Shown here in pieces: positions 1-64,000 of a DNA stretch of 64,000 nucleotides; the stretch's first letter is position 1, and every line of letters starts with the position of its first letter. The position numbers and the translations under genes are program-made. The notes below the pieces were generated by a model. It saw only the letters and a list, made by a program, of their open reading frames with translations, was not told where the DNA came from and did not search any database. The DNA is from Puffinus mauretanicus (lineage: Eukaryota; Chordata; Aves; Procellariiformes; Procellariidae), in contig JAJKFH010000115.1 in NCBI GenBank assembly GCA_023333565.1, forward strand, positions 186,001 to 250,000, written 5' to 3'.

Positions 1-3000
1 TGGTTTGGGGTTTTTTTTTTCCCCCCTTCTTGACGCCATTCTCCCACCTCCCAAACCGACGTAACCCTGTTTCACGGGTGGAGGCTGGGGAGGCAGAAGG
101 GGGCCGGGGCTAGCATAGAAATCCCTCATGGCAGGGTATGAGGGCAGGCTGGACCCCGCGCCTCTGGTGGCAGCAGCGACTCCAGACTTAGGTCATTTTC
201 AAATGTCTGGTTCCCTCAAGGTGGGCCGAGGGAGGTGGCAAAGGCTGGGGCTCAGTCAGCCGACCACAAGGTACCGCCTTGTCTGCCCCCGAGCCTTAAG
301 AGTCAGCGCTGGCGCCTTCATACACTACAAGGGCGGCTAAAGCAATAGGTATCACCGCAGTGCTTCAGGAGGGATTGCTTGGTTGATTCCAACCTTGGGA
401 AGTTATCTAAATGCCAGGCATGGTCTAATCTCCCATGTATACACATAGACATGGCTGCTAAAGATGTTACGTGCATCTACCCAATGGCAAAAAGTAATCT
501 GCTTATTTCTATACAGCGCTGTCAGGTTAAAAGCATTTTCTTTGATCTCGCACACAGTCAGACGTCCACAAACAATCTTACTTGATCCTGGCACTGTTCA
601 GGGTAGCGAGCGTCCACAAAGGCATTTTTCACGCACGCTGGCTGCAGGGAGTACACACCACACCGGGACTTCTAAGTTTCCATTTTGATCACATTGCTCA
701 AACATGAGAATGAGTCACCCACCATACTGAAAACCATGACCTTTGTATTTACACCAAAAAAGGAATGATAAGCTTAGGAGAGGGAAAGAAAACTGGAGAG
801 GGGAAAAAAAAAAAAAAAGAACCCAAACCTAAGCATGTCTTTGCTATTTGGAACATAGTCAGCTGCTGTTATTCAGATGAGAGCTAAAGAAGTTGTTGCT
901 GTGATTGTTTTTTTTTAGTGTATCTGCATGAACTCCAAGGGACTCATGTCAGCGGCCCTGCAGTCCCTGCAGCAGGCATAATCTGATCACAATAAAGCAG
1001 GGCAAAGCTTCGTGTGTCCATCCATCCAGTTGCGCGTTTTATTTAGAAATAGACTCTGTCTTTACTTTAGGGCAATCCTGCCCTTCAGCCATCTCCAGCA
1101 AAAAAATTGTGCTGTGAGGGAACAAAATGGTGGCATGGAAGAGTGCTTACTCTCAAAGTAACCGCTCAGCAAAACATGGAGATCCAAAAGCAAACAAGTC
1201 TTCAAGACTTTTAAAAATGGTCAACAGTACAGAATTCTTGAGTCTGTTTTTCCTCATGTTCAGTCTCCTCCTAAAGAAGAACAAAAATACTTAACTAATT
1301 CCTAGTATTTTTTCATCAACAAAGCACCAGCTGCAAAATTTACTACAAGTTAGATAAAAGTACATAGTGTGGTAGACCTGAATGGGACCTGACAAAGAAC
1401 ATGACTTTGAAGAGAACAGACTTCACATGCATCGACATTTAAATACAGCAGGCCGCCCTGACTGACAAAACCTAAGCGTTGAAGTGGGTTTCTTCTTATG
1501 TGCCTCTCTATATCATACTTGGAGCATCCTTTCAGACAAAGGGGACAAAACCCTTGCAATGATGATTTGTGTAAGTGAAGATGATGAACTGGACAGGCTT
1601 CTAATGTATCCACAAAGTGTTGCCCATCCAGCAGACAAGTTGGATCCACAGGGTGAGGATGAAAAGAACAGGGGTTGCAGGAAACATTTATGAGCAGCCT
1701 GCTGAGATGATCATTAGAGCCGCTTGCATCCATCCCATTCTCCGATACATTCAAAGGGTGTTCTCAGAAGGAAATTTGGCTGTGCACCAGCGGGCAGCTG
1801 CATTTTTAAGTGGACAGCCCTGTTAAAGAAACATTTTCTGTGTTATAGCATGAGCTCTACCATCTGTTGTCTAGCTCATTTATCGCCAGCTAAGCTTGCA
1901 AAAAACCCGATGAGGAACTGAAATGATGCAAAAAGCAAATGTCCTTGGGGAAACAGTTTTGTATTTCCCACAGGGAGCAAGAACTGTGCTTTAGAAGCGC
2001 CTACAACACTAAAAGAGAGAGAAATAAATGTTAGAACTGATCAAAACCAAAGAGAATAAAGAAAGAAAGATGCTTCATAAAGGCTAAGTAATTGAGATCT
2101 GTAATGGCAGGACTGCATGCTGAAAAACACCTTCTAAATTCTCATTTAAGGTTCTTCAAATAATTGAGACTTCATTTAAATAGCCTGCCATTAAATCCGG
2201 TGAAGATCAGTAGGAACAGCCTATTAGGGCAGCGGTTTCTGCATTTGAAATGGTTGGTCCTTATGCACTGCCTGCTAATTTGTCTCTTCCGTAGCTGCCT
2301 ATGGCCAATTTCACTTCATTTTGTATACACTGATTTTTTTTTTTTTTTTGAGAGAGACACACAGGGCTGATTTCGTCTGATGGAAACCCTGGATCACTTG
2401 CTGGCTGCTTCTTCCCCTGTGGGAGAGAGGGGACCCAGGTCTCACCGGGTTACACCTGGTGCTGAGCACTGGGCATGGCAAAGCCTCCAGGTTGCTGCTG
2501 CCCACCTTGCCTCCACCAGAGGGGCAGGGGTCCTCTCCAGCAGCAGCAAGTTGCTGTCTTTTCCCCCCATCCCCACAGGGCAGTGAGAAGAGGGAGCACG
2601 GCTCTTTCAGCCTCTCCTCTTTGTACCAGCTCCAGCCCTTGCCTCTCACCCTCCCCTTCCTACAGGTGGGAAATTTGAAGGCCCATCCGCAAGCCTGGAT
2701 AAAGGTAAAGATAAAGCTTTCAGACCTATAACCAGACAAAGGCACAACAGTGGGGAACTCACTGAAACGTCGTTTTTTTCTGTCATTTTAGAAACTGGCT
2801 GAGGAAATAGCTGTATTAGAACAAAAGTGACAGCTCATAAGCTTTTGAGGAAAGACAGAAAAGGTGGAAGAGGAGGAGGAGGGGGTTATGGTCTCTGTAA
2901 AAGAGCGATTTCAGGACATGGGCAAGAAGACAGGTCAGCTGAGTGCTGGGTCAAAATCAGAGGTGTCACCATCAAGGGAATGCTTGTGGCGGGTGTCCTG

Positions 3001-3039
3001 GATGGATGACCTAACAGGCAAAGAGAAACAGATGAAATC
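1..3039. other. Intergenic, no gene recognised
   Basis: Contains homopolymer runs (A near 808-822, T near 2334-2350) and several short ORFs of mixed composition without a known domain. The 134-aa minus-strand ORF at 1350-1754 has cysteines at irregular spacing and no splice context, so it is not called. In human the next gene in this direction is ZCCHC2; no part of it was recognised. Confidence 0.5.
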
Positions 3040-3745
3040 TTCTTCAGACCACTTGAAGACTGACAATAGCAGCCTTGGCTGCAGTGATAAGATCGTAGAG
3101 TTTAACATCCTAAGGGGTGTGAAGAAAGTAAGTAGCAGAATAAAGCCCTAGAACTTCGTAAGAGCAGATTTTAACTTGCTCAGGGAGCTGTTAGGAGGTA
3201 CCCCAGAAGACTGCCTTGGAAGCCAAAGGTGTTCAGGAGTATTGGGAGACTTTCAGAGACAGCCTTCTCCAAGCACAAAAGCAGTCCACCCACCTAAACA
3301 GGAAAAGGAGCTGGCACAGCAAGAAACCAGCCTGGTTAAACAGTGAGCTACTGAGAGAACTGAGATGCAAAAAAGGAACATGAGAGAGATGGAAAAGGGA
3401 ACAGGCTTCCGAAGGAGAATATAGAAATACCGCTTGGGCACGCAGAGATCCAGAGAGGAAGGCTAAAGCCCAGCTGGAGCCCAAACTGGTAACAGATGTC
3501 AAGAGATGTCAAGAGTAGCAAGAAAGTACTAACATACTGTATGTAGAAGGACAAAGAAAAGGTAGGTCCGCTGCTGAGTGGGGTTGGCAAGTTAGTTACA
3601 AATGACAGAGGGAAACCTGAAGATTTTCCTTCATGCCTTTTTTGCCTTGATCTTCATGAGTAAGGTCAGCCTCCCAAGTGTCTATGGAAGCAATGACAAA
3701 GCAAACAATGAACTGCTGAACAGTGGGAGAGGGTTGAGTTAGCTG
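3040..3745 (+). mobile_element. Degraded CR1 LINE fragment (ORF2 linker region)
   Basis: The broken translation shows CR1 ORF2 landmarks in order: KIVEFNILRGVK near 3090, a PAWLNSELLRELRCKKG-like block near 3330, a YRNTAWACRDPERKAKAQLE-like block near 3420-3480, and AFFALIFMSK near 3640. Frameshifts and stops interrupt it. It is an old, dead copy that meets an inverted CR1 piece near 3745. Confidence 0.8.
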
Positions 3746-4132
3746 AGGTAGGTGTTGGCTTCTCCCAGTTGCCTTCTCCTTCATGCCTGGAAATAGCTTC
3801 CATGAGGACCCATTCCATAACTCTTCAAGGGACTCAAGTGAGGCTGACTCATCTGTAATTTCCCAAATCTTCCTCTTTGCCCTTTTTGTAGATGGGTGTA
3901 ATATTTGCCCTTTTCCAGTCAGCTGGGACTTCCCTTGAACTCCGTGACCTGCCAAAGATGTTAAAGTGTGGCTTTGCAGTGATGTTGGCCAACCTTCTCG
4001 GCAGCCTCGATGCATTCTGCCAAGTCCCATTGACTTGTGTATGTCCAGCTTGTACAGGTGGTCCCCAACACTCCTGAGCTCCTTGCCCTCCTTGGGAACC
4101 TTTCTAATGGTTTCATGGGAAATCAGCAGCAA
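3746..4132 (-). mobile_element. Degraded CR1 LINE fragment, inverted (start of reverse transcriptase)
   Basis: On the minus strand it reads VGDHLYKLDIHKSMGLGRMH, the segment before the CR1 reverse transcriptase core. It continues through frameshifts to a SQLTGKGQIL-like block (family DWKKANITP) and MEAISRHEGEG-like sequence. It covers the part of ORF2 that would come next after the plus-strand fragment next to it. Confidence 0.78.
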
Positions 4133-6739
4133 TTTTGTGTATGATCATCTGCATATAATGTATAGAAATCTGAGACTGCCACTAGAAACATGATGCGACA
4201 GACCTGTCAACTTTAATGCAAGCAAAAGCCAGTGCAACGCCCAAAGATCAATCAAGTGGTCAGGCATACTAAGGAATGAGCCAGAAGGGCTGTGGTGACT
4301 CTTGGCCAAAACAAAGAAACCATAAGCCAGCTAGCCAAAAGAAGAAGAAGAAAAATAGCAGTGTTAAAACGCATAGTCATCTACCGCAACGTGGTTCCTT
4401 AATGTTATGCTGTCGTTGCCTTGTTCATAAGGCAGAGAAAATTGTAATAATGTATTTTTCCCTATGTTCATGCCTAATAAATATTTAACAATGCGACAAG
4501 AGTGCTGGAGGGCCTGAAGGCAAGACAGGAGGGCTAGCAAGCCTTGCTGCAGAGACAACACTATCACTTGGCGGCCACAACCAGCTTTGACACCTTGCAG
4601 AAGGCAAAACCGGGCAACCAGGCTTACTGAAGTGAGAGTAATGGGAAATGCAGGTATCTGCTAGGGTCTGTCAAGGTGGGGATCCTCCTGGGGACCCCCT
4701 AGGGTACAAACACTGGATGACAGCAGAGGCCTTTGAAGGTACGTGCAAAAACTGCACATTGCCCATCAAGGAGTGCAGCCTCGATTGCTGGGTAGAATGG
4801 GTTTGAAGGCATAACAAAGACTGAAAATAACATATATTCAGCCCAAGTAAATAATCCCATACATGGTGAAAGTGGGAAGGAAATAAGAAGGTATAAAAAC
4901 CCCTACAAGAACAGGAAAAAAGGAAGAAGCGAGAAGAGTTTCTCCTGCACCATCTCCTCAAGTAAGGATATCATGTGCGATCAGCAACACCACTTAAACA
5001 ACAGCAGTTCCTCCTCTGGATTTGCAGGGAGGAATGCTGCTTTTTGATTTGCCCTTACATCATCTTGCTAACGTGGACTCAGCAATCATACATAAAGTCA
5101 TACCTTTTACCATGGAATTGGGTTAGATAAACTGGGATGTTAAGGAGCTGTTCGTATGTGTTTTGTTTTCTGCTTCAACCTTCTCACTCAACAAGGTGAT
5201 TGATACTGCAACACAAAGGCAGAGTAAACTCCTATGGCAGAGCTCTGTGAAAAATAATTTATTGTACAGAAACAATTCACTCTTCATTCTGGAAATTAGG
5301 ACAGCACCAGGCAAGAGGAAGAGAGGAAAAACACATTTCACGACAATCTTTTGGTCTGAAATGGGACTCGTTCCCATCAGCACCTGAGATCGTACGCCCC
5401 TTGCTTCAGCAGTGACCGACTGCCACAAGATTACCAGTGTGATTTTTCCAGAGATACCACTGCAACTCAGCCAAGGTGAATGTGAATCGTTGGCATTTAG
5501 CATCTTGGGGGGCAGGGGGTGGGAATCCTCACAGGCCAAATGCTGCCAGGCAGAGCTCTGTGGTGCCCGCAACTCCAAGCGGGTGCTGCAAAACAGCACC
5601 CTGGGCAGGCTGTGGGGACGTTGCTCTAGCATGTGCCTTTCGGGTCAAAAGTATCCCTGATAGACTGAAAAGGGCAACAGCCATTTGGAAGGAGGTTTGG
5701 AAAACTAGCTTATGAGGTTTGGAGTGGTTCAGCATTCCTTGCAAGAAACCTCAGACGGCTTGGTCAAATACACTTCAATTTTCCAGTGACTATTATTAAG
5801 CGTCTATTAATAATATATATTGCATACTCCAGAAATAACTTTTCCACATGAAGAATTTGCAGCCATTTTATCATGTCCAGTATCATGTGCTGGCAGAAGT
5901 GAATTCTCCAATCGTTGTAGATGGCTTTTAAGGGTGGCAGTGAGGGGGCACTACTGCCTAATTTGAATGAAGGCATCTGATAAAACTATAGCTCTACTAA
6001 ATACCTGATTAGCACAAAGACATCCTTCAGCAGGGTTCTGTTTTATAATAGACATAGGGGTGTATTTGCTCAGATACCATCAAGATGATAAAAGGAAGGA
6101 AACCTGAATGGACAAGTAGAAATTACGACATCTTAGTGATGCTACTCCCAGGTATGCTGTAAGCCTTGCAGAGTGATTTCCAATCTCTGTGTGAACATGT
6201 AGCAAAGTACACAGATTAACAGCAGTTACTGTCTATACTGATCTTTAATGCCATATTGTTTTCCACGGGGATAAGAAGGGCTGCTTGAGCAAAGGACTGC
6301 TCCTCATTTTCCCTTGGTTATATGCAGAATTACTGCTGCCCTTCCAGGCCTGAAGTGGCTGCGTTTCAAGAGCACCTAGTATATTCACTGTGGATAATGC
6401 ATGTTATGACTTCTCAGACTGAAAGACTTGTAAAAGCACATGCTGTGCAAGAGGAGACAGACTTCAGGAATGAGTTGGAATGAGTGCCCAGTTCTCAGCA
6501 GTAAAGCTGACCTACGAGAGCTCCTGTTCAGTTCCACGCGTGTGAGTGGATGTGCTTGTGCATTATTGCGGCACATACCGGGGAAGGGAAGCACTTTTTG
6601 TTAATTCTACATACAAAAAATGTTACAAAAGCCTAACCAGGAATGGTTTTATACTCCCATTTGATTTTCTTTGTCAAAATGAGCATGGACATATAATAAT
6701 GTATTTGATTCTCTTCATTAATTTGTATAAAATCTTCAC
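4133..6739. other. Intergenic; possible old LTR at about 4.2-5.1 kb
   Basis: No gene recognised. Around 4890 there is a TATAAAA box followed by a purine-rich stretch, and the surrounding 4.5-5.0 kb has the feel of an old retroviral LTR, but no TG/CA ends or target duplication could be fixed. The remainder to 6.7 kb shows nothing I can name. Confidence 0.3.
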
Positions 6740-9510
6740 GTAAGTAGATCTTTTAAGATTTTTATTATCATTAATTATGTGTATTACAATAGCAGCCAGA
6801 AGCCTCCAAAATAGTGCCCGATGCATAGGGCCCTGTTGTACAAACAGATGTTAAAAAACAGCCCCACCTCCAAACTGACGACAAATGAAATCATGAGGAT
6901 AAAGAAGTCCCTTTGGGGTCCATGTCTAAGCAGCCAGGCAGAGACCCAGGGAACATGCAGCATGCTGAGTGTGATATGGTTTCTTCACTTTTGGGTAGAC
7001 TCTGGAGGAAGAAAAAGAATTGGATCTGTTGGCGCATCACATTTCCCATGAGGGAGTGACCACAGTGCTAAGATCATTATGACCCATGTCTTCACGCTTG
7101 CTGATGATCCTAGTTTCAATCCTTGCTCAGCAGGATCCTGTGATTCAGTGAGTGAAAAACGTGTCCTCACTGAGTACACGTAGTAAACTTCCCATTGTCT
7201 TCTCTGAAATCAGGATTTTGAACCTGCTCTCTGGTGGCAGATACAAACCACAGGAAGAAAGAAGCTGCAGAGGGAGAAGAAGGAGGAGACAGACCTGCAG
7301 ACAGGTAGTTTATGCAGAGCGGAAAACAGGAATTCAGTCCCTCCTGCCCTGCAGGTGGGGCTGGTTGAATGCTTTCTAGGAAAATATGACTCAAAAAATG
7401 AAGATGAAGTGGGAAAATATCTGTACCATCTTGCATGAACGTGATGGTGACTCTGTTTCCTTGTCCCTATTGCACCAATGCCTTGGGGATACAGAATTAG
7501 GCCAGAAGAGGCTACAAAGAGGTTGTTAAAGGATCCAGCAGGAAAGACAAAAGAATACCATGGATAAGAGCGAGCCTCAGTTACACACATTCAAAGAAGC
7601 AGAGGTAGCTTGGGCCATCACTGAATGGGACGACCTACCTGCCTGGCCAAGTCTAGGCTAGGATGGTCTAGTTTTCTGAAGGCCATGCAGAGGTGAAAGG
7701 GAAACTGGTTGTTCATGCGCCATTTTTGCCAGCCACCCAAAAGAGACTGTTGCATGTCTGTGCTGAACTTTATATGCCAGAAATATAAATAATGCAGAAT
7801 TGTTCTCCTGAGATGTGAAGGTGGCTAAGCCCATCCTTTTGTTTTATGGATGAGAAGCTCATCATGACACAGTGGTCACTTTGTCAGCTTTATAGGTGCT
7901 CTTCACCCGCAGAGCAGTACTTTTGCAAATAGATCAGCTACGCAGTGAACCCCTCAGCTTTAAAAACCTCCCCGGAGAAGAGCCCTCCTTACCAGAGATC
8001 TTTTCCGTCAGGGCAGATGAGATCACACTAGATAAGAGATCCCTTTGCAATCTGACAGGAAACACAGCACTGACCTTCCTGAAGGCTCAGACTGAAGATA
8101 GCCTCCTGCAGCACTCACATGTGCAGGAGAATGTCAGAAAATTACCCCTTGTCAGGAAATCATTAAAAATGTTATCTTTTCCTTGAGTCTCTGTTCCCTT
8201 CACCTCTCTCTCCACAGTGGCTGCTGGAGGAGGCTGCAGGATATAGGACCTGAACCAAAGCCAACTGAGTAGCTGAGATTCCCTTCTAACTACAACTGCT
8301 ATTATTCTTTAAATCCAACCCTTTGGTCCCATTGTTTATCAGCTCTCAGCGTGACAGTGGCTACACTGATTTCAGCTCAGACAGGCCGAGCTCTGGAAAT
8401 AGCTTCGTGCTCCCCAAGTAAAGGTCTGCTTACTAATGAAAATATCAGAGGGAATGACAAAATTGTTTGGGCAGATGAAGGAACACGTGTTTGACCCTGA
8501 CCAAATTCTCCATCTCTGGGTAATCCCTCCCTCTCCTGTCACTCAGGAAATGTCCACAGCTGGTTATCGTAGACCCTTCCTCCACCTGCTAGCAGCTCTG
8601 GGTCTTAAACTTCAGTGACATTATTCATGCAGCAGCGTGCTGGGCACACGTCACTCATCTTCAGGGGTTTGAATTCCTCTGGTGAGATGCAGTAAGGCAG
8701 AGGTGAATCATGGTCCAAAACTATAAATGCTCTTTGCTCAGGATTAATCTGATATGCTTGTAAGGATATCAGCTCCATTTCGCCTGTTGTCGCGCACTTG
8801 GGGGAGCGTTACACCTATTCATACCCACAAGTTAGTAAGGGACAGACCAGGATCTTGGCTCTGGCGCTGGTTTGAGACTGGAGCATCTGCTCCCTTGGGG
8901 AAAGATGGGAAGGGCTGACGCCACCTGCCCGATCCCCATGGGGAGGCGAAGGTCGGCAGCAGCTCTAGGCTCAGCGGCAGACGTGGCCGCCACTTTCTTC
9001 CACCACCAGAGGCATGAAGGAGGCCCAAGACCCAGCAAAATGGGTGCAGCTTAGTTGCAAAAAGAAAACCCCAAGGCAGAGCTCAAGGGCCCCTTTCAGT
9101 GCGGTCCTCCGCCATGTTGTCCCCTCTCCGGGAGCGCCCCGCACACCCGGCCAGCAACGCTGCTCTCCACCTCGCGAAGTCCCTGGCCCAAAAGATCTCC
9201 TCAACTCTCCTTTGCCGCTTGCTGGGCAGAGGTGCCAGGGAGCGGGGGGGCAGATGGGGAGCCCACTGCCCCGCGAGGGAGAGGAGCGAGCCCTGCCACT
9301 GCTTCTGCAATGGGGGCAGCACGCCCGGCTTCACGCGTGCGCCTGTCCCCATAGGTAGCCTCCTCAGCAAGAGCACCACCACCACCACCCGCACGTGCAC
9401 CACAAGGGTCCTTTCCAGCTGTAAAATTTCCCGGGAGACGCCAGCAGTAGCAACAGTCTCCGAATCTGTCGCAACACCTGGGATTTCAGCAGCAAGGACA
9501 CCGGCTCGCC
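6740..9510 (-). other. TNFRSF11A: Candidate TNFRSF11A 3' untranslated region
   Basis: Lies directly after the RANK stop codon and shows no convincing coding exon. Reading the minus strand, the first canonical AATAAA I noticed is at 6766-6761 (TTTATT on the plus strand), which would give a UTR of about 2.8 kb. Human RANK mRNA also has a long 3' UTR, as I recall. A non-canonical signal nearer the stop would shorten it. The boundary is inferred, not shown. Confidence 0.35.
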
Positions 9511-9890
9511 TCAGTTCAACACTTTCTCCGAGAAGTGTCCCAGCTTCCCCTCCTCCTGCACAGGCTGCGAGGCCTGGCCTCCGTGGGACGGGTCCCGCTC
9601 CTGGGCCAGGGGTCCGGTGGTCCATCGCGGCCCCCTGCTCCCCACCGCCGGGCAGGCGCCCTGCAGCTCGGCACACTTCTCCTTGTAGTGCTGGGCGTTG
9701 CCGGCAAAAGTCTCGCAGCGGCTGAGGTTTTCCTCCTGCACAGGGCTGCCCACGTTCTCCTCGCTCGGCCCCGAGGCCGTTGCCCCCTCCTGGGAGTTTT
9801 GGCTAAGGTAGACAACAATGATGTCGCCCTTGAAATTCATTACTTGTCCACTTGAGATAAAGGTGGAGTTACTGTTTCCAGTCACATTTC
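9511..9890 (-). CDS. TNFRSF11A: RANK coding exon 10: C-terminal tail with TRAF6 sites and stop
   Basis: Residues 536-661 plus stop. It begins [15 protein letters not shown], followed by the conserved GDIIVVY block whose IVVY motif is implicated in osteoclast commitment. It has PVQEEN (585-590) and PVQEEG (645-650), matching the two distal TRAF6 sites of human RANK (PVQEET, PVQEQG). The acceptor is CCCCAG. The C-terminus extends about ten residues past the last site, farther than in human. The local GC content is high, which creates long spurious ORFs on both strands. Confidence 0.95.
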
Positions 9891-12800
9891 CTGGGGAAGG
9901 AGGGGGGAGAAAAGAAGACACACGTGATTAATATTTTCCCCTCACGAGATGGACGCTTCGCACAGGGAGCTTAATCCTCTGTGATGGCTTTACTCTTGTT
10001 CCATTATTTTTTCCCCGTGACATGAGGATGCTTTTATAATCAATGCCTTCCACTGGACCTTTTCATTATTTCCATTTTTGCCTCCTCAGGACGAAGCCTG
10101 TCATCCACAGGGAGCCTGTCTGGAAGGCTTGGAAACATTTTCTCTTTCAATAATGCTCTGGGAAGCAAGAGAGAACGTGACCATCTCATGCTCCCCATGC
10201 TGCCTGATGCACAAGCTGTGTCCAAACTGCCTCTGCATGCAGTTTGTGAGGAAATGGTCATTATTTCTAATTATGAGATTTTTTTTTTTTAGAAACCCAG
10301 GGATTACATTGGGGTTTTTTCCCCCTTTGGTAAACAAGCAATCCTACTGTGTGGGCTAGGTAGCAGGCTTACTGATTAAATACTGGAAGACTTAATGTCA
10401 GACCATACAGTCACACAGTGTCCAAATGACACGGTGCTTATATGATTATTTTCTATTGTCCTGATCCTCCATGTAGGTACACTCTGGTACTCACCTTGCA
10501 CTCTCATGGATTTACCTGGATATACGCTGAGTCCAGTGAAGAGACATAGTCTATATTAGCGCAACCTAACAGAGTTACGGTTTCAGTCGGTCTGCCTGCG
10601 GTTAGAGATTTTTCAGTATAAATTCAATCTTTCTGCCGTTCAAGGACTGGGTCGCTGACTCAAGTGACAGCAGGACCAGCCTCTGGGAATTAATAAACTT
10701 CTCTCAGAGCAGAAAGAAGATAACAGAGAGCAAACTTTCAACAACAAAATAACAAACTTGTTAAAGTTTGAAAATTAAACAAACTGAAGCGACCAAGTAA
10801 AAAAAAAAAAGTAAAACTTCCTAGCCTATGAACAGTCTTCCTAAGAAATGTTTTCCTGCTGTGCTTCACTTAATCATTACTTGCGGACTGATCTGACACC
10901 TTTTAAACGTTTTGTGCCTTTCCTCATTACGTTCCTCAGCACTTGAGATGTTCCCATTTTCATTGCAGCTAAGCATGGCCCAGCCCAGAGAAATGCTGTT
11001 TTTCTAGTGGCCACGGGTGATGTTTGCACATCAGCAATGGACACTGGGCTCTGGCTGTGCCGAGTTCGGACCTGTGCCTGCTCATAACCGAGTCTGGGTA
11101 GCACTCGAGCATCTCTCTAGTAGTCCCCCTCAAGCAATGCGATTTATTTTAGCTAAACCACTGCATTGCTAGCTCTTTGCTTTCTTTCCAAGTGTTGTTG
11201 ATTAACATGAGGTGTCAATAAGAGTTTTCTCTGCAGGAGTTTTTTCCCTGCCGGTTGCTTCCCCTGTGTTTGATTCCATTCGGCTGTTTGCCATCAACAC
11301 AATTGTCAGGCATAATGGGAGTACAAAAATAACAGTTTGCCTTTATACAGATTGCCTGTCACTCGCAAAAAGTACTGTGGAAAAGTTTACCAGTGCTCAG
11401 CATGAGATCAAGAATTTAGAAATATATGTGATGGGGGTGGGGTGGGGTGGGGGGGGAAGCAGACTAACACATTTATAATGTTTAGTTGAATGTGGCTGGC
11501 AAATCTTCACTGCTTTCTGAAGACACCGTGCTGAAACAAAAGGATATTTGAGGCCCAAAAGCACATAAAATGGACACAAGATCTTCCTGGACTGCACTAA
11601 GAGATGTGCTTCCAACCTAAAAAGTATAAGCAACACCTTCAGAGGATAAGTGAAGGCATCATTCTCTGTAACGTTTCAGCTTTTTGATCTCTTCAGACTA
11701 CCTGATGGTATTAATTACAACAGATTAATTTTTGTGGTAATTATTCACTAAGAACTGGAACAACGCAGGTGATTAATTTTCTCTGAGCCATCTAATGGGC
11801 TCTAGGTGGTAAGAACTGTTTGTTGCTGCCGAAGTGGGCTGGTTTGGGATCTGGAAGTGAAAGGCTCTGCAAAACCATTCCTAATCGTGAGTCATCTAAG
11901 TCTTCCTGCACTCATGCTTTATGCTGTAGCCCTACACATGACTTGAGGTGGTCATGAACCGACCCTTCATGTTCTGACTGCCTCCAGGCTTGGGGGGTTT
12001 GAAAGAGTACTTGAAGGCTTACCTCCATCTCTGGTGGTGACCCCTGTTAAGTGGCACCTGTCCAGAGGTTTACTTTGGTCCTCTAGGGACCACAGGAGGG
12101 ACAGAGTTTGCAATTTCTATTGTCATTTTGAGTGTTAGGGAACTAAACCCAAAACTTCATGGAATTACCCATGGCCTTTTTCTTCCCATTTTTTCATCCA
12201 CCCTCTTTTGTACCGTTCTGTCTTAGCATGACTGTGTGCGAAGCTTTGAGAAGCTTTACAGAAAATTATTTTGCATGCACATTTATTCCATCTGGGCGTT
12301 TCACAAGGCCCAGCAAAACGACCGATGCCGTTGCAGCTCCATGTGCAGCCCCAGCGCGTCCGGGGTGCTTCAGTGTGGAAGCTATGGCTAAGCCCTGTCT
12401 CACTCCTCGTGCAACCAGGTGTCGCCCGCAGGGCATGGCCATTCTGCGGACAGAAAAAAACCTCTGCCAGCAAGCCACATTACCTACAGATTAACTAACG
12501 CACACTCTCATACTGCCCACAGCTCAGTCAGTACCTGCTGGAAGTCCTGCCTAAAAAATGGCAAATTGGGAACGCTGTATCTGTGCTCAGGTTTCACCAG
12601 ATGGCACTATAGCATGTACATACCAGAAGGCACAGACGCAATTGAAATCCCATATAAAGAATTGTGCTGCAGATCTAAGATGGCACTTTCTAGCATGTCG
12701 CTTAAATCCAAGCTCTCCTGATTGCCCTATTGTTCCTTAATATTTTCTCTTCCTCTTTGTATCAGATTTAGAAAGAAAAGCAGTATTTCTGCAGTGCCAA

Positions 12801-15800
12801 ATACAAATTGGACTTTCAATTGTACCTCAGAGTCACCTTCCAACAACAACAACAACAAATAATCTGTGTTCTCTTTACTACTGCTGAATTTTGTACAGAC
12901 CAGGCAGTGAAACTGTGTCAGGATTTCAGGAAACAGAAGCAGCAGAAAGAGTACCCTCTCTTAGAAACGCTACACACTTTCAGATTCCCACATGGCACGC
13001 GTGTTGAGAGGGGAAGGGCCTTTAAAAGTGTTGGTTTGGGGCTTTGGCAGACTGACAAGAATGCCTCTGTAAGAAACTTTAAGGCACGACATGGTTTTAA
13101 AGACGGGCAACTGCTTACAACTGCTGTATGTATTACAGTAATACTTAGATGTCCCAGTCAAAACTAAGGTCTCATTACACTTGGCAGTGCATCGACATAA
13201 ATAAAAACAGAGCATCTGACTTTAAGAGATTGTAATCTAAAATGACTAATAACACATGACAGGCAGATTGCAGACTTTTATACTGAAAAAAAGTCTGAGG
13301 GAGGGAGGTTTCATCCAGAAAAGGCTCATAACTTCCCTTCTGCTTAGTTTTGCTTCAGTGATTTTTGTTCCCCGCTTTCATTTGACAATTTTGATATATT
13401 TACTCAATTAGTAAATTGGTAATCAATAAGTAAATTGGTGACAGTGTTGCAGAGTTGTTTAGGGGACAAAGCACTTGTGTATGGAGAAACAATCTCTGTA
13501 TGATATTATTTTTAGGTGAACGCTTATATCCTAGCAAATTAAAACAAAGAGAAAGAGCTAAAAGCAGAGAATTGAACATAATCCCTTAGACTGAATCGTG
13601 GCCACCAGGTTACAGCTCCAACTGGAGTTTCACTGACCCCCATATAAATGTAACTGGACTTAAACCTAATGGCAAAAATGTGCGTGCAGACTGTTGAATG
13701 GAAGATCATCTGTCTGAGCATTATGCATCCTTTCTTGACTCAGCCTCTAGGTCCCTATGCTCCCCTCCTTCTAAGTTTTCTCCAATACGCACACCAAAAT
13801 ACTTCAGTAACAGAATTGCCTGGCCTTTGCAGTGACAGCCAGAAGATGGGTTCTGCATTGCTAGTTAGATCAGGGCAGGACAATGGTCCCTCACAGTGCT
13901 CATCCTATTTGCAGAATTCACTACAAACCAAATGGCCTTGCTATTTCATTTTTGTCTTTCAGATTAGCTTCAGGGCAATTAAGTGAAAAAGCATCTTCTT
14001 ATTCTTCTCTCCTTCTCCTAAATCAGACCCTCTGAATAATACAGAGCTAGCACAGAGAATAATCCTATGCAACTGTGTACGGGTCAAGCCTAATGGGCTT
14101 ACCAGATGCTGGAGGGAGGTCTGAAGTGCTGCTGTTTGTCCCTGAAGTGCTTCTGTTTGTGTTCTGGTACTTGATGTTGCTACTATCTGAAGATGGATCT
14201 TCCATACCATGATCACTTGCTAGAGTGCTCTGACCAGCAGAGAGAAAATTCAAGCCACAGGTGCACTGTGCATAGGATCCAGTTTCTGGGGAGGTGGAGG
14301 CACTGTCAGCCGCAGCACAAGAGGGTTTGCTCCACTTTCTGGGAGATTCCCTGTACGAAATGCCACACCTCACACAGATCTTCTCTGAGCCATAGTTTGT
14401 TGCAAAACGATCTGTGTCTTTGTTGCCTGTTTCCTTCAGGCAACTGTGGGCACGTTGGCAAGATTTCTGAAGGAGTCTGTCCGTGGCAATGTGTGCCCCA
14501 TCCGTGTCAGAGGAAAGGTGAGAGCCTTGAGAAACTGATACGTCCTCTGTGCTCCCAATCCCTGAAAAGTACTGATTTAAGCTGTCGTTCTCCCCTGCCT
14601 CCATTGGTTCTGAAAATGACGACACGGTTTTACTGGCAGTCCGACTCATTAAAGATAAATAATCACTGGTGTTGAGATCTTTATCCATGTATTCATCTTC
14701 CATGGGAACTGGTGGGAAATGGTCATCTTCAGTCTCAGTTACCACAGAAAACTCTTGGAGGCTCCCTCCCGCCTCGCATGGCGCTGTGCCGGGGCTCCTG
14801 TTCCTGCAAGGAGCGTGACCGCTGATGCAGCACGAGTTTCCAGGGGCAGGAGAGCCAGTGGGACCCAGGAGACACACACCTTCAGAGGTCTGGGGGACAG
14901 CAGCATTCATGGTGTTCCCGGTAACAAATGCATCCCTTGGGGGCTCCTGAAAGAAAGCCAAAAGAAAAACGTGTTTAATAAATAGATCAGCAGAAGGTTA
15001 TTTTCTAGGCAAAGAAGGAACTGGCAGATCTCAGTTCTTCCTCGGTGTGGAGCTGCTGAGGTTGAGCAGCACCGCTATATTTGAGCGTTGAAGTGTAATT
15101 CTGTTCTGCTGTGAAACTGTGACCAGTGATGCTGGGCTCAGTGGGTGTTCAGAAAAAAATCTGGTGGCCTGAGGGGCAATAACATTTAATTTTGGGAGAG
15201 GACTATTCCTAGTTCCTAAGAAGGCACTTGAGAGTTAATAAATCTAGAAGAGTCGCTGGATTCTGCTGTTCCCTATGGACCATCAATAAGACCTACCTAA
15301 CTGCTTATAAGGTTTGGAAACCCCCCAAATCATCTCTGTGTCTGAAGGGCTGCTGATCTGTGAAGGGGAGCAGAATCTTTATTATCATTAATGCCCAAAG
15401 AAAGAAACTGGTTTGATTCAGAGGGCCCAAGACAGGCTAGAAAAAAGAAGTCACATGGGCAAGGTTGCTTTAACCTGGAAAAAGTCAGGACAACAAACGC
15501 AAAGGTCCATGACATCGCATTGCCAGTACTTGTCAAAGTAAAGCTATATTTTTGGTTGCAGCTCCACAAAAAAGGGTTGGGAAATACTCCAAGGGTTCCC
15601 TTCAGTTCATGCAACTCGTGCTGTAATGATGGGTATTTGGGAACTGCTACCTTTGATTTCTAGTATCTGTTCAGATCTTCCAGGATGGAGGAGAGAGTGT
15701 AAATGCTCCCAGCCACAAATTGCTGTTGATTCACTCCTCTGTCCCAGAGGATCTGAGCAGCTGCCAATGTAGGAGCTTGTATGAACACTTATGAGACAAA

Positions 15801-18800
15801 AGAGTAACTGCCTGCTCAAAAAGGTGGGTTTGCTTTTTGGGGTTTTTTTTGTTGCAATGGAATTTGAGTCGTTCAATAGCTAGGCTAGACTGAGCTCCTA
15901 GATGGGGTGGTGGGGAGAGTGTGCACCTGGGACACCTCAGCCCGCATCCATGGTGTGAAGCAGGCCCCCATCTAAGTGTTTCAAGCTTGTGATGTGGGGC
16001 TGTTCTGGAACAAAACCTCTTGGAAGGCCTTACTTTTTTCACAGCCAAATGGACAAGAGGGATTCTGCGAGCACTAGAAATAAAGGGTCTCACTGCCAGT
16101 TTCTTCATCTGATGGCTCTGTGCTTAATGCCTTGCATGTCTGGTATTCTTGGCGTTGCCCCAAATCCAGGTTTCTCCCCAGTGGGGACTCTAGTATGTAA
16201 AAAGGTGCAAATTCAACTAAGCTGTTCTTGCTTTTAGGATTTAGAAAGGCTCTCTCCTAGGCAGTCTCAGGTGTTCAGCAACTGGTGGGCTCATGTTTAC
16301 TTTCTCCTCATAAATATTTAATCAACACAGAGACTTTTACCACTGTTAAAACTGGCTGAAACCAGAAAGCACGTTCAGAAGCTATTTGAGAACAGTGATT
16401 TCATACGCCTCACATTTACAGAAAACCAGACTGAAAAAGCCAAAGCTGCAAGCATTTTTTGAGGAAGTCAAAACTTGCTTTCTAGCCAAACATTAATACG
16501 GAGTCTGCTTCAGGAGGGGTGTCAGGAATGCCATGAGGAAAACATAAATCAGAGAGAAAATGTTAGCATCTTTGACTTTACCTTTGTTCCTTTTATTTGG
16601 CTGCACACTTCATTAGCCCAATTCTGTAGATCTGCTGTAGGGAAAACAAAAAGAGTAGCTGTAACGTATAGCAGGCACTGAAGTTAACCACAGACCTAAA
16701 CACCCACAGTCATTCACAATCCGCAATATCATATTAAACGAAAACCAGCAAGACTGTTTTTACTGACTGTTCAAGTGTCCCAGTGTCGGTCTAGCTGAGG
16801 ATTCATTGTAACTGGAACAGAGATATATTTCTGTGGAACAAATGTTTCCAAGCTCCTAAAATAGACCACGGTTAAACCGTGTTCCACATCAAATGGGGTT
16901 TCTTTCCTGGTCATATGTCACACCAAGCTATGACTGGCCCGATACCGACCCGCTTGCAGCCGTATGGTCTATTTCAAGAGAAGTCACATGGATGGCCCAA
17001 AGACCATTCTCAGACAGGAGTGAGGAGCCTGGAGAGAAGAGGGTAAGCCACTGAAACCACAGGACGGCAGGCTCAAATACAACGTATTCCACTTCATCAG
17101 GGTGTACTTAATAGGGAATTCACTTAATCGGAGTATCTCCCAAGGAAAAGCTTTAAGTCCAACAATGCTTTATGGTAAAGGCTGCCACTTAATAGAGCTA
17201 GCAATTCTTGTTTTCTGTTTATACTTGCAGGAGATTTTGTACGGCTCAGGTCTCATCTACATTTGAAGCTTGTGCTGGTTTTGTATGTCTGAAGATAGAT
17301 CAGCTATGTAGCCACTGCCAGTTCCCAGCAATGACTCTGTTCCTCTGATGTTAAGTCTGCACATTTACCATCAGTCCCCAAGCAGGCAGAGCTTCTTCCT
17401 GAGCCTGCAAGTCTCAAGAGCTCCGGTTAGCAGGATTTACCACGCAAAGGCAATGAAGGACTGTCACTGCAGAGCAGCAGGGCAATAGGAATGTCAAATA
17501 AAGAGCATTCCCCCCTAACCTGCTTTGCATTGTAAGTATTTGGTTTGCAAGGAAAGTCACCATTTCCTCCAGCCCATCCCAGGAATTCCAGATTTAGCAC
17601 AACCCATGTTTAGCGTGGCAGAGGCAGCCTATTTCTAAAACACAGACTGAAATATACTTTACAAGAGAGGGTTGCTGTCTCCCCTTCCACTGCTCCCAAA
17701 ACATTTCATGAATTGCTAGGGCTCGGGAAAGGAGTTGATGGAAAAACTACACTAGGAAAAGCTTTCCATGTGTAGGGGGAGAAAATAAAAAATGAACAGA
17801 ACAATACAAGTATGTCCTAACGAAGGAGATCCAGGACTTAACACAGAGTTGAGTAACTGTTGAAGGTATTTCCATTGTATTCATAATATATTCAGTGCCC
17901 CGCTGTTACCCAGTATGCCTTTGCTAGAACTTTTCTATTTTTCTACTTTTACTCTTTATTCCATTTCCTTCTAGTATTTCTTCCACACCTCATCAGAACT
18001 TCGGCCTTCAGCTAAAAACATTGCCTCCATCATGTTTTCACATACACATCAGGCCTTTGCCTTGAAATCCATGTTTTAACCTGTCCAGATGCAGGTTTCA
18101 GGGTAGGAGAGAAAGTGGGGAGAAGGAGACAGGAGGTGGTGAAAGCCCCGTAAGTCTTTCCCTGCTTCCCTTCGGCCAAGGAGTCTGCTGTGCCACATGG
18201 TGCAGAGCAGCCGTGCTGCTACAAAAGCCCGCAGCACCAGCCCTCCTTCATCCGCACAGCAGTTGCGTCCGCCCTGAGGGCGGTCACCCCATGGTCAGAG
18301 CTGCAGGAGGATACCAAGAGATATGCATTATGCCTAAGTGTAATACGCTCCCTGCCTAGAGGAAAGGAATTTGAAGCCTGGCTTTGCGCTAGTTAAAGCA
18401 TATCCATATGGACAGATATAGGGATAGCACAGAACTTTCAAAATAACTCCTGAGTTTCTTAACCTGGTGGTTACCCATGAAATCAGAGTGCACAGAGAGC
18501 CATGCATCAGATAGCAATGATATCATTAGCTATCACGTACCTGTCAGCTTTTTTCCCTTATTCTTGTAATATACGATGAAGATGACAATGCCAACTAGTG
18601 CCACAAAAAACAAGATGACAATCAACACGTATAAGATCCTGTTTGTTCCTGCAGGATGTAAAAAAAGATCATCAACATTGTGCCATCAACATTCAGCTTG
18701 TACTCAGCAGTATGACAATCTTTGCTCATTTTACCTGCTTTTCCACAGGAATGTTTTTTTTTTTTTCCTTCTTACTTGATTTTCAGTTTCTATAATAAGG

Positions 18801-21800
18801 ACAACAGCTCCAGCACTCATGCAGTTCTGTGACAAGCAGCCTTACTGAAGGTACCTGGTACCAAGCCATCTCCGTAAAAAACAGAGTCTTGGTGTCTCAG
18901 AGAGGTGTGATCCAGTCATGCTCCTCTGAAAGTCCCCTTGCAAGCTGCCAGCTTGCTCTGCCTCAGGGGACAGGGGATATACCTCTCATGGATATTATAG
19001 ACTTCAGCTGGCAAAATTTGTCCTTTATCTCAGGTTATGAAGGATCACTGCGTGCCAGGCAAGCAGCCTCCCTGGTACCATATCCACACTGGAGAGGGAA
19101 ATGGGCAGCGGGCAAGAAGGGAGAGCTATGTTCAGGTGAGACTGTATCCATTGCTATAAAAGAAGCGTGGAGAGAAGCTGCTAGCCTCTATACAGATAAT
19201 GTGTGTATGGAAATCAGCAGGCTGAAAAAAATGAGAGCGCTGTAAATGTGATGGAGGTCATGGGTATAACAGCAATGCTGCTTGCCATGCAGTTTCAGTG
19301 GGAGGTGTAAAGCTCTGCTTAGTAGAGGACAGGGGCCCTAGAGCCGCCAGGCTTAAAGTAATCTTTAAAGATGGGATTTTCCAAGAGCGTTGTCTTGGTC
19401 TACAGCTGCTCCCCCTAGAGTCACCCACAATGGGAATAGAGTTAAGCCAGCCAAAAACCCTAGGAAACACATCCCTCCTCCTCCCTGGTACTTTCTAACA
19501 GATAATCTGTATGAGGACACATACCGTCTTCCGATGGCTCAGGAATCTTCCGTTCTGCGCAAACTGCATCTGACTTGTCAGTCCCAGGCACTATTTCTGC
19601 CATTCCTAGAGCTGTACAGCTGAAAAAGAAAGACAAAGAGGCTAGGTTCTCAAAGAGGGAGCTTGTCATGGTTCCTACACTTATGCAGAGTAGTACTTTC
19701 TGTTGTAACATACATTTATTCTGCATTTCTCCACCCTTAAGAAGCTCAGATACCTTCTTTACTGTCAGCTATGTTGGCTCAGCAGTTCTGTTGTTACTGC
19801 TCTCTCTTGCTCCCCCCCAAGGAGAATTCAAGCTCAGCGTGAGAATGCCTTTATCGCTGCACAGCCAACAGAGATGCTCTGTGCATGCCGCAGACAGCCT
19901 GAAACACCCCACTGAAAAACGCTTTCGCCCAAGCTTCTCCCTGCCTTGTGGCTAGCGTAGTCCTTTTGCAAGATACAGGGACTTACTTGGTCCAGGATTT
20001 ACACTCGTCGGTGGATGAAGCAACCTTTGAGAAGTAGCCTCTGGGACATGGTGTACACATTGTGTCCTTGTCTTGTTGCACTGTGTGTAGTAAAGGAAGA
20101 AAAACTTCATAGCTGAGTTTCCCTGAGTTCCTTTCAGGTAAGGGGAAGGTGACTATGCTCCCCATACTCCTGCTGCACTCCCTCCCCGCCCCGAAAGCTT
20201 CCCTGAAGAGAGAAGGATCTTAGATTATATTAGAGCAACAATGACAGTCACATGTAAGCAGAAAAAAGTATGCTAGTCTCACCTGAACACTTATCTACAT
20301 GATCAAAATGAGAAATGACCAGGAGCCATTTGCAGTTATTGTAAAATAACACACAGCTATTATATCCTTCCCCTTCCATTAACTTCCTTGTGTCAATGCT
20401 ATGCCACAGGCAGCGACGATAACTGGTATTGTCACTTCTATGAAGCCACAGTAAACAAAATGCTATATCAGGATTTGCTAGACTGGGAAAAAACCGTCAC
20501 CGCTGTGCTCCAGGCCCATGCAGCATTTCATCCTCCATTACTCTATTATGTGCTGCTTTTTTGGGGTTCCTCGTACTTGCGCAGCTGTTCCCAGTGTTCA
20601 TTACAACTCTGAACTTGACCGTCTCTATTTTCTACCCGCAAAACACCTGCATTTTGTTTTTGATCAGACTTAGGACTAAATTAAATGTCTGTAATAAATC
20701 TTTGCATTACAAGTCATCTAAAACAAAGAATACTTGCACTACCTGAAAGGTGTTAATAATTTCTAACTTGCTTATAACATTATAAAATGGCAAAACAAAG
20801 TCATTGGACAAAATCTAATTTCAAATCCGACCTCAGCAACAATGCCCAAGGGACCACTTCTCTGAATACTGGAGTAATGCATGTCCTAGTGACTCACAGT
20901 CAGACACCTCAGCAAACGTTAGAAATGCACTGAACACCTTGCCTCTATTGCCATGTCCACATGATATCTTGCAAAAGTCACTTGATCCAAGATACTGCCT
21001 ACAGAGGCAGAAGCCTTCAACATGCAAATAGTCCAGGAGGGTTATATGCAGTAGTAATGATAACTCAGACATGCACCTTCTGTTGACAGTCATCTGAGAG
21101 TCTAAGGTATCCTCTCTAATGTCACAGCGCACACGATGCTGGCCTCATCCTGTAGGCCTGAGCTGGACATTTCACTTCATACGCCCCCTTTCTGTATCTT
21201 ACCAGGATGCTCAACTCCGAATCCTGGAGCACATATGGTATTTCGCTGACAGCAGTCGCAGTCTTCATTCCAGTGGTAGCCCATCGTACAAGCACACTGC
21301 CGCTGGAACGTGCTGTTCCCTGGATTCACTTCTCTCAAAGCTTTCCCTAAAAGAGAAAGCAGATGGGAATAAAAAATCTGATTATAAGCCTCAAGTTTAT
21401 GAACCTCCTGTTCTATCTATTTGCTTTGCTTGAATGCCAGATGCCAAACCATTCACGTTAGAGGAAATGTTATCTTTCAAGAAGCATGGGAGACCCTTGA
21501 TCAGCACGGGGCTCCTCACTGATTGCACTCGTGAGCAATGCTTTTCCTTGTAGCTGCTGTAGAAAATAAACAGAGCTTCTGCAAGGGTGAAGCAAACGTG
21601 TTAGGGGAAGTGAATGCACAGTATGCTGGGCAAAAAGAAGACCTTTAAGATCCAACTCACAGGATTGAATGACCCCCAGTGAAGAGAATCATTATCAGCA
21701 GCATGGAGACCATGGTTGCAGTGCTCAGCACAGCACAGACTGGGGGTGCTGGTTGACAGCCGGCTGAACATGAGCCAGCAGTGTGCCCAGGTGGCCAAGA

Positions 21801-24800
21801 AGGCCAACGGCATCCTGGCCTGTATCAGAAATAGCATGGCCAGCAGGACTAAGGAGGTGATCGTGCCCCTGTACATGGCACTGGGGAGGCCGCACCTCGA
21901 ATACTGTGTTCAGTTTTGGGCCCCTCACTACAAGAAGGACATGGAGGTGCTGGAGCGTGTCCAGAGGAGGGCAACGAAGCTGGTGAAGGGCCTGGAGCAC
22001 AAGTCTTATGAGGAGCGGCTGAGGGAACTGGGGTTGTTTAGCCTGGAGAAGAGGAGGCTGAGGGGAGACCTCATCACGCTCTACAACTACCTGAAAGGAG
22101 GTTGTAGCGAGGTGGGGGTTGGTCTCTTCTCCCAAGTAACAAGCGATAGGACGAGAGGAAATGGCCTCAAGTTGCGCCAAGGGAGGTTTAGACTGGATAT
22201 TAGGAAAAATTTCTTTACTGAAAGAGTGGTCAGGCCTTGGAACAGGCTGCCCAGGGAAGGTGTTGGGTTGACGGTTGGACTCGATGATCTTAGAGGTCTT
22301 TTCCAACCTTAATGATTCTATGATTCTATTCTATGACTCTCTGCTGTCTGGGGACCTCCCTCTCCGCCAGGCTCTTCTGCAAGCCCAGCCTCCAGTGTCG
22401 GGTACCTGAACAAAGCAACTTCCCTAGATCCACTTTTCCATCTTCGTGCTTCACTAATTTGGATTAAAAGGTTCTTCAGTATGAACAGCTCACCTTGATC
22501 ACATATTTTATGTAGTAAGCATTTATCTTCTTCATTCCAGACATCCATATACTCGTTTGGGCCACACGGCTGACACACGCTATCAGAAGTACCAGTGCAT
22601 CTAGCAGACATGTACTTTCCTGTGAATGAGAGAAGGACAGGTAGGTCGTTCGCAAGTGGCACACCAGCTGTCTGAGGAGCTTAGGGAAAATAACAGCTTG
22701 GGCTAACACTGCTGTACTGCTGTGGACAATCACTTCTTCCTGCCACCTTTTCAGTTCCTCAGTCTGGCCCCCATTTAGTGTGTCACTGAAACACCCGTCA
22801 AGCTTATGGCCCGGGAGCAGTCCTATCTACGTGCACAAGAATCAAGCTGCTTTCTCTCTCCCGCAGTGGTTAAGCGCTATCCCAACAAAATAGCTGCTAT
22901 GGCTTTTGCTGAGGTCAGCAGGACCACTCCTGCACTAGAAGGCACTCGTAAGCCTGAAATCATGCACCTGCGAGGGTATGTGCCACTGGATTAGCAGAGT
23001 CACAAGAGCAAGCTGCCTTACTGACCCACAGAGCTGTTTCTAATGAGCTGTTCAGTAATGAAGCCGGTACAGCTCAGTGCTCACATACCTGGCTCACATT
23101 TTGTGCAGCACCGTCCAGAGTATTCATAGTGTTGTTCGCTTTCACACGGCGGAGTGATTTGTAGTGACAACTGGAGCGGAGAAAGAGGGAGAGGACATGA
23201 GAACCAATACACCTGGAGAGCTTCAGACCTACCTAGTCTCAGTGCTGGCAGAGAGGAGGAAAACTTTCCTTCTGTTTAGCATTTTGTATAGCTAAGCAGT
23301 AAAAGTTACCCAACATTTATGACTTCAAAGGCGCTTTGTAGACACACTAAGAATATGTACTTGATGCTGTACACACAGGGACTTGTAATACAGCCAGGTG
23401 ATAAATAAATAACACAATCTTGCAATTTGTCATGAACTTTTGGCCTGCAATATAACCTTTTCTTACAGTACTCTATTATTTGAAATCTATGACTTTAAAA
23501 CAATTGTAAAGAAAAAAAATTGGCATAGAGATACTGCTGTAGTCTCTTCCACAGATATGACCTCAGACCAAGACCTGGGCAACTGACAGTTTTAATGTAT
23601 AGCGTTAAGCAAACAAGTAAGGTGAACGATTTATACTCCTGAAAAAGAAGAAGTTCCCAGCTTCCCACTGGGATACACAATACTCCTGGCTAGCCCCAGA
23701 AAATATTGGACTTTAATTTTGCAGCTTTTTATGGCTCCCACTGTGTCCTGCAGAGATGGTCTCATGGAACCAAGGCAGCCATCCAGAGAGGCGATACAAT
23801 TAAGCCAACAGCTTTTTGCTTCTCAAAAAACAAAACAAACCCAACACAAACCACTGCCCCAAACCACCTGAAACTGTTACATGAGGGGGCATCTGCAAAG
23901 CAGGTAGCAGTGTTGCCTCTAGCTCCTGTGGGCCTTCGCATCCCCTCCCTGCTCTCGGCTGCCTGTACGCACAGTGGTCCTACCCGCAGCCCAGCACACG
24001 GGGCTCCCTCGGCCGGTCGTCGGGGCATGGCTTGTGCTGGGGATCCTGGCCAGCCCCTCACTGACCCTGCTTTGGCTGCCCGGGCGTCTCCCGGCAGCGG
24101 TGCTCCAGGCAAACTCAGCACCTTACTACCAGTTGTTGATCTTGCAATAGGTAAGATGATTCAAAATCTGGCCAGTAGCAAGAAATCCTTCATTATTGGA
24201 TACAGTTGTTAAAATCTCGTTTACTTGGAGAAAGCTGCAATAAAGCTTCTAATGGTGCTTAAAGGAAGCTTTTGTCATCTAATAGCATAGACAGCCCCAT
24301 TGCCTACTGATAGTGGCTCCCATTCCTCTACTTACCCTTCTCCCCGTGTTTCCTCCAAGTCTTTACTTCTCTTTCATCCTTTTCTAGTTTCAGCAATAGC
24401 AATCCCTTTAAATAGAAAACATTTTTCCCTAAGCACCTTGTCCTCTTCTAATGCTGGGAATGGACTTGTAACTTAAAGACAACCAAAAATGTTGAATTTT
24501 TTCTTTAAAACACCACCTTTTGCCTTGGAGTTTGAGCCATGGGTTGGTACATAACTTGTGTTTATCAAAACTGCACTAGCTGTGTCTGGAACAGAGTGAG
24601 TACCTCAAGTCAGGTATTTTTTGCAGGTTATAAACACCTTATAGCCATTTTTTTTATCAGAACAGCAATCCCAGGTCAAATTAAGAGTCCAGTCCTGCAA
24701 GAAATCTTCTGTTGTCTCATTGTTCCCTTGTCTCTTTCTTTGCATTCATTAGCAGTACCTTTCTCATGATTAGATTATACATTTTTTTGAACAAAGATTG

Positions 24801-27800
24801 TGTTTTGCCTTTGCGCAGCACCTCCCAGGATAACGATCAGTGCTGGCAAGATGAGAGGCAATCTAGGAAAGGGAAAGCCGGGCCAGCCTGGCAGCTGAAC
24901 AGTGACACCGCTCCGTGTCCCTGGGGAAACGCTGAAAACACTCCTGTAATCAAAGGAGCTAATTTTCTGTAATGCACTTCAGGCAGCGTCTGCTAAAACA
25001 CTAAGCTGGCCAGCACAGGGGTGAGGCGACGTTGCAGGACCGAGCAGCAGAGAGAAGGTCTTGAGCAACCGATTCCCTATTCCTAGCCATCCGAAAAGGC
25101 AACAGAAGTGATGAGACCAACGACAGGTCCAGTCACTCACTTTTTGTAACAGAATGTCCTCTTCTTCCTCGTTTGCCCCAGTTTGATAGTTCCTCTTTAG
25201 AAGAAAAGACTAAAAAATTACTGAAGAGTCAAACAAGGGCAAAGTCATCCTTTTTAAGGAAGGATATGCAAATCTGCTAAAGAGCATTCAGCTAAAGGTC
25301 TGGAATAATTTCTGAGAATCACAACTCAGCCTGAGGAGAAGCAGCAATCCCCCGGCGCCGAGGCTAGGGGAGCAGGCTAATTGCCCGGCTACCTTTTGGA
25401 AATCGTTTCATACCTCCCTGCTTTCCCGTATATAGAGGGCTATTGTTACGGCATACTCACAGCTGCAGCTACATAAATCTACACTCTATGTCAATAAGTA
25501 GTCTCTTCTGCCACCATGTCCTTCCCCTTTTCACACAAGCCAGTGCATTCACGGAGCTGCAATACTCCCTCCTTTGGTTTATGCTCAGCGACATAAAGAC
25601 AAGGCTCCAGTGTCCACATGCTAACTCCCACGTGAGCCCAGCCTCCTCGCGACGGCGAGGGATTTTGACCTGGTATGGACTGGCTGGACCCGCTGAGCAG
25701 GAAAGCTGGGGGGAGAGAGAACAGGAAAGGAAACAAAAGCAACCTGGGGTTTTCTGAGGCTGGGAGCCGATACAGTGAACGTGGGCCCTTTTGCTAACAC
25801 AGCCCCATTGAAGCCAGGTTACCCCTTGTTTAACCCTCTGCCAGGGGACCGTGCGTGTCTTGTCGTCAAACTGTACGTCAGCTTCCCTTGGGGGCTGAGG
25901 AGCGCTCGTGCTGCTGGCAGCACAACGACCTGACGTGTCACCATCACCAGCGTATTCCCACCACAAGTGTCCTTCTGAGATGGGGAAGTGCAATTCATTT
26001 TGCAGATGAGGAACTCGCACCCGGATGCCGGCTGGCTTTACAGAGGTGACGGGAAACCAGACCAAGTCTCCCAAGTCTCAAGTTTGCCCCGTAACCCCCA
26101 GAACATCTTCCTCTCATCAGGCGCTGACCTGTGGGTCAGGGTGATCTGGGTATCACTGAGCTCTTATCTAGAGAGAGAAGGGGCCTCGATGAATGCGAAG
26201 GTGTCAGCCTCCTCTGAAGTGATTAAATAAGACAAAAACCAGCCTGGTCATTCCTTCAGGGGTCTCGCTATTGGTGAAGCTGTTCATTAAATACCACCAC
26301 CACCACGTGCAAATGAGTGCTTCAAAGAGCTCTAGGTATCCTGTGTAAATTTAATTTATCACTTAAAAAGCGCGTGAAGCATACAAGTTTGCACCAGTTC
26401 CTAAGAAAACAGTCAGCTTTCCCGCTTGATTAACATTACCTCAGAAGAGTATATCTGACAGGGTAAAAAAGACAAATCTCCTCTGGGCTTAGTGGATCCG
26501 GTTCGGTAAAGCACGCCAACACCTGCTTACCTTTAAGCATATGAGTAGCACCATTGAATTCTTTGGAAAAAACAGGCATGCTCATGTCAAGGTTTGCAGG
26601 AGGACCGTGTTCTGGTGTCGAGCTGCAGGCAGCCTTTTCAGCTTCTTTTTTTTTCCCCCTCCATTTGATGAAAAGGACGCTAAGCAAGAGTGTGCTTGTA
26701 GGGTCGGAGAGCTTCGATGACTCAGAGCTACAAAGCACCACTGTGTTACTCAGACCTTGAAAAAACACACACACAGGTGCTTCTGAAGGGGGAACCGGCA
26801 GCATTCAGATTCCTGTCCTCAGGCTTAAGGAAATATTTATTCTTGGTTGCTGTTGAGCAATCGGATGGCAGCAGAAGCTGTGTGTCATGGATGCTAAAAT
26901 TACTTTCTCGCTCAGATGAATATTCAGACAGACATTTCAGAGAAGATAGAGTTGCATGGGCCTCTTTCCTTTAAAAGAAAAAATCTGGAAGAACAAGCTC
27001 GGGGGTTTCCACAGTCTTTTTCCCATGTCACTTCTGAACAAGAACCTGAGGCCTCAATGGGGATTGCTCATTAGCGATAATCTTAGTTTTGCAAAAATTG
27101 AAACGTAAATGGACACGTCAAGGGGTACCTACCTTAAGATGACACCTTCTTGCTCGGTATAGTTGTTTCTGGAGAGTATTCAAGTCATCTGTCATCATTT
27201 CACTGAGCAAAGAATGTTTTTTTTCTCCATTTAGTATTGCAGACCCAAAGTACCTATGGGAGAGCCAACTATGGTGTGTCCTGCCTTTCAGGACACTTTA
27301 TACTTTGGAGCCTGAGTTTATTCAAACCACTTGCTTTTGAGGTCCTTAGCCTTGTCTGCTGTAGAACTATAATATTTCTGTGGATTTGGGGCTTTATTTG
27401 CCTTTGTCAAGAGGACTGAGCTTTGACCAACCTTTCGTGATCTGAAATAGCCCCTGCAAGCACAGCACCCTGCTATGCAGCTAGCATGGCCTCTGCAGTC
27501 ATCTGCTGCTTTTTCTCCTTCAAATGTGAGCCACTTCTTCTCCTCTCACAGGTACCGACTGTGTGCCCATAGCCCTCCAGCTTCCTACCTGATTTGGGTC
27601 AGCAGCATCGCTAAGCAAAAACCAGATTTCTTCAGCTCGCTGCCAGTTTCAGAGGCTTGCCTAAAAAATTATTTAATAAAAAAAATAGAATCTGGCTCTC
27701 GACGGGCACTGCTCCGTGGCCGGTGCTCCCAGGCTCTCTATTGAGGCACATAATAGTAACGCACACAATGAACGACTCTGGAAATTTTTACAGCTGTGAG

Positions 27801-30800
27801 TTTACAAGGGGAAAGAGGAGTCTTATGTTAAAGACTTAATCATAATCACATGGATGCTGAATGCAACAGTTCCTTCACAGAGAGTCTTCACTGTTGATAA
27901 AAATTCAATCAAAGCAGCACACAAGTCACAGCTGTGCAATTCCAGTTATTCGCTTGCAGGTCTGTAATTCATCACGAAAATCTTAGATTGTGAATGAAAT
28001 GCTTTTGGTGATGTCAACTTTCCAGTGACCAGTAAACCACATCACAGAACTACCACCACGTGGTAAAATATAGCCGGGAAATGGCAACAGCTAAAAACTA
28101 AATATTATTTCACTCTTAAAAATAGGTCCTTGAAATGCTACTAGAGCCTGAATACCTAAAGAGACCAGAAAGAACGCGAGGGATAAAGCCGATAATAAAA
28201 AGATTAAGAGAAAACCATAACTGGCAGCCAGGAAGCGGGCAAACAGCGCTGAAAGCCCCACCCTGACTATTCCCCTTGCCCCTCTCTTTCAGCACGCAGC
28301 GAAAAGCAAACACCTGAGCAACTGGTGCTGCTCCACCAACGGGAAGGACCATTCATCAATCTCAAACCCACCAGAGTTATTTCTAGCCGGCAGACGACGT
28401 GAAGGAGAAGTGCCGCACTGACCACTCTCGCAGCGGGGCGGTGGGGGTAAGGCAGACAGGAACCTCAGGTATATCAGATGGGAGATGACAGAGGTGATAG
28501 ATGGCAGAGCTGAAACAGCTACTGACCGACCATGTGAATCAGCCAGCTTTCTTCTGTGGACTGAAAACTTGCCATCACGTGCACCGCATTTGTCATTCAG
28601 TGGCAAAGTCATCTTCATACAGCAACCAAAAGGGTACACCTAACATTTTCATCAACTGCGCAGTCGGTAGTGTCTGCATGTTGCCTGCTTGGCCTGCACT
28701 TTGGTGCAAAACATAATGCTTAAACCTACGTGTCCTCACTGCCACAGTAATTCGAAGACTAATAGCTACTAGGTAGAATATTTTAAATATGAATCATAGA
28801 ATTATAGAATGGTTTGGTTGGAAGGGACCTTAAAGATCATCTAGTTCCAATCCCGCTGCCATGGGCAGGGACACCTTCCACTAGACCCATCCAACCTGGC
28901 CTTGAACGCTTCCAGGAATGGGGCGACCACAATTTCTCTGGGCAACCTGTTCCAGTGCCTCACCACCCTCACAGTGAAGATTTTCTTCCTTGTATCTAAT
29001 CTAAATCTACCCTCTTTCAGTTTAAAGCCATTACCTGTTGTCCTATCACTACCAGAGAGTAGAAACCCAAAAACCAACCAAACCAAAATATTTAACAAAA
29101 AGGCTTGGCAGCAAGACAACAGTTCATAACAAGCAGAAATAAAAACTGAAGACTAATGACATTACCAAAGCTAACACCTAGATGTGCTTGTGAAAAGGCC
29201 TGCAAAGGCAAATCTCTTCTAGATTGAACAGGTGCAACAGTACCGCTCCATAGGAAAACTTAGCAGTCTCACTGCTCCAGGTACAATCTCAATGACTCAC
29301 TATGAGTAACTCTACGCCCATCCATGCTTAATTAAAATAATAATAATAAAAAAGGCCCTAAAGATACAATCATTTATGGGGAGCATGGTCCTCTTCCATT
29401 TTAGTTCAGCAGATTATTTTTCCATGCTTCATCAACTGAAGTTGAGACTTAATGAAGAAATGACCAGGAGAAGTTTCTTGGGCTGGGCTATTTCTGGACT
29501 CCAGATTAGGAGTTCAAAGGGGAAAAATCTGTATGTTTATGTACCCTTTCCCTCCATCATGCCCCCAGAGTGGAGCATAACGTATTAATCTCTTACGGTG
29601 TGAGGCAAGACCCTGCAATCCTAGCTGAGCTGCCGGGGAGAACGAGAAAGGCTTGTAGAGAAGAGAGGAAGCCTGCTTTCACTGCCTGACACTCTGCTTT
29701 GGTTTCCTTCTCCTGGATTTTAGCATCCCGCATGGAACAAATGCTGAATATTCTGCAGGCAGAAATACGAAGGGTAGTGGTAGGGCTGTAGTCCTTACTT
29801 TGGATGATGGCCAAATAGAGGGGATGCATGCAACACCCACAGACCGCTCTGGGTTGGTGTGAGTTATAGTAAGAATTGCATGATCGGATCTGCACCATCT
29901 CCATCGTGAAGGAATTGCTGCCTTTATTAAAGGGCTCAGGACTGGGCTGAGTATTCGTTCATTTACTCTTTAGGTGTCACCACAAGGAACCAGCTCTGCC
30001 AGGGTCTGTGGGCCAGTCAAGTCAGTGGAAATATTCCTCCCCGATTTGAACGGGCTTTGGCTTGTTTCCGTAAGCAGCCTGTTTTAATACATGTGGTATT
30101 GCAGAGAAGAATTTTTTTTCCTGTGAGAGCAGATTCAAGGAATCATCTCGTCGTTCTTGCTACTGAACAATGAAAAGTTACTGAAGAACATGATGCTCAT
30201 AAGGCAAAACTATTTGCTGTGGCAAAACAACATGCTCAAAATAGATTCCCTTGTGTGCTACGTAAGCAATTTTCAGGACTTCATATGAACCTAGTAGCAC
30301 ATTTTTCCCTATCTGTATTCCTGATTAATGGGTTGCCTAACAAAACTTCACAGTATTTTTTTTTCCACACGAGATTTTTTTTCTTTTCCCTCCACTTTGA
30401 CCACTGACTAAATATACTCTGCACCCATCTGCAGTCACAAATGTTGTTCTTTGTCATTCTTGAACAGATCCTATATACTTTTTTTTTCTTTTGGAGTAGC
30501 CACAAAGTGGTGAGGGTGAATGACCTCATTTTTTTTTTTCCTCCTCCTTGGCTAATTGGCTCTTGCAGGGTGGATTAAACCAGCCAGCTTGGCTCTTTTA
30601 CCGAACACAGCCTTTCCTGGTCTCTTTTATCTAGGTTTTAAGAGGGGAGCAGCCAGCGGGTTCTGCAGAGCTGAGAGGAGGCTGCCGGTCTCAGCTCTCT
30701 GCCTGCCCGCTGCGCTGCCGTCCTCCACCACAGCCCCCGCCCCAGCCTCTCCGTCGGGGACATCACAGGGAAGCGGCGAGGAGCCACCATGGACACATTT

Positions 30801-33800
30801 GGCTAAGCGGCATGGGGAACGTGCCCCCACCGCGGGGACGCTGGTGGGGTCATGTGCAGAAGAAGACCTGGAGAATAAGGGTGAGGGTTGGATGCTGCAG
30901 CCTGCGTGATGGCAGCTGGTGGGGGGACGTATTCACTCCCTTCCCGGGCCCACACGGGCAGACCTCCCCGTGACTTCAGTGGGAAACGGACGGGGCTCTA
31001 TCCTGCGGTGATTAATGACTCTTTGGTTTTGTTTGCAGCCACGACATCCTAAGCGCTGTATAAACACCGAAGAAAGCCAAACCCTCAGCGCAGAGAACTC
31101 ACACCCTGAAAAGGCAAACAAAAGAGGTAACCAAGGGAAGCACTGCGAAGAGCAGCCGAGGTGGCCGCATAGGTATAGGACAAAACGTCTCGGAGCGCCG
31201 GGCGTAAGTCAGCATTGCTCCTCTGGTGCGGTGCTGAGCCCTTGGCAAGGCACCATGTCACAAATACAATTGCACGCTGCGGTGACACACAAACAAAGAA
31301 AAATCAGGAAACTTGCATTTCCCCAGAGCTGAAGCGTCACACCAAACCCTGCCTCGGAGCAGACACAACAGCAGACTGCCCTGGGTGCCAGCGCAGCCTG
31401 CAGAGCAGGGCTCTCCTGCAGCCCACCCTGTGACTTTCAGCCATTGCTGCTCGTGGAACTCCAACAACAGCCTTTCTTCTACTACATGAACTTTGGACCA
31501 TTTTCAAAGAAGAGTAAGTCATAAAAAGAGGCAAGTTCTTGCAGGCAGGCTATTGTGTTGTACAGACTGAGGCCTACCCAAGTCCATAGTGCAACCTGGT
31601 TAAACAGCACTTAATTTTTATATTGCATTTATAACACAGAAATATTTGCCTTTTTGTTTTCCGATGGTAATAATGAACCATTCTCAGAGCAGCTGCTCCT
31701 CTATGCAGGCAACGCCAACCAATGCACACTGAAACCAGAGGGTGAGCAGCTGCAGCAGCAGCCAGCGCTGCCTGGCAAGTTGAGTTTCCATGGAAAGGAA
31801 GGGGGCAGCCTGTGCAAGAAGCACGGCTGCAGCTGAGGATGTGATGAACCAGCCATCTCCATTTCCCTCTTCTCCCCACTGCCCGCCTCCAGTAAGCTAA
31901 ACCAGCATCCGAAGCAACCACCCCCTCCAAGCGTCCAGCAGCCTTCGCGCCGCAGAGCGGCCCCTTGCAGCGCGGGGTGTTGGGATGGAAGGAGGTCTGG
32001 ACTCTGCGGTCGCAGCACATGGTGGCAGGAACCCTGCTGGTTCTGGTCACTGCAAATACCTCCTGCAGGCCCGGTCATACAGAGAGGAAGTTGGCAGGGA
32101 GGAGCAGGAGGAGGACAGCCTTGCAACAGGGATTACCTTTTTGTTGTGTCTATACCTGTCCCTAGTACAGCAGGGTCTTCCGCCACTTGAACTCCAAGGG
32201 ACGGATGGATAAGCATAGCGAAGTGACTCAAATATGATTCCTCTAAATAGCGTTAAGGTATAAATGCCAGAGGGCACCACTTTGGGGTTTTCGTGATTTT
32301 CTACGCTGTAGTTACGCACGCATCCCTTTTACCATCTGCACTGGTTCTTGCAGAGCGGTCAAATTACATCCCACTTTTCTGAGCTTGAGAGTGCTTGGGC
32401 TGACAGTAAGGCAATAGAAACAGATCCTTATGGCCACAGTTAATCTCTCTGCTTGACCTGCATTTTTTTCTCTTCTGGCACAGGATGAAGAAAGCCCTGT
32501 GCCATAAATGACGTCGGTCAGTACCCTCGAGATGGCTGACAAGCTTTGAATTCTACTGACTTGTGAGATGTGGTGAAGGTTTGTTTTGGTCCCATTTGTG
32601 GGAAAGAAGAAATTACATCAGGAAGATGATGCTTAACATGAAAAGAGAAGCGGCAGAGGTTTCTTAAATTGTGGATTGGTTCAGTTTTATATGCGTTATA
32701 TTCCTTTTATATGAGGCGCTGTAAGATTTTTCACCTGTTCTGGGGGAAACTGCAAAGCCATGAAAAACTTCCCGGTTTCCCTTGCAGGAACTGTTCCTGC
32801 AAGGGCATTTTGACAAGTGAACTAATTGAATTACAGTAACTTTGAAACCCATGCTGTTAGCAACAGAATAAATCCAGGAGTTCAGATTAGATACTGTAGA
32901 AGTTTTGCTCTACTGAGTGATTCCTTTGGCCCTGATCAGAGCAGGAATACTGGACCAGGAGAGCCCATGATATAAACCAGCATGGACATTTTTATGCTCT
33001 TTTTTCCCCTCTCATCATAAAGACTGTGTATTTTAGGAAGTTAAAAGATAATCTATATTTTGGCCAATTTTTTTTCATATTACAAAGAATTCCAGATGCT
33101 TGCAGTGAGCAAACTTTCCGTATAAAGTAAATATTACGGAGTAGTGGAAGAACCCAATCCCATTGCTACACAAGGGAAGAAGAATCCTTGGCGTTAACCC
33201 AGGCAACTGATTTATTGCATATTTGCAAATGCACATTCTCACAGGCTTTAACTCCCATCTGATAGAAACATTTATGCTCTTCACCAGCGTTAAGCAAGGA
33301 AAGGGATGTGACTACTCTGTACAAAGAAGCTGAGCAGATCATGCCTCAGAAAGCAAAATACCGTGTCCTCTGACAGGTGCCCAAGACGAATCACTTGGAA
33401 AGATCATCTTGTGGCTGAAGCACAAGACAAGGAGGGCTGAGCTCTGCTCCCAGCAGTTCTGCTCCACGCTCGGTGTGTGACCTAGAGCAAGTCACGAAAT
33501 CTCTGTTCCTGTTTCCTCTTTGGTGAAAATGATGATCATGTCTATTCTCAGCAGAATTAAGGGTACTCATTATCTTACATTTCCAAGTGTTTCTCATTCT
33601 TTGCAGGAAATACATTGCAAATATCACTGCCCTACCACTACCCCACCATATTATCAACTCTAAACTAACACAAGTGCGTCAGACAAACTTCAGCCCTACC
33701 ACACTTATTCTCACAATTTGTTCCATCAGAAAACAGCACTCTTATAAGAAACCACTGTTCAAATCAGTCAAGCAAAGGAGAACCTGAAAGGCTGGCTGGG

Positions 33801-36082
33801 AGCAGCATCTCTCCAGGCTTGCCTTGCTTTCACATTCTTGACTTGCAGATCCTGCTCAGGGTTGCAGACGGGATATTAGATTAACTGGCTCTTTGACAAA
33901 GTATAGCTTTTCCTATGTAAGCTTACACTACAACTTTCCTGGAACCCCCTACTATTTTGTACTGCTACTTGTCCAAGGCATTGGCTATGGAAAGTTGCAC
34001 CCTGCGCAACCACTTACAGGCTCAGAATTAAGCACGTGTTGAATGCAGTGGAAAGACTCTACACATCAGCCCCAAATAAATACAAGTTCCCTGTTTTGCA
34101 TCCTCTGAGAGACTATGAATTGAGAGGTGAGAAATAATGAGGAGCTCCTCCTGGCTCCTACATCAGGGTACCCGAAACACGCTGGGAGCTATAGCACAGA
34201 AATCTGAATTTCCAAGGTTCGGTCAAGAGTTGAGCAGGTTCCAGGTAATGAGGAGATTCCAAAGGGAACAACTGCCCCAAACCCAAATGGCTCCAGAAGG
34301 AAGCAAATATGTCATGGTTAGTGACCTGGAGCAAAGGTATGAAGAACGTTGAGGTCTGCTCATCATGCTGCATTGATGACAGTCCTGAACACCAGGGCAG
34401 GAGGGGGGCGGAAAAAGACAGAACCAGAGAATACTGAGGAACGGGACAAACCACCTGAAAGCTATGATGTAAAAATCACTTTTGAAATTTGCAGGCTCAT
34501 TCATATACATATGGAGGACACCTGGAAAGCAGCAATTTAAGAGAAGCCTAAGAAGGGAGGGTGGACAGAATGAAACACATGTTTTAGAGGAGAAAAAAAG
34601 GCCTGTGTGGTTTTAGGCAACATATTTAGGACCAGGGATCGAGAGGAAAGGCTCTCAGGACTATGCGGTCAGACATTAAATTGTAAGCTGTAGACAGCAG
34701 AGGGTTTTTTGTTTTGATTTGGTTTTTTATCTTTTTTTTCTTGAAGCTGCACCTTGCTCTCATGGAACCCAGCCGTGGCCCAGTTATAGCACTATGTTGA
34801 GGGAAGCACTTCAAATGACACAACTAATCAAGAATAATTGGGCACAGAGAAACACTAGAAGTTCAAATGAAAGAAACACAAATGGTAGTGAGGCTGCCAA
34901 ACATTGATTAATGGAGGAAATAAAGTGCCTGTAGCATGCGATTTGCAAACAGCCTGCCAGTCTAGAAGGGTCTAAATAACCCGAAGGGAGAGGACTCATT
35001 TTTAAGCTGTATAATTAGAAAAAGCAAAGCAAGATTCTGCAAATTTAAACCACTGGAGGAAACCCAATGTACGCCATTCACAAGGCTCAGCAAGAGCTGG
35101 CTGTAGAAAATGGTCTTTCTGAAAACAGGGGAAGACCAGCAACGATCCCAACTGTAAAACAGACTGACCATTAGCCACCTGGCATTGCACTAAGCTGCAA
35201 AAAGAGCACGCTCTGTTTGCAAACAACCGCAGAGCCAAACCTTGCTCAGATCTTTCCCCTTGAGAGGAGAGGGTGGCCCTTTTGGGGCAGCTGGCCTGGG
35301 ATTGGGGTTTGGTTGCCGGCTCTGCCATGAGCGGCACGTGAACCTCCAAGCGAGTCACGTAGCCGGTCTGGGCCTCAGTCTTCCACCCGTGGACCTGGGG
35401 TCACAACGCCGTGCCACCTCCCGGGCCGCTCAGGGGTTGCCTACATTCGGGATGGTGGGCTGGTCAGAGTGCGAGGGGGACTGCACCCCTCCGGGGGAGG
35501 CCGAAAAGCCGCAGCTGGGCTGCGAAGACCGTACGTGCTTGTCCCACATCTGAAGGACAAGTGTGCTCATGCTCTCTTGAATAAATCTGTTCAGTAGGGT
35601 GGAGTCTGCCTTATTTTTACTCTACATGCAAATTATATCCCTCAACAACCTCACTGCAAATATTTTCTGGTTTCTCACACCCTGCCCTGGGCAGGACCAG
35701 GCTGTTTTCCCTGCAGATCCTCTGGCTCCCTTTAGAGCTTTGGGTTTGGGCTATTTTGATTCTAAAGAAGCGAGAGAAGCTTGTGAGACAGGGCGAGTTG
35801 CAGGGAAAAAACAAAACCAAAACCCAAACAACCAGAGGGGAAAAAAAGGCAGGCAAAGCTGTTCTGCTAAACCCCGCTCTGCCAGTGCCGGCGGTGCAAG
35901 ATGCCACGGGCTCCGACTTCGCCACCTCCTCCGAGCGACAGGCAAAGAAATAAACCTCCCCGGGTGAGATGCGACACCTGCCTTCCCCCTCCTCCGGCTC
36001 AGCCCTGGCAGCACAGCCTTACCTGTTTGCCAGCAGCAGCGAGGCAAAGGAGAAGGAGCCAGCAGCCTGACGGGACGGGCAT
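9511..36082 (-). CDS. TNFRSF11A: TNFRSF11A (RANK), complete ten-exon coding sequence
   Basis: Receptor activator of NF-kappa-B, a type I membrane receptor of the TNF receptor superfamily. It binds RANKL and signals through TRAF proteins, mainly TRAF6, in osteoclast precursors. I joined ten minus-strand exons by GT/AG sites: 36023-36082, 23089-23170, 22494-22619, 21203-21346, 19987-20080, 19525-19619, 18541-18648, 16582-16634, 14103-14946 and 9511-9890. They total 1986 nt, or 661 residues plus stop, with every junction in phase; the human protein has 616 residues. Layout: signal peptide at about 1-20, cysteine-rich ectodomain to about 204, one membrane helix at about 205-228, and a long cytoplasmic tail. 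The tail carries PMEDEY (335-340), PMEAGE (368-373), IVVY (560-563), PVQEEN (585-590) and PVQEEG (645-650), which correspond to known RANK signalling motifs. Untranslated exons are not defined. Confidence 0.95.
9891..14102 (-). other. TNFRSF11A: TNFRSF11A last intron (4.2 kb)
   Basis: No exon or transposon recognised. It has a CAA repeat at about 12841-12858 and a G-rich run at 11433-11457. An AT-rich short tandem pattern of TAAATTGGT units lies at about 13410-13440. Confidence 0.6.
14103..14946 (-). CDS. TNFRSF11A: RANK coding exon 9: main part of the cytoplasmic tail
   Basis: Residues 255-536, an 844-nt exon with acceptor TTTCAG and donor GTAAGC. It encodes the low-complexity, serine-rich tail. 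Two TRAF6-type P-x-E motifs are recognisable: PMEDEY at 335-340 (human PTEDEY) and PMEAGE at 368-373 (human PLEVGE), the latter inside the conserved [15 protein letters not shown] block. The human PGEDCE site has no clear equivalent in the aligned stretch after CVRCG. The exon ends PPAS, and the split glycine joins exon 10. Confidence 0.95.
14947..18540 (-). other. TNFRSF11A: TNFRSF11A introns flanking exon 8
   Basis: Apart from the 53-nt exon 8 at 16582-16634, nothing codes here as far as I can see. No recognisable transposon. Confidence 0.5.
16582..16634 (-). CDS. TNFRSF11A: RANK coding exon 8: membrane-proximal cytoplasmic segment
   Basis: Residues 237-254, a 53-nt exon. The translation [18 protein letters not shown] corresponds to human ANLWHWINEACGRLSGDK. 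The acceptor is CCTACAG and the donor GTAAAG. Its only reliable evidence is this match, the splice sites and the phase fit to both neighbours. Confidence 0.9.
18541..18648 (-). CDS. TNFRSF11A: RANK coding exon 7: transmembrane helix
   Basis: Residues 201-237. About 24 hydrophobic residues ([20 protein letters not shown] and following) form the single membrane span. A basic stop-transfer segment ([10 protein letters not shown]) matches the human YRKKGKALT. The acceptor is CCTGCAG and the donor GTACGT. Phase 1 in and out. Confidence 0.93.
19525..19619 (-). CDS. TNFRSF11A: RANK coding exon 6: end of CRD4 and juxtamembrane stalk
   Basis: Residues 169-201. It begins with the rest of the NCT motif, carries TDKSDAVC (human TEKSDAVC) and then a short acidic and proline-rich stalk (KIPEPSED). 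It holds two cysteines that close the last cysteine-rich domain. The acceptor is TTTTCAG and the donor GTATGT. Confidence 0.93.
19987..20080 (-). CDS. TNFRSF11A: RANK coding exon 5: cysteine-rich domains 3-4
   Basis: Residues 138-169. It encodes [15 protein letters not shown] followed by [10 protein letters not shown], the CRD4 opening of RANK. The acceptor is CACACAG and the donor GTAAGT. It enters in phase 1 and leaves in phase 2, and the split codon rebuilds the asparagine of an NCT glycosylation site with the next exon. Confidence 0.94.
21203..21346 (-). CDS. TNFRSF11A: RANK coding exon 4: cysteine-rich domains 2-3
   Basis: Residues 90-138. It contains [20 protein letters not shown], the most conserved ectodomain block, and ends GFGVEHP. 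Six cysteines are present. NST near the exon start is a potential N-glycosylation site at the same place as in mammalian RANK. The acceptor is TTTTAG and the donor GTAAGA. Confidence 0.95.
21734..22335 (+). mobile_element. CR1 LINE 3' end, antisense in TNFRSF11A intron 3
   Basis: 5'-truncated copy with an open reading frame for the end of ORF2 reverse transcriptase ([15 protein letters not shown] near the start, then [36 protein letters not shown] and [11 protein letters not shown]). It ends in the CR1 tail TTAATGATTCTATGATTCTAT. About 80 bp are missing after NRLPRE compared with the copy at 47078. It is young enough for a 198-aa ORF to remain open. No full-length element is present. Confidence 0.93.
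22494..22619 (-). CDS. TNFRSF11A: RANK coding exon 3: cysteine-rich domains 1-2
   Basis: Residues 48-90. It opens with [16 protein letters not shown] and continues through [19 protein letters not shown] to a CDQG end. Five cysteines keep the TNFR spacing. The acceptor is TTCACAG and the donor GTGAGC. It starts and ends in phase 1. A CR1 insertion ends only about 160 bp away in the following intron. Confidence 0.95.
23089..23170 (-). CDS. TNFRSF11A: RANK coding exon 2: start of first cysteine-rich domain
   Basis: Residues 21-48 (last codon split). The acceptor is CTCCAG and the donor GTATGTG. The translation begins [17 protein letters not shown] and continues into the GRCCTKCEP signature of the first TNFR cysteine-rich domain. 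It holds four cysteines and aligns with the start of mature human RANK. Phase 0 in, phase 1 out. Confidence 0.93.
23171..36022 (-). other. TNFRSF11A: TNFRSF11A intron 1 (12.9 kb)
   Basis: Large first intron between the signal-peptide exon and the first ectodomain exon. It holds the CR1 fragment at 28794-29065, a CCA repeat near 26295-26305 and several T/A runs. A GC-rich patch lies near 30.65-30.85 kb. No further RANK exon was recognised. Enhancers may be here but cannot be read from sequence alone. Confidence 0.6.
28794..29065 (-). mobile_element. CR1 LINE 3' end fragment, in TNFRSF11A intron 1
   Basis: On the minus strand it reads [20 protein letters not shown], then [12 protein letters not shown], the conserved ORF2 C-terminus of CR1. 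It ends in the tail whose complement (AATCATAGAATTATAGAATG) is seen at 28792-28811. Sense to RANK. Strongly 5'-truncated at about 270 bp. Confidence 0.92.
36023..36082 (-). CDS. TNFRSF11A: RANK coding exon 1: start codon and signal peptide
   Basis: Encodes residues 1-20. The ATG at 36082-36080 is followed by a short polar start and a leucine/alanine-rich core ([11 protein letters not shown]), a typical signal peptide. The exon ends in CAG before a GTAAGG donor, phase 0, which fits the phase-0 start of the next exon. It lies in GC-rich DNA. It is slightly shorter than the mammalian signal exon, as I recall it. The in-frame join to an ectodomain exon of RANK about 12.9 kb downstream supports this start, though a cDNA would be needed to exclude another first exon. 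Confidence 0.8.
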
Positions 36083-37260
36083 GTCTGGGTGTCCGTCTCT
36101 GCCTCCTCCTGTGGCTCCTTTTCCTGCCACCGAAGAGAAACTAGATCCTTCCAGCCAAGCCCCCGCGCCCCGGCAGCAGAGCGAGGCGCATTTGAGCTAG
36201 CTACTTCTCTTTCTTCCTTTCCTTCCTCTCAGCTACACGAGGGGAGAAGAGAGAAGAAGAAGAAGAAGAAGAAGAGAGAAAAAAAAAAAAAAAAAAAAAG
36301 CTCCTGGCTGTAGTTCCCACAGCATTTCCTCAGACTTGACATGCAGGTTTTTTTTTTTTCCCCTCTTCTTGTCCCTCCCTTTCCTTTCTCCACCCCCTTT
36401 TACAAGAAGTTTAGTCACCATGCCCACGTCCCTCCTCCTGCCGATGGGGACTGCTTTCCCGGTCCTTCTCGGCAGGGCCAGCCATCCACCTGCCTCCCAC
36501 CCTCTGCGCCCGCCCTTCCCAGCACCTGCCCTCGCCGTGCATCTGCCCTGTAACCGCCTTCTCTTCCTCGCCGCCCCCGGATATTGCCTTGCGCTGTCAG
36601 AGGACATCTTAGGCCTCGGCCATGCCTCGGATGGCCTCCCGCCTCGCGCTCTGATCCGCCCTGGCACAGCCGCCCTCCTGCCGGCACCTGCCCCCGGCAC
36701 TGGGGAAAGCCTCCTGTCCCGTCCCGTCCCCCTGTCCCATCTCTGCTCCCACGGAACAGCCCTGCGGGTGCCTGCCTTGGCGTTTTGGTGCAGCTCAAGG
36801 CCCCCCAGGTACTCTGCTTTGGCTGATGGCGGGAACTGGCAGGTGGGATTGCTGCCAGGGGAAAAGCAAAGCGGAAGACGTGCTTCGGGAGCTCTCCTAA
36901 AACACCCCGCGCCGTGCACGGGGCCAGTCCCTGGCACCTGACTGGGGACAGCGAGCGCAAAGCGGCCTCCTGCCCCCCCAAAACACAGGCGTTGCCGACA
37001 CCGCCAACCCAGCAGCAACCGCCTCGCCCGGCAAAAGAGCGGCTGCAGCTGGTGGCACGCCGTCCCAGGCCCCGTGACTTGTGAAGGGCGCAGGACTCCT
37101 CTGCGGTGGGGCAGGACAGGGCAGCGCCGCACAGCGGCACCGATTTGCGGGGTCTGAGGATCGGACAAAGCCGACCGTGTCGTTACACCACCTTCCCTGC
37201 CTCCCCGCGCTCACACGCCGCTGTGAAATGAGCCGGGAGCATGCTTCTGACTTGAGCGAA
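36083..37260 (-). promoter_or_regulatory. TNFRSF11A: TNFRSF11A 5' region: GC-rich, CpG-bearing promoter and probable 5' UTR
   Basis: Immediately upstream of the RANK start codon the base composition rises sharply and CpG dinucleotides become frequent, especially at 35.88-36.20 and 36.42-37.26 kb, compared with the AT-rich DNA beyond 38 kb. This is what a CpG-island promoter looks like. No TATA box was picked out and the start site is unknown. A purine/pyrimidine block at 36.2-36.4 kb interrupts it. Long ORFs inside it (for example minus-strand 36233-37168) are explained by GC content. Confidence 0.6.
36239..36300. repeat. 62-bp pure purine tract upstream of RANK, flanked by pyrimidine tracts
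   Basis: Every plus-strand base is A or G: a GAA-rich part followed by a run of about 20 A. It lies 157-218 bp upstream of the RANK ATG. Pyrimidine-rich tracts flank it at about 36204-36231 and 36348-36391. Bases 36269-36291 and 36348-36370 form an inverted repeat, 21 of 23 positions complementary by my count. Confidence 0.9.
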
Positions 37261-40200
37261 TAAGGAAGTTGTTCTTTCACTTGTGTATTTAGATTTAACC
37301 CTTGACCAGGAAAATAAAAGTTATTTATAAGTTGCTCTACATTTGCAAGTAAATAAATAAATAAATTCAAACACAAAAGATGAAGAGGATATAAAAAAAA
37401 AAAATATCCTTTACCTGTGCTGCTGTGGTCTGATTTCTGCTCAGAGGAGCGATCGTCAGCCAGGGAGCACTCAGGACAGAACGGCTGCCGGGTTTCTCTC
37501 CCGTAGCTAGCGTGGAGGGCCTGCCTGCATGGCAAAACAACGCTACGACCTTCACTTCACCTCTACATAGTTTCCAGGGGCCATAAAGCCAGACCTTTTT
37601 AATCTTTGTAAAGTTCCTTTCAACACGCAACAGCCTCAATGTCCTCTGCAAGCGCTGCGCCCTGCCCCCTCTGTGCTCAAGCAGGTCTCAGTGCCCACCT
37701 TCCCCTGCCTGGTCTCCAACGTGGCGTGGCTGTTTGGGCACTGGTACCTCCTACATGAGTTTCATGCTCCACAACGGGGTATGGGGCAAAACGACACTGC
37801 ACAGCGTGCCTGGCTCAGGGCCAGCGGCTGGTCCTGCTGCCCATTCACCTCAAGAAGAGCTAGGGCAAGGGACATGCTGATTGATTTTAGCAAGCCATAG
37901 AGCTCGCAATTGCAGCGTCAGAGCCCTGTTGACCTGCCAGAGGAGTCAGGGTCTCACCACACTTGGGCAGGTCAGGCTACAGCTCTAGCACCGAACAGAA
38001 ATTGAGTTGGGGTTGCGGGGTGGGAGGAATGGCCGCGGCACCCAGCTTGCCCGGTAGGCAACATGTGCAAAGCCAACTTCACCAGGGGCTTTGCAAGGTA
38101 AGGCGTGAGGCGTGGGCAATGTATGTGCCCGGCTGCTGGCAGTGGTGCTACTCCTATTCCCCGTCGGTCCTGGAGGGAACCTGGTGAGACGGCAGGGCAG
38201 CGCCGGGTGGAGATCCTTCTGCCAGAGCCACGTCCACCAGCCGCTGAAAACTCGCAGCCCTGTGCCGGCCGGGGTGTTTTAAAATGTTCGTATTTAAGGT
38301 ACAAGGAAATGTTTCTTTTTAAACAGAACAGTCTGTTAAGTCTCTTCCCCTTTTCACATTTAGCACAATACCAAGGCTATAGGCTGTGTTTATTTACCAG
38401 CTGCTCCTTCTAACCACAGATTTACAGGAGCAAACTCACAGTCATTAGCAGTTAAGAGACGTTATCGGCTCGCTCTGAAGGTGTTGAGTAAAGGCTTTGA
38501 AGGCATTGAGCAAAGCCAAGCCCTGTTCAGCTCAGAGGAGCTCCCGATAGTTCAGTATTGCACGTTAGCTCGACTACTTTTGCGTTCTCACCCCTGATCC
38601 TGCCTGAAGTATTTCTTGTTCAGGCTGAAATTTCTCTCATTTTCTACCACTATGTGACAACAGCCTCTTTTTGAAAGTTCTGACATTTTCCTCTGAGTCA
38701 AATTTTATGTTTCTGAGCCAAAACCCGCAGAAGCCACTACTGGGTGCTTTATAGTCTTAATTATGTATTGCAGTAGATCGTTAGAAACTGAAATGTAAAT
38801 GCTTGAAAATATGAACTAGGGAATGTATAGGAGAAAGTGCTGTCAATGCTCTCACATTTATCGCATATATCATTCGATGTAGCACAAGTAAAAACTAAAA
38901 ATTTACATCGAAACTGGTTTGTCAGCCTTTTCTTTCTTTTATAGAAAAGATTTTTTTTTTCTTCTTCTATTATAGAACACTAGTTTTTCAGCTACCTTTG
39001 CAAAGCATCTATTTTGAATAGAACGAAAAGGCTTGAAATCTGAAAGTTTCAAACTTACGGTGGTGTTCGGGTGCCTCCTGTTTCTGTTCACCACTGTGGC
39101 ATGCGAGCCTGAACTGGACTGGCCTTCGGGATGCTCTTTCTAAAGAGGAGAGATGGAAAACCACGTGCAGCCTTAGAGGTGCGACAGAATCAAAATAGTC
39201 CCCTGGATAATATCAGGATCCCTTCCTTGGTGACGCCTGCCACGGAGAACAAACCGTGAGCACGGCTGACCGCTGAGCAGGTCTGTAGTCAGTACAGATC
39301 TCTTCTTATCTCCTTCCTAGAGAGAGAAAAGTGGAAATTACATACTAAATAATATTTTAAAAGAACTACAGCATTCAATGTAATACCGCAAGTCTTGTAG
39401 CTGTTTGAAAATGAAACCCCTTCAGCATCAGTGTAAAAATGCCTCTTTTCCAGGAGCATGGGTAAACAGCAACTAACTCCCAGCCGATCTCTGAATTTGA
39501 CTCGCGCCTTTCCAAAACTTTCAACCCGAAAAGCAAAGATAAGGAATGGTTTGGTGGATACACCAGTCGACTGGGCATCTGAACAGCGCCTGTAGGCTCA
39601 CCTTCATGTCCCCAGCTGTTCCTTCACTTTATCCATGCTCCTGAACTCCCCTGCCCCTTACCTGCACAGGGGCCCCAGCCCCTCCCCGGGAGGGGAGGGA
39701 GAACTGGGAGGCTGCGTGTTAAAACCTGGCTCTTTGCAACGACGCGACAGAAACCCGCAAGGCGCATGGTTGCACCCCAGGCTGCCTTTTCACACCGCGC
39801 AGGAAGGCTGTGAAGGTGCTTCCCTTCTCCCGCCTCTCGCATCCTGTCGAGGGACGGGGGATGAGATGAAGGGTGATGTGGGATCTAGATCAACGTTTTT
39901 CTTCCACGAGATGTCGTAAAGGTTGGTTGGGGTTTTGGACTCTGAACTAAATACAGGCTTTGTAAGTATGAGCACCTGCCTCTCAGCAGGTGAGCGAGAA
40001 ACCCAGCACATGCGCAAAGTTAGAGCTCTAGGAAAGAGTCCCCTAAATCAGGGGGATGCCTCGGGGGGCAGGTGGGTCGCAGAGCAGCTTGTGGAGTACC
40101 AGCAACACATGCACAGAGTCCGTCATGGGGCCAGGGAGAAAGGCTGCCCCCGGCTGCCTCATCACCCACCACAGGGAGAGGGCCCTACTGTGTGATCCGA

Positions 40201-43200
40201 TATGTGGAGCTTTCTACACTGGGCTAAAGAGAGAAAAGGCAGAAAAATATCTGCACACTTTTAGCACAGGGGGCTCTAATATCAGCTGACATCTCTAGCT
40301 ATTAAAATAAATCCATTAAAAAAAAAAATTCTATTATTTACCAAAAAAAAAATTCATACACAAAACCATGCTGTCAACTTGAAACTGTTTTCTTCCTGTG
40401 AAATGCAAGTTTCCATAGCAGACTACTGCCCAATCTCCTTGAGATTTTCAAATGCACAAATATTTTTCATGACAGAGCAACTATAATGAAGCTCCTTAGT
40501 CACACTGGTGTGGTTTACACAACACACCTTTCACAATCCCACAAAAATGTACCAGTGCTGAACACCTGCCAAAAACCTGAAGTTTGCAGCATTCAAAAAA
40601 AAAAAAAGGTCACAACCAGCCACCGCTAACGTGTCGAATAGCTGAAGTACGCGCAAGCACACACTGAACTGATAGGTTATCACCAACCACTGTGGCAATA
40701 ACAATGCCTACATACTTCTGGAAGGAAATACAAAGTCATGGTGAATTTTTAACTTTGAATATTTGTTCATGCTTATAAGACATACCAACCCGATGACCTC
40801 CAAGGTTTAAGTGACATATTCATCCTTAGGACAAGAGCAATACTGGCATGAACTGGGAAGCTTGCACTGCCCAGGATACGCTTCAAGCTCTGCCCTGCCC
40901 GGAGATGAATCTTTAAGGCTGGCAAACATCCACCAACTCCTTAGCAGGAGGAGTGAGACCATAACTCCTTTGAAACACTGTGCAACACCCCATTACCTGT
41001 TCCACAGAGCCACCCTGTCATTTTATCTAACAGCACACTTAATGATCTTGAACTTCTTTGAAAACTCACCAGAATATCAAGATGACTCATACTTAGATCA
41101 ATAGAGTGTACTCATCCCTCAGCAAAGGATCAAATATAAATGAAACCTTATTCCCTAATAAACACTACAGCTGCTTCTTCCCCGATCCCCACTTCCCCGA
41201 TCCCCTGGCAGCGTATTTAAAGGGAAGGTGCAACACGCCTGGCAGAATGAGACACAGGATCCTACAAGGCACACGCTTCGCTACAGCTGCTGTAACTTCA
41301 GCAGGACTCCATCGTACTGCCTCCACCTCAGCTGCAAGTGAAGCTGAAGAGGTTTCTCACGTTTTGGGGAATGGGAAAAATCTCCATTAAAGAGCAGCAG
41401 CACAAGACCACAATCACAATAATTTTGGGAATGGCAATATTCAAATACACTGCAAACAGCCCTATTTCTATGTATACAGTATTTAAATGGTAGACTAAAA
41501 AAGTATCTGCCTCTGTGGGATAGAAAAGTTGGAGGTTAGGGTACAGACCAGCCTGAAATACGGTGAATGAGCGACGCGGTGAGGAGCACGTGCAATACCA
41601 GTGCTGGGAAAGGAACCAGGCAGACCACTGTCATGGTGTTGGCCCTTTACGCCAACTCGTGAGTCACCTTTTCAAGTCACTGACTTCTACAGTAGAACTG
41701 CTCATGCTCCAAGTTTCTAGGAACTAGAAATCTTCAGCCTAAGGAAGTCTTTCACACTGGAAGTATGATGGAAGTTCAAGCTCAGCATATAGTGCAGATG
41801 CCTCCAAAGATATAGGCTGTTTACCACCACTCGCCTGTTACAAACTCTACAAGCAGAATCATCTTTTCTTACAGCTTACCTATAAGCATGAAACCTGACC
41901 AGCATTAAACCTAAAGGCAGAACACTTTAGAAACAGCTTCTCTGGAAAATGATTACTCATTCATGGTTACTCACTGAGATTAGTTAACACATGATATATT
42001 AGCATACAGTACTAACATCCAGGACCTGACTAGCCTACTTATTCAACAGCACTCCTCCATGCCTCTGTTGACCAATTTTATAGTCTATACCAAATTAGCT
42101 ACACATCCGAATGCGTTTGCTAGAAATGTCAGCCAAATGCACTCAGTAAAGCACCAAACCAGTTTCCTGGAAGTCCTGTTACCTGGCACCATACCGCAAT
42201 CCTGTAATTCATCAGCACTTAATCTGATGCCAGAAATTCTGTGATTCTACCTAGGATCAATGCCATACCAATCAGCTTGCTGTATCAGCATATTAAGGAT
42301 TTTCTGCTCCATGAAGCTTTGCTGGTACTTCATGGTTTACTTAAATATCAGTATCAGTAAGTTTCACATGGGAAATTACTTAAAACATTTTGAATGCATG
42401 ATAGCTGCCTTTAGAAACCGCACTAAAACGTAGAGCCACTTACTCCTGGATCAGAAAAATGCCATTAACGCTGTCACAACAGAGAGACAGAAATATTCCA
42501 CACTTCTGCTTTTTCTGCACCATTTTGAATCATCTTATCATCCATATGTAACAATGAATTCCCACGATATATTACAAAAACTCCTCCTTGTTCTTCACAA
42601 CAGATTTTTTTCATGGATAATTGTTATCTTTCAATCTTAACATTTTTATTTGCAAACATCAGCTTCCTCAGTTTCTCGATCCCTGAATCCATTCAAATAC
42701 TGCTTTTAGTTCTCCTAACCAGAATACGCTTTTACATTCAGCAATAGCAGCATTTTTTCCTCTTCTTGGTGAGAAAGGGGAGTGGGAAGAGACTGACAGA
42801 AGGAGAATGTGCAGCTTTTCTTAAGGAGCTCCCTTTATTCACCTTGATTAGAAGATAAAAAAAGAGTAATTTGCTTCATTTATAGTTTTAGAAAACAATC
42901 TTTCAGAACAAAATATATGCATAGTATCAGTCAGCCTTATGTTTACTCTACAGAAAACATATTTAGATCATGAACACTCATTCCGGCAGCCGCAAACCTT
43001 GAGCCCACTGATCGTCTTTGCTTAAGAGCACAAGAGTCAATCCTTTAAATAAAGATATTAAGATTCTGAAATTTCACTAGGGGCAGCATGAGACTTTCAA
43101 CATATCCCCTGTTTAAAGCCAACAAGTTGTAGAAGTTCAGGCAGAGCTAATAAAGCCAACAATTTGTTTTTTTACAGAATCCTTATTTAGGCAAAGTCAT

Positions 43201-44261
43201 AAGCAATTGAAGATAACTCTTTGGGGATGAATTGCTTTCCATGCTGCATATCCAACTGTCTTCTTTTAATGAAGCATTTTCTCCCAAAAGGTTCACTTAA
43301 CTTGTTTTGTAGAGTAACAGGAGGAAAAAAAAGAGTTAATTTAAAACATTGTGGTAATTTTTTCTTTAAAGAGTTCCCTCTTTTCTTTCCCAATCCTGAA
43401 TGCTACAGTGCCATAGCTAGGAGGAAAAAGAAGAGAAAAAAACCCAAGTCATCCCCAAAACCCACCCAGAACAACTTCTTGCAATCCTGAAAATCTGTCA
43501 ATATCTGGTAAACTAATAAACATTTAAAAAAACTCCTGCAACCAACATATACTGACAGAGACCTGAAATTTAGGAGGCAAAACTCCTGAAGACAACCTGC
43601 ATAAGGTTAGTTGCCTATACAGAATTTTTTCTCACCTCAGTAGTTACCGTGCTGGTCTTCCTGGGATTCTCACTCAAATTCCTCCTTGGATCAACTGGTA
43701 TGAAGTAAAATGCTGAAGCAAAAGCTAAACTTTGCCAGGGGCTGGAGAGAATGGACCTAGCTGGGCAAAGATGCTACATTTATACCAACAAACTAAAGGG
43801 TCTAATCCCACAATCATCCATAGTTAAAATTTCTGTCAGTTTTTTGGCTTGTGCCCATTAGCAGGTTTCCAAACAATGGCTGAAGCTCAGTGTGGGCTAG
43901 GAGCCACTCTCACAGGCAAGCAGCTGCCTTGCTTTGGAAAGTAGAAGTTTAACCATAAAGAAGTCATTTTGGTCTCATGACTTCAGAGCTATCTCTGGCA
44001 CTCCAACTACTGGAACAGACATGGGGGGGGGGGGAAGTGTGGCACAGAGGAGGAGACCCTGCATGAAAATGGCAATAAAGCCACACGACTAGAAGCCAGA
44101 GTGAAACAGGCACATAGAGGTCAGAAATTTAGCAAGCTCAGTCTACCATCTGCTATGTAAAAAAAGTTAAGGCTACAGAATTTCTGCGCATTAGATCTCT
44201 CTCCTGTAACAGCAGTTTTGATGTGATAATCTTTTTTGGAGAAGACTAGAAGTAACAAGAC
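37261..44261. other. Intergenic between RELCH and TNFRSF11A
   Basis: About 7 kb without a recognised gene or mobile element. An AAAT repeat lies near 37350-37366. A 15-bp unit with CTTCCCCGATCCC is duplicated in tandem at about 41176-41204. A run of about 13 G sits near 44022-44034. Part of the upper end could belong to a longer RELCH 3' UTR. Confidence 0.5.
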
Positions 44262-45952
44262 AAGGCAGGTATACAAAACTTTTTATTGACAACAGAACAA
44301 TAGAGAGGAACGTCACCACTTCCCATTCCTCAGGAATGTCTCCATTTCACAGTCAGTCTGTTAAAAGTATACTTTCATGATAACAAGCAACACGAAGGCA
44401 TGGAGCTGTCTGTAATCTCAGGAAAAATGTTTCATCAGTGCAGTGTAAAGGGATCAACACTGTGCAAGTGTGCAGCAGGCCCTGTCACAAGACAAAGATG
44501 GCAGGCAACCGTATATGCAGAGCCAACAGGCACGGACACGAAGCAGTTAGAAGCCTCAAATTACCTCCATTATTTCCATCTAAGGGCAATACCTGAAGTG
44601 CTACTCCATCCATATTCTGTTTCAGAAGTGACTACTTTCTTCCCTTGCTCCTTTTGCTTTCCCTGTCCTCAAAGATGTTAATACTTCCAACTGAATGGTA
44701 GCGTGTCAGAGAATGCCTGAGCTTTTATATTTTGCTACCTCACTCCAGTTCATGCATGCACTTGAGTTTACTTTCAGAAGCTTACATTGACATAAAGAAG
44801 GGAAAAAAAAGTGCCGCATAAGAATAAAAGGATTTAGTTGTTAATGCTTCCTTGCTAACAAAAATATTTGGTAGTTGTTGAAGATACTCTTTGTAATGTC
44901 ATTTTTAAAAAGTATGTATTCAGTCTACTTAACATTTTAAAGAAACTGCACATCAAACTCTCTTAACATAATTTCAAATACTCTGGGATTAAATTTGAAC
45001 CGATTCAACCTAAACAACAAAATACCTTAATTTTAACTTTCACAGTACACCGAACTGCACACTGAGTGCAAGATGAAAGCACTCTTTCTCCTGCATAAGT
45101 TTCCTCTGCCTGCAGAACTGTACTGGGACCCCTGTGTAGTAGCTTGTACATTTATTAACATTTATTAATTTATCATGTTTTTCCTTTACTTAATGGATGT
45201 GCCTCTGGATGTGTAGACTGGTTGTTAAAGTGCTTTAAAATAAAACAAAAACCCCAACAAAAGAAAAAAATCCCTCAAAAAACCACAACAGATGTGAGAA
45301 TTTTATCTGAAGGACTTTGTACAGCATTTACAACGTCAGCATAAAGCATCTGAAACATGAGCATTCCCTGCAGACTGATGCAGTGCAAGCAGTCTCATAC
45401 ATTAGATACTGCAATTCCTCTGGATTCAAGATGCACAATACTTACAAAAACAACCCTAGAAGCACAGACAAATGCTGGTGGCTCTTCCTCTTCTTTTTAG
45501 AAACATAATAAAAAAATCTGCATTACTCTCTCATAATTTAAATACATAAGTAATCTCCACTTTTATTACTTCATGACAATGACTTCAAATTTACATTATT
45601 TTAAGTACCGTCATAATAGCTCCATGTATAATACAGATATTTGCTGATATCCTGTCAGAAAATTAAAAAAAAAAAACCCCTTCCACTATATAAAAAAAAA
45701 TGCTGGAAAGACAAGAACACAGAACAGGGACTTGGTACAGGCTATGATTTCAATTTTGTATCAACCACACTTAACCCAAAATTAACAGATACACAGCGAT
45801 ATTCAAAAGCAGTGCAAATATCTTTGGAGGTTAGAATAAAATTATACTACAAGAACATAAGACAGAAGAAATTAAAAGGCAAGTACTTCAAGTACAGGAA
45901 CCAGTCTCTGTGAGGTCCATCTTAGTGTTAGCTGGGAGTTCCTTTTCCCATC
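44262..45952 (-). other. RELCH: RELCH 3' untranslated region
   Basis: AT-rich, non-coding sequence that follows the RELCH stop. On the minus strand an AATAAA lies at 44287-44282, with a GT-rich stretch beyond it, which is how a poly(A) site looks. Other TTTATT matches inside (about 45.15-45.17 kb) could give shorter forms, and the UTR could run further down. The end is inferred. Confidence 0.6.
44282..44287 (-). terminator. RELCH: Probable RELCH polyadenylation signal
   Basis: TTTATT on the plus strand is AATAAA on the RELCH strand, 1.67 kb after the stop codon. The minus strand just beyond holds a GT-rich element, consistent with cleavage near 44260-44272. Confidence 0.55.
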
Positions 45953-46073
45953 TTACTTCTTCCTCTGAAACACATTAGCCAACATTGCACCTGATGTAGT
46001 CAGCTGGCCCATTTTGTTCAAAAACTTGGTCTTTGTATCTTCACTCACAAGGCTTGCTGCAATCGACATTGAG
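45953..46073 (-). CDS. RELCH: RELCH terminal coding exon with stop
   Basis: 121 nt including the TAA at 45955-45953. The acceptor is TTCCTAG. It encodes [19 protein letters not shown], then [20 protein letters not shown] and stop, the conserved RELCH C-terminus. Its first base completes the split glycine codon. Confidence 0.95.
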
Positions 46074-49000
46074 CTAGGAAAGTAAAACATTAAGTGACAT
46101 AAGACTACAAGAAAACCACTGTGCTGTTATTTAATAAGCAACTGAATTGTCTTTGCATTTTAGAGGTTTCAAGATCACAAAAGACCAGTTCTTCTTCAGT
46201 TCAAGAAGAACTGAAAAACCATCACTATCAAGCCCAAATACACAGTTAAATGAATTATCATGCCCTCACAGTCCTAGTGAAAAGTTGTAAACTATTTTTG
46301 TGCACACTAGTTTTTACTGCCTTTAGAAGTCACCACATTAGCATTTGTTAGCTAATTGGCAATTGCTCTAGTGACAAATACCTCTGTGAAAGATCGGCTT
46401 TACCTTCTCACTGGAAATGTCAATCCTTGTTTATTTAATATAAGAACAACAGTACTGGTTCACACCAAGGATCTATCTAGCCCAAGCACACTGCCTCCGA
46501 CAGTGACCATTAGCAGACATGTAGGGAAAAGTAAAAGCAAGGTAAATACAAAACAGTGACCGCTCTCCTTAATTTCCAACTCTCTTATTTTCCAAATATT
46601 TCCACCTGAGCAGAGTTTAAAATTAGTGTGGACTGTCAATCTAGTAACTCCCAATGAATCTTTATTTTATATTACTTGTTCAGCTTTCCCTCAATCCCCT
46701 TATAAATTTCTTGTACACCCCACCCTGGGACACTGAGTCCTACTAGGTCTACCCCTCGCTGGGTAAAGAGCTTTCTCCTTCTGGTTGTTGTGAATGTGAC
46801 TCCTACTACCTTTGCTTGGGTGTTCCTACTTCATACGTACTAGAGAAGATAATGGAGAGTCCACAATTTTCCCACAAACCGGACTAGAAGGAGCAACCCA
46901 ATCAATGCTGAACCTACAAGATGCTACAGCTTCAAACAACATGCGAAGAAATTATCCCAGTGCTGCAAAATTAACTGATTTGTTTTTAAAATTTACAACA
47001 TATCAATGAGCTCAATTTTCATATATATGTAACGGTTTAGCACATTAAGAGTAATCTGTCTCAAGACAGAGTGCATCAAGGTGGCCAAAAAGGCCAATGG
47101 CATCCTGGCCTGTATCAGAAACAGTATGGCCAGCAGGAGCAGGGAGGTGATCGTGCCCCTGTACGCGGCACTGGGGAGGCCGCACCTCGAATACTGTGTT
47201 CAGTTTTGGGCCCCTCACTATAAGAAGGACATGGAGGTGCTGGAGCGTGTCCAGAGAAGGGCAACGAAGCTGGTGAAGGGCCTGGAGCACAAGTCTTATG
47301 AGGAACGTGTAAGGGAACTGGGACTGTTTAGTCTGGAGAAGAGGAGGCTGAGGGGAGACCTCATCGCTCTCTACAACCACCTGACAGGAGGTTGTAGCGA
47401 GGTGGGTGTTGGTCACTTCTCCCAAGTAACAAGTGATAGGACGAGAGGAAATGGCCTCAAGTTGCGCCAGGGGAGGTTTAGATTGGACATTAGGAGAAAT
47501 TTCTTTACTGCAAGAGTGGTCAGGCCTTGGAACAGGCTGCCCAGGGAAGTGGTTGAGTCACCATCCCTGGAAGTATTTAAAAGACGTGTAGATGACGTGC
47601 TCAGGGACATGGTTTAGTGGGCATCATGGTGTTGAGCTGATGGTTGGACTCGATGATCTTAGAGGTCTTTTCCAACCTTAATGATTCTATGATTCTATGG
47701 CAAATGTATGATAGCAGGAATATTAATAAATATTCCATACTTCCTGTATTTGTAGTTAAAATGGCAAACATTTTTCAGCATTAGACAGCGCCAATTTTAC
47801 AAAATGTTACTAGTGAAATTTTCCCTTGCCAGCTTAGCATGGACTCTGCATTTCAAAATTATACCTAAGATCACAAGATCTGTCTTACTGGCACAGGCCA
47901 GCTTTCAGGAACTGACTTTTCAGTCTGCAAAGTTATAAAAAGTTCTGTTAGATACTTTTGCATCAAGGCAGGTCAAGTTAAAGTTAACTCCAAATTGCTT
48001 CAATGGAATTTGAATTATTTCTTCAAAAGTAGCAGGGATGCATTCACTATTTTTTCCCATTTCATACCACAAAGAAAGGTGCTTAGCAATAATGAATTCT
48101 GGTTATTTTTGAACAGAGTACTTGAAAAAAACAAAAGGGAAGCTTCTCACTAAAGCTGTACTGTGGATTTACAAATGGCTTAATTGTATCATAACAATTA
48201 ATTGTTAATTAATTGTATCATAACAATAACAAAGCAAGCCTAGCAACTGGTGATTTATAAACTTTTTAAGTGAAATATCTCTTTCAGGCACAATCACATA
48301 GCCAGACATCTTTGGTTTGATTAAACATCTACAGTCAACTTGGGAATCACATATTTTCAGTTAATAAAACTTAGCAGGTAAGTTACTACTACTGTTAGAT
48401 GGATTTCTTATGCAATTTCCCTTGATTTCATGGTAAAGCAAGGGCATATAAATTATGTAAATAACAGTTTATACTCGCTATCAGCTGGTTAACAACAAGA
48501 AGCTATCCCAGCCTAAGATGTATCCTAGAGTTGTGTGTAACTAGGGAAGAGGATTTGGGAAATATAGTATATTCCAAGCATTAGCAACATTAAGAAAATA
48601 AAAATGCTCACTTCAGACAAGAAAGCCTAGCAACTGGTGACAAACCTGTAGTTTTAAGCAAACAGTGCTGTCATTATTCTAATGATCCCAAATAAGTTTG
48701 CAGAAAACCAGGAAATGTTCACTTGACTTTCAAAACAGTTTTGGGGGATATCAACCATCTGATGTCAAAAATTAAAAATTAAGAGCTGGAGTGACTAGAA
48801 GTTCATGTTTTCTAATATTATGTTACTGTAAATAGAAAGATAATCCACAACACTTGACATACTTTGTCCTGGTTTCAGCTGGGATAGGGTTGATTTTCTT
48901 CCCAGCAGCTGGTATAGTGCTGTGTTTTGGATTTAGGATAAGAATAATGTTGATAACACACTGATGTTTTAGTTGTTGCTAAGTGGTGTTTGAACAGTCG

Positions 49001-52000
49001 AGCACTTTTCAGCTTCCCATGCTCTGCCAGGTGCACAAGAAGCTGGGAGGGAGCATAGCCAGGACAGCTGACCCAATTGGCTAATGGGGTATTCCATACC
49101 ATATGATGTCATGCTCAGCATATAAAGCTGGGGGAAGAAGAAGGAAGGGGGGGACATTAGGAGTGATGGTGGTGTCTTCCCAAGTAACCGTTACGCGTGC
49201 CGGAGCCCTGCTTTCCTGGAGAAGGCTGAACACACCTGCCTGCTGATGGGAAGTAGTGAATGAATTCCTTGTTTCGCTTTGCTTGCGTGCACGGCTTTTG
49301 CTTTACCTGTTAAACTGTCTTTATCTCAACCCACGAGTTTTCTCACTTTTACCCTTCCAATTCTCTCCCCCATCCCACCGGAGGGGAATGAGCGAGTGGC
49401 TGTGTGGCGCTTCGTTGCTGTCTGGCGTTAAACCACAACATACTTAAAAGTTTAAGTATGCCCCAAAAATACTTCTATTACTATACAAATTGAACAGTTA
49501 AACATACTAATAAAAGCAATATGAAATCAAATAATTTGAATTTTATGTCTTTAAAAAAATAATCAGAGAAACCAACATATCTTGTTTGAAACAAGTAGTC
49601 CTATAGAAAAGTCCTTGCATTTACTCATTGTTTAAAAAAAGCACCAACAAACAAGCCCATAAACAAAATTAATGTGTAAACATCAAATTTTTGACCAGTA
49701 TCTAGATGAATTACAGGCTACATAGAGTTCTGCCTGTTTTATGGGGAAGCTTTAGGCCAAAACAAACATTCGTGCTGGACATTTTATAAAAATCAGTTTG
49801 TAACATAAGCTGTTACGCAAGATTGAAATACCTTGTTAATTGCTAAAGAAAATGTTTAACAAAAGTGGTTATCTAATATTTAAAAGGACAAAGTTTAGTC
49901 TTTTTTTTAAAAAACTATTTCTGTGACCCCATATTATTTGACCAACCTTTTCTAACAGTAAAGAGCAAAGACAAGGTAACCAACAGCATCTTATGATTGC
50001 TTTTGCATCCAGTTTTATTTTTGTGCATGCATTCTCATGTTGTTAACAAAAATCCGTAATTTATCTCCTAGTTGAATTTAAATCCTTTGTCAAATATATA
50101 TTTAACGCTGAAATTAGGAACTGAAATTGGCAAAGGCTTAGCAAGAAAAAGGAGATATTCATGTATATGAAAAGGTCATTTCTTCAGTGGTAAAATATTT
50201 CGTGTTAATTTTGTACAGTAAAAAATTGTAACCGTAGCCTGATTTTGAATAAGAAAGAGGAAGGCTAATTAAAGAACGAAGCAACACATTGCGAAGACTT
50301 ATCCTTTTCAAACCTTACAGTTTTCAGCAGTTGCATTCTAAAAGAAAATACAGTGGATGTTGTATCATGTTTGCATTTATCCGTTTCTGCAATGGCTTAA
50401 TAGGACTAACTGTGACTTCAAAATATTTTCATAAGAGGGATTTTAAGTAATACGGACCTCTTACATTTAGGTTAACATGTCTGCACTGATATAACCTAAA
50501 GCAAGGTAAGTCTAAACCCTACATGGAATAAAAGTTGATCACTCAAACTCTAGCCATGCAGAGAACAGCTTTGATGAACTAAATAGGTTAAAACATTTAG
50601 AGGCAACAGTACACATTTAAAAAAAAAATTAAAAATCCTGCCCAACTGAAGAGCACCACTTGAGAATTAGGAAGAGCTCAGCCAAGGAATTTTGTTTCAT
50701 AACCCTAGGTTTCACAGTTCAGTTAATGCAGGTAGGATTAAAAAACCTTCAGTTTAAGGTTAATGGTGTTCTTTAAAGAGACCAATTTGATATCGCGTAC
50801 ATTTGCTGCATTCTGGGAGAGAAAAAAATGTCTTTCAGAATACGTTTGCCTGAGAAGGAATCAATTTAATATTTTCTAATGATCTCCCCTAAAAGGCTGT
50901 CAAGGAGTTGCTCAAGAAGTGATAAATTAATTTACTTAAAAAAAAAAAGTTTATCAGGCATAAATGTATTCTTATATATTTAGATACATACTTTGCTTTT
51001 ATTTTTTTCTTTACAGTCCTTACAGTCGAAGTCTGAGGTGGTGGCTTTTTTATTGCACAAAGAATTAAAATGAAAATGAAAAAAGAATATCGGTTAGTCT
51101 GTAGATTAAAAAAAAAAAAAAAGAGTCCATAAAACACACGCAGGGGAAATATTTGCAAAGTAATAGATGCCCATGTATGCAACTGATTCTAATAATATTT
51201 TGACTAACAAGTTGATTCAAGTCATTACTTATGTGGAGGGATGTCCCTGCACAGGTCGGCTGATGAGAGTCTACAGCAAACACTTAGCATCAGATCTGCA
51301 AAGAGTCTGGCTGTTAATTCTGCCTTACCCAATAGGTAATTGTGATATCTACTACATAAGGTACAGAGTACAGGGAAGGCCTTGATAAAACTAATGCTTA
51401 CGTGCAAAAAGTAGGATGGGTCTAATAGTTAGAGTTTCTATCTTGCCAAGAATCATTATTGGTAGGTTGTTTTCTGAGGAAATAGCTGGTTTAAATGCCA
51501 AACTTTAATATAGCTGAAGGCAATCTAAGCATTCACCATTCTTTAAAAATAAAAAGCAAATACACAGCTGCTGAAGGATACAGGAAGGGGATGGGCATTC
51601 AGAGTATGGCTACTGGGGGGACACACAGGTATGCATGCCAGAAAGCTCCATTTAAGAGAAGGCAGAAAGGATAAGGGGAAAAGAAAAAAGCTTGAGGATG
51701 TAACATAGTGAAGCCCTGGGAAAAAAAAGCAGCATGAACTAATGAATTTTTGGTTCTTGACTGACTGGCTATTTATGTTGCAAGCAAGGAATATGCCTGT
51801 GGAGTGATTAAGTCAAATAAACCTGTTCTTATTCTTGAATAACTAATATGGCAAAGAAACACCTATTTCATCATGAAAATAGCCAGTCAACTGGAATACA
51901 CTTAGTCAGTACATTCCCTACTTTGTAATACTGCCACATGAACAGGAAAGAGGAAAGAAGGTGACCGACAGCGCATTCTTCAGATCTTAAAGGTTTTGTA

Positions 52001-54275
52001 TTTCTTCTCTTTTAGACAGGACTTCTATATGACTAGACAGAACCAACTACCTTATTAGAACAGATATACCACACTACGAATTGTGATTTGTTGTAGAACC
52101 TGGACATTTTTAGTCTTAAAATTATTTCATGTCTGAAGTCTAAAGTTCATTTCTAGTACACCTTTAAGAGTTGACCTGATGCTCATGTCTCAAATGGATT
52201 CAGTTCTTACTACACTCCATTCATTATCAACTACACCAGTAAACAGACTAATTACCACTAGTAAAGCTTGAGAGATTTTGTTTAGTGCATGAGAGACTGA
52301 ATCTTTTTCTACACCATGTCTCTTCTGTTCAATTCTTGTACACCTTTCCTATTTCAATTATTCTCAAAGTACCGGTTGCTTCCAGGATTTTGCCTGAGCT
52401 CTTTCAAGAAGTAAATTCTATCAATTTGTTACAGATATGGAAGCATGACATAAACAAGTTTCAGTAATTGTCTTGATTCCCATGGCAAGGTATCAGGACC
52501 GAGGACAGATTCTCATTTTCAGATACCTACTGTTTCTTCTCAAACGCTTCCTGGCAACACTGCTGAGGATTTATTAATTCATATAATAATCCATGAGAAA
52601 TTACCTGCTGGTATGCCATTCCAGGCAACAAGCAGGCAAAAGAACACATACACCTCATCATAATGGTGCTTAGCTTTCCAAATTTGTGGATCTATTAGCT
52701 TCTTTTGTTATCAGGAGAGAAGCACACACATATGATACCACCTCTACGACATGAGGCAAATTGATGCATATACTCCACGTGTCTGATGCCTCACTGGAGA
52801 GCTGGGTTTACTGGGCATTTGTAGAATAGGTGTTTTACTGAAGTGCAACATAAGTGACATTTTCCTGTATTCACACAGTTAGGCCAGTTTATACACTGGA
52901 GAAACTGTTCTCGTGTGCACTAGTCACATGCAAGCAAAGACAGCAGCCTGGAGCAGGTCATTACCATGACCAGAACAATTCTGTCAGCCTGCAGGCCACC
53001 CCCATGAAAGAGGGTTGCAAGGTGCGTGCCACATGTGTTGCTCTGAGCACTTAGGCCAAGCACTCCCTGCTTTCTCAGATTCAGGACAGAAATTGAATTA
53101 CTGCTTTAAATAGATAAACAATTAAGAAGAAAGTAACATGGGAAAACAAGAACGTCATCACTATAATACAAATAAAAGTGTGTTGTTCCGCGTTTTACAC
53201 TGCAGACAGAAACAACCACAAACTGAATTAAAGATAAAATTCCTAAAATCTGCTTTCAAATACAGAATATGTCAGTGCGGCATTTCTGGTCACAAGTCTT
53301 GGACATCACTATGGAATAGACTCTGCAGAACATTAATCTGGAGGCACAGAAAAAAGAGAAGTGGAAGTCTTACCCCTGTGGTTCTTGGACGGTCTTGTTT
53401 TCCACTTTCTGTTCACACTCTTTTATCATGGAGCTTAAAATAACCTAAGACACATAAGGAAGAGACATACATGACATTTTTTCTTTTGCATTAACGCTTT
53501 GTATGAAGTTTACTTTGCAACTAATCCTGACGTTAGCAGAACTGTTTAAAAAGTTTCTTTATTGTTTTTCAAGTGCATTTAAATTCCAGCTATCTGATAA
53601 TGCCTTGTGGCTAAAAACAACAAAACTATTCAAAATACTTTAAGGAAGAAAATGTTTTTGAAATAGTTACAGGAGTTCAAGACTCCCTCCTGCTTCCCAA
53701 AGTTTCTTAAACGCAAACTCACTGCTGTGACACACTTCCTTATCTTCCTTTTTTCAAACAATACTTTCATTTATTAGCAATTAACTTTGACATACATTCA
53801 TCTTCCCTCCATTTTCTTTTAGAGAGTTTTCAAGTACCTTTTAAAATTCATATCTTTACCAACATTATACATGAAAGAAAAAGCAAGGAAAGAAAAGAAA
53901 AAAGTGCAATGGCATCCTGAGACAACATCTTAAGGGAAAGGAAGTGCTAAAGCGAACTTCTTATCATTTCACTGGTGTCTTCCAGGGTTTCTATGAATCA
54001 AGGCTTTTTTCTTTACTTAAGCAACTGCAGCGTTAAAGGTTTCTGCAGAATATTTAAGACTAAAAACACCCCCACACTGACATTTTATATTTCTCCAGCA
54101 TGCCAAAAATAAAGGAATGTTTCCCAATAGCAGGCTTTAAAAGAAATCATACAATTCATTGGACAGGTATGTAACTCCCTGCCCGCCCACAACAGTACTG
54201 TTTTAACACATTAAGACAAAAGCATTTGAAACACTTAAGCAAAACAGTTGCAATGCAGAGTGTGAAACTATGAAC

Positions 54276-54311
<36 letters not shown>

Positions 54312-57300
54312 GTACCACTGCATAAATGGAAATTTTCTCTGCTCACAGCTCAGGAGAAAGCTAAGCACTTTCTTTGAGACACTAAACTTAAAATCTCAAA
54401 GCTACAAGCAACTAAAATTAGTAGTGTCTTACCAAAACCTGAATATATACAATAAAGGAAAAAACCTAATTTCAATCTCTAAAATACAGATCAGTCACTA
54501 ATGGTTACTATGAAGTGATAACTATTTTTAAACTTATCTATATACATAAAAAAAGCTGGTTTCTGTCAAATCCCTATTAGACAGCTGCAGCACAAAATAT
54601 CCTTTGAAACCATTTATTACACTGATAAGATGTGGCCTGGTCTGCAGATCTGTGCCACTGTTCACTCTATTTCTCCAAAAGTATTACTTCAACATTTGAA
54701 ACACTTTGCGTAGCAGGTGTTATATACCCTTGAATGTTTCAGAAAGCAGCATTCAAACCTGCATACGAGTCTAACAGGACTACAACTCTTACTGCTAAAT
54801 TTGCTGTCCTTCACTTGCATAAAATATTATGCGAGTACTTAAACTGAAGAGTACAGAGGTACAAGAGAAATGCATTCAGAATTCCAGTGAAAAGGCAAGC
54901 TTTTCTTTCTGCATCAAAAGAAAACTGAAATTTTGAAGCACAGCGGCCATAATTTTTGTTACTTAGCATTTCTACCTGTGCATTGGAGCACTTGTACATT
55001 TTTGTACATCTATCTGAATCTAGATGTTCCAAATATCAACAATATGAAGTCTTGGTCAAGGGGGAGAATAATTCAGCAAGGACCCAGAATCATTTGAATA
55101 CCAGGATGGAGCCCCCATCCATTGCACAGCTCCTTCTGGGAAAGCTGCATAATTCTTGAATGAAGTGGAGCAATTCTTCCCTCTTCCCCAAATTAATTTG
55201 TCTTAAAGTTCAGGGTCAAACAGAGGAATAAGAGGAATAGTGACATATGGCAATTTTACATGATGATATCGCACATACTGCTCATACCTATTCCCTTGGG
55301 TTCTCTTTGTTTGGTCATAGGACTGACTATGAAATCATTTAGACCTCCTCTAGGAGAGGTATTTTAGAGATGTAACTCTATATTTAGAGACATTTAAGAG
55401 ACATAACGTGTGCTTAATTATTATAAGCAATACTGCAGATGGACTAAATATTTTTATCAAGTACTGATTATATCTCACTATCGTGCAACTCAAAATGCAA
55501 TTATTTTGAAAAGAAATCGAAGGCAAGTGGAGAAGGGTGAAGAAGGGACTTGACATGGAATTAGAGATGCTGGCAAAGTATCTGAAATGTCTGCACAAGG
55601 TGAAACGTTTCTTTTAAAGATGAGAGGGTCTGGCTTAAATGCCCAACTTGCACTTTTGTTTGTATGAATTAAAGGAAAGCAAATATGAGGGATAAGCGGT
55701 AAATGCTGCCTGACAGGATCACAAACCAATTCCACAAATGTTACATTTCCAAGATGAGCATAAACTCTGTACTGATATTAGAGCCACAACAGCTAAGGCT
55801 CTGTGAATGAGAAAATGTGGTTTTGTAACTGATATGCCATATGAATTGTGAATAACACCACAGTGACCAAAATAATGAGAAAAGAGTTAATTCTGTTTAT
55901 GCAAATGTCTAACTATTTGAAACAGTAAATCACATTTACTTCAGAAAACATAATTTTAAGACAGAAGGCTTGAAAGACAGACAGTAGAACTAACTGGGCC
56001 TCAGAGGTTTCTATCATGGTGCCTACAAATATCCTGTTGTAGCAAGGAGCTGATTAAGCACCAGATTTCCATTTCTACAGTAAAAGCTGTAGTGAGTTTT
56101 CTAACCCACTGGAGCAGGAGTAAATATTTTTAAATTTATGTTTCTCTCTGGCTAAAAAAATAAAGCACTTGGCATTATGCCTGAAGCCAATTAATCACAG
56201 TGATACAGAATGTGGTAAAGGAGGCTTGAGAGCTGTCTTTATTTATTTATTCATTTTTAATCCTATTTAAGCCCTCAGTTCCTTCTCTGGCTACAAGACT
56301 CAAACTCAATCAAATAAGCTCTTCTGTTCTAATTCAGGGCATCTTTTGAACTGACTATGCCCTTAAACCTTAGAAGTTGCACTAACTACTATACAAAAAT
56401 GAAGTATTAGTATTTGTATCAGTTATCCCATTAGTGAATATGACAGAACAAAGAAAATTAAACTAAATCCAACTTTTGCCTACTGCAGCTTTTAGATATA
56501 TTCTTAGACTTCCCAAAAGACAATACATTTCCCAGCTCACTCTGAAGACAGAATATCATCAATGCCAGGTCTCCTCCAGTGCTACTTGTGGTAAGGAAGT
56601 GCAATTCTGTTGCCTTTGACTGATGCTCAGGTCACTACTGACTCAGCCCTCTGAAGTCAGATTCCTTCCTTTTAGGTCTCAAAGTTCCTCAATTTAATTC
56701 ACCCTCAGTTCCACATATTGTAAATTTATAAAATAATATAATAAAATACAGAAAATAAAAGAATGAGACTATAGGCTATTAGACTGAAAATATAACTGGA
56801 AGAAGGGACTTGTTACCAAACGTAAGAACTTAGAACTAGAAGAATATAGTTGTCTCAATTAAGTCACTTTTGCAAACATAAGGAAAAGTAATTACTTTTC
56901 TCAAGTACAAAATAATCCATGGAAGTGCAGTATTAACCTTCAAAAACCAGAAAGATGTTCCTTTGTACATTTTGATTAAATCTTTTCCTCCATCGCTTGA
57001 AATGTTCATACTGTCAAGATTTTCCCAACATGCAACTAAACTACCTCTCTCATTTTCAGCTACTGACTTAATATCTATGTGTTTCAACCTCTGTTAACGT
57101 TCATCCTCTTCAAGTATTTACAAAAAAGTGCATAGATATATGGCCAAGATTTTCAAGTTTCTCAAGTCAGCCTCTCCTGCTATCTCTTCTCTTTTGCTAC
57201 TTTCTGTAAGCTCCTTCTACCAGAGAAGATCTTGTTAGCTCCCATGTTGTCCTGTCTGCTTATTATAATTTGCTTTTTACAATTCACAGAATCACAGAAT

Positions 57301-60300
57301 GGTTGAGGTCAGCAGAGGCTTCTGGAGGTCATCTGGTCCAACCCTCTGCTCAAGCAGGGCTACCTACAGCCAGTTGCCCAGGACCATGTCCAGACGGCTT
57401 CTGAATATCTCCCAGGATGGAGATTGCACCACCCCTCTGGGCATCCTGTGCCAGTGCTCGGTCACCCTCACAGGAAAAACGTGTTTCCTGATGTTCAGAG
57501 GGATCCCCCTGTGTTTCAATTTGTGCCCACTGCCTCTGGTCCTGTCACTGGGCACCACTGAGAAAAGCCTGGCTCCATCCTCTTTGCACCCTCTCTTCAG
57601 GTATTTATATACACTGATAAGATCCCCCCTGAGCCTTCTTTTCTCCAGGCTGAACATTCCCAGCTCTCTCAGCCTCTCCTCCTGTGAGAGATGCTCCAGT
57701 TCCTTCATCATCTTTGTGGCCCTTTGCTGGACTCTCTCCAGTAGGTGCATGCTTCTGTACTGGGGAGCCCAGAACTGGACACACCACTCCAGATACGAAG
57801 CGCATCCCATGTATTTCAGGACTATACTTTCCCCATCCTTGCCTATCATTTCTCTCCTGCACTCCACCAATTTTCATCTGCATTTCCTTGGATATATTGT
57901 GGCCATTGATTTTAGTGTATCCTTGTTTTGATGAAAAAACAGATAGCCATTTCCTTTTTCTTCAGTCTACAAGGATCTGTGTTTCAACATGTATTTCTGA
58001 CAATTGAATATTTCTCTGCAGAGGTCCTCGGCTTAGAAATACATTTTAAAAGATTTTACTGTTTTTTAAATCATGTGACCTATTCCTTATCAGAAAAACC
58101 CTCAATGCTATGTTTTCATACCACTTATGAGTAGCTCTCCTTAACTTTTGGTTTTAAAGACCATTACATTTGAACTTTTGCTGCCACCTGCATCTCATAC
58201 TCAGTAAACATAGCTGCTCACCTCATGTTCTGGCGACAGATGTTCCATGTCAGTTCGTAAACACTTAAGTCCTGGTAAAAAGTGATTGACCATTAAATCC
58301 TCTGAAATAACTAAAAACCAGGTTGTTAAGGTATTATAAGGATTGACTTCTGAAACGATACAATTTTTTTTCTGTCTTCTGATAATGCTATTCTACTGAA
58401 CACAGGGACAAGCTACAGCAGCAAAACCCAAGAAAACATAACAGCATTTGACACTTCATGACTAATAAAAAAGAAAACAGTTCTGAAATATATTTAACTT
58501 CATATATTTCATTCATCCATACTATTCTTTTAATATTTTTTTTTCATTTACTGGTTAAGATCAAGGGCATTGTTTTTGTAGCTTTTTATTTTTTTAAAGT
58601 ATCTATCACTTCCACTATATTGGGTCTGGCTGAGATGGAGTTAACTTCCCTCATAGCAGACCTCATCGTGGTGTGCTGTGTATTGGTAGCTAGAAAGGCA
58701 TTGATAACACACCCATGTTTTGGCTACTGCTGCGCAGTGCTGGCACAACATCCAGGCTGTCTCTCCAACATTCCCCCCTCACCAGTAGGCTGGGGATGGG
58801 AAAGATCTTGTGAGGGGACATAGCCAGGACAGCTGACCCAAACTGACCAACGGGATATTCCATACCATATGACATCTGCTCAGCAATAAAAGCTAAGAGA
58901 AAGGCGGGGGAGGGGCGGCATTCGTTATTACAACATTTCTCTTCCGGAGCAACTGCTATGCATATTGAAGCCCTACTTCCCGGGAAGTGGCTGGACATCA
59001 CCTGCTGATAAGAAGCAGAGAATAAATCTTTTGTCTTCTTTTGCTTCCACACGCAGCCTTTGCTTTTGCTTTATTCAACTGCCTTTATCCTGACCCACAA
59101 GTTTTTTTCCATCTTATTTTCTCCCCTCCTGTCCTGCTGAGGAGGGGAGTGACAGAGCAGCTTGGTGGGCACCTGGCATTCAGCCAAAGTCAACCCACCA
59201 CATCCACCTTCTGTGAAAACCTCTTCTTTATGCTGAGCAGATCATGTTTTACATCACACATTCAAAGACAAAATTAGTTATTTCTCAAGTATTAATCTTC
59301 TCCCCCCACCAGAGAATTAACAGCTAAACTTCCCCTAAAAAAAGGATACAACAACAGGAAAGAGCACTGTAGGCTTCAAACAGGTGGGTAGCGATATCCA
59401 GTCTCTTTGAATCCACAGACTGCTGGTTGTTGACCAAGGCTAACTTGTGCAAATGTGGAATAACAACTGTAAAAGTAAATACTGGACTAAGTATTTGAAA
59501 TTGCTTTCTGTAGACTGCTTAGCATTAAACAGTTGCTAATTGGCAACTGCAGGCATCTGAAGCATCACATCAGTGTGGAATAAGAACTGCAAATAATGGC
59601 TTTTGATGGGACTGCCTTGCGGATTTAACTGATCAACTCAAACTTGAAATAAAATTGTGGTAACACCACCTAAAATAAAAAGGTACCTTAGAGTACCTTT
59701 GAAATAGTAACAGTTTACAGAAAATATTTTGCAACATTATTACTCTCCTGCTGCTAAAGCTGTCTAAAATATGCTTCTATTTGATAAATACAGCTGATAA
59801 GCTAGTGACAGAGATATGCATGTCATGAGAAATCTTCACTGACTATAGAGGAAGCCTATTTAATGAAGTTAGCCTGCTAAACTAGATGAATGCAGTTGGG
59901 AGGCACGATAGCTCCTCACATTTTGTTTACAAGTATCTTAAAAACAGTCTTAATCAACTTTGCTCTTCTATGTGCTTTACATTTCAGAGCCATGAAAAAA
60001 AGCTGTTTTGTTAATCTGGGATGCACTTACATTCAAGATGTGTGGAATACTTGAAATTTATATGCTAGCAGGGGGTGAAGCAATGGGGGAGGGGTGGGGA
60101 GAGGAAGGCATTTTACATGTCAAGTAATTAAAAAAAAGACAACTTCAAATTTGCTCTGCAACAAAGTGAACAGTCCCCTCCGGCTCTGAAATCATTCATC
60201 AGCATGCGCTGGTGTTCTATATACACACCAAAGTTAGTTAAAGTGAAAATTATATTAGCAAAGTCTTAAATACTGGCACATATCAAACTCTGAAAACAAG

Positions 60301-63220
60301 AATTTTCATCAAACTTTTTGTAAAGACGAAGAAAAAAAAAATCAATGTAACCAGCGTATTATTAGCTTTGGGACAGAAAGAGGAAGACTGCATCTTCCCA
60401 CTGATGCAACTTACATTCATCTCTAAATCTGGGCTCAGCATTAGGTCCAACTCTTCCAAATGTTTTTATGATTTCTGTATGTAGAGAATGTTGGTCTTGA
60501 TACTGAGGGTCCTCCAGGAAAGATGCCAGCTGCATTTTTACTCTTTCCAGAAGCTTAAATATTTCCAGAGAAATAAAAAGTACACAAAGGAATGAAGAAG
60601 CTAAAAACCGTTATGGTCAGTTCAGAGTATTTCTATAACCTTCCATATTTCAGATGATAAACCTTGGACCTTCTGTTAATTTACATTTTTTTCTGACAGG
60701 ATGTTCCAAACTCTTCGATGCAGCTCTACATTTTAAAGACTGTTAACAGTGTTTTAGTCTGATCTATCTTTAATTATAGACAGGTGCTTCCATATAGCCG
60801 GTCTTTCCTCCTGAGGTTTCCTTGGTGTTGATACTCACATTTTTCTACCTGATATTAAAATTTCCCTCTCACTATTAATAACTTTGGAGTTTTCCTCTTT
60901 AATTAGAACTGAATTCACGTTTTTTTTTTTGTAATATATCTCAATTACATATGCTCAATTTCTGCAGAGGACAGATGCAAAAGTTAGCATCATAAAATCA
61001 ATGGAATTAAAAAGATTTCTTCAACTAAAGGCTAGAGAAACTGAAAATACAAATATATCTAAGATGACATAAGTATTTAATTTGTATTTAAAGTTGTAAA
61101 AATAACATTTCCTGATACATTTGGGAAGGCGATATTACCTCTGTACTCCAAGGCTTATTATAATTAGTGCAATGGATATCGTAATTTTTGTGTGGTAACA
61201 AAACAGTATTCCTCCCAAACTGATTATAGGCATGCATTCCAAGCTACAAAATTGTAACTTATCCATCTTCCAAGTACTTGTGAGTCATCACTGACTTCTT
61301 ACTCACATTTCCTCAAACACATTCTTTTAGAATATGTTGAAATTACAGGAAGAATGCAAGCTCTGCAAAAAGCTGCAAGGAGTTTAAGAAGAAATTTGAT
61401 TGTACAGTTATTATATAAACCAAAATACAGTATTTCTACTGCTTACAGCAGAATCCTGGGTGTCTTTTTCTGAATTCTGATTGATTACCGAAGTTTCATC
61501 ATTTAAAAAGCAAGGAGGAATTGCATATCTGTATTATCCTCAAGGATTATTTCAGTTATGTCACTATGATGTCTTTTAATGCCATTTTGGACACCATAGG
61601 CTAAACCAGCAGATATGACAGGAACTACAAGAGATGTGCCCTTCTAAAGTAGTTGGAAGCCAAGCAGGATATCCTAAAGCATCTAAAATGGTACAATACG
61701 CTTATGTGGAGGTAACTGAATCCCACCATGACTTTTTGGTTAGCATTTTAAAGTAAAGCTATTTTATTTGGAAATAATGGATTTCTCAACTGTATTGGAG
61801 AATGTTTTAAAAAACATTTTGAGCACGGGATTTCCCATCTTCTAGCACAGGCCTCCCCCTCTACATATCTGTTTTTCTTTGTTTATATTTGGTTTGATAT
61901 TTAGAAGGAAATGTTTTTATTAGTTAAAAGAGGGTTGGTTTGTTTAAAAAAAAAAAAAAAGACCATTGCAAAATTGGAAACATTGCATTTTGGAAGAGGA
62001 TATAACAAAGGAAGAAATAATTTAAGTTGCTTTTTTTTTCCCCTCCAAGTTCATTAATAAATTACTGGATTTCTGGATTTATAAAAAATCACCCACTTCT
62101 TATGCTACAAAACCAACAGCCTAACAACATGTGTCTTACCTCTCTCTGAGTAACAGTTTCCATGATGGTCCCAAAAGCAGGAATTGTTGCAATCCTTACT
62201 GAACTACAACAGAAAAATAGAGTCTTTAAGATGTATTAAACATTAAGAATAAAATTAATTAAAAATAAAGCAAAATTTAAAAATTAGTACTTTAAGTTAC
62301 ATTAGTTTCTAGCAATGACAAAACAAAAAAAGCAGACCAGGAAAAAGACAGACAGGATTAACTCAAGGTCTCAATCTGAAACTCACAATTCAGGATCACT
62401 GGACAAGGTAACAAGGGCCGGAGCAACCCGCTTGTCAACTAAGGCTTCACTCATGCCTCGAAGAGTCAGCTGTAAACCAGTCAACATGCAATAAAAAATG
62501 GTTTGGTAAAATTGAAGAACTGGGTTAGCTGTGACTGAGGACGGGCAGGTAAGACTCTTGGGGTTTTTCTTGGTTTAGTCACCCACACAAGACATTAAAA
62601 CAATTAAGACTCTATTCATGCTGTGGCATTTATTAGTAACAACCTGTTAGTGAGATTAGCAAAGCATCCCTCCTTAGCTTGAAAGAAATACCACATCAGA
62701 ATGTCCAGGAAATTAAGTACTACGGTTGTCTATCAGAAATTATACAGCCAAAACTATTTTGTACATCACTAATGCAGATGATATTTAATTTTGCAGTAGT
62801 AAAGCTGATAGCATTACAGAACATATTAATATCCAGCTTTCTGCTAGAAATTATGGAAGCAAATTTCAAAAACAAGAATATGATTAAATATAAAAACCCA
62901 TAAAAATTAAATGACATTGATTTAAGTTTTCTATTTAAACTTTATTCAGCAGTTTTATCCAGTTTAGTTCTAGGTGTTGCAATAAACCTTTTTATTTACA
63001 AATAAGTAATTTAAAAGTTACATTTGTTTAAAAGTAATTCAATTTTTGTTCAGCTAGAATAAGAAACAGAACTGATGGTTATTTCTTCCTAAGTATTAAG
63101 AGGGATGCTAGGTATATAAGACAGTCAGGAAACTTACATTTCAGGGTCACTGGAGAGAGTAATGAGAGCAGGAACAACTCTCTGAGCTACCAGAGTTTCA
63201 TGTACCCCCTTCACCAACAG
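45953..63220 (-). CDS. RELCH: RELCH (KIAA1468), C-terminal exons; 5' part outside the window
   Basis: RELCH binds Rab11 on recycling endosomes and OSBP at the trans-Golgi network, and promotes cholesterol transfer between them. It has an N-terminal LisH motif, coiled coil and C-terminal HEAT repeats. Only the HEAT-region C-terminus is here. Exons in transcription order are 63138-63220 or 62387-62469 (alternatives), then 62140-62203, 60415-60553, 59350-59466, 58222-58310, 53374-53444 and 45953-46073. With one alternative exon they give 684 nt, or 227 residues plus stop, in one frame with GT/AG sites throughout. The translation is nearly the same as the human C-terminus as I recall it (for example [17 protein letters not shown] and NVFQRKK at the end). 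The gene sits upstream of TNFRSF11A on the same strand, as in human. Confidence 0.93.
46438..46850 (-). mobile_element. Old CR1/L3-like LINE relic in RELCH last intron
   Basis: The plus strand shows landmarks of a tetrapod-wide CR1/L3-type 3' end read backwards: ATAAGAACA, then TACTGGTTCACACCAAGGAT, ATCTAGCCCA and CCGACAGTGACCA. Later come a GTAAAGAGCTTTCTCCTTCT-like block and GTGACTCCTACTACC. It is highly diverged with gaps, so the family name is tentative. Confidence 0.6.
47078..47699 (+). mobile_element. CR1 LINE 3' end, antisense in RELCH last intron
   Basis: A 5'-truncated copy of the same subfamily as 21734-22335. The 178-aa ORF runs from [17 protein letters not shown] through [20 protein letters not shown] to [20 protein letters not shown]. 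It keeps the segment missing from the other copy. It ends in the octamer tail TTAATGATTCTATGATTCTAT. Confidence 0.94.
48181..48231. repeat. Short tandem duplication in RELCH last intron
   Basis: The unit TAATTGTATCATAACAA occurs twice, separated by TTAATTGTTAAT-type sequence. Confidence 0.8.
48865..49440 (+). mobile_element. Solo LTR of an endogenous retrovirus (ERVL-like), in RELCH last intron
   Basis: A 576-bp element beginning TGTCCTGGTTTCAGCTGGGA and ending ACCACAACA, flanked by the 5-bp direct repeat TACTT (48860-48864 and 49441-49445). A TATAAAG box lies near 49120. No internal retroviral genes are present, so it is a solo LTR left by recombination. Five-bp duplications fit class III (ERVL), an inference from length alone. 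Antisense to RELCH. Confidence 0.9.
53374..53444 (-). CDS. RELCH: RELCH exon: [17 protein letters not shown]
   Basis: 71 nt, acceptor TCTTAG, donor GTAAGA. It encodes [20 protein letters not shown] and EPQ plus a split glycine codon, the penultimate exon. Phase 0 in, phase 2 out. It is followed by an intron of 7.3 kb holding a CR1, an old CR1/L3-like relic and a solo LTR. Confidence 0.93.
54276..54311. repeat. (AT)n(AC)n microsatellite
   Basis: A compound dinucleotide run, about 9 AT units then about 9 AC units, in a RELCH intron. Confidence 0.95.
57285..57868 (-). mobile_element. CR1 LINE 3' end in RELCH intron (different subfamily)
   Basis: On the minus strand a 168-aa open frame carries [36 protein letters not shown], and then [10 protein letters not shown] near the end. 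It ends in the complement of CACAGAATCACAGAATGG at 57285-57302. The sequence differs from the 21734 and 47078 copies (for example [16 protein letters not shown]), so it is another CR1 subfamily. Sense to RELCH. Confidence 0.92.
58222..58310 (-). CDS. RELCH: RELCH exon: HEAT-repeat segment [14 protein letters not shown]
   Basis: 89 nt, acceptor TTTTTAG, donor GTGAGC. It encodes [20 protein letters not shown] followed by MEHLSPEHE. Phase 1 in, phase 0 out. An alternative acceptor a few bases downstream (TTTCAG) would break the frame, so the upstream AG was chosen. Confidence 0.93.
58616..59202 (+). mobile_element. Solo LTR, 148 bp from a RELCH exon
   Basis: A 587-bp element that reads TATATTGGGTCTGGCTGAGA at the start and CAACCCACCACA at the end, flanked by the 5-bp repeat TCCAC (58611-58615 and 59203-59207). 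The usual TG start appears as TA, a likely mutation. It shares the stretches AGCCAGGACAGCTGACCCAA and ATATTCCATACCATATGA, with small changes, with the LTR at 48865, so the two are related. An AATAAA lies near 59021. Antisense to RELCH, with no internal genes. Confidence 0.85.
59350..59466 (-). CDS. RELCH: RELCH exon: HEAT-repeat segment [11 protein letters not shown]
   Basis: 117 nt, acceptor TTTACAG, donor GTATCC. It encodes [20 protein letters not shown] and then [18 protein letters not shown]. The donor is non-consensus after GTAT, but only this position restores CCFISEDLM with the next exon. A solo LTR ends about 150 bp beyond the donor in the following intron. Confidence 0.92.
60415..60553 (-). 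CDS. RELCH: RELCH exon: HEAT-repeat segment [16 protein letters not shown]
   Basis: 139 nt, acceptor TTTAAG (a weak, purine-flanked site), donor GTAAGT. The translation runs from [16 protein letters not shown] through [19 protein letters not shown] to RDE with a split phenylalanine codon. It is very like human RELCH. Phase 0 in, phase 1 out. Confidence 0.94.
60554..62139 (-). other. RELCH: RELCH intron (1.6 kb)
   Basis: AT-rich, with an A run near 61947-61961 and T runs. No exon or named repeat seen. Confidence 0.65.
62140..62203 (-). CDS. RELCH: RELCH exon: HEAT-repeat segment [10 protein letters not shown]
   Basis: 64 nt, acceptor TTGTAG, donor GTAAGA. It encodes [20 protein letters not shown] plus a final glutamate, a typical HEAT helix. 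The first base completes the split codon left by either alternative exon. Phase 2 in, phase 0 out. It lies 183 bp from exon A. Confidence 0.92.
62387..62469 (-). CDS. RELCH: RELCH alternative exon A (downstream copy of duplicated exon)
   Basis: 83 nt, acceptor GTTTACAG, donor GTGAGT, phase 0 in and phase 2 out. It reads [20 protein letters not shown] and ends TLSSDPE plus a split codon that becomes phenylalanine. It has the same length and phases as exon B, 668 bp away. Splicing both together would add 166 nt and shift the frame. The reading frame and both splice sites are intact, so it does not look like a dead exon. Confidence 0.88.
63138..63220 (-). CDS. RELCH: RELCH alternative exon B (upstream copy of duplicated exon)
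   Basis: 83 nt, acceptor CATTCAG, donor GTAAGT, phase 0 in and phase 2 out. It reads [20 protein letters not shown] and ends TLSSDPE plus a split codon that becomes isoleucine. It is homologous to exon A at 62387-62469, with 17 of 27 whole codons giving identical residues. It encodes one HEAT-repeat helix pair. Its donor phase fits the 62140-62203 exon directly, so it can replace exon A. Confidence 0.88.
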
Positions 63221-64000
63221 CTGAATGGTCGGAGCAGGGGGGTATCACAGGTGATGCACGGAAAGAGCGAGCACAGTATCATGGGAAGAAGAACGGCACA
63301 ACCAAGAGAGAGAAAGAAAAAAACACAAAAAGCAAACCAAAATTAGAAGCTAAGCAAATACTGCTACACTAGTGCTTCATATATGCAAAGGCATGAAGAA
63401 AGCTGAAGTGGTCTGGCAATCAGCACAAACCTGACAAATTCAACAATATGATAATGTTTTCTCTATTTTCAGCTATTTTAAAACTTGAACTCTCAACAGT
63501 TTAGCAAGTAATTATGTATTGTAATTCAAATTCTAATATAATTATGTATTATAATGATGTATAGTTAAATACTAAAGCGATGCAAATTTGAGTTTGACAG
63601 TTTAATCTAAATGCTGTCCCTAACTCAATGGAATGGTACTTGTTATAGTAGGTGGCTGTCACATGCAAAAGAGACGTCTTTAGCTAGGCCAAATGCGTGT
63701 AGTTTTCCCGCATGATCCCGAGTGATACCTTTCAGACCTTTTACAGTGTGACAAACAGCACCTTCGCACATGCCACTAAGCTTTCCTCATTCAGGACTAT
63801 TTTAGATTTAACCGCCATCCAGGCAGTATGTATGTGAAAATTCCCAAGTTTCCCTTGTTGGTCTATGCAGGTAGAAAATGGAGAATCCTTGGATTATCCA
63901 TGAAATGTATTTCACTAAGTCTCTTTGCAAACTAAGGAAGAGATGTATTTCTTGCAATACATCCCAAATGTTAAAAGCTGAGATCACAGTGAAGTTTATT
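63221..64000 (-). other. RELCH: RELCH intron continuing past the window edge
   Basis: Upstream of alternative exon B. No further exon and no third copy of the duplicated exon was recognised up to the edge. Confidence 0.5.

Follow-up and report, generated by a model that had tools for sequence, protein, structure and literature searches.

A tandem pair of probably mutually exclusive 83-nt exons in RELCH of Puffinus mauretanicus, with PTB-type signals before the upstream copy

The window analysed in the present study is a stretch of 64,000 nt from Puffinus mauretanicus (GCA_023333565.1, JAJKFH010000115.1:186,001-250,000; all coordinates are in window numbering). Its minus strand carries RELCH (KIAA1468), the product of which is a helper protein for cholesterol transport, and within this gene lie two tandem-duplicated 83-nt coding exons, designated A and B (Table 1). 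Exon A has the acceptor ...ACCATTCAG and the donor GTAAGT, and exon B the acceptor ...GGTTTACAG and the donor GTGAGT, all four being consensus matches only. Both exons are entered in phase 0 and left in phase 2, and the intron upstream of A is 4283 nt long. The coordinates, lengths, phases, splice sites and number of identical residues given for this pair in a preliminary description were recomputed and all held. Among the exons further downstream, an automatic fit had placed the donor of exon F at 58218; this was dropped in favour of 58222, since the exon then ends at EHE, with a GTGAGC donor, and the frame into exon G is kept.

Table 1. Features of the RELCH exon pair and its surroundings (window numbering)
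Feature	Position	Strand	Remarks
Upstream exon	67603-67504	-	beyond the window, from the same genome; end is a codon boundary
Candidate distant branch point, CTAAT	63342..63346	-	adenine at 63343 (-123); consensus match
AG exclusion zone before A	63221..63349	-	129 nt; largest of 26 acceptors, tied with one other
Long U/C-rich tract with PTB-type motifs	63276..63341	-	limits set by eye
Exon A	63138..63220	-	upstream copy of homologous 83-nt pair; 27 codons + 2 nt
A-B intron	62470..63137	-	668 nt; no long docking/selector stems found
UGCAUG (RBFOX-type motif)	62485..62490	-	16-21 nt upstream of B; single hexamer
Exon B	62387..62469	-	downstream copy of homologous 83-nt pair; 27 codons + 2 nt
Common downstream exon C	62203-62140	-	64 nt
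Exon D	60415..60553	-	139 nt
Exon E	59350..59466	-	117 nt
Exon F	58222..58310	-	89 nt; ends EHE, donor GTGAGC
Exon G	53374..53444	-	71 nt
Exon H, last coding exon with stop	45953..46073	-	

The two copies share 50 of their 83 bases and 17 of 27 residues, with synonymous sites saturated (pS 0.80) and a dN of 0.30. The codon completed at the downstream junction also differs, being Ile with A and Phe with B, so that 11 of the 28 encoded residues distinguish the two forms. A and B are adjacent, encode homologous peptides and agree in length (83/83 nt) and phase, as tandem duplicates should. Chance resemblance is excluded by a control set of 259 open segments bounded as AG/83 nt/GT, taken from both strands of 144 kb, in which none of the other 257 shared more than 5 of 27 residues with either exon. 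No third copy was seen in a six-frame search with 27-residue windows, where only two windows besides A and B reached 10 matches, and each of these holds a stop.

Translation shows that either exon alone continues in frame from the upstream exon into exon C, in agreement with the phases; the preliminary description had stated this for the join to the next exon. When A is spliced to B, a TGA arises at bases 2-4 of B (62468-62466, minus strand, in the translation of A+B+C), several exon junctions before the end of the message, and when both are skipped the frame is shifted and stops are met in exon D. Double inclusion and double skipping are thus predicted substrates of nonsense-mediated decay (NMD). 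It had been proposed earlier that use of both exons adds 166 nt and shifts the frame; the disruption is borne out by the TGA in B, while the size is valid only relative to skipping both, the addition being 83 nt when set against an mRNA with one exon. Such frame logic alone would produce the same pattern under a passive form of exclusion, in which either exon is included at a fixed or weakly varying ratio, NMD clears the rest, and the isoforms are equivalent and show no tissue switch. Exons with a length not divisible by three are found in 377 (60%) of human clusters (PMC5740500), which would be in keeping with this passive account.

The pair is widely distributed among vertebrates. The 217 listed proteins comprise 158 of A type, 57 of B type and two with both, these being counts of protein records, and the majority of the database isoforms resemble gene models. 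In both double proteins (P0011 and P0175) the two copies are set apart by at least five filler residues, as a gene model would have. Proteins of A type and proteins of B type are on record side by side in at least eight species, namely Anas platyrhynchos, Ictidomys, Dasypus, Trichosurus, Naja naja, Canis lupus (dog and dingo counted as one), Crocodylus porosus and Chelonoidis. Four proteins of source 'lgn', two of A type and two of B type, span several exons on contigs of 1.6-4.2 kb, which suggests that they derive from spliced RNA. Together with the frame logic, these separate proteins support the mutual exclusion put forward in the preliminary description, and its suggestion of an isoform possibly already known from mammals was correct, a human A-type protein (P0017) being present in the nr collection. 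The 28-residue segment of exon A is identical in turtle and bird proteins, and that of exon B is identical in a falcon protein (P0046). Copy A is present from shark to mammals, and across 162 copies, with shark counted in, 4 of its 28 positions vary; copy B also occurs in two lampreys, and across 63 copies 14 of its 28 positions vary (clam P0223 set apart). It may be, though this is put forward tentatively, that A, the upstream copy, is under the stronger constraint. That A has stayed nearly invariant and distinct from B fits retained, separate roles and counts against passive exclusion.

As a yardstick for the signals before the two exons we used 26 fitted acceptors of RELCH from one genome, a set that lies outside the first exon and the protein stretches around residues 577-630 and that includes an acceptor at 101733, probably misplaced since the fit starts at residue 394 and the match begins at 379. 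Only 2 of 1537 CAG sites on the minus strand of the window, A itself included, have an AG-free zone reaching that of A, and the zone before B is 50 nt. CTAAT is the sole yUnAy match within the zone of A. The 120 nt before A contain 21 PTB-type pyrimidine tetramers, a number that ranks first among the 26 acceptors and is reached by about 0.2% of random 120-mers, compared with 4 for B. The length of the zone (100 nt or more), with a branch-point match at its 5' end followed by a pyrimidine tract, is the arrangement looked for in distant branch points. An AG-free zone is not by itself a sign of PTB control, given that another RELCH exon, at 105523-105452, has a zone of 129 nt and just 2 PTB-type tetramers in 120 nt. 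The UGCAUG hexamer is not special to B, the motif being found within 300 nt upstream of 5 of the 26 exons (in the case of C, through the site of B) and within 300 nt downstream of 5 of 26.

The candidate branch point of A lies in an intron of more than 4 kb, at a great distance from the donor upstream, which sets it apart from the tropomyosin case. Otherwise RELCH exon A resembles the PTB-regulated distant-branch-point exons of alpha-tropomyosin (exon 3), alpha-actinin and PTB (exon 11) in its large AG-free zone, the branch-point match at the 5' edge and the long pyrimidine tract (PMC1431707). According to the same source, 838 of 67,334 human introns have AG-free zones of at least 100 nt, only one-half to one-fifth of large zones are estimated to reflect distant branch points, and the distant-branch-point exons studied by experiment were all PTB-regulated. 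An 83-nt exon of mouse 2310035C23Rik, a gene that corresponds to RELCH (PMC5940305), was given a PTBP1-repression probability of 0.87 in 2014 (PMC3907290, Table 1), a sequence-based prediction for an exon that may be the ortholog of either A or B, and the sole published indication of PTB control that was found for this gene. Gene and length agree with the pair described here, A and B being the only 83-nt exons among the 26 RELCH exons listed; the mouse exon was entered as a cassette exon, with no partner exon discussed alongside it.

From these observations we conclude, with a probability of about 0.9, that A and B go back to an ancient tandem duplication and serve as mutually exclusive alternatives in RELCH, with proposed PTB-type repression of A and the presumed backing of NMD. 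PTB-family proteins would bring about the repression of A by way of the long pyrimidine tract behind the candidate distant branch point; B would be the default where PTBP1 is high and A would be used where PTBP1 falls, probably in neurons or muscle. Repression of B by RBFOX could possibly help the use of A, and NMD would remove erroneous mRNAs, both doubles and skips. Passive exclusion appears unlikely when the first rank of A in PTB-type motifs and the predicted targeting of the mouse exon by PTBP1 are added to the conservation of A. Very improbable is exclusion by mechanical means (splice signals that clash sterically, incompatible U2 and U12 sites, or RNA stems in competition), although such mechanisms exist (PMC5740500; PMC7969005). 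For a steric clash the branch point of B should lie within about 50 nt of the donor of A, which is unlikely in a 668-nt intron with so short an AG-free zone before B, and the intron is presumably too long for exclusion to be steric; both donors are U2-type by eye, and only three imperfect inverted repeats of 12-15 nt were found between 62150 and 63500 (cut-off 12 nt). That one copy is non-functional or out of use in Puffinus mauretanicus is scarcely credible, as each has an open frame and a strong donor, and each peptide recurs unaltered in other birds and in turtles or crocodile even though synonymous sites between the copies are saturated.

The RELCH pair belongs to a known type of feature; the swap is real, occurs in many vertebrates and can already be seen in public databases of proteins. 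Tandem duplicated exon substitutions number 236 annotated events in human, of which more than 90% have orthologous events in teleosts (PMC9741552), and the RELCH pair is like them in being adjacent, homologous, ancient and used one per isoform, with a homologous peptide swapped. Literature searches for RELCH, KIAA1468 and 2310035C23Rik found no description of the pair in the material covered, chiefly search listings. By word search, RELCH and KIAA1468 are absent from the main texts of PMC9741552, PMC5740500, PMC7561204, PMC7954323 and PMC5224494, and KIAA1468 from PMC1431707; PMC11203723 mentions a Relch transcript, but in a table only. Among the viral contigs searched, no relative was found.

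Measured from the C-terminus, 227 residues back, the swapped residues fall at about 990-1017 of 1216. A RELCH fragment of residues 904-1142 binds OSBP, and residues 497-779 are needed for Rab11 binding (PMC5940305). The preliminary description had offered Rab11 or OSBP as the partner whose binding is tuned; the swap falls within the OSBP-binding part, and Rab11 was set aside because the exon is outside its binding region. A HEAT match was found in both full-length isoforms, and fell below the Pfam cut-off for 134-residue pieces alone. AlphaFold models of an A-type (P0002) and a B-type (P0046) protein have mean pLDDT values of 42.0 and 42.1, and their block means over the swapped segment, 34-36 (A) and 29-38 (B), are too poor to place residues. 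The swap may alter the last part of one HEAT helix, the loop that leads to the following repeat and the first helix of that repeat and, lying where it does, would most likely tune the contact with OSBP, and hence the transfer of sterol between the recycling endosome and the trans-Golgi network. If regulated in this way, the pair would connect OSBP-dependent cholesterol transfer with a neuronal splicing programme by way of 11 changed residues in one tether protein, and the two isoforms are well suited to a clean comparison of binding and lipid transfer. The form studied in PMC5940305 may be either of the two, as its main text contains no word starting 'splic' or 'variant' and its sole 'isoform' is in a reference title; the other form may behave in the same way or differently. 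The scaffold subunit PR65/A of PP2A, which is not a RELCH ortholog and for which no alternative exon is claimed, likewise has HEAT repeats, and a weak sequence match to it takes in the swapped segment (E 8.6e-06 for the whole sequence, with no individual stretch reaching significance by itself).

The gene is RELCH (KIAA1468), whose exons, some of them unresolved, match the bird protein P0002 from 129058 down to 45953, the sequence beyond position 64000 being taken from the same Puffinus mauretanicus genome. Two of its exons, A and B, form a real and ancient mutually exclusive pair of a well-known kind, with a probability of about 0.9 for the mutually exclusive reading; the exon pair and its exclusive coding design are close to certain. 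The equal length, proper splice sites and 17 of 27 identical residues claimed in the preliminary description were all recovered, with 50/83 identical bases, and the best match to A or B among the other open AG|83|GT segments (n = 257, 144 kb) was 5/27 residues. No third copy turned up in the 144 kb; two more windows reach 10/27, each with a stop. Synonymous sites are saturated (pS 0.80) at a dN of 0.30, indicating two old copies under protein constraint.

Features of the RELCH region (window numbering, running on past 64000)
Feature	Position	Strand	Details
RELCH exon upstream of A	67603-67504	minus	codon boundary at its end
Exon A	63220-63138	minus	83 nt, AG acceptor, donor GTAAGT
Exon B	62469-62387	minus	83 nt, AG acceptor, donor GTGAGT
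Exon C	62203-62140	minus	completes last codon of A or B
72-nt RELCH exon VLEFELRKAKETIQALRANLTQAA	105523-105452 (equivalent; L006:1452-1523)	minus	129-nt AG exclusion zone
169-aa open frame	57367-57873	minus	within F-G intron
325-aa open frame	36236-37210	minus	downstream of RELCH

After the upstream exon, either A or B alone adds 27 codons and 2 nt. The frame break earlier claimed for their joint use is a TGA at 62468-62466, and skipping both shifts the frame, with stops met in the later exon D. A premature stop with several downstream junctions leads to nonsense-mediated decay, and since several junctions lie 3' of the stop in both mRNAs, decay of transcripts with both exons or neither is expected.

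Both forms are already present in public protein databases; no paper describing the pair was found in the literature searched on RELCH, KIAA1468 and 2310035C23Rik (the mouse name). Three protein searches (best 120 of 502, best 120 of 989 and 7 of 7 matches) gave 224 different proteins, the first 217 listed comprising 158 A-type, 57 B-type and two with both, counts that vary with query, listing depth and 90% clustering and should not be read as expression ratios. The two double-copy proteins, P0011 (Naja naja) and P0175 (Gymnothorax javanicus), hold filler residues between the peptides and are probably gene-model errors. The matches listed include both types for at least eight species (e.g., Anas: P0126 B, P0168 A). 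Four 'lgn' proteins (P0024, P0066, A; P0048, P0052, B) span several exons yet sit on 1.6-4.2 kb contigs, which suggests that these contigs, from a source without description, derive from spliced RNA.

Among the matches listed, A-type proteins come from birds, turtles, crocodilians, squamates, tuatara, mammals, amphibians, sturgeon, teleosts and a shark, and B-type from birds, turtles, crocodile, squamates, mammals, amphibians, Arapaima and two lampreys, besides P0224, a sturgeon record marked unverified contamination. This distribution places both exons in the ancestor of bony vertebrates. An earlier duplication is likely, because the shark has A and the lampreys B, but not proven, as the matches listed included no B from sharks and no A from lampreys. 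With later matches included and the clam protein excluded, 4/28 positions vary in 162 A copies versus 14/28 in 63 B copies, the two sets sampling different lineages. A residue 7 is His in 44 copies listed, all sauropsid-named, and Asn in 118, none sauropsid-named and two without a name. The clam protein stands between the two types, with 15 matches to A against 12 to B, and so gives no information on which came first.

In P0002 the HEAT match spans residues 947-976, and exon A encodes 933-960. From knowledge of the HEAT family, we take the A/B residues to form the end of one helix, the loop and the first helix of the following repeat, an assignment independent of the RELCH structure models, which were poor. 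In the 1216-residue RELCH, according to excerpts of PMC5940305, OSBP binding maps to 904-1142 and Rab11 binding to 497-779. The swap, located by counting 227 residues back from the C-terminus, lies at about 990-1017, within the former, so altered OSBP contact would be its most likely effect; of the suggested tuning of Rab11 or OSBP binding, the OSBP part is retained and the Rab11 part is set aside, the swap lying outside the region that binds Rab11. A functional difference in OSBP binding between the forms is put forward tentatively.

Exon A follows an AG-free zone of 129 nt, a size matched by 2/1537 CAG sites on the window's minus strand (A included) and tied for largest among the 26 fitted RELCH acceptors. 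Its sole yUnAy match, CTAAT (A at -123), is a candidate branch point directly 5' of a long U/C tract. PTB-type tetramers, from a set chosen for this count, number 21 in the 120 nt before A, first of the 26 acceptors (next 14; B 4) and a figure that about 0.2% of random 120-mers attain. Large AG-free zones mark some distant branch points, those experimentally analysed being PTB-regulated (PMC1431707, in excerpt). Table 1 of PMC3907290 includes chr1:107637012-107637094 of 2310035C23Rik, an interval whose coordinates span 83 nt, among exons predicted to be repressed by PTBP1 (p 0.87); of ten high-scoring exons that the paper tested by RT-PCR, seven responded. 2310035C23Rik is RELCH according to PMC5940305. 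PTB-type control of the pair is slightly favoured. UGCAUG at 62485-62490, 16-21 nt upstream of B, is a hint that RBFOX may repress B, but the hexamer also occurs near other RELCH exons. Steric exclusion is unlikely, with 668 nt of intron between A and B and an AG-free zone of 50 nt before B, and the sequence around them showed no convincing docking stems.

Skipping of the 72-nt exon would yield the peptide VAEHEVPLQER, reported from human cortex for RELCH with exon 3 skipped (PMC8609283, in excerpt), so that the two largest AG-free zones of the 26 acceptors both stand before alternative exons. Neither long open frame in the table has a Pfam match at E 0.01. The 169-aa frame resembles a common avian repeat; the 325-aa frame overlaps a G+C-rich stretch (68% G+C at 36500-36999) that could be a CpG island of the next gene.
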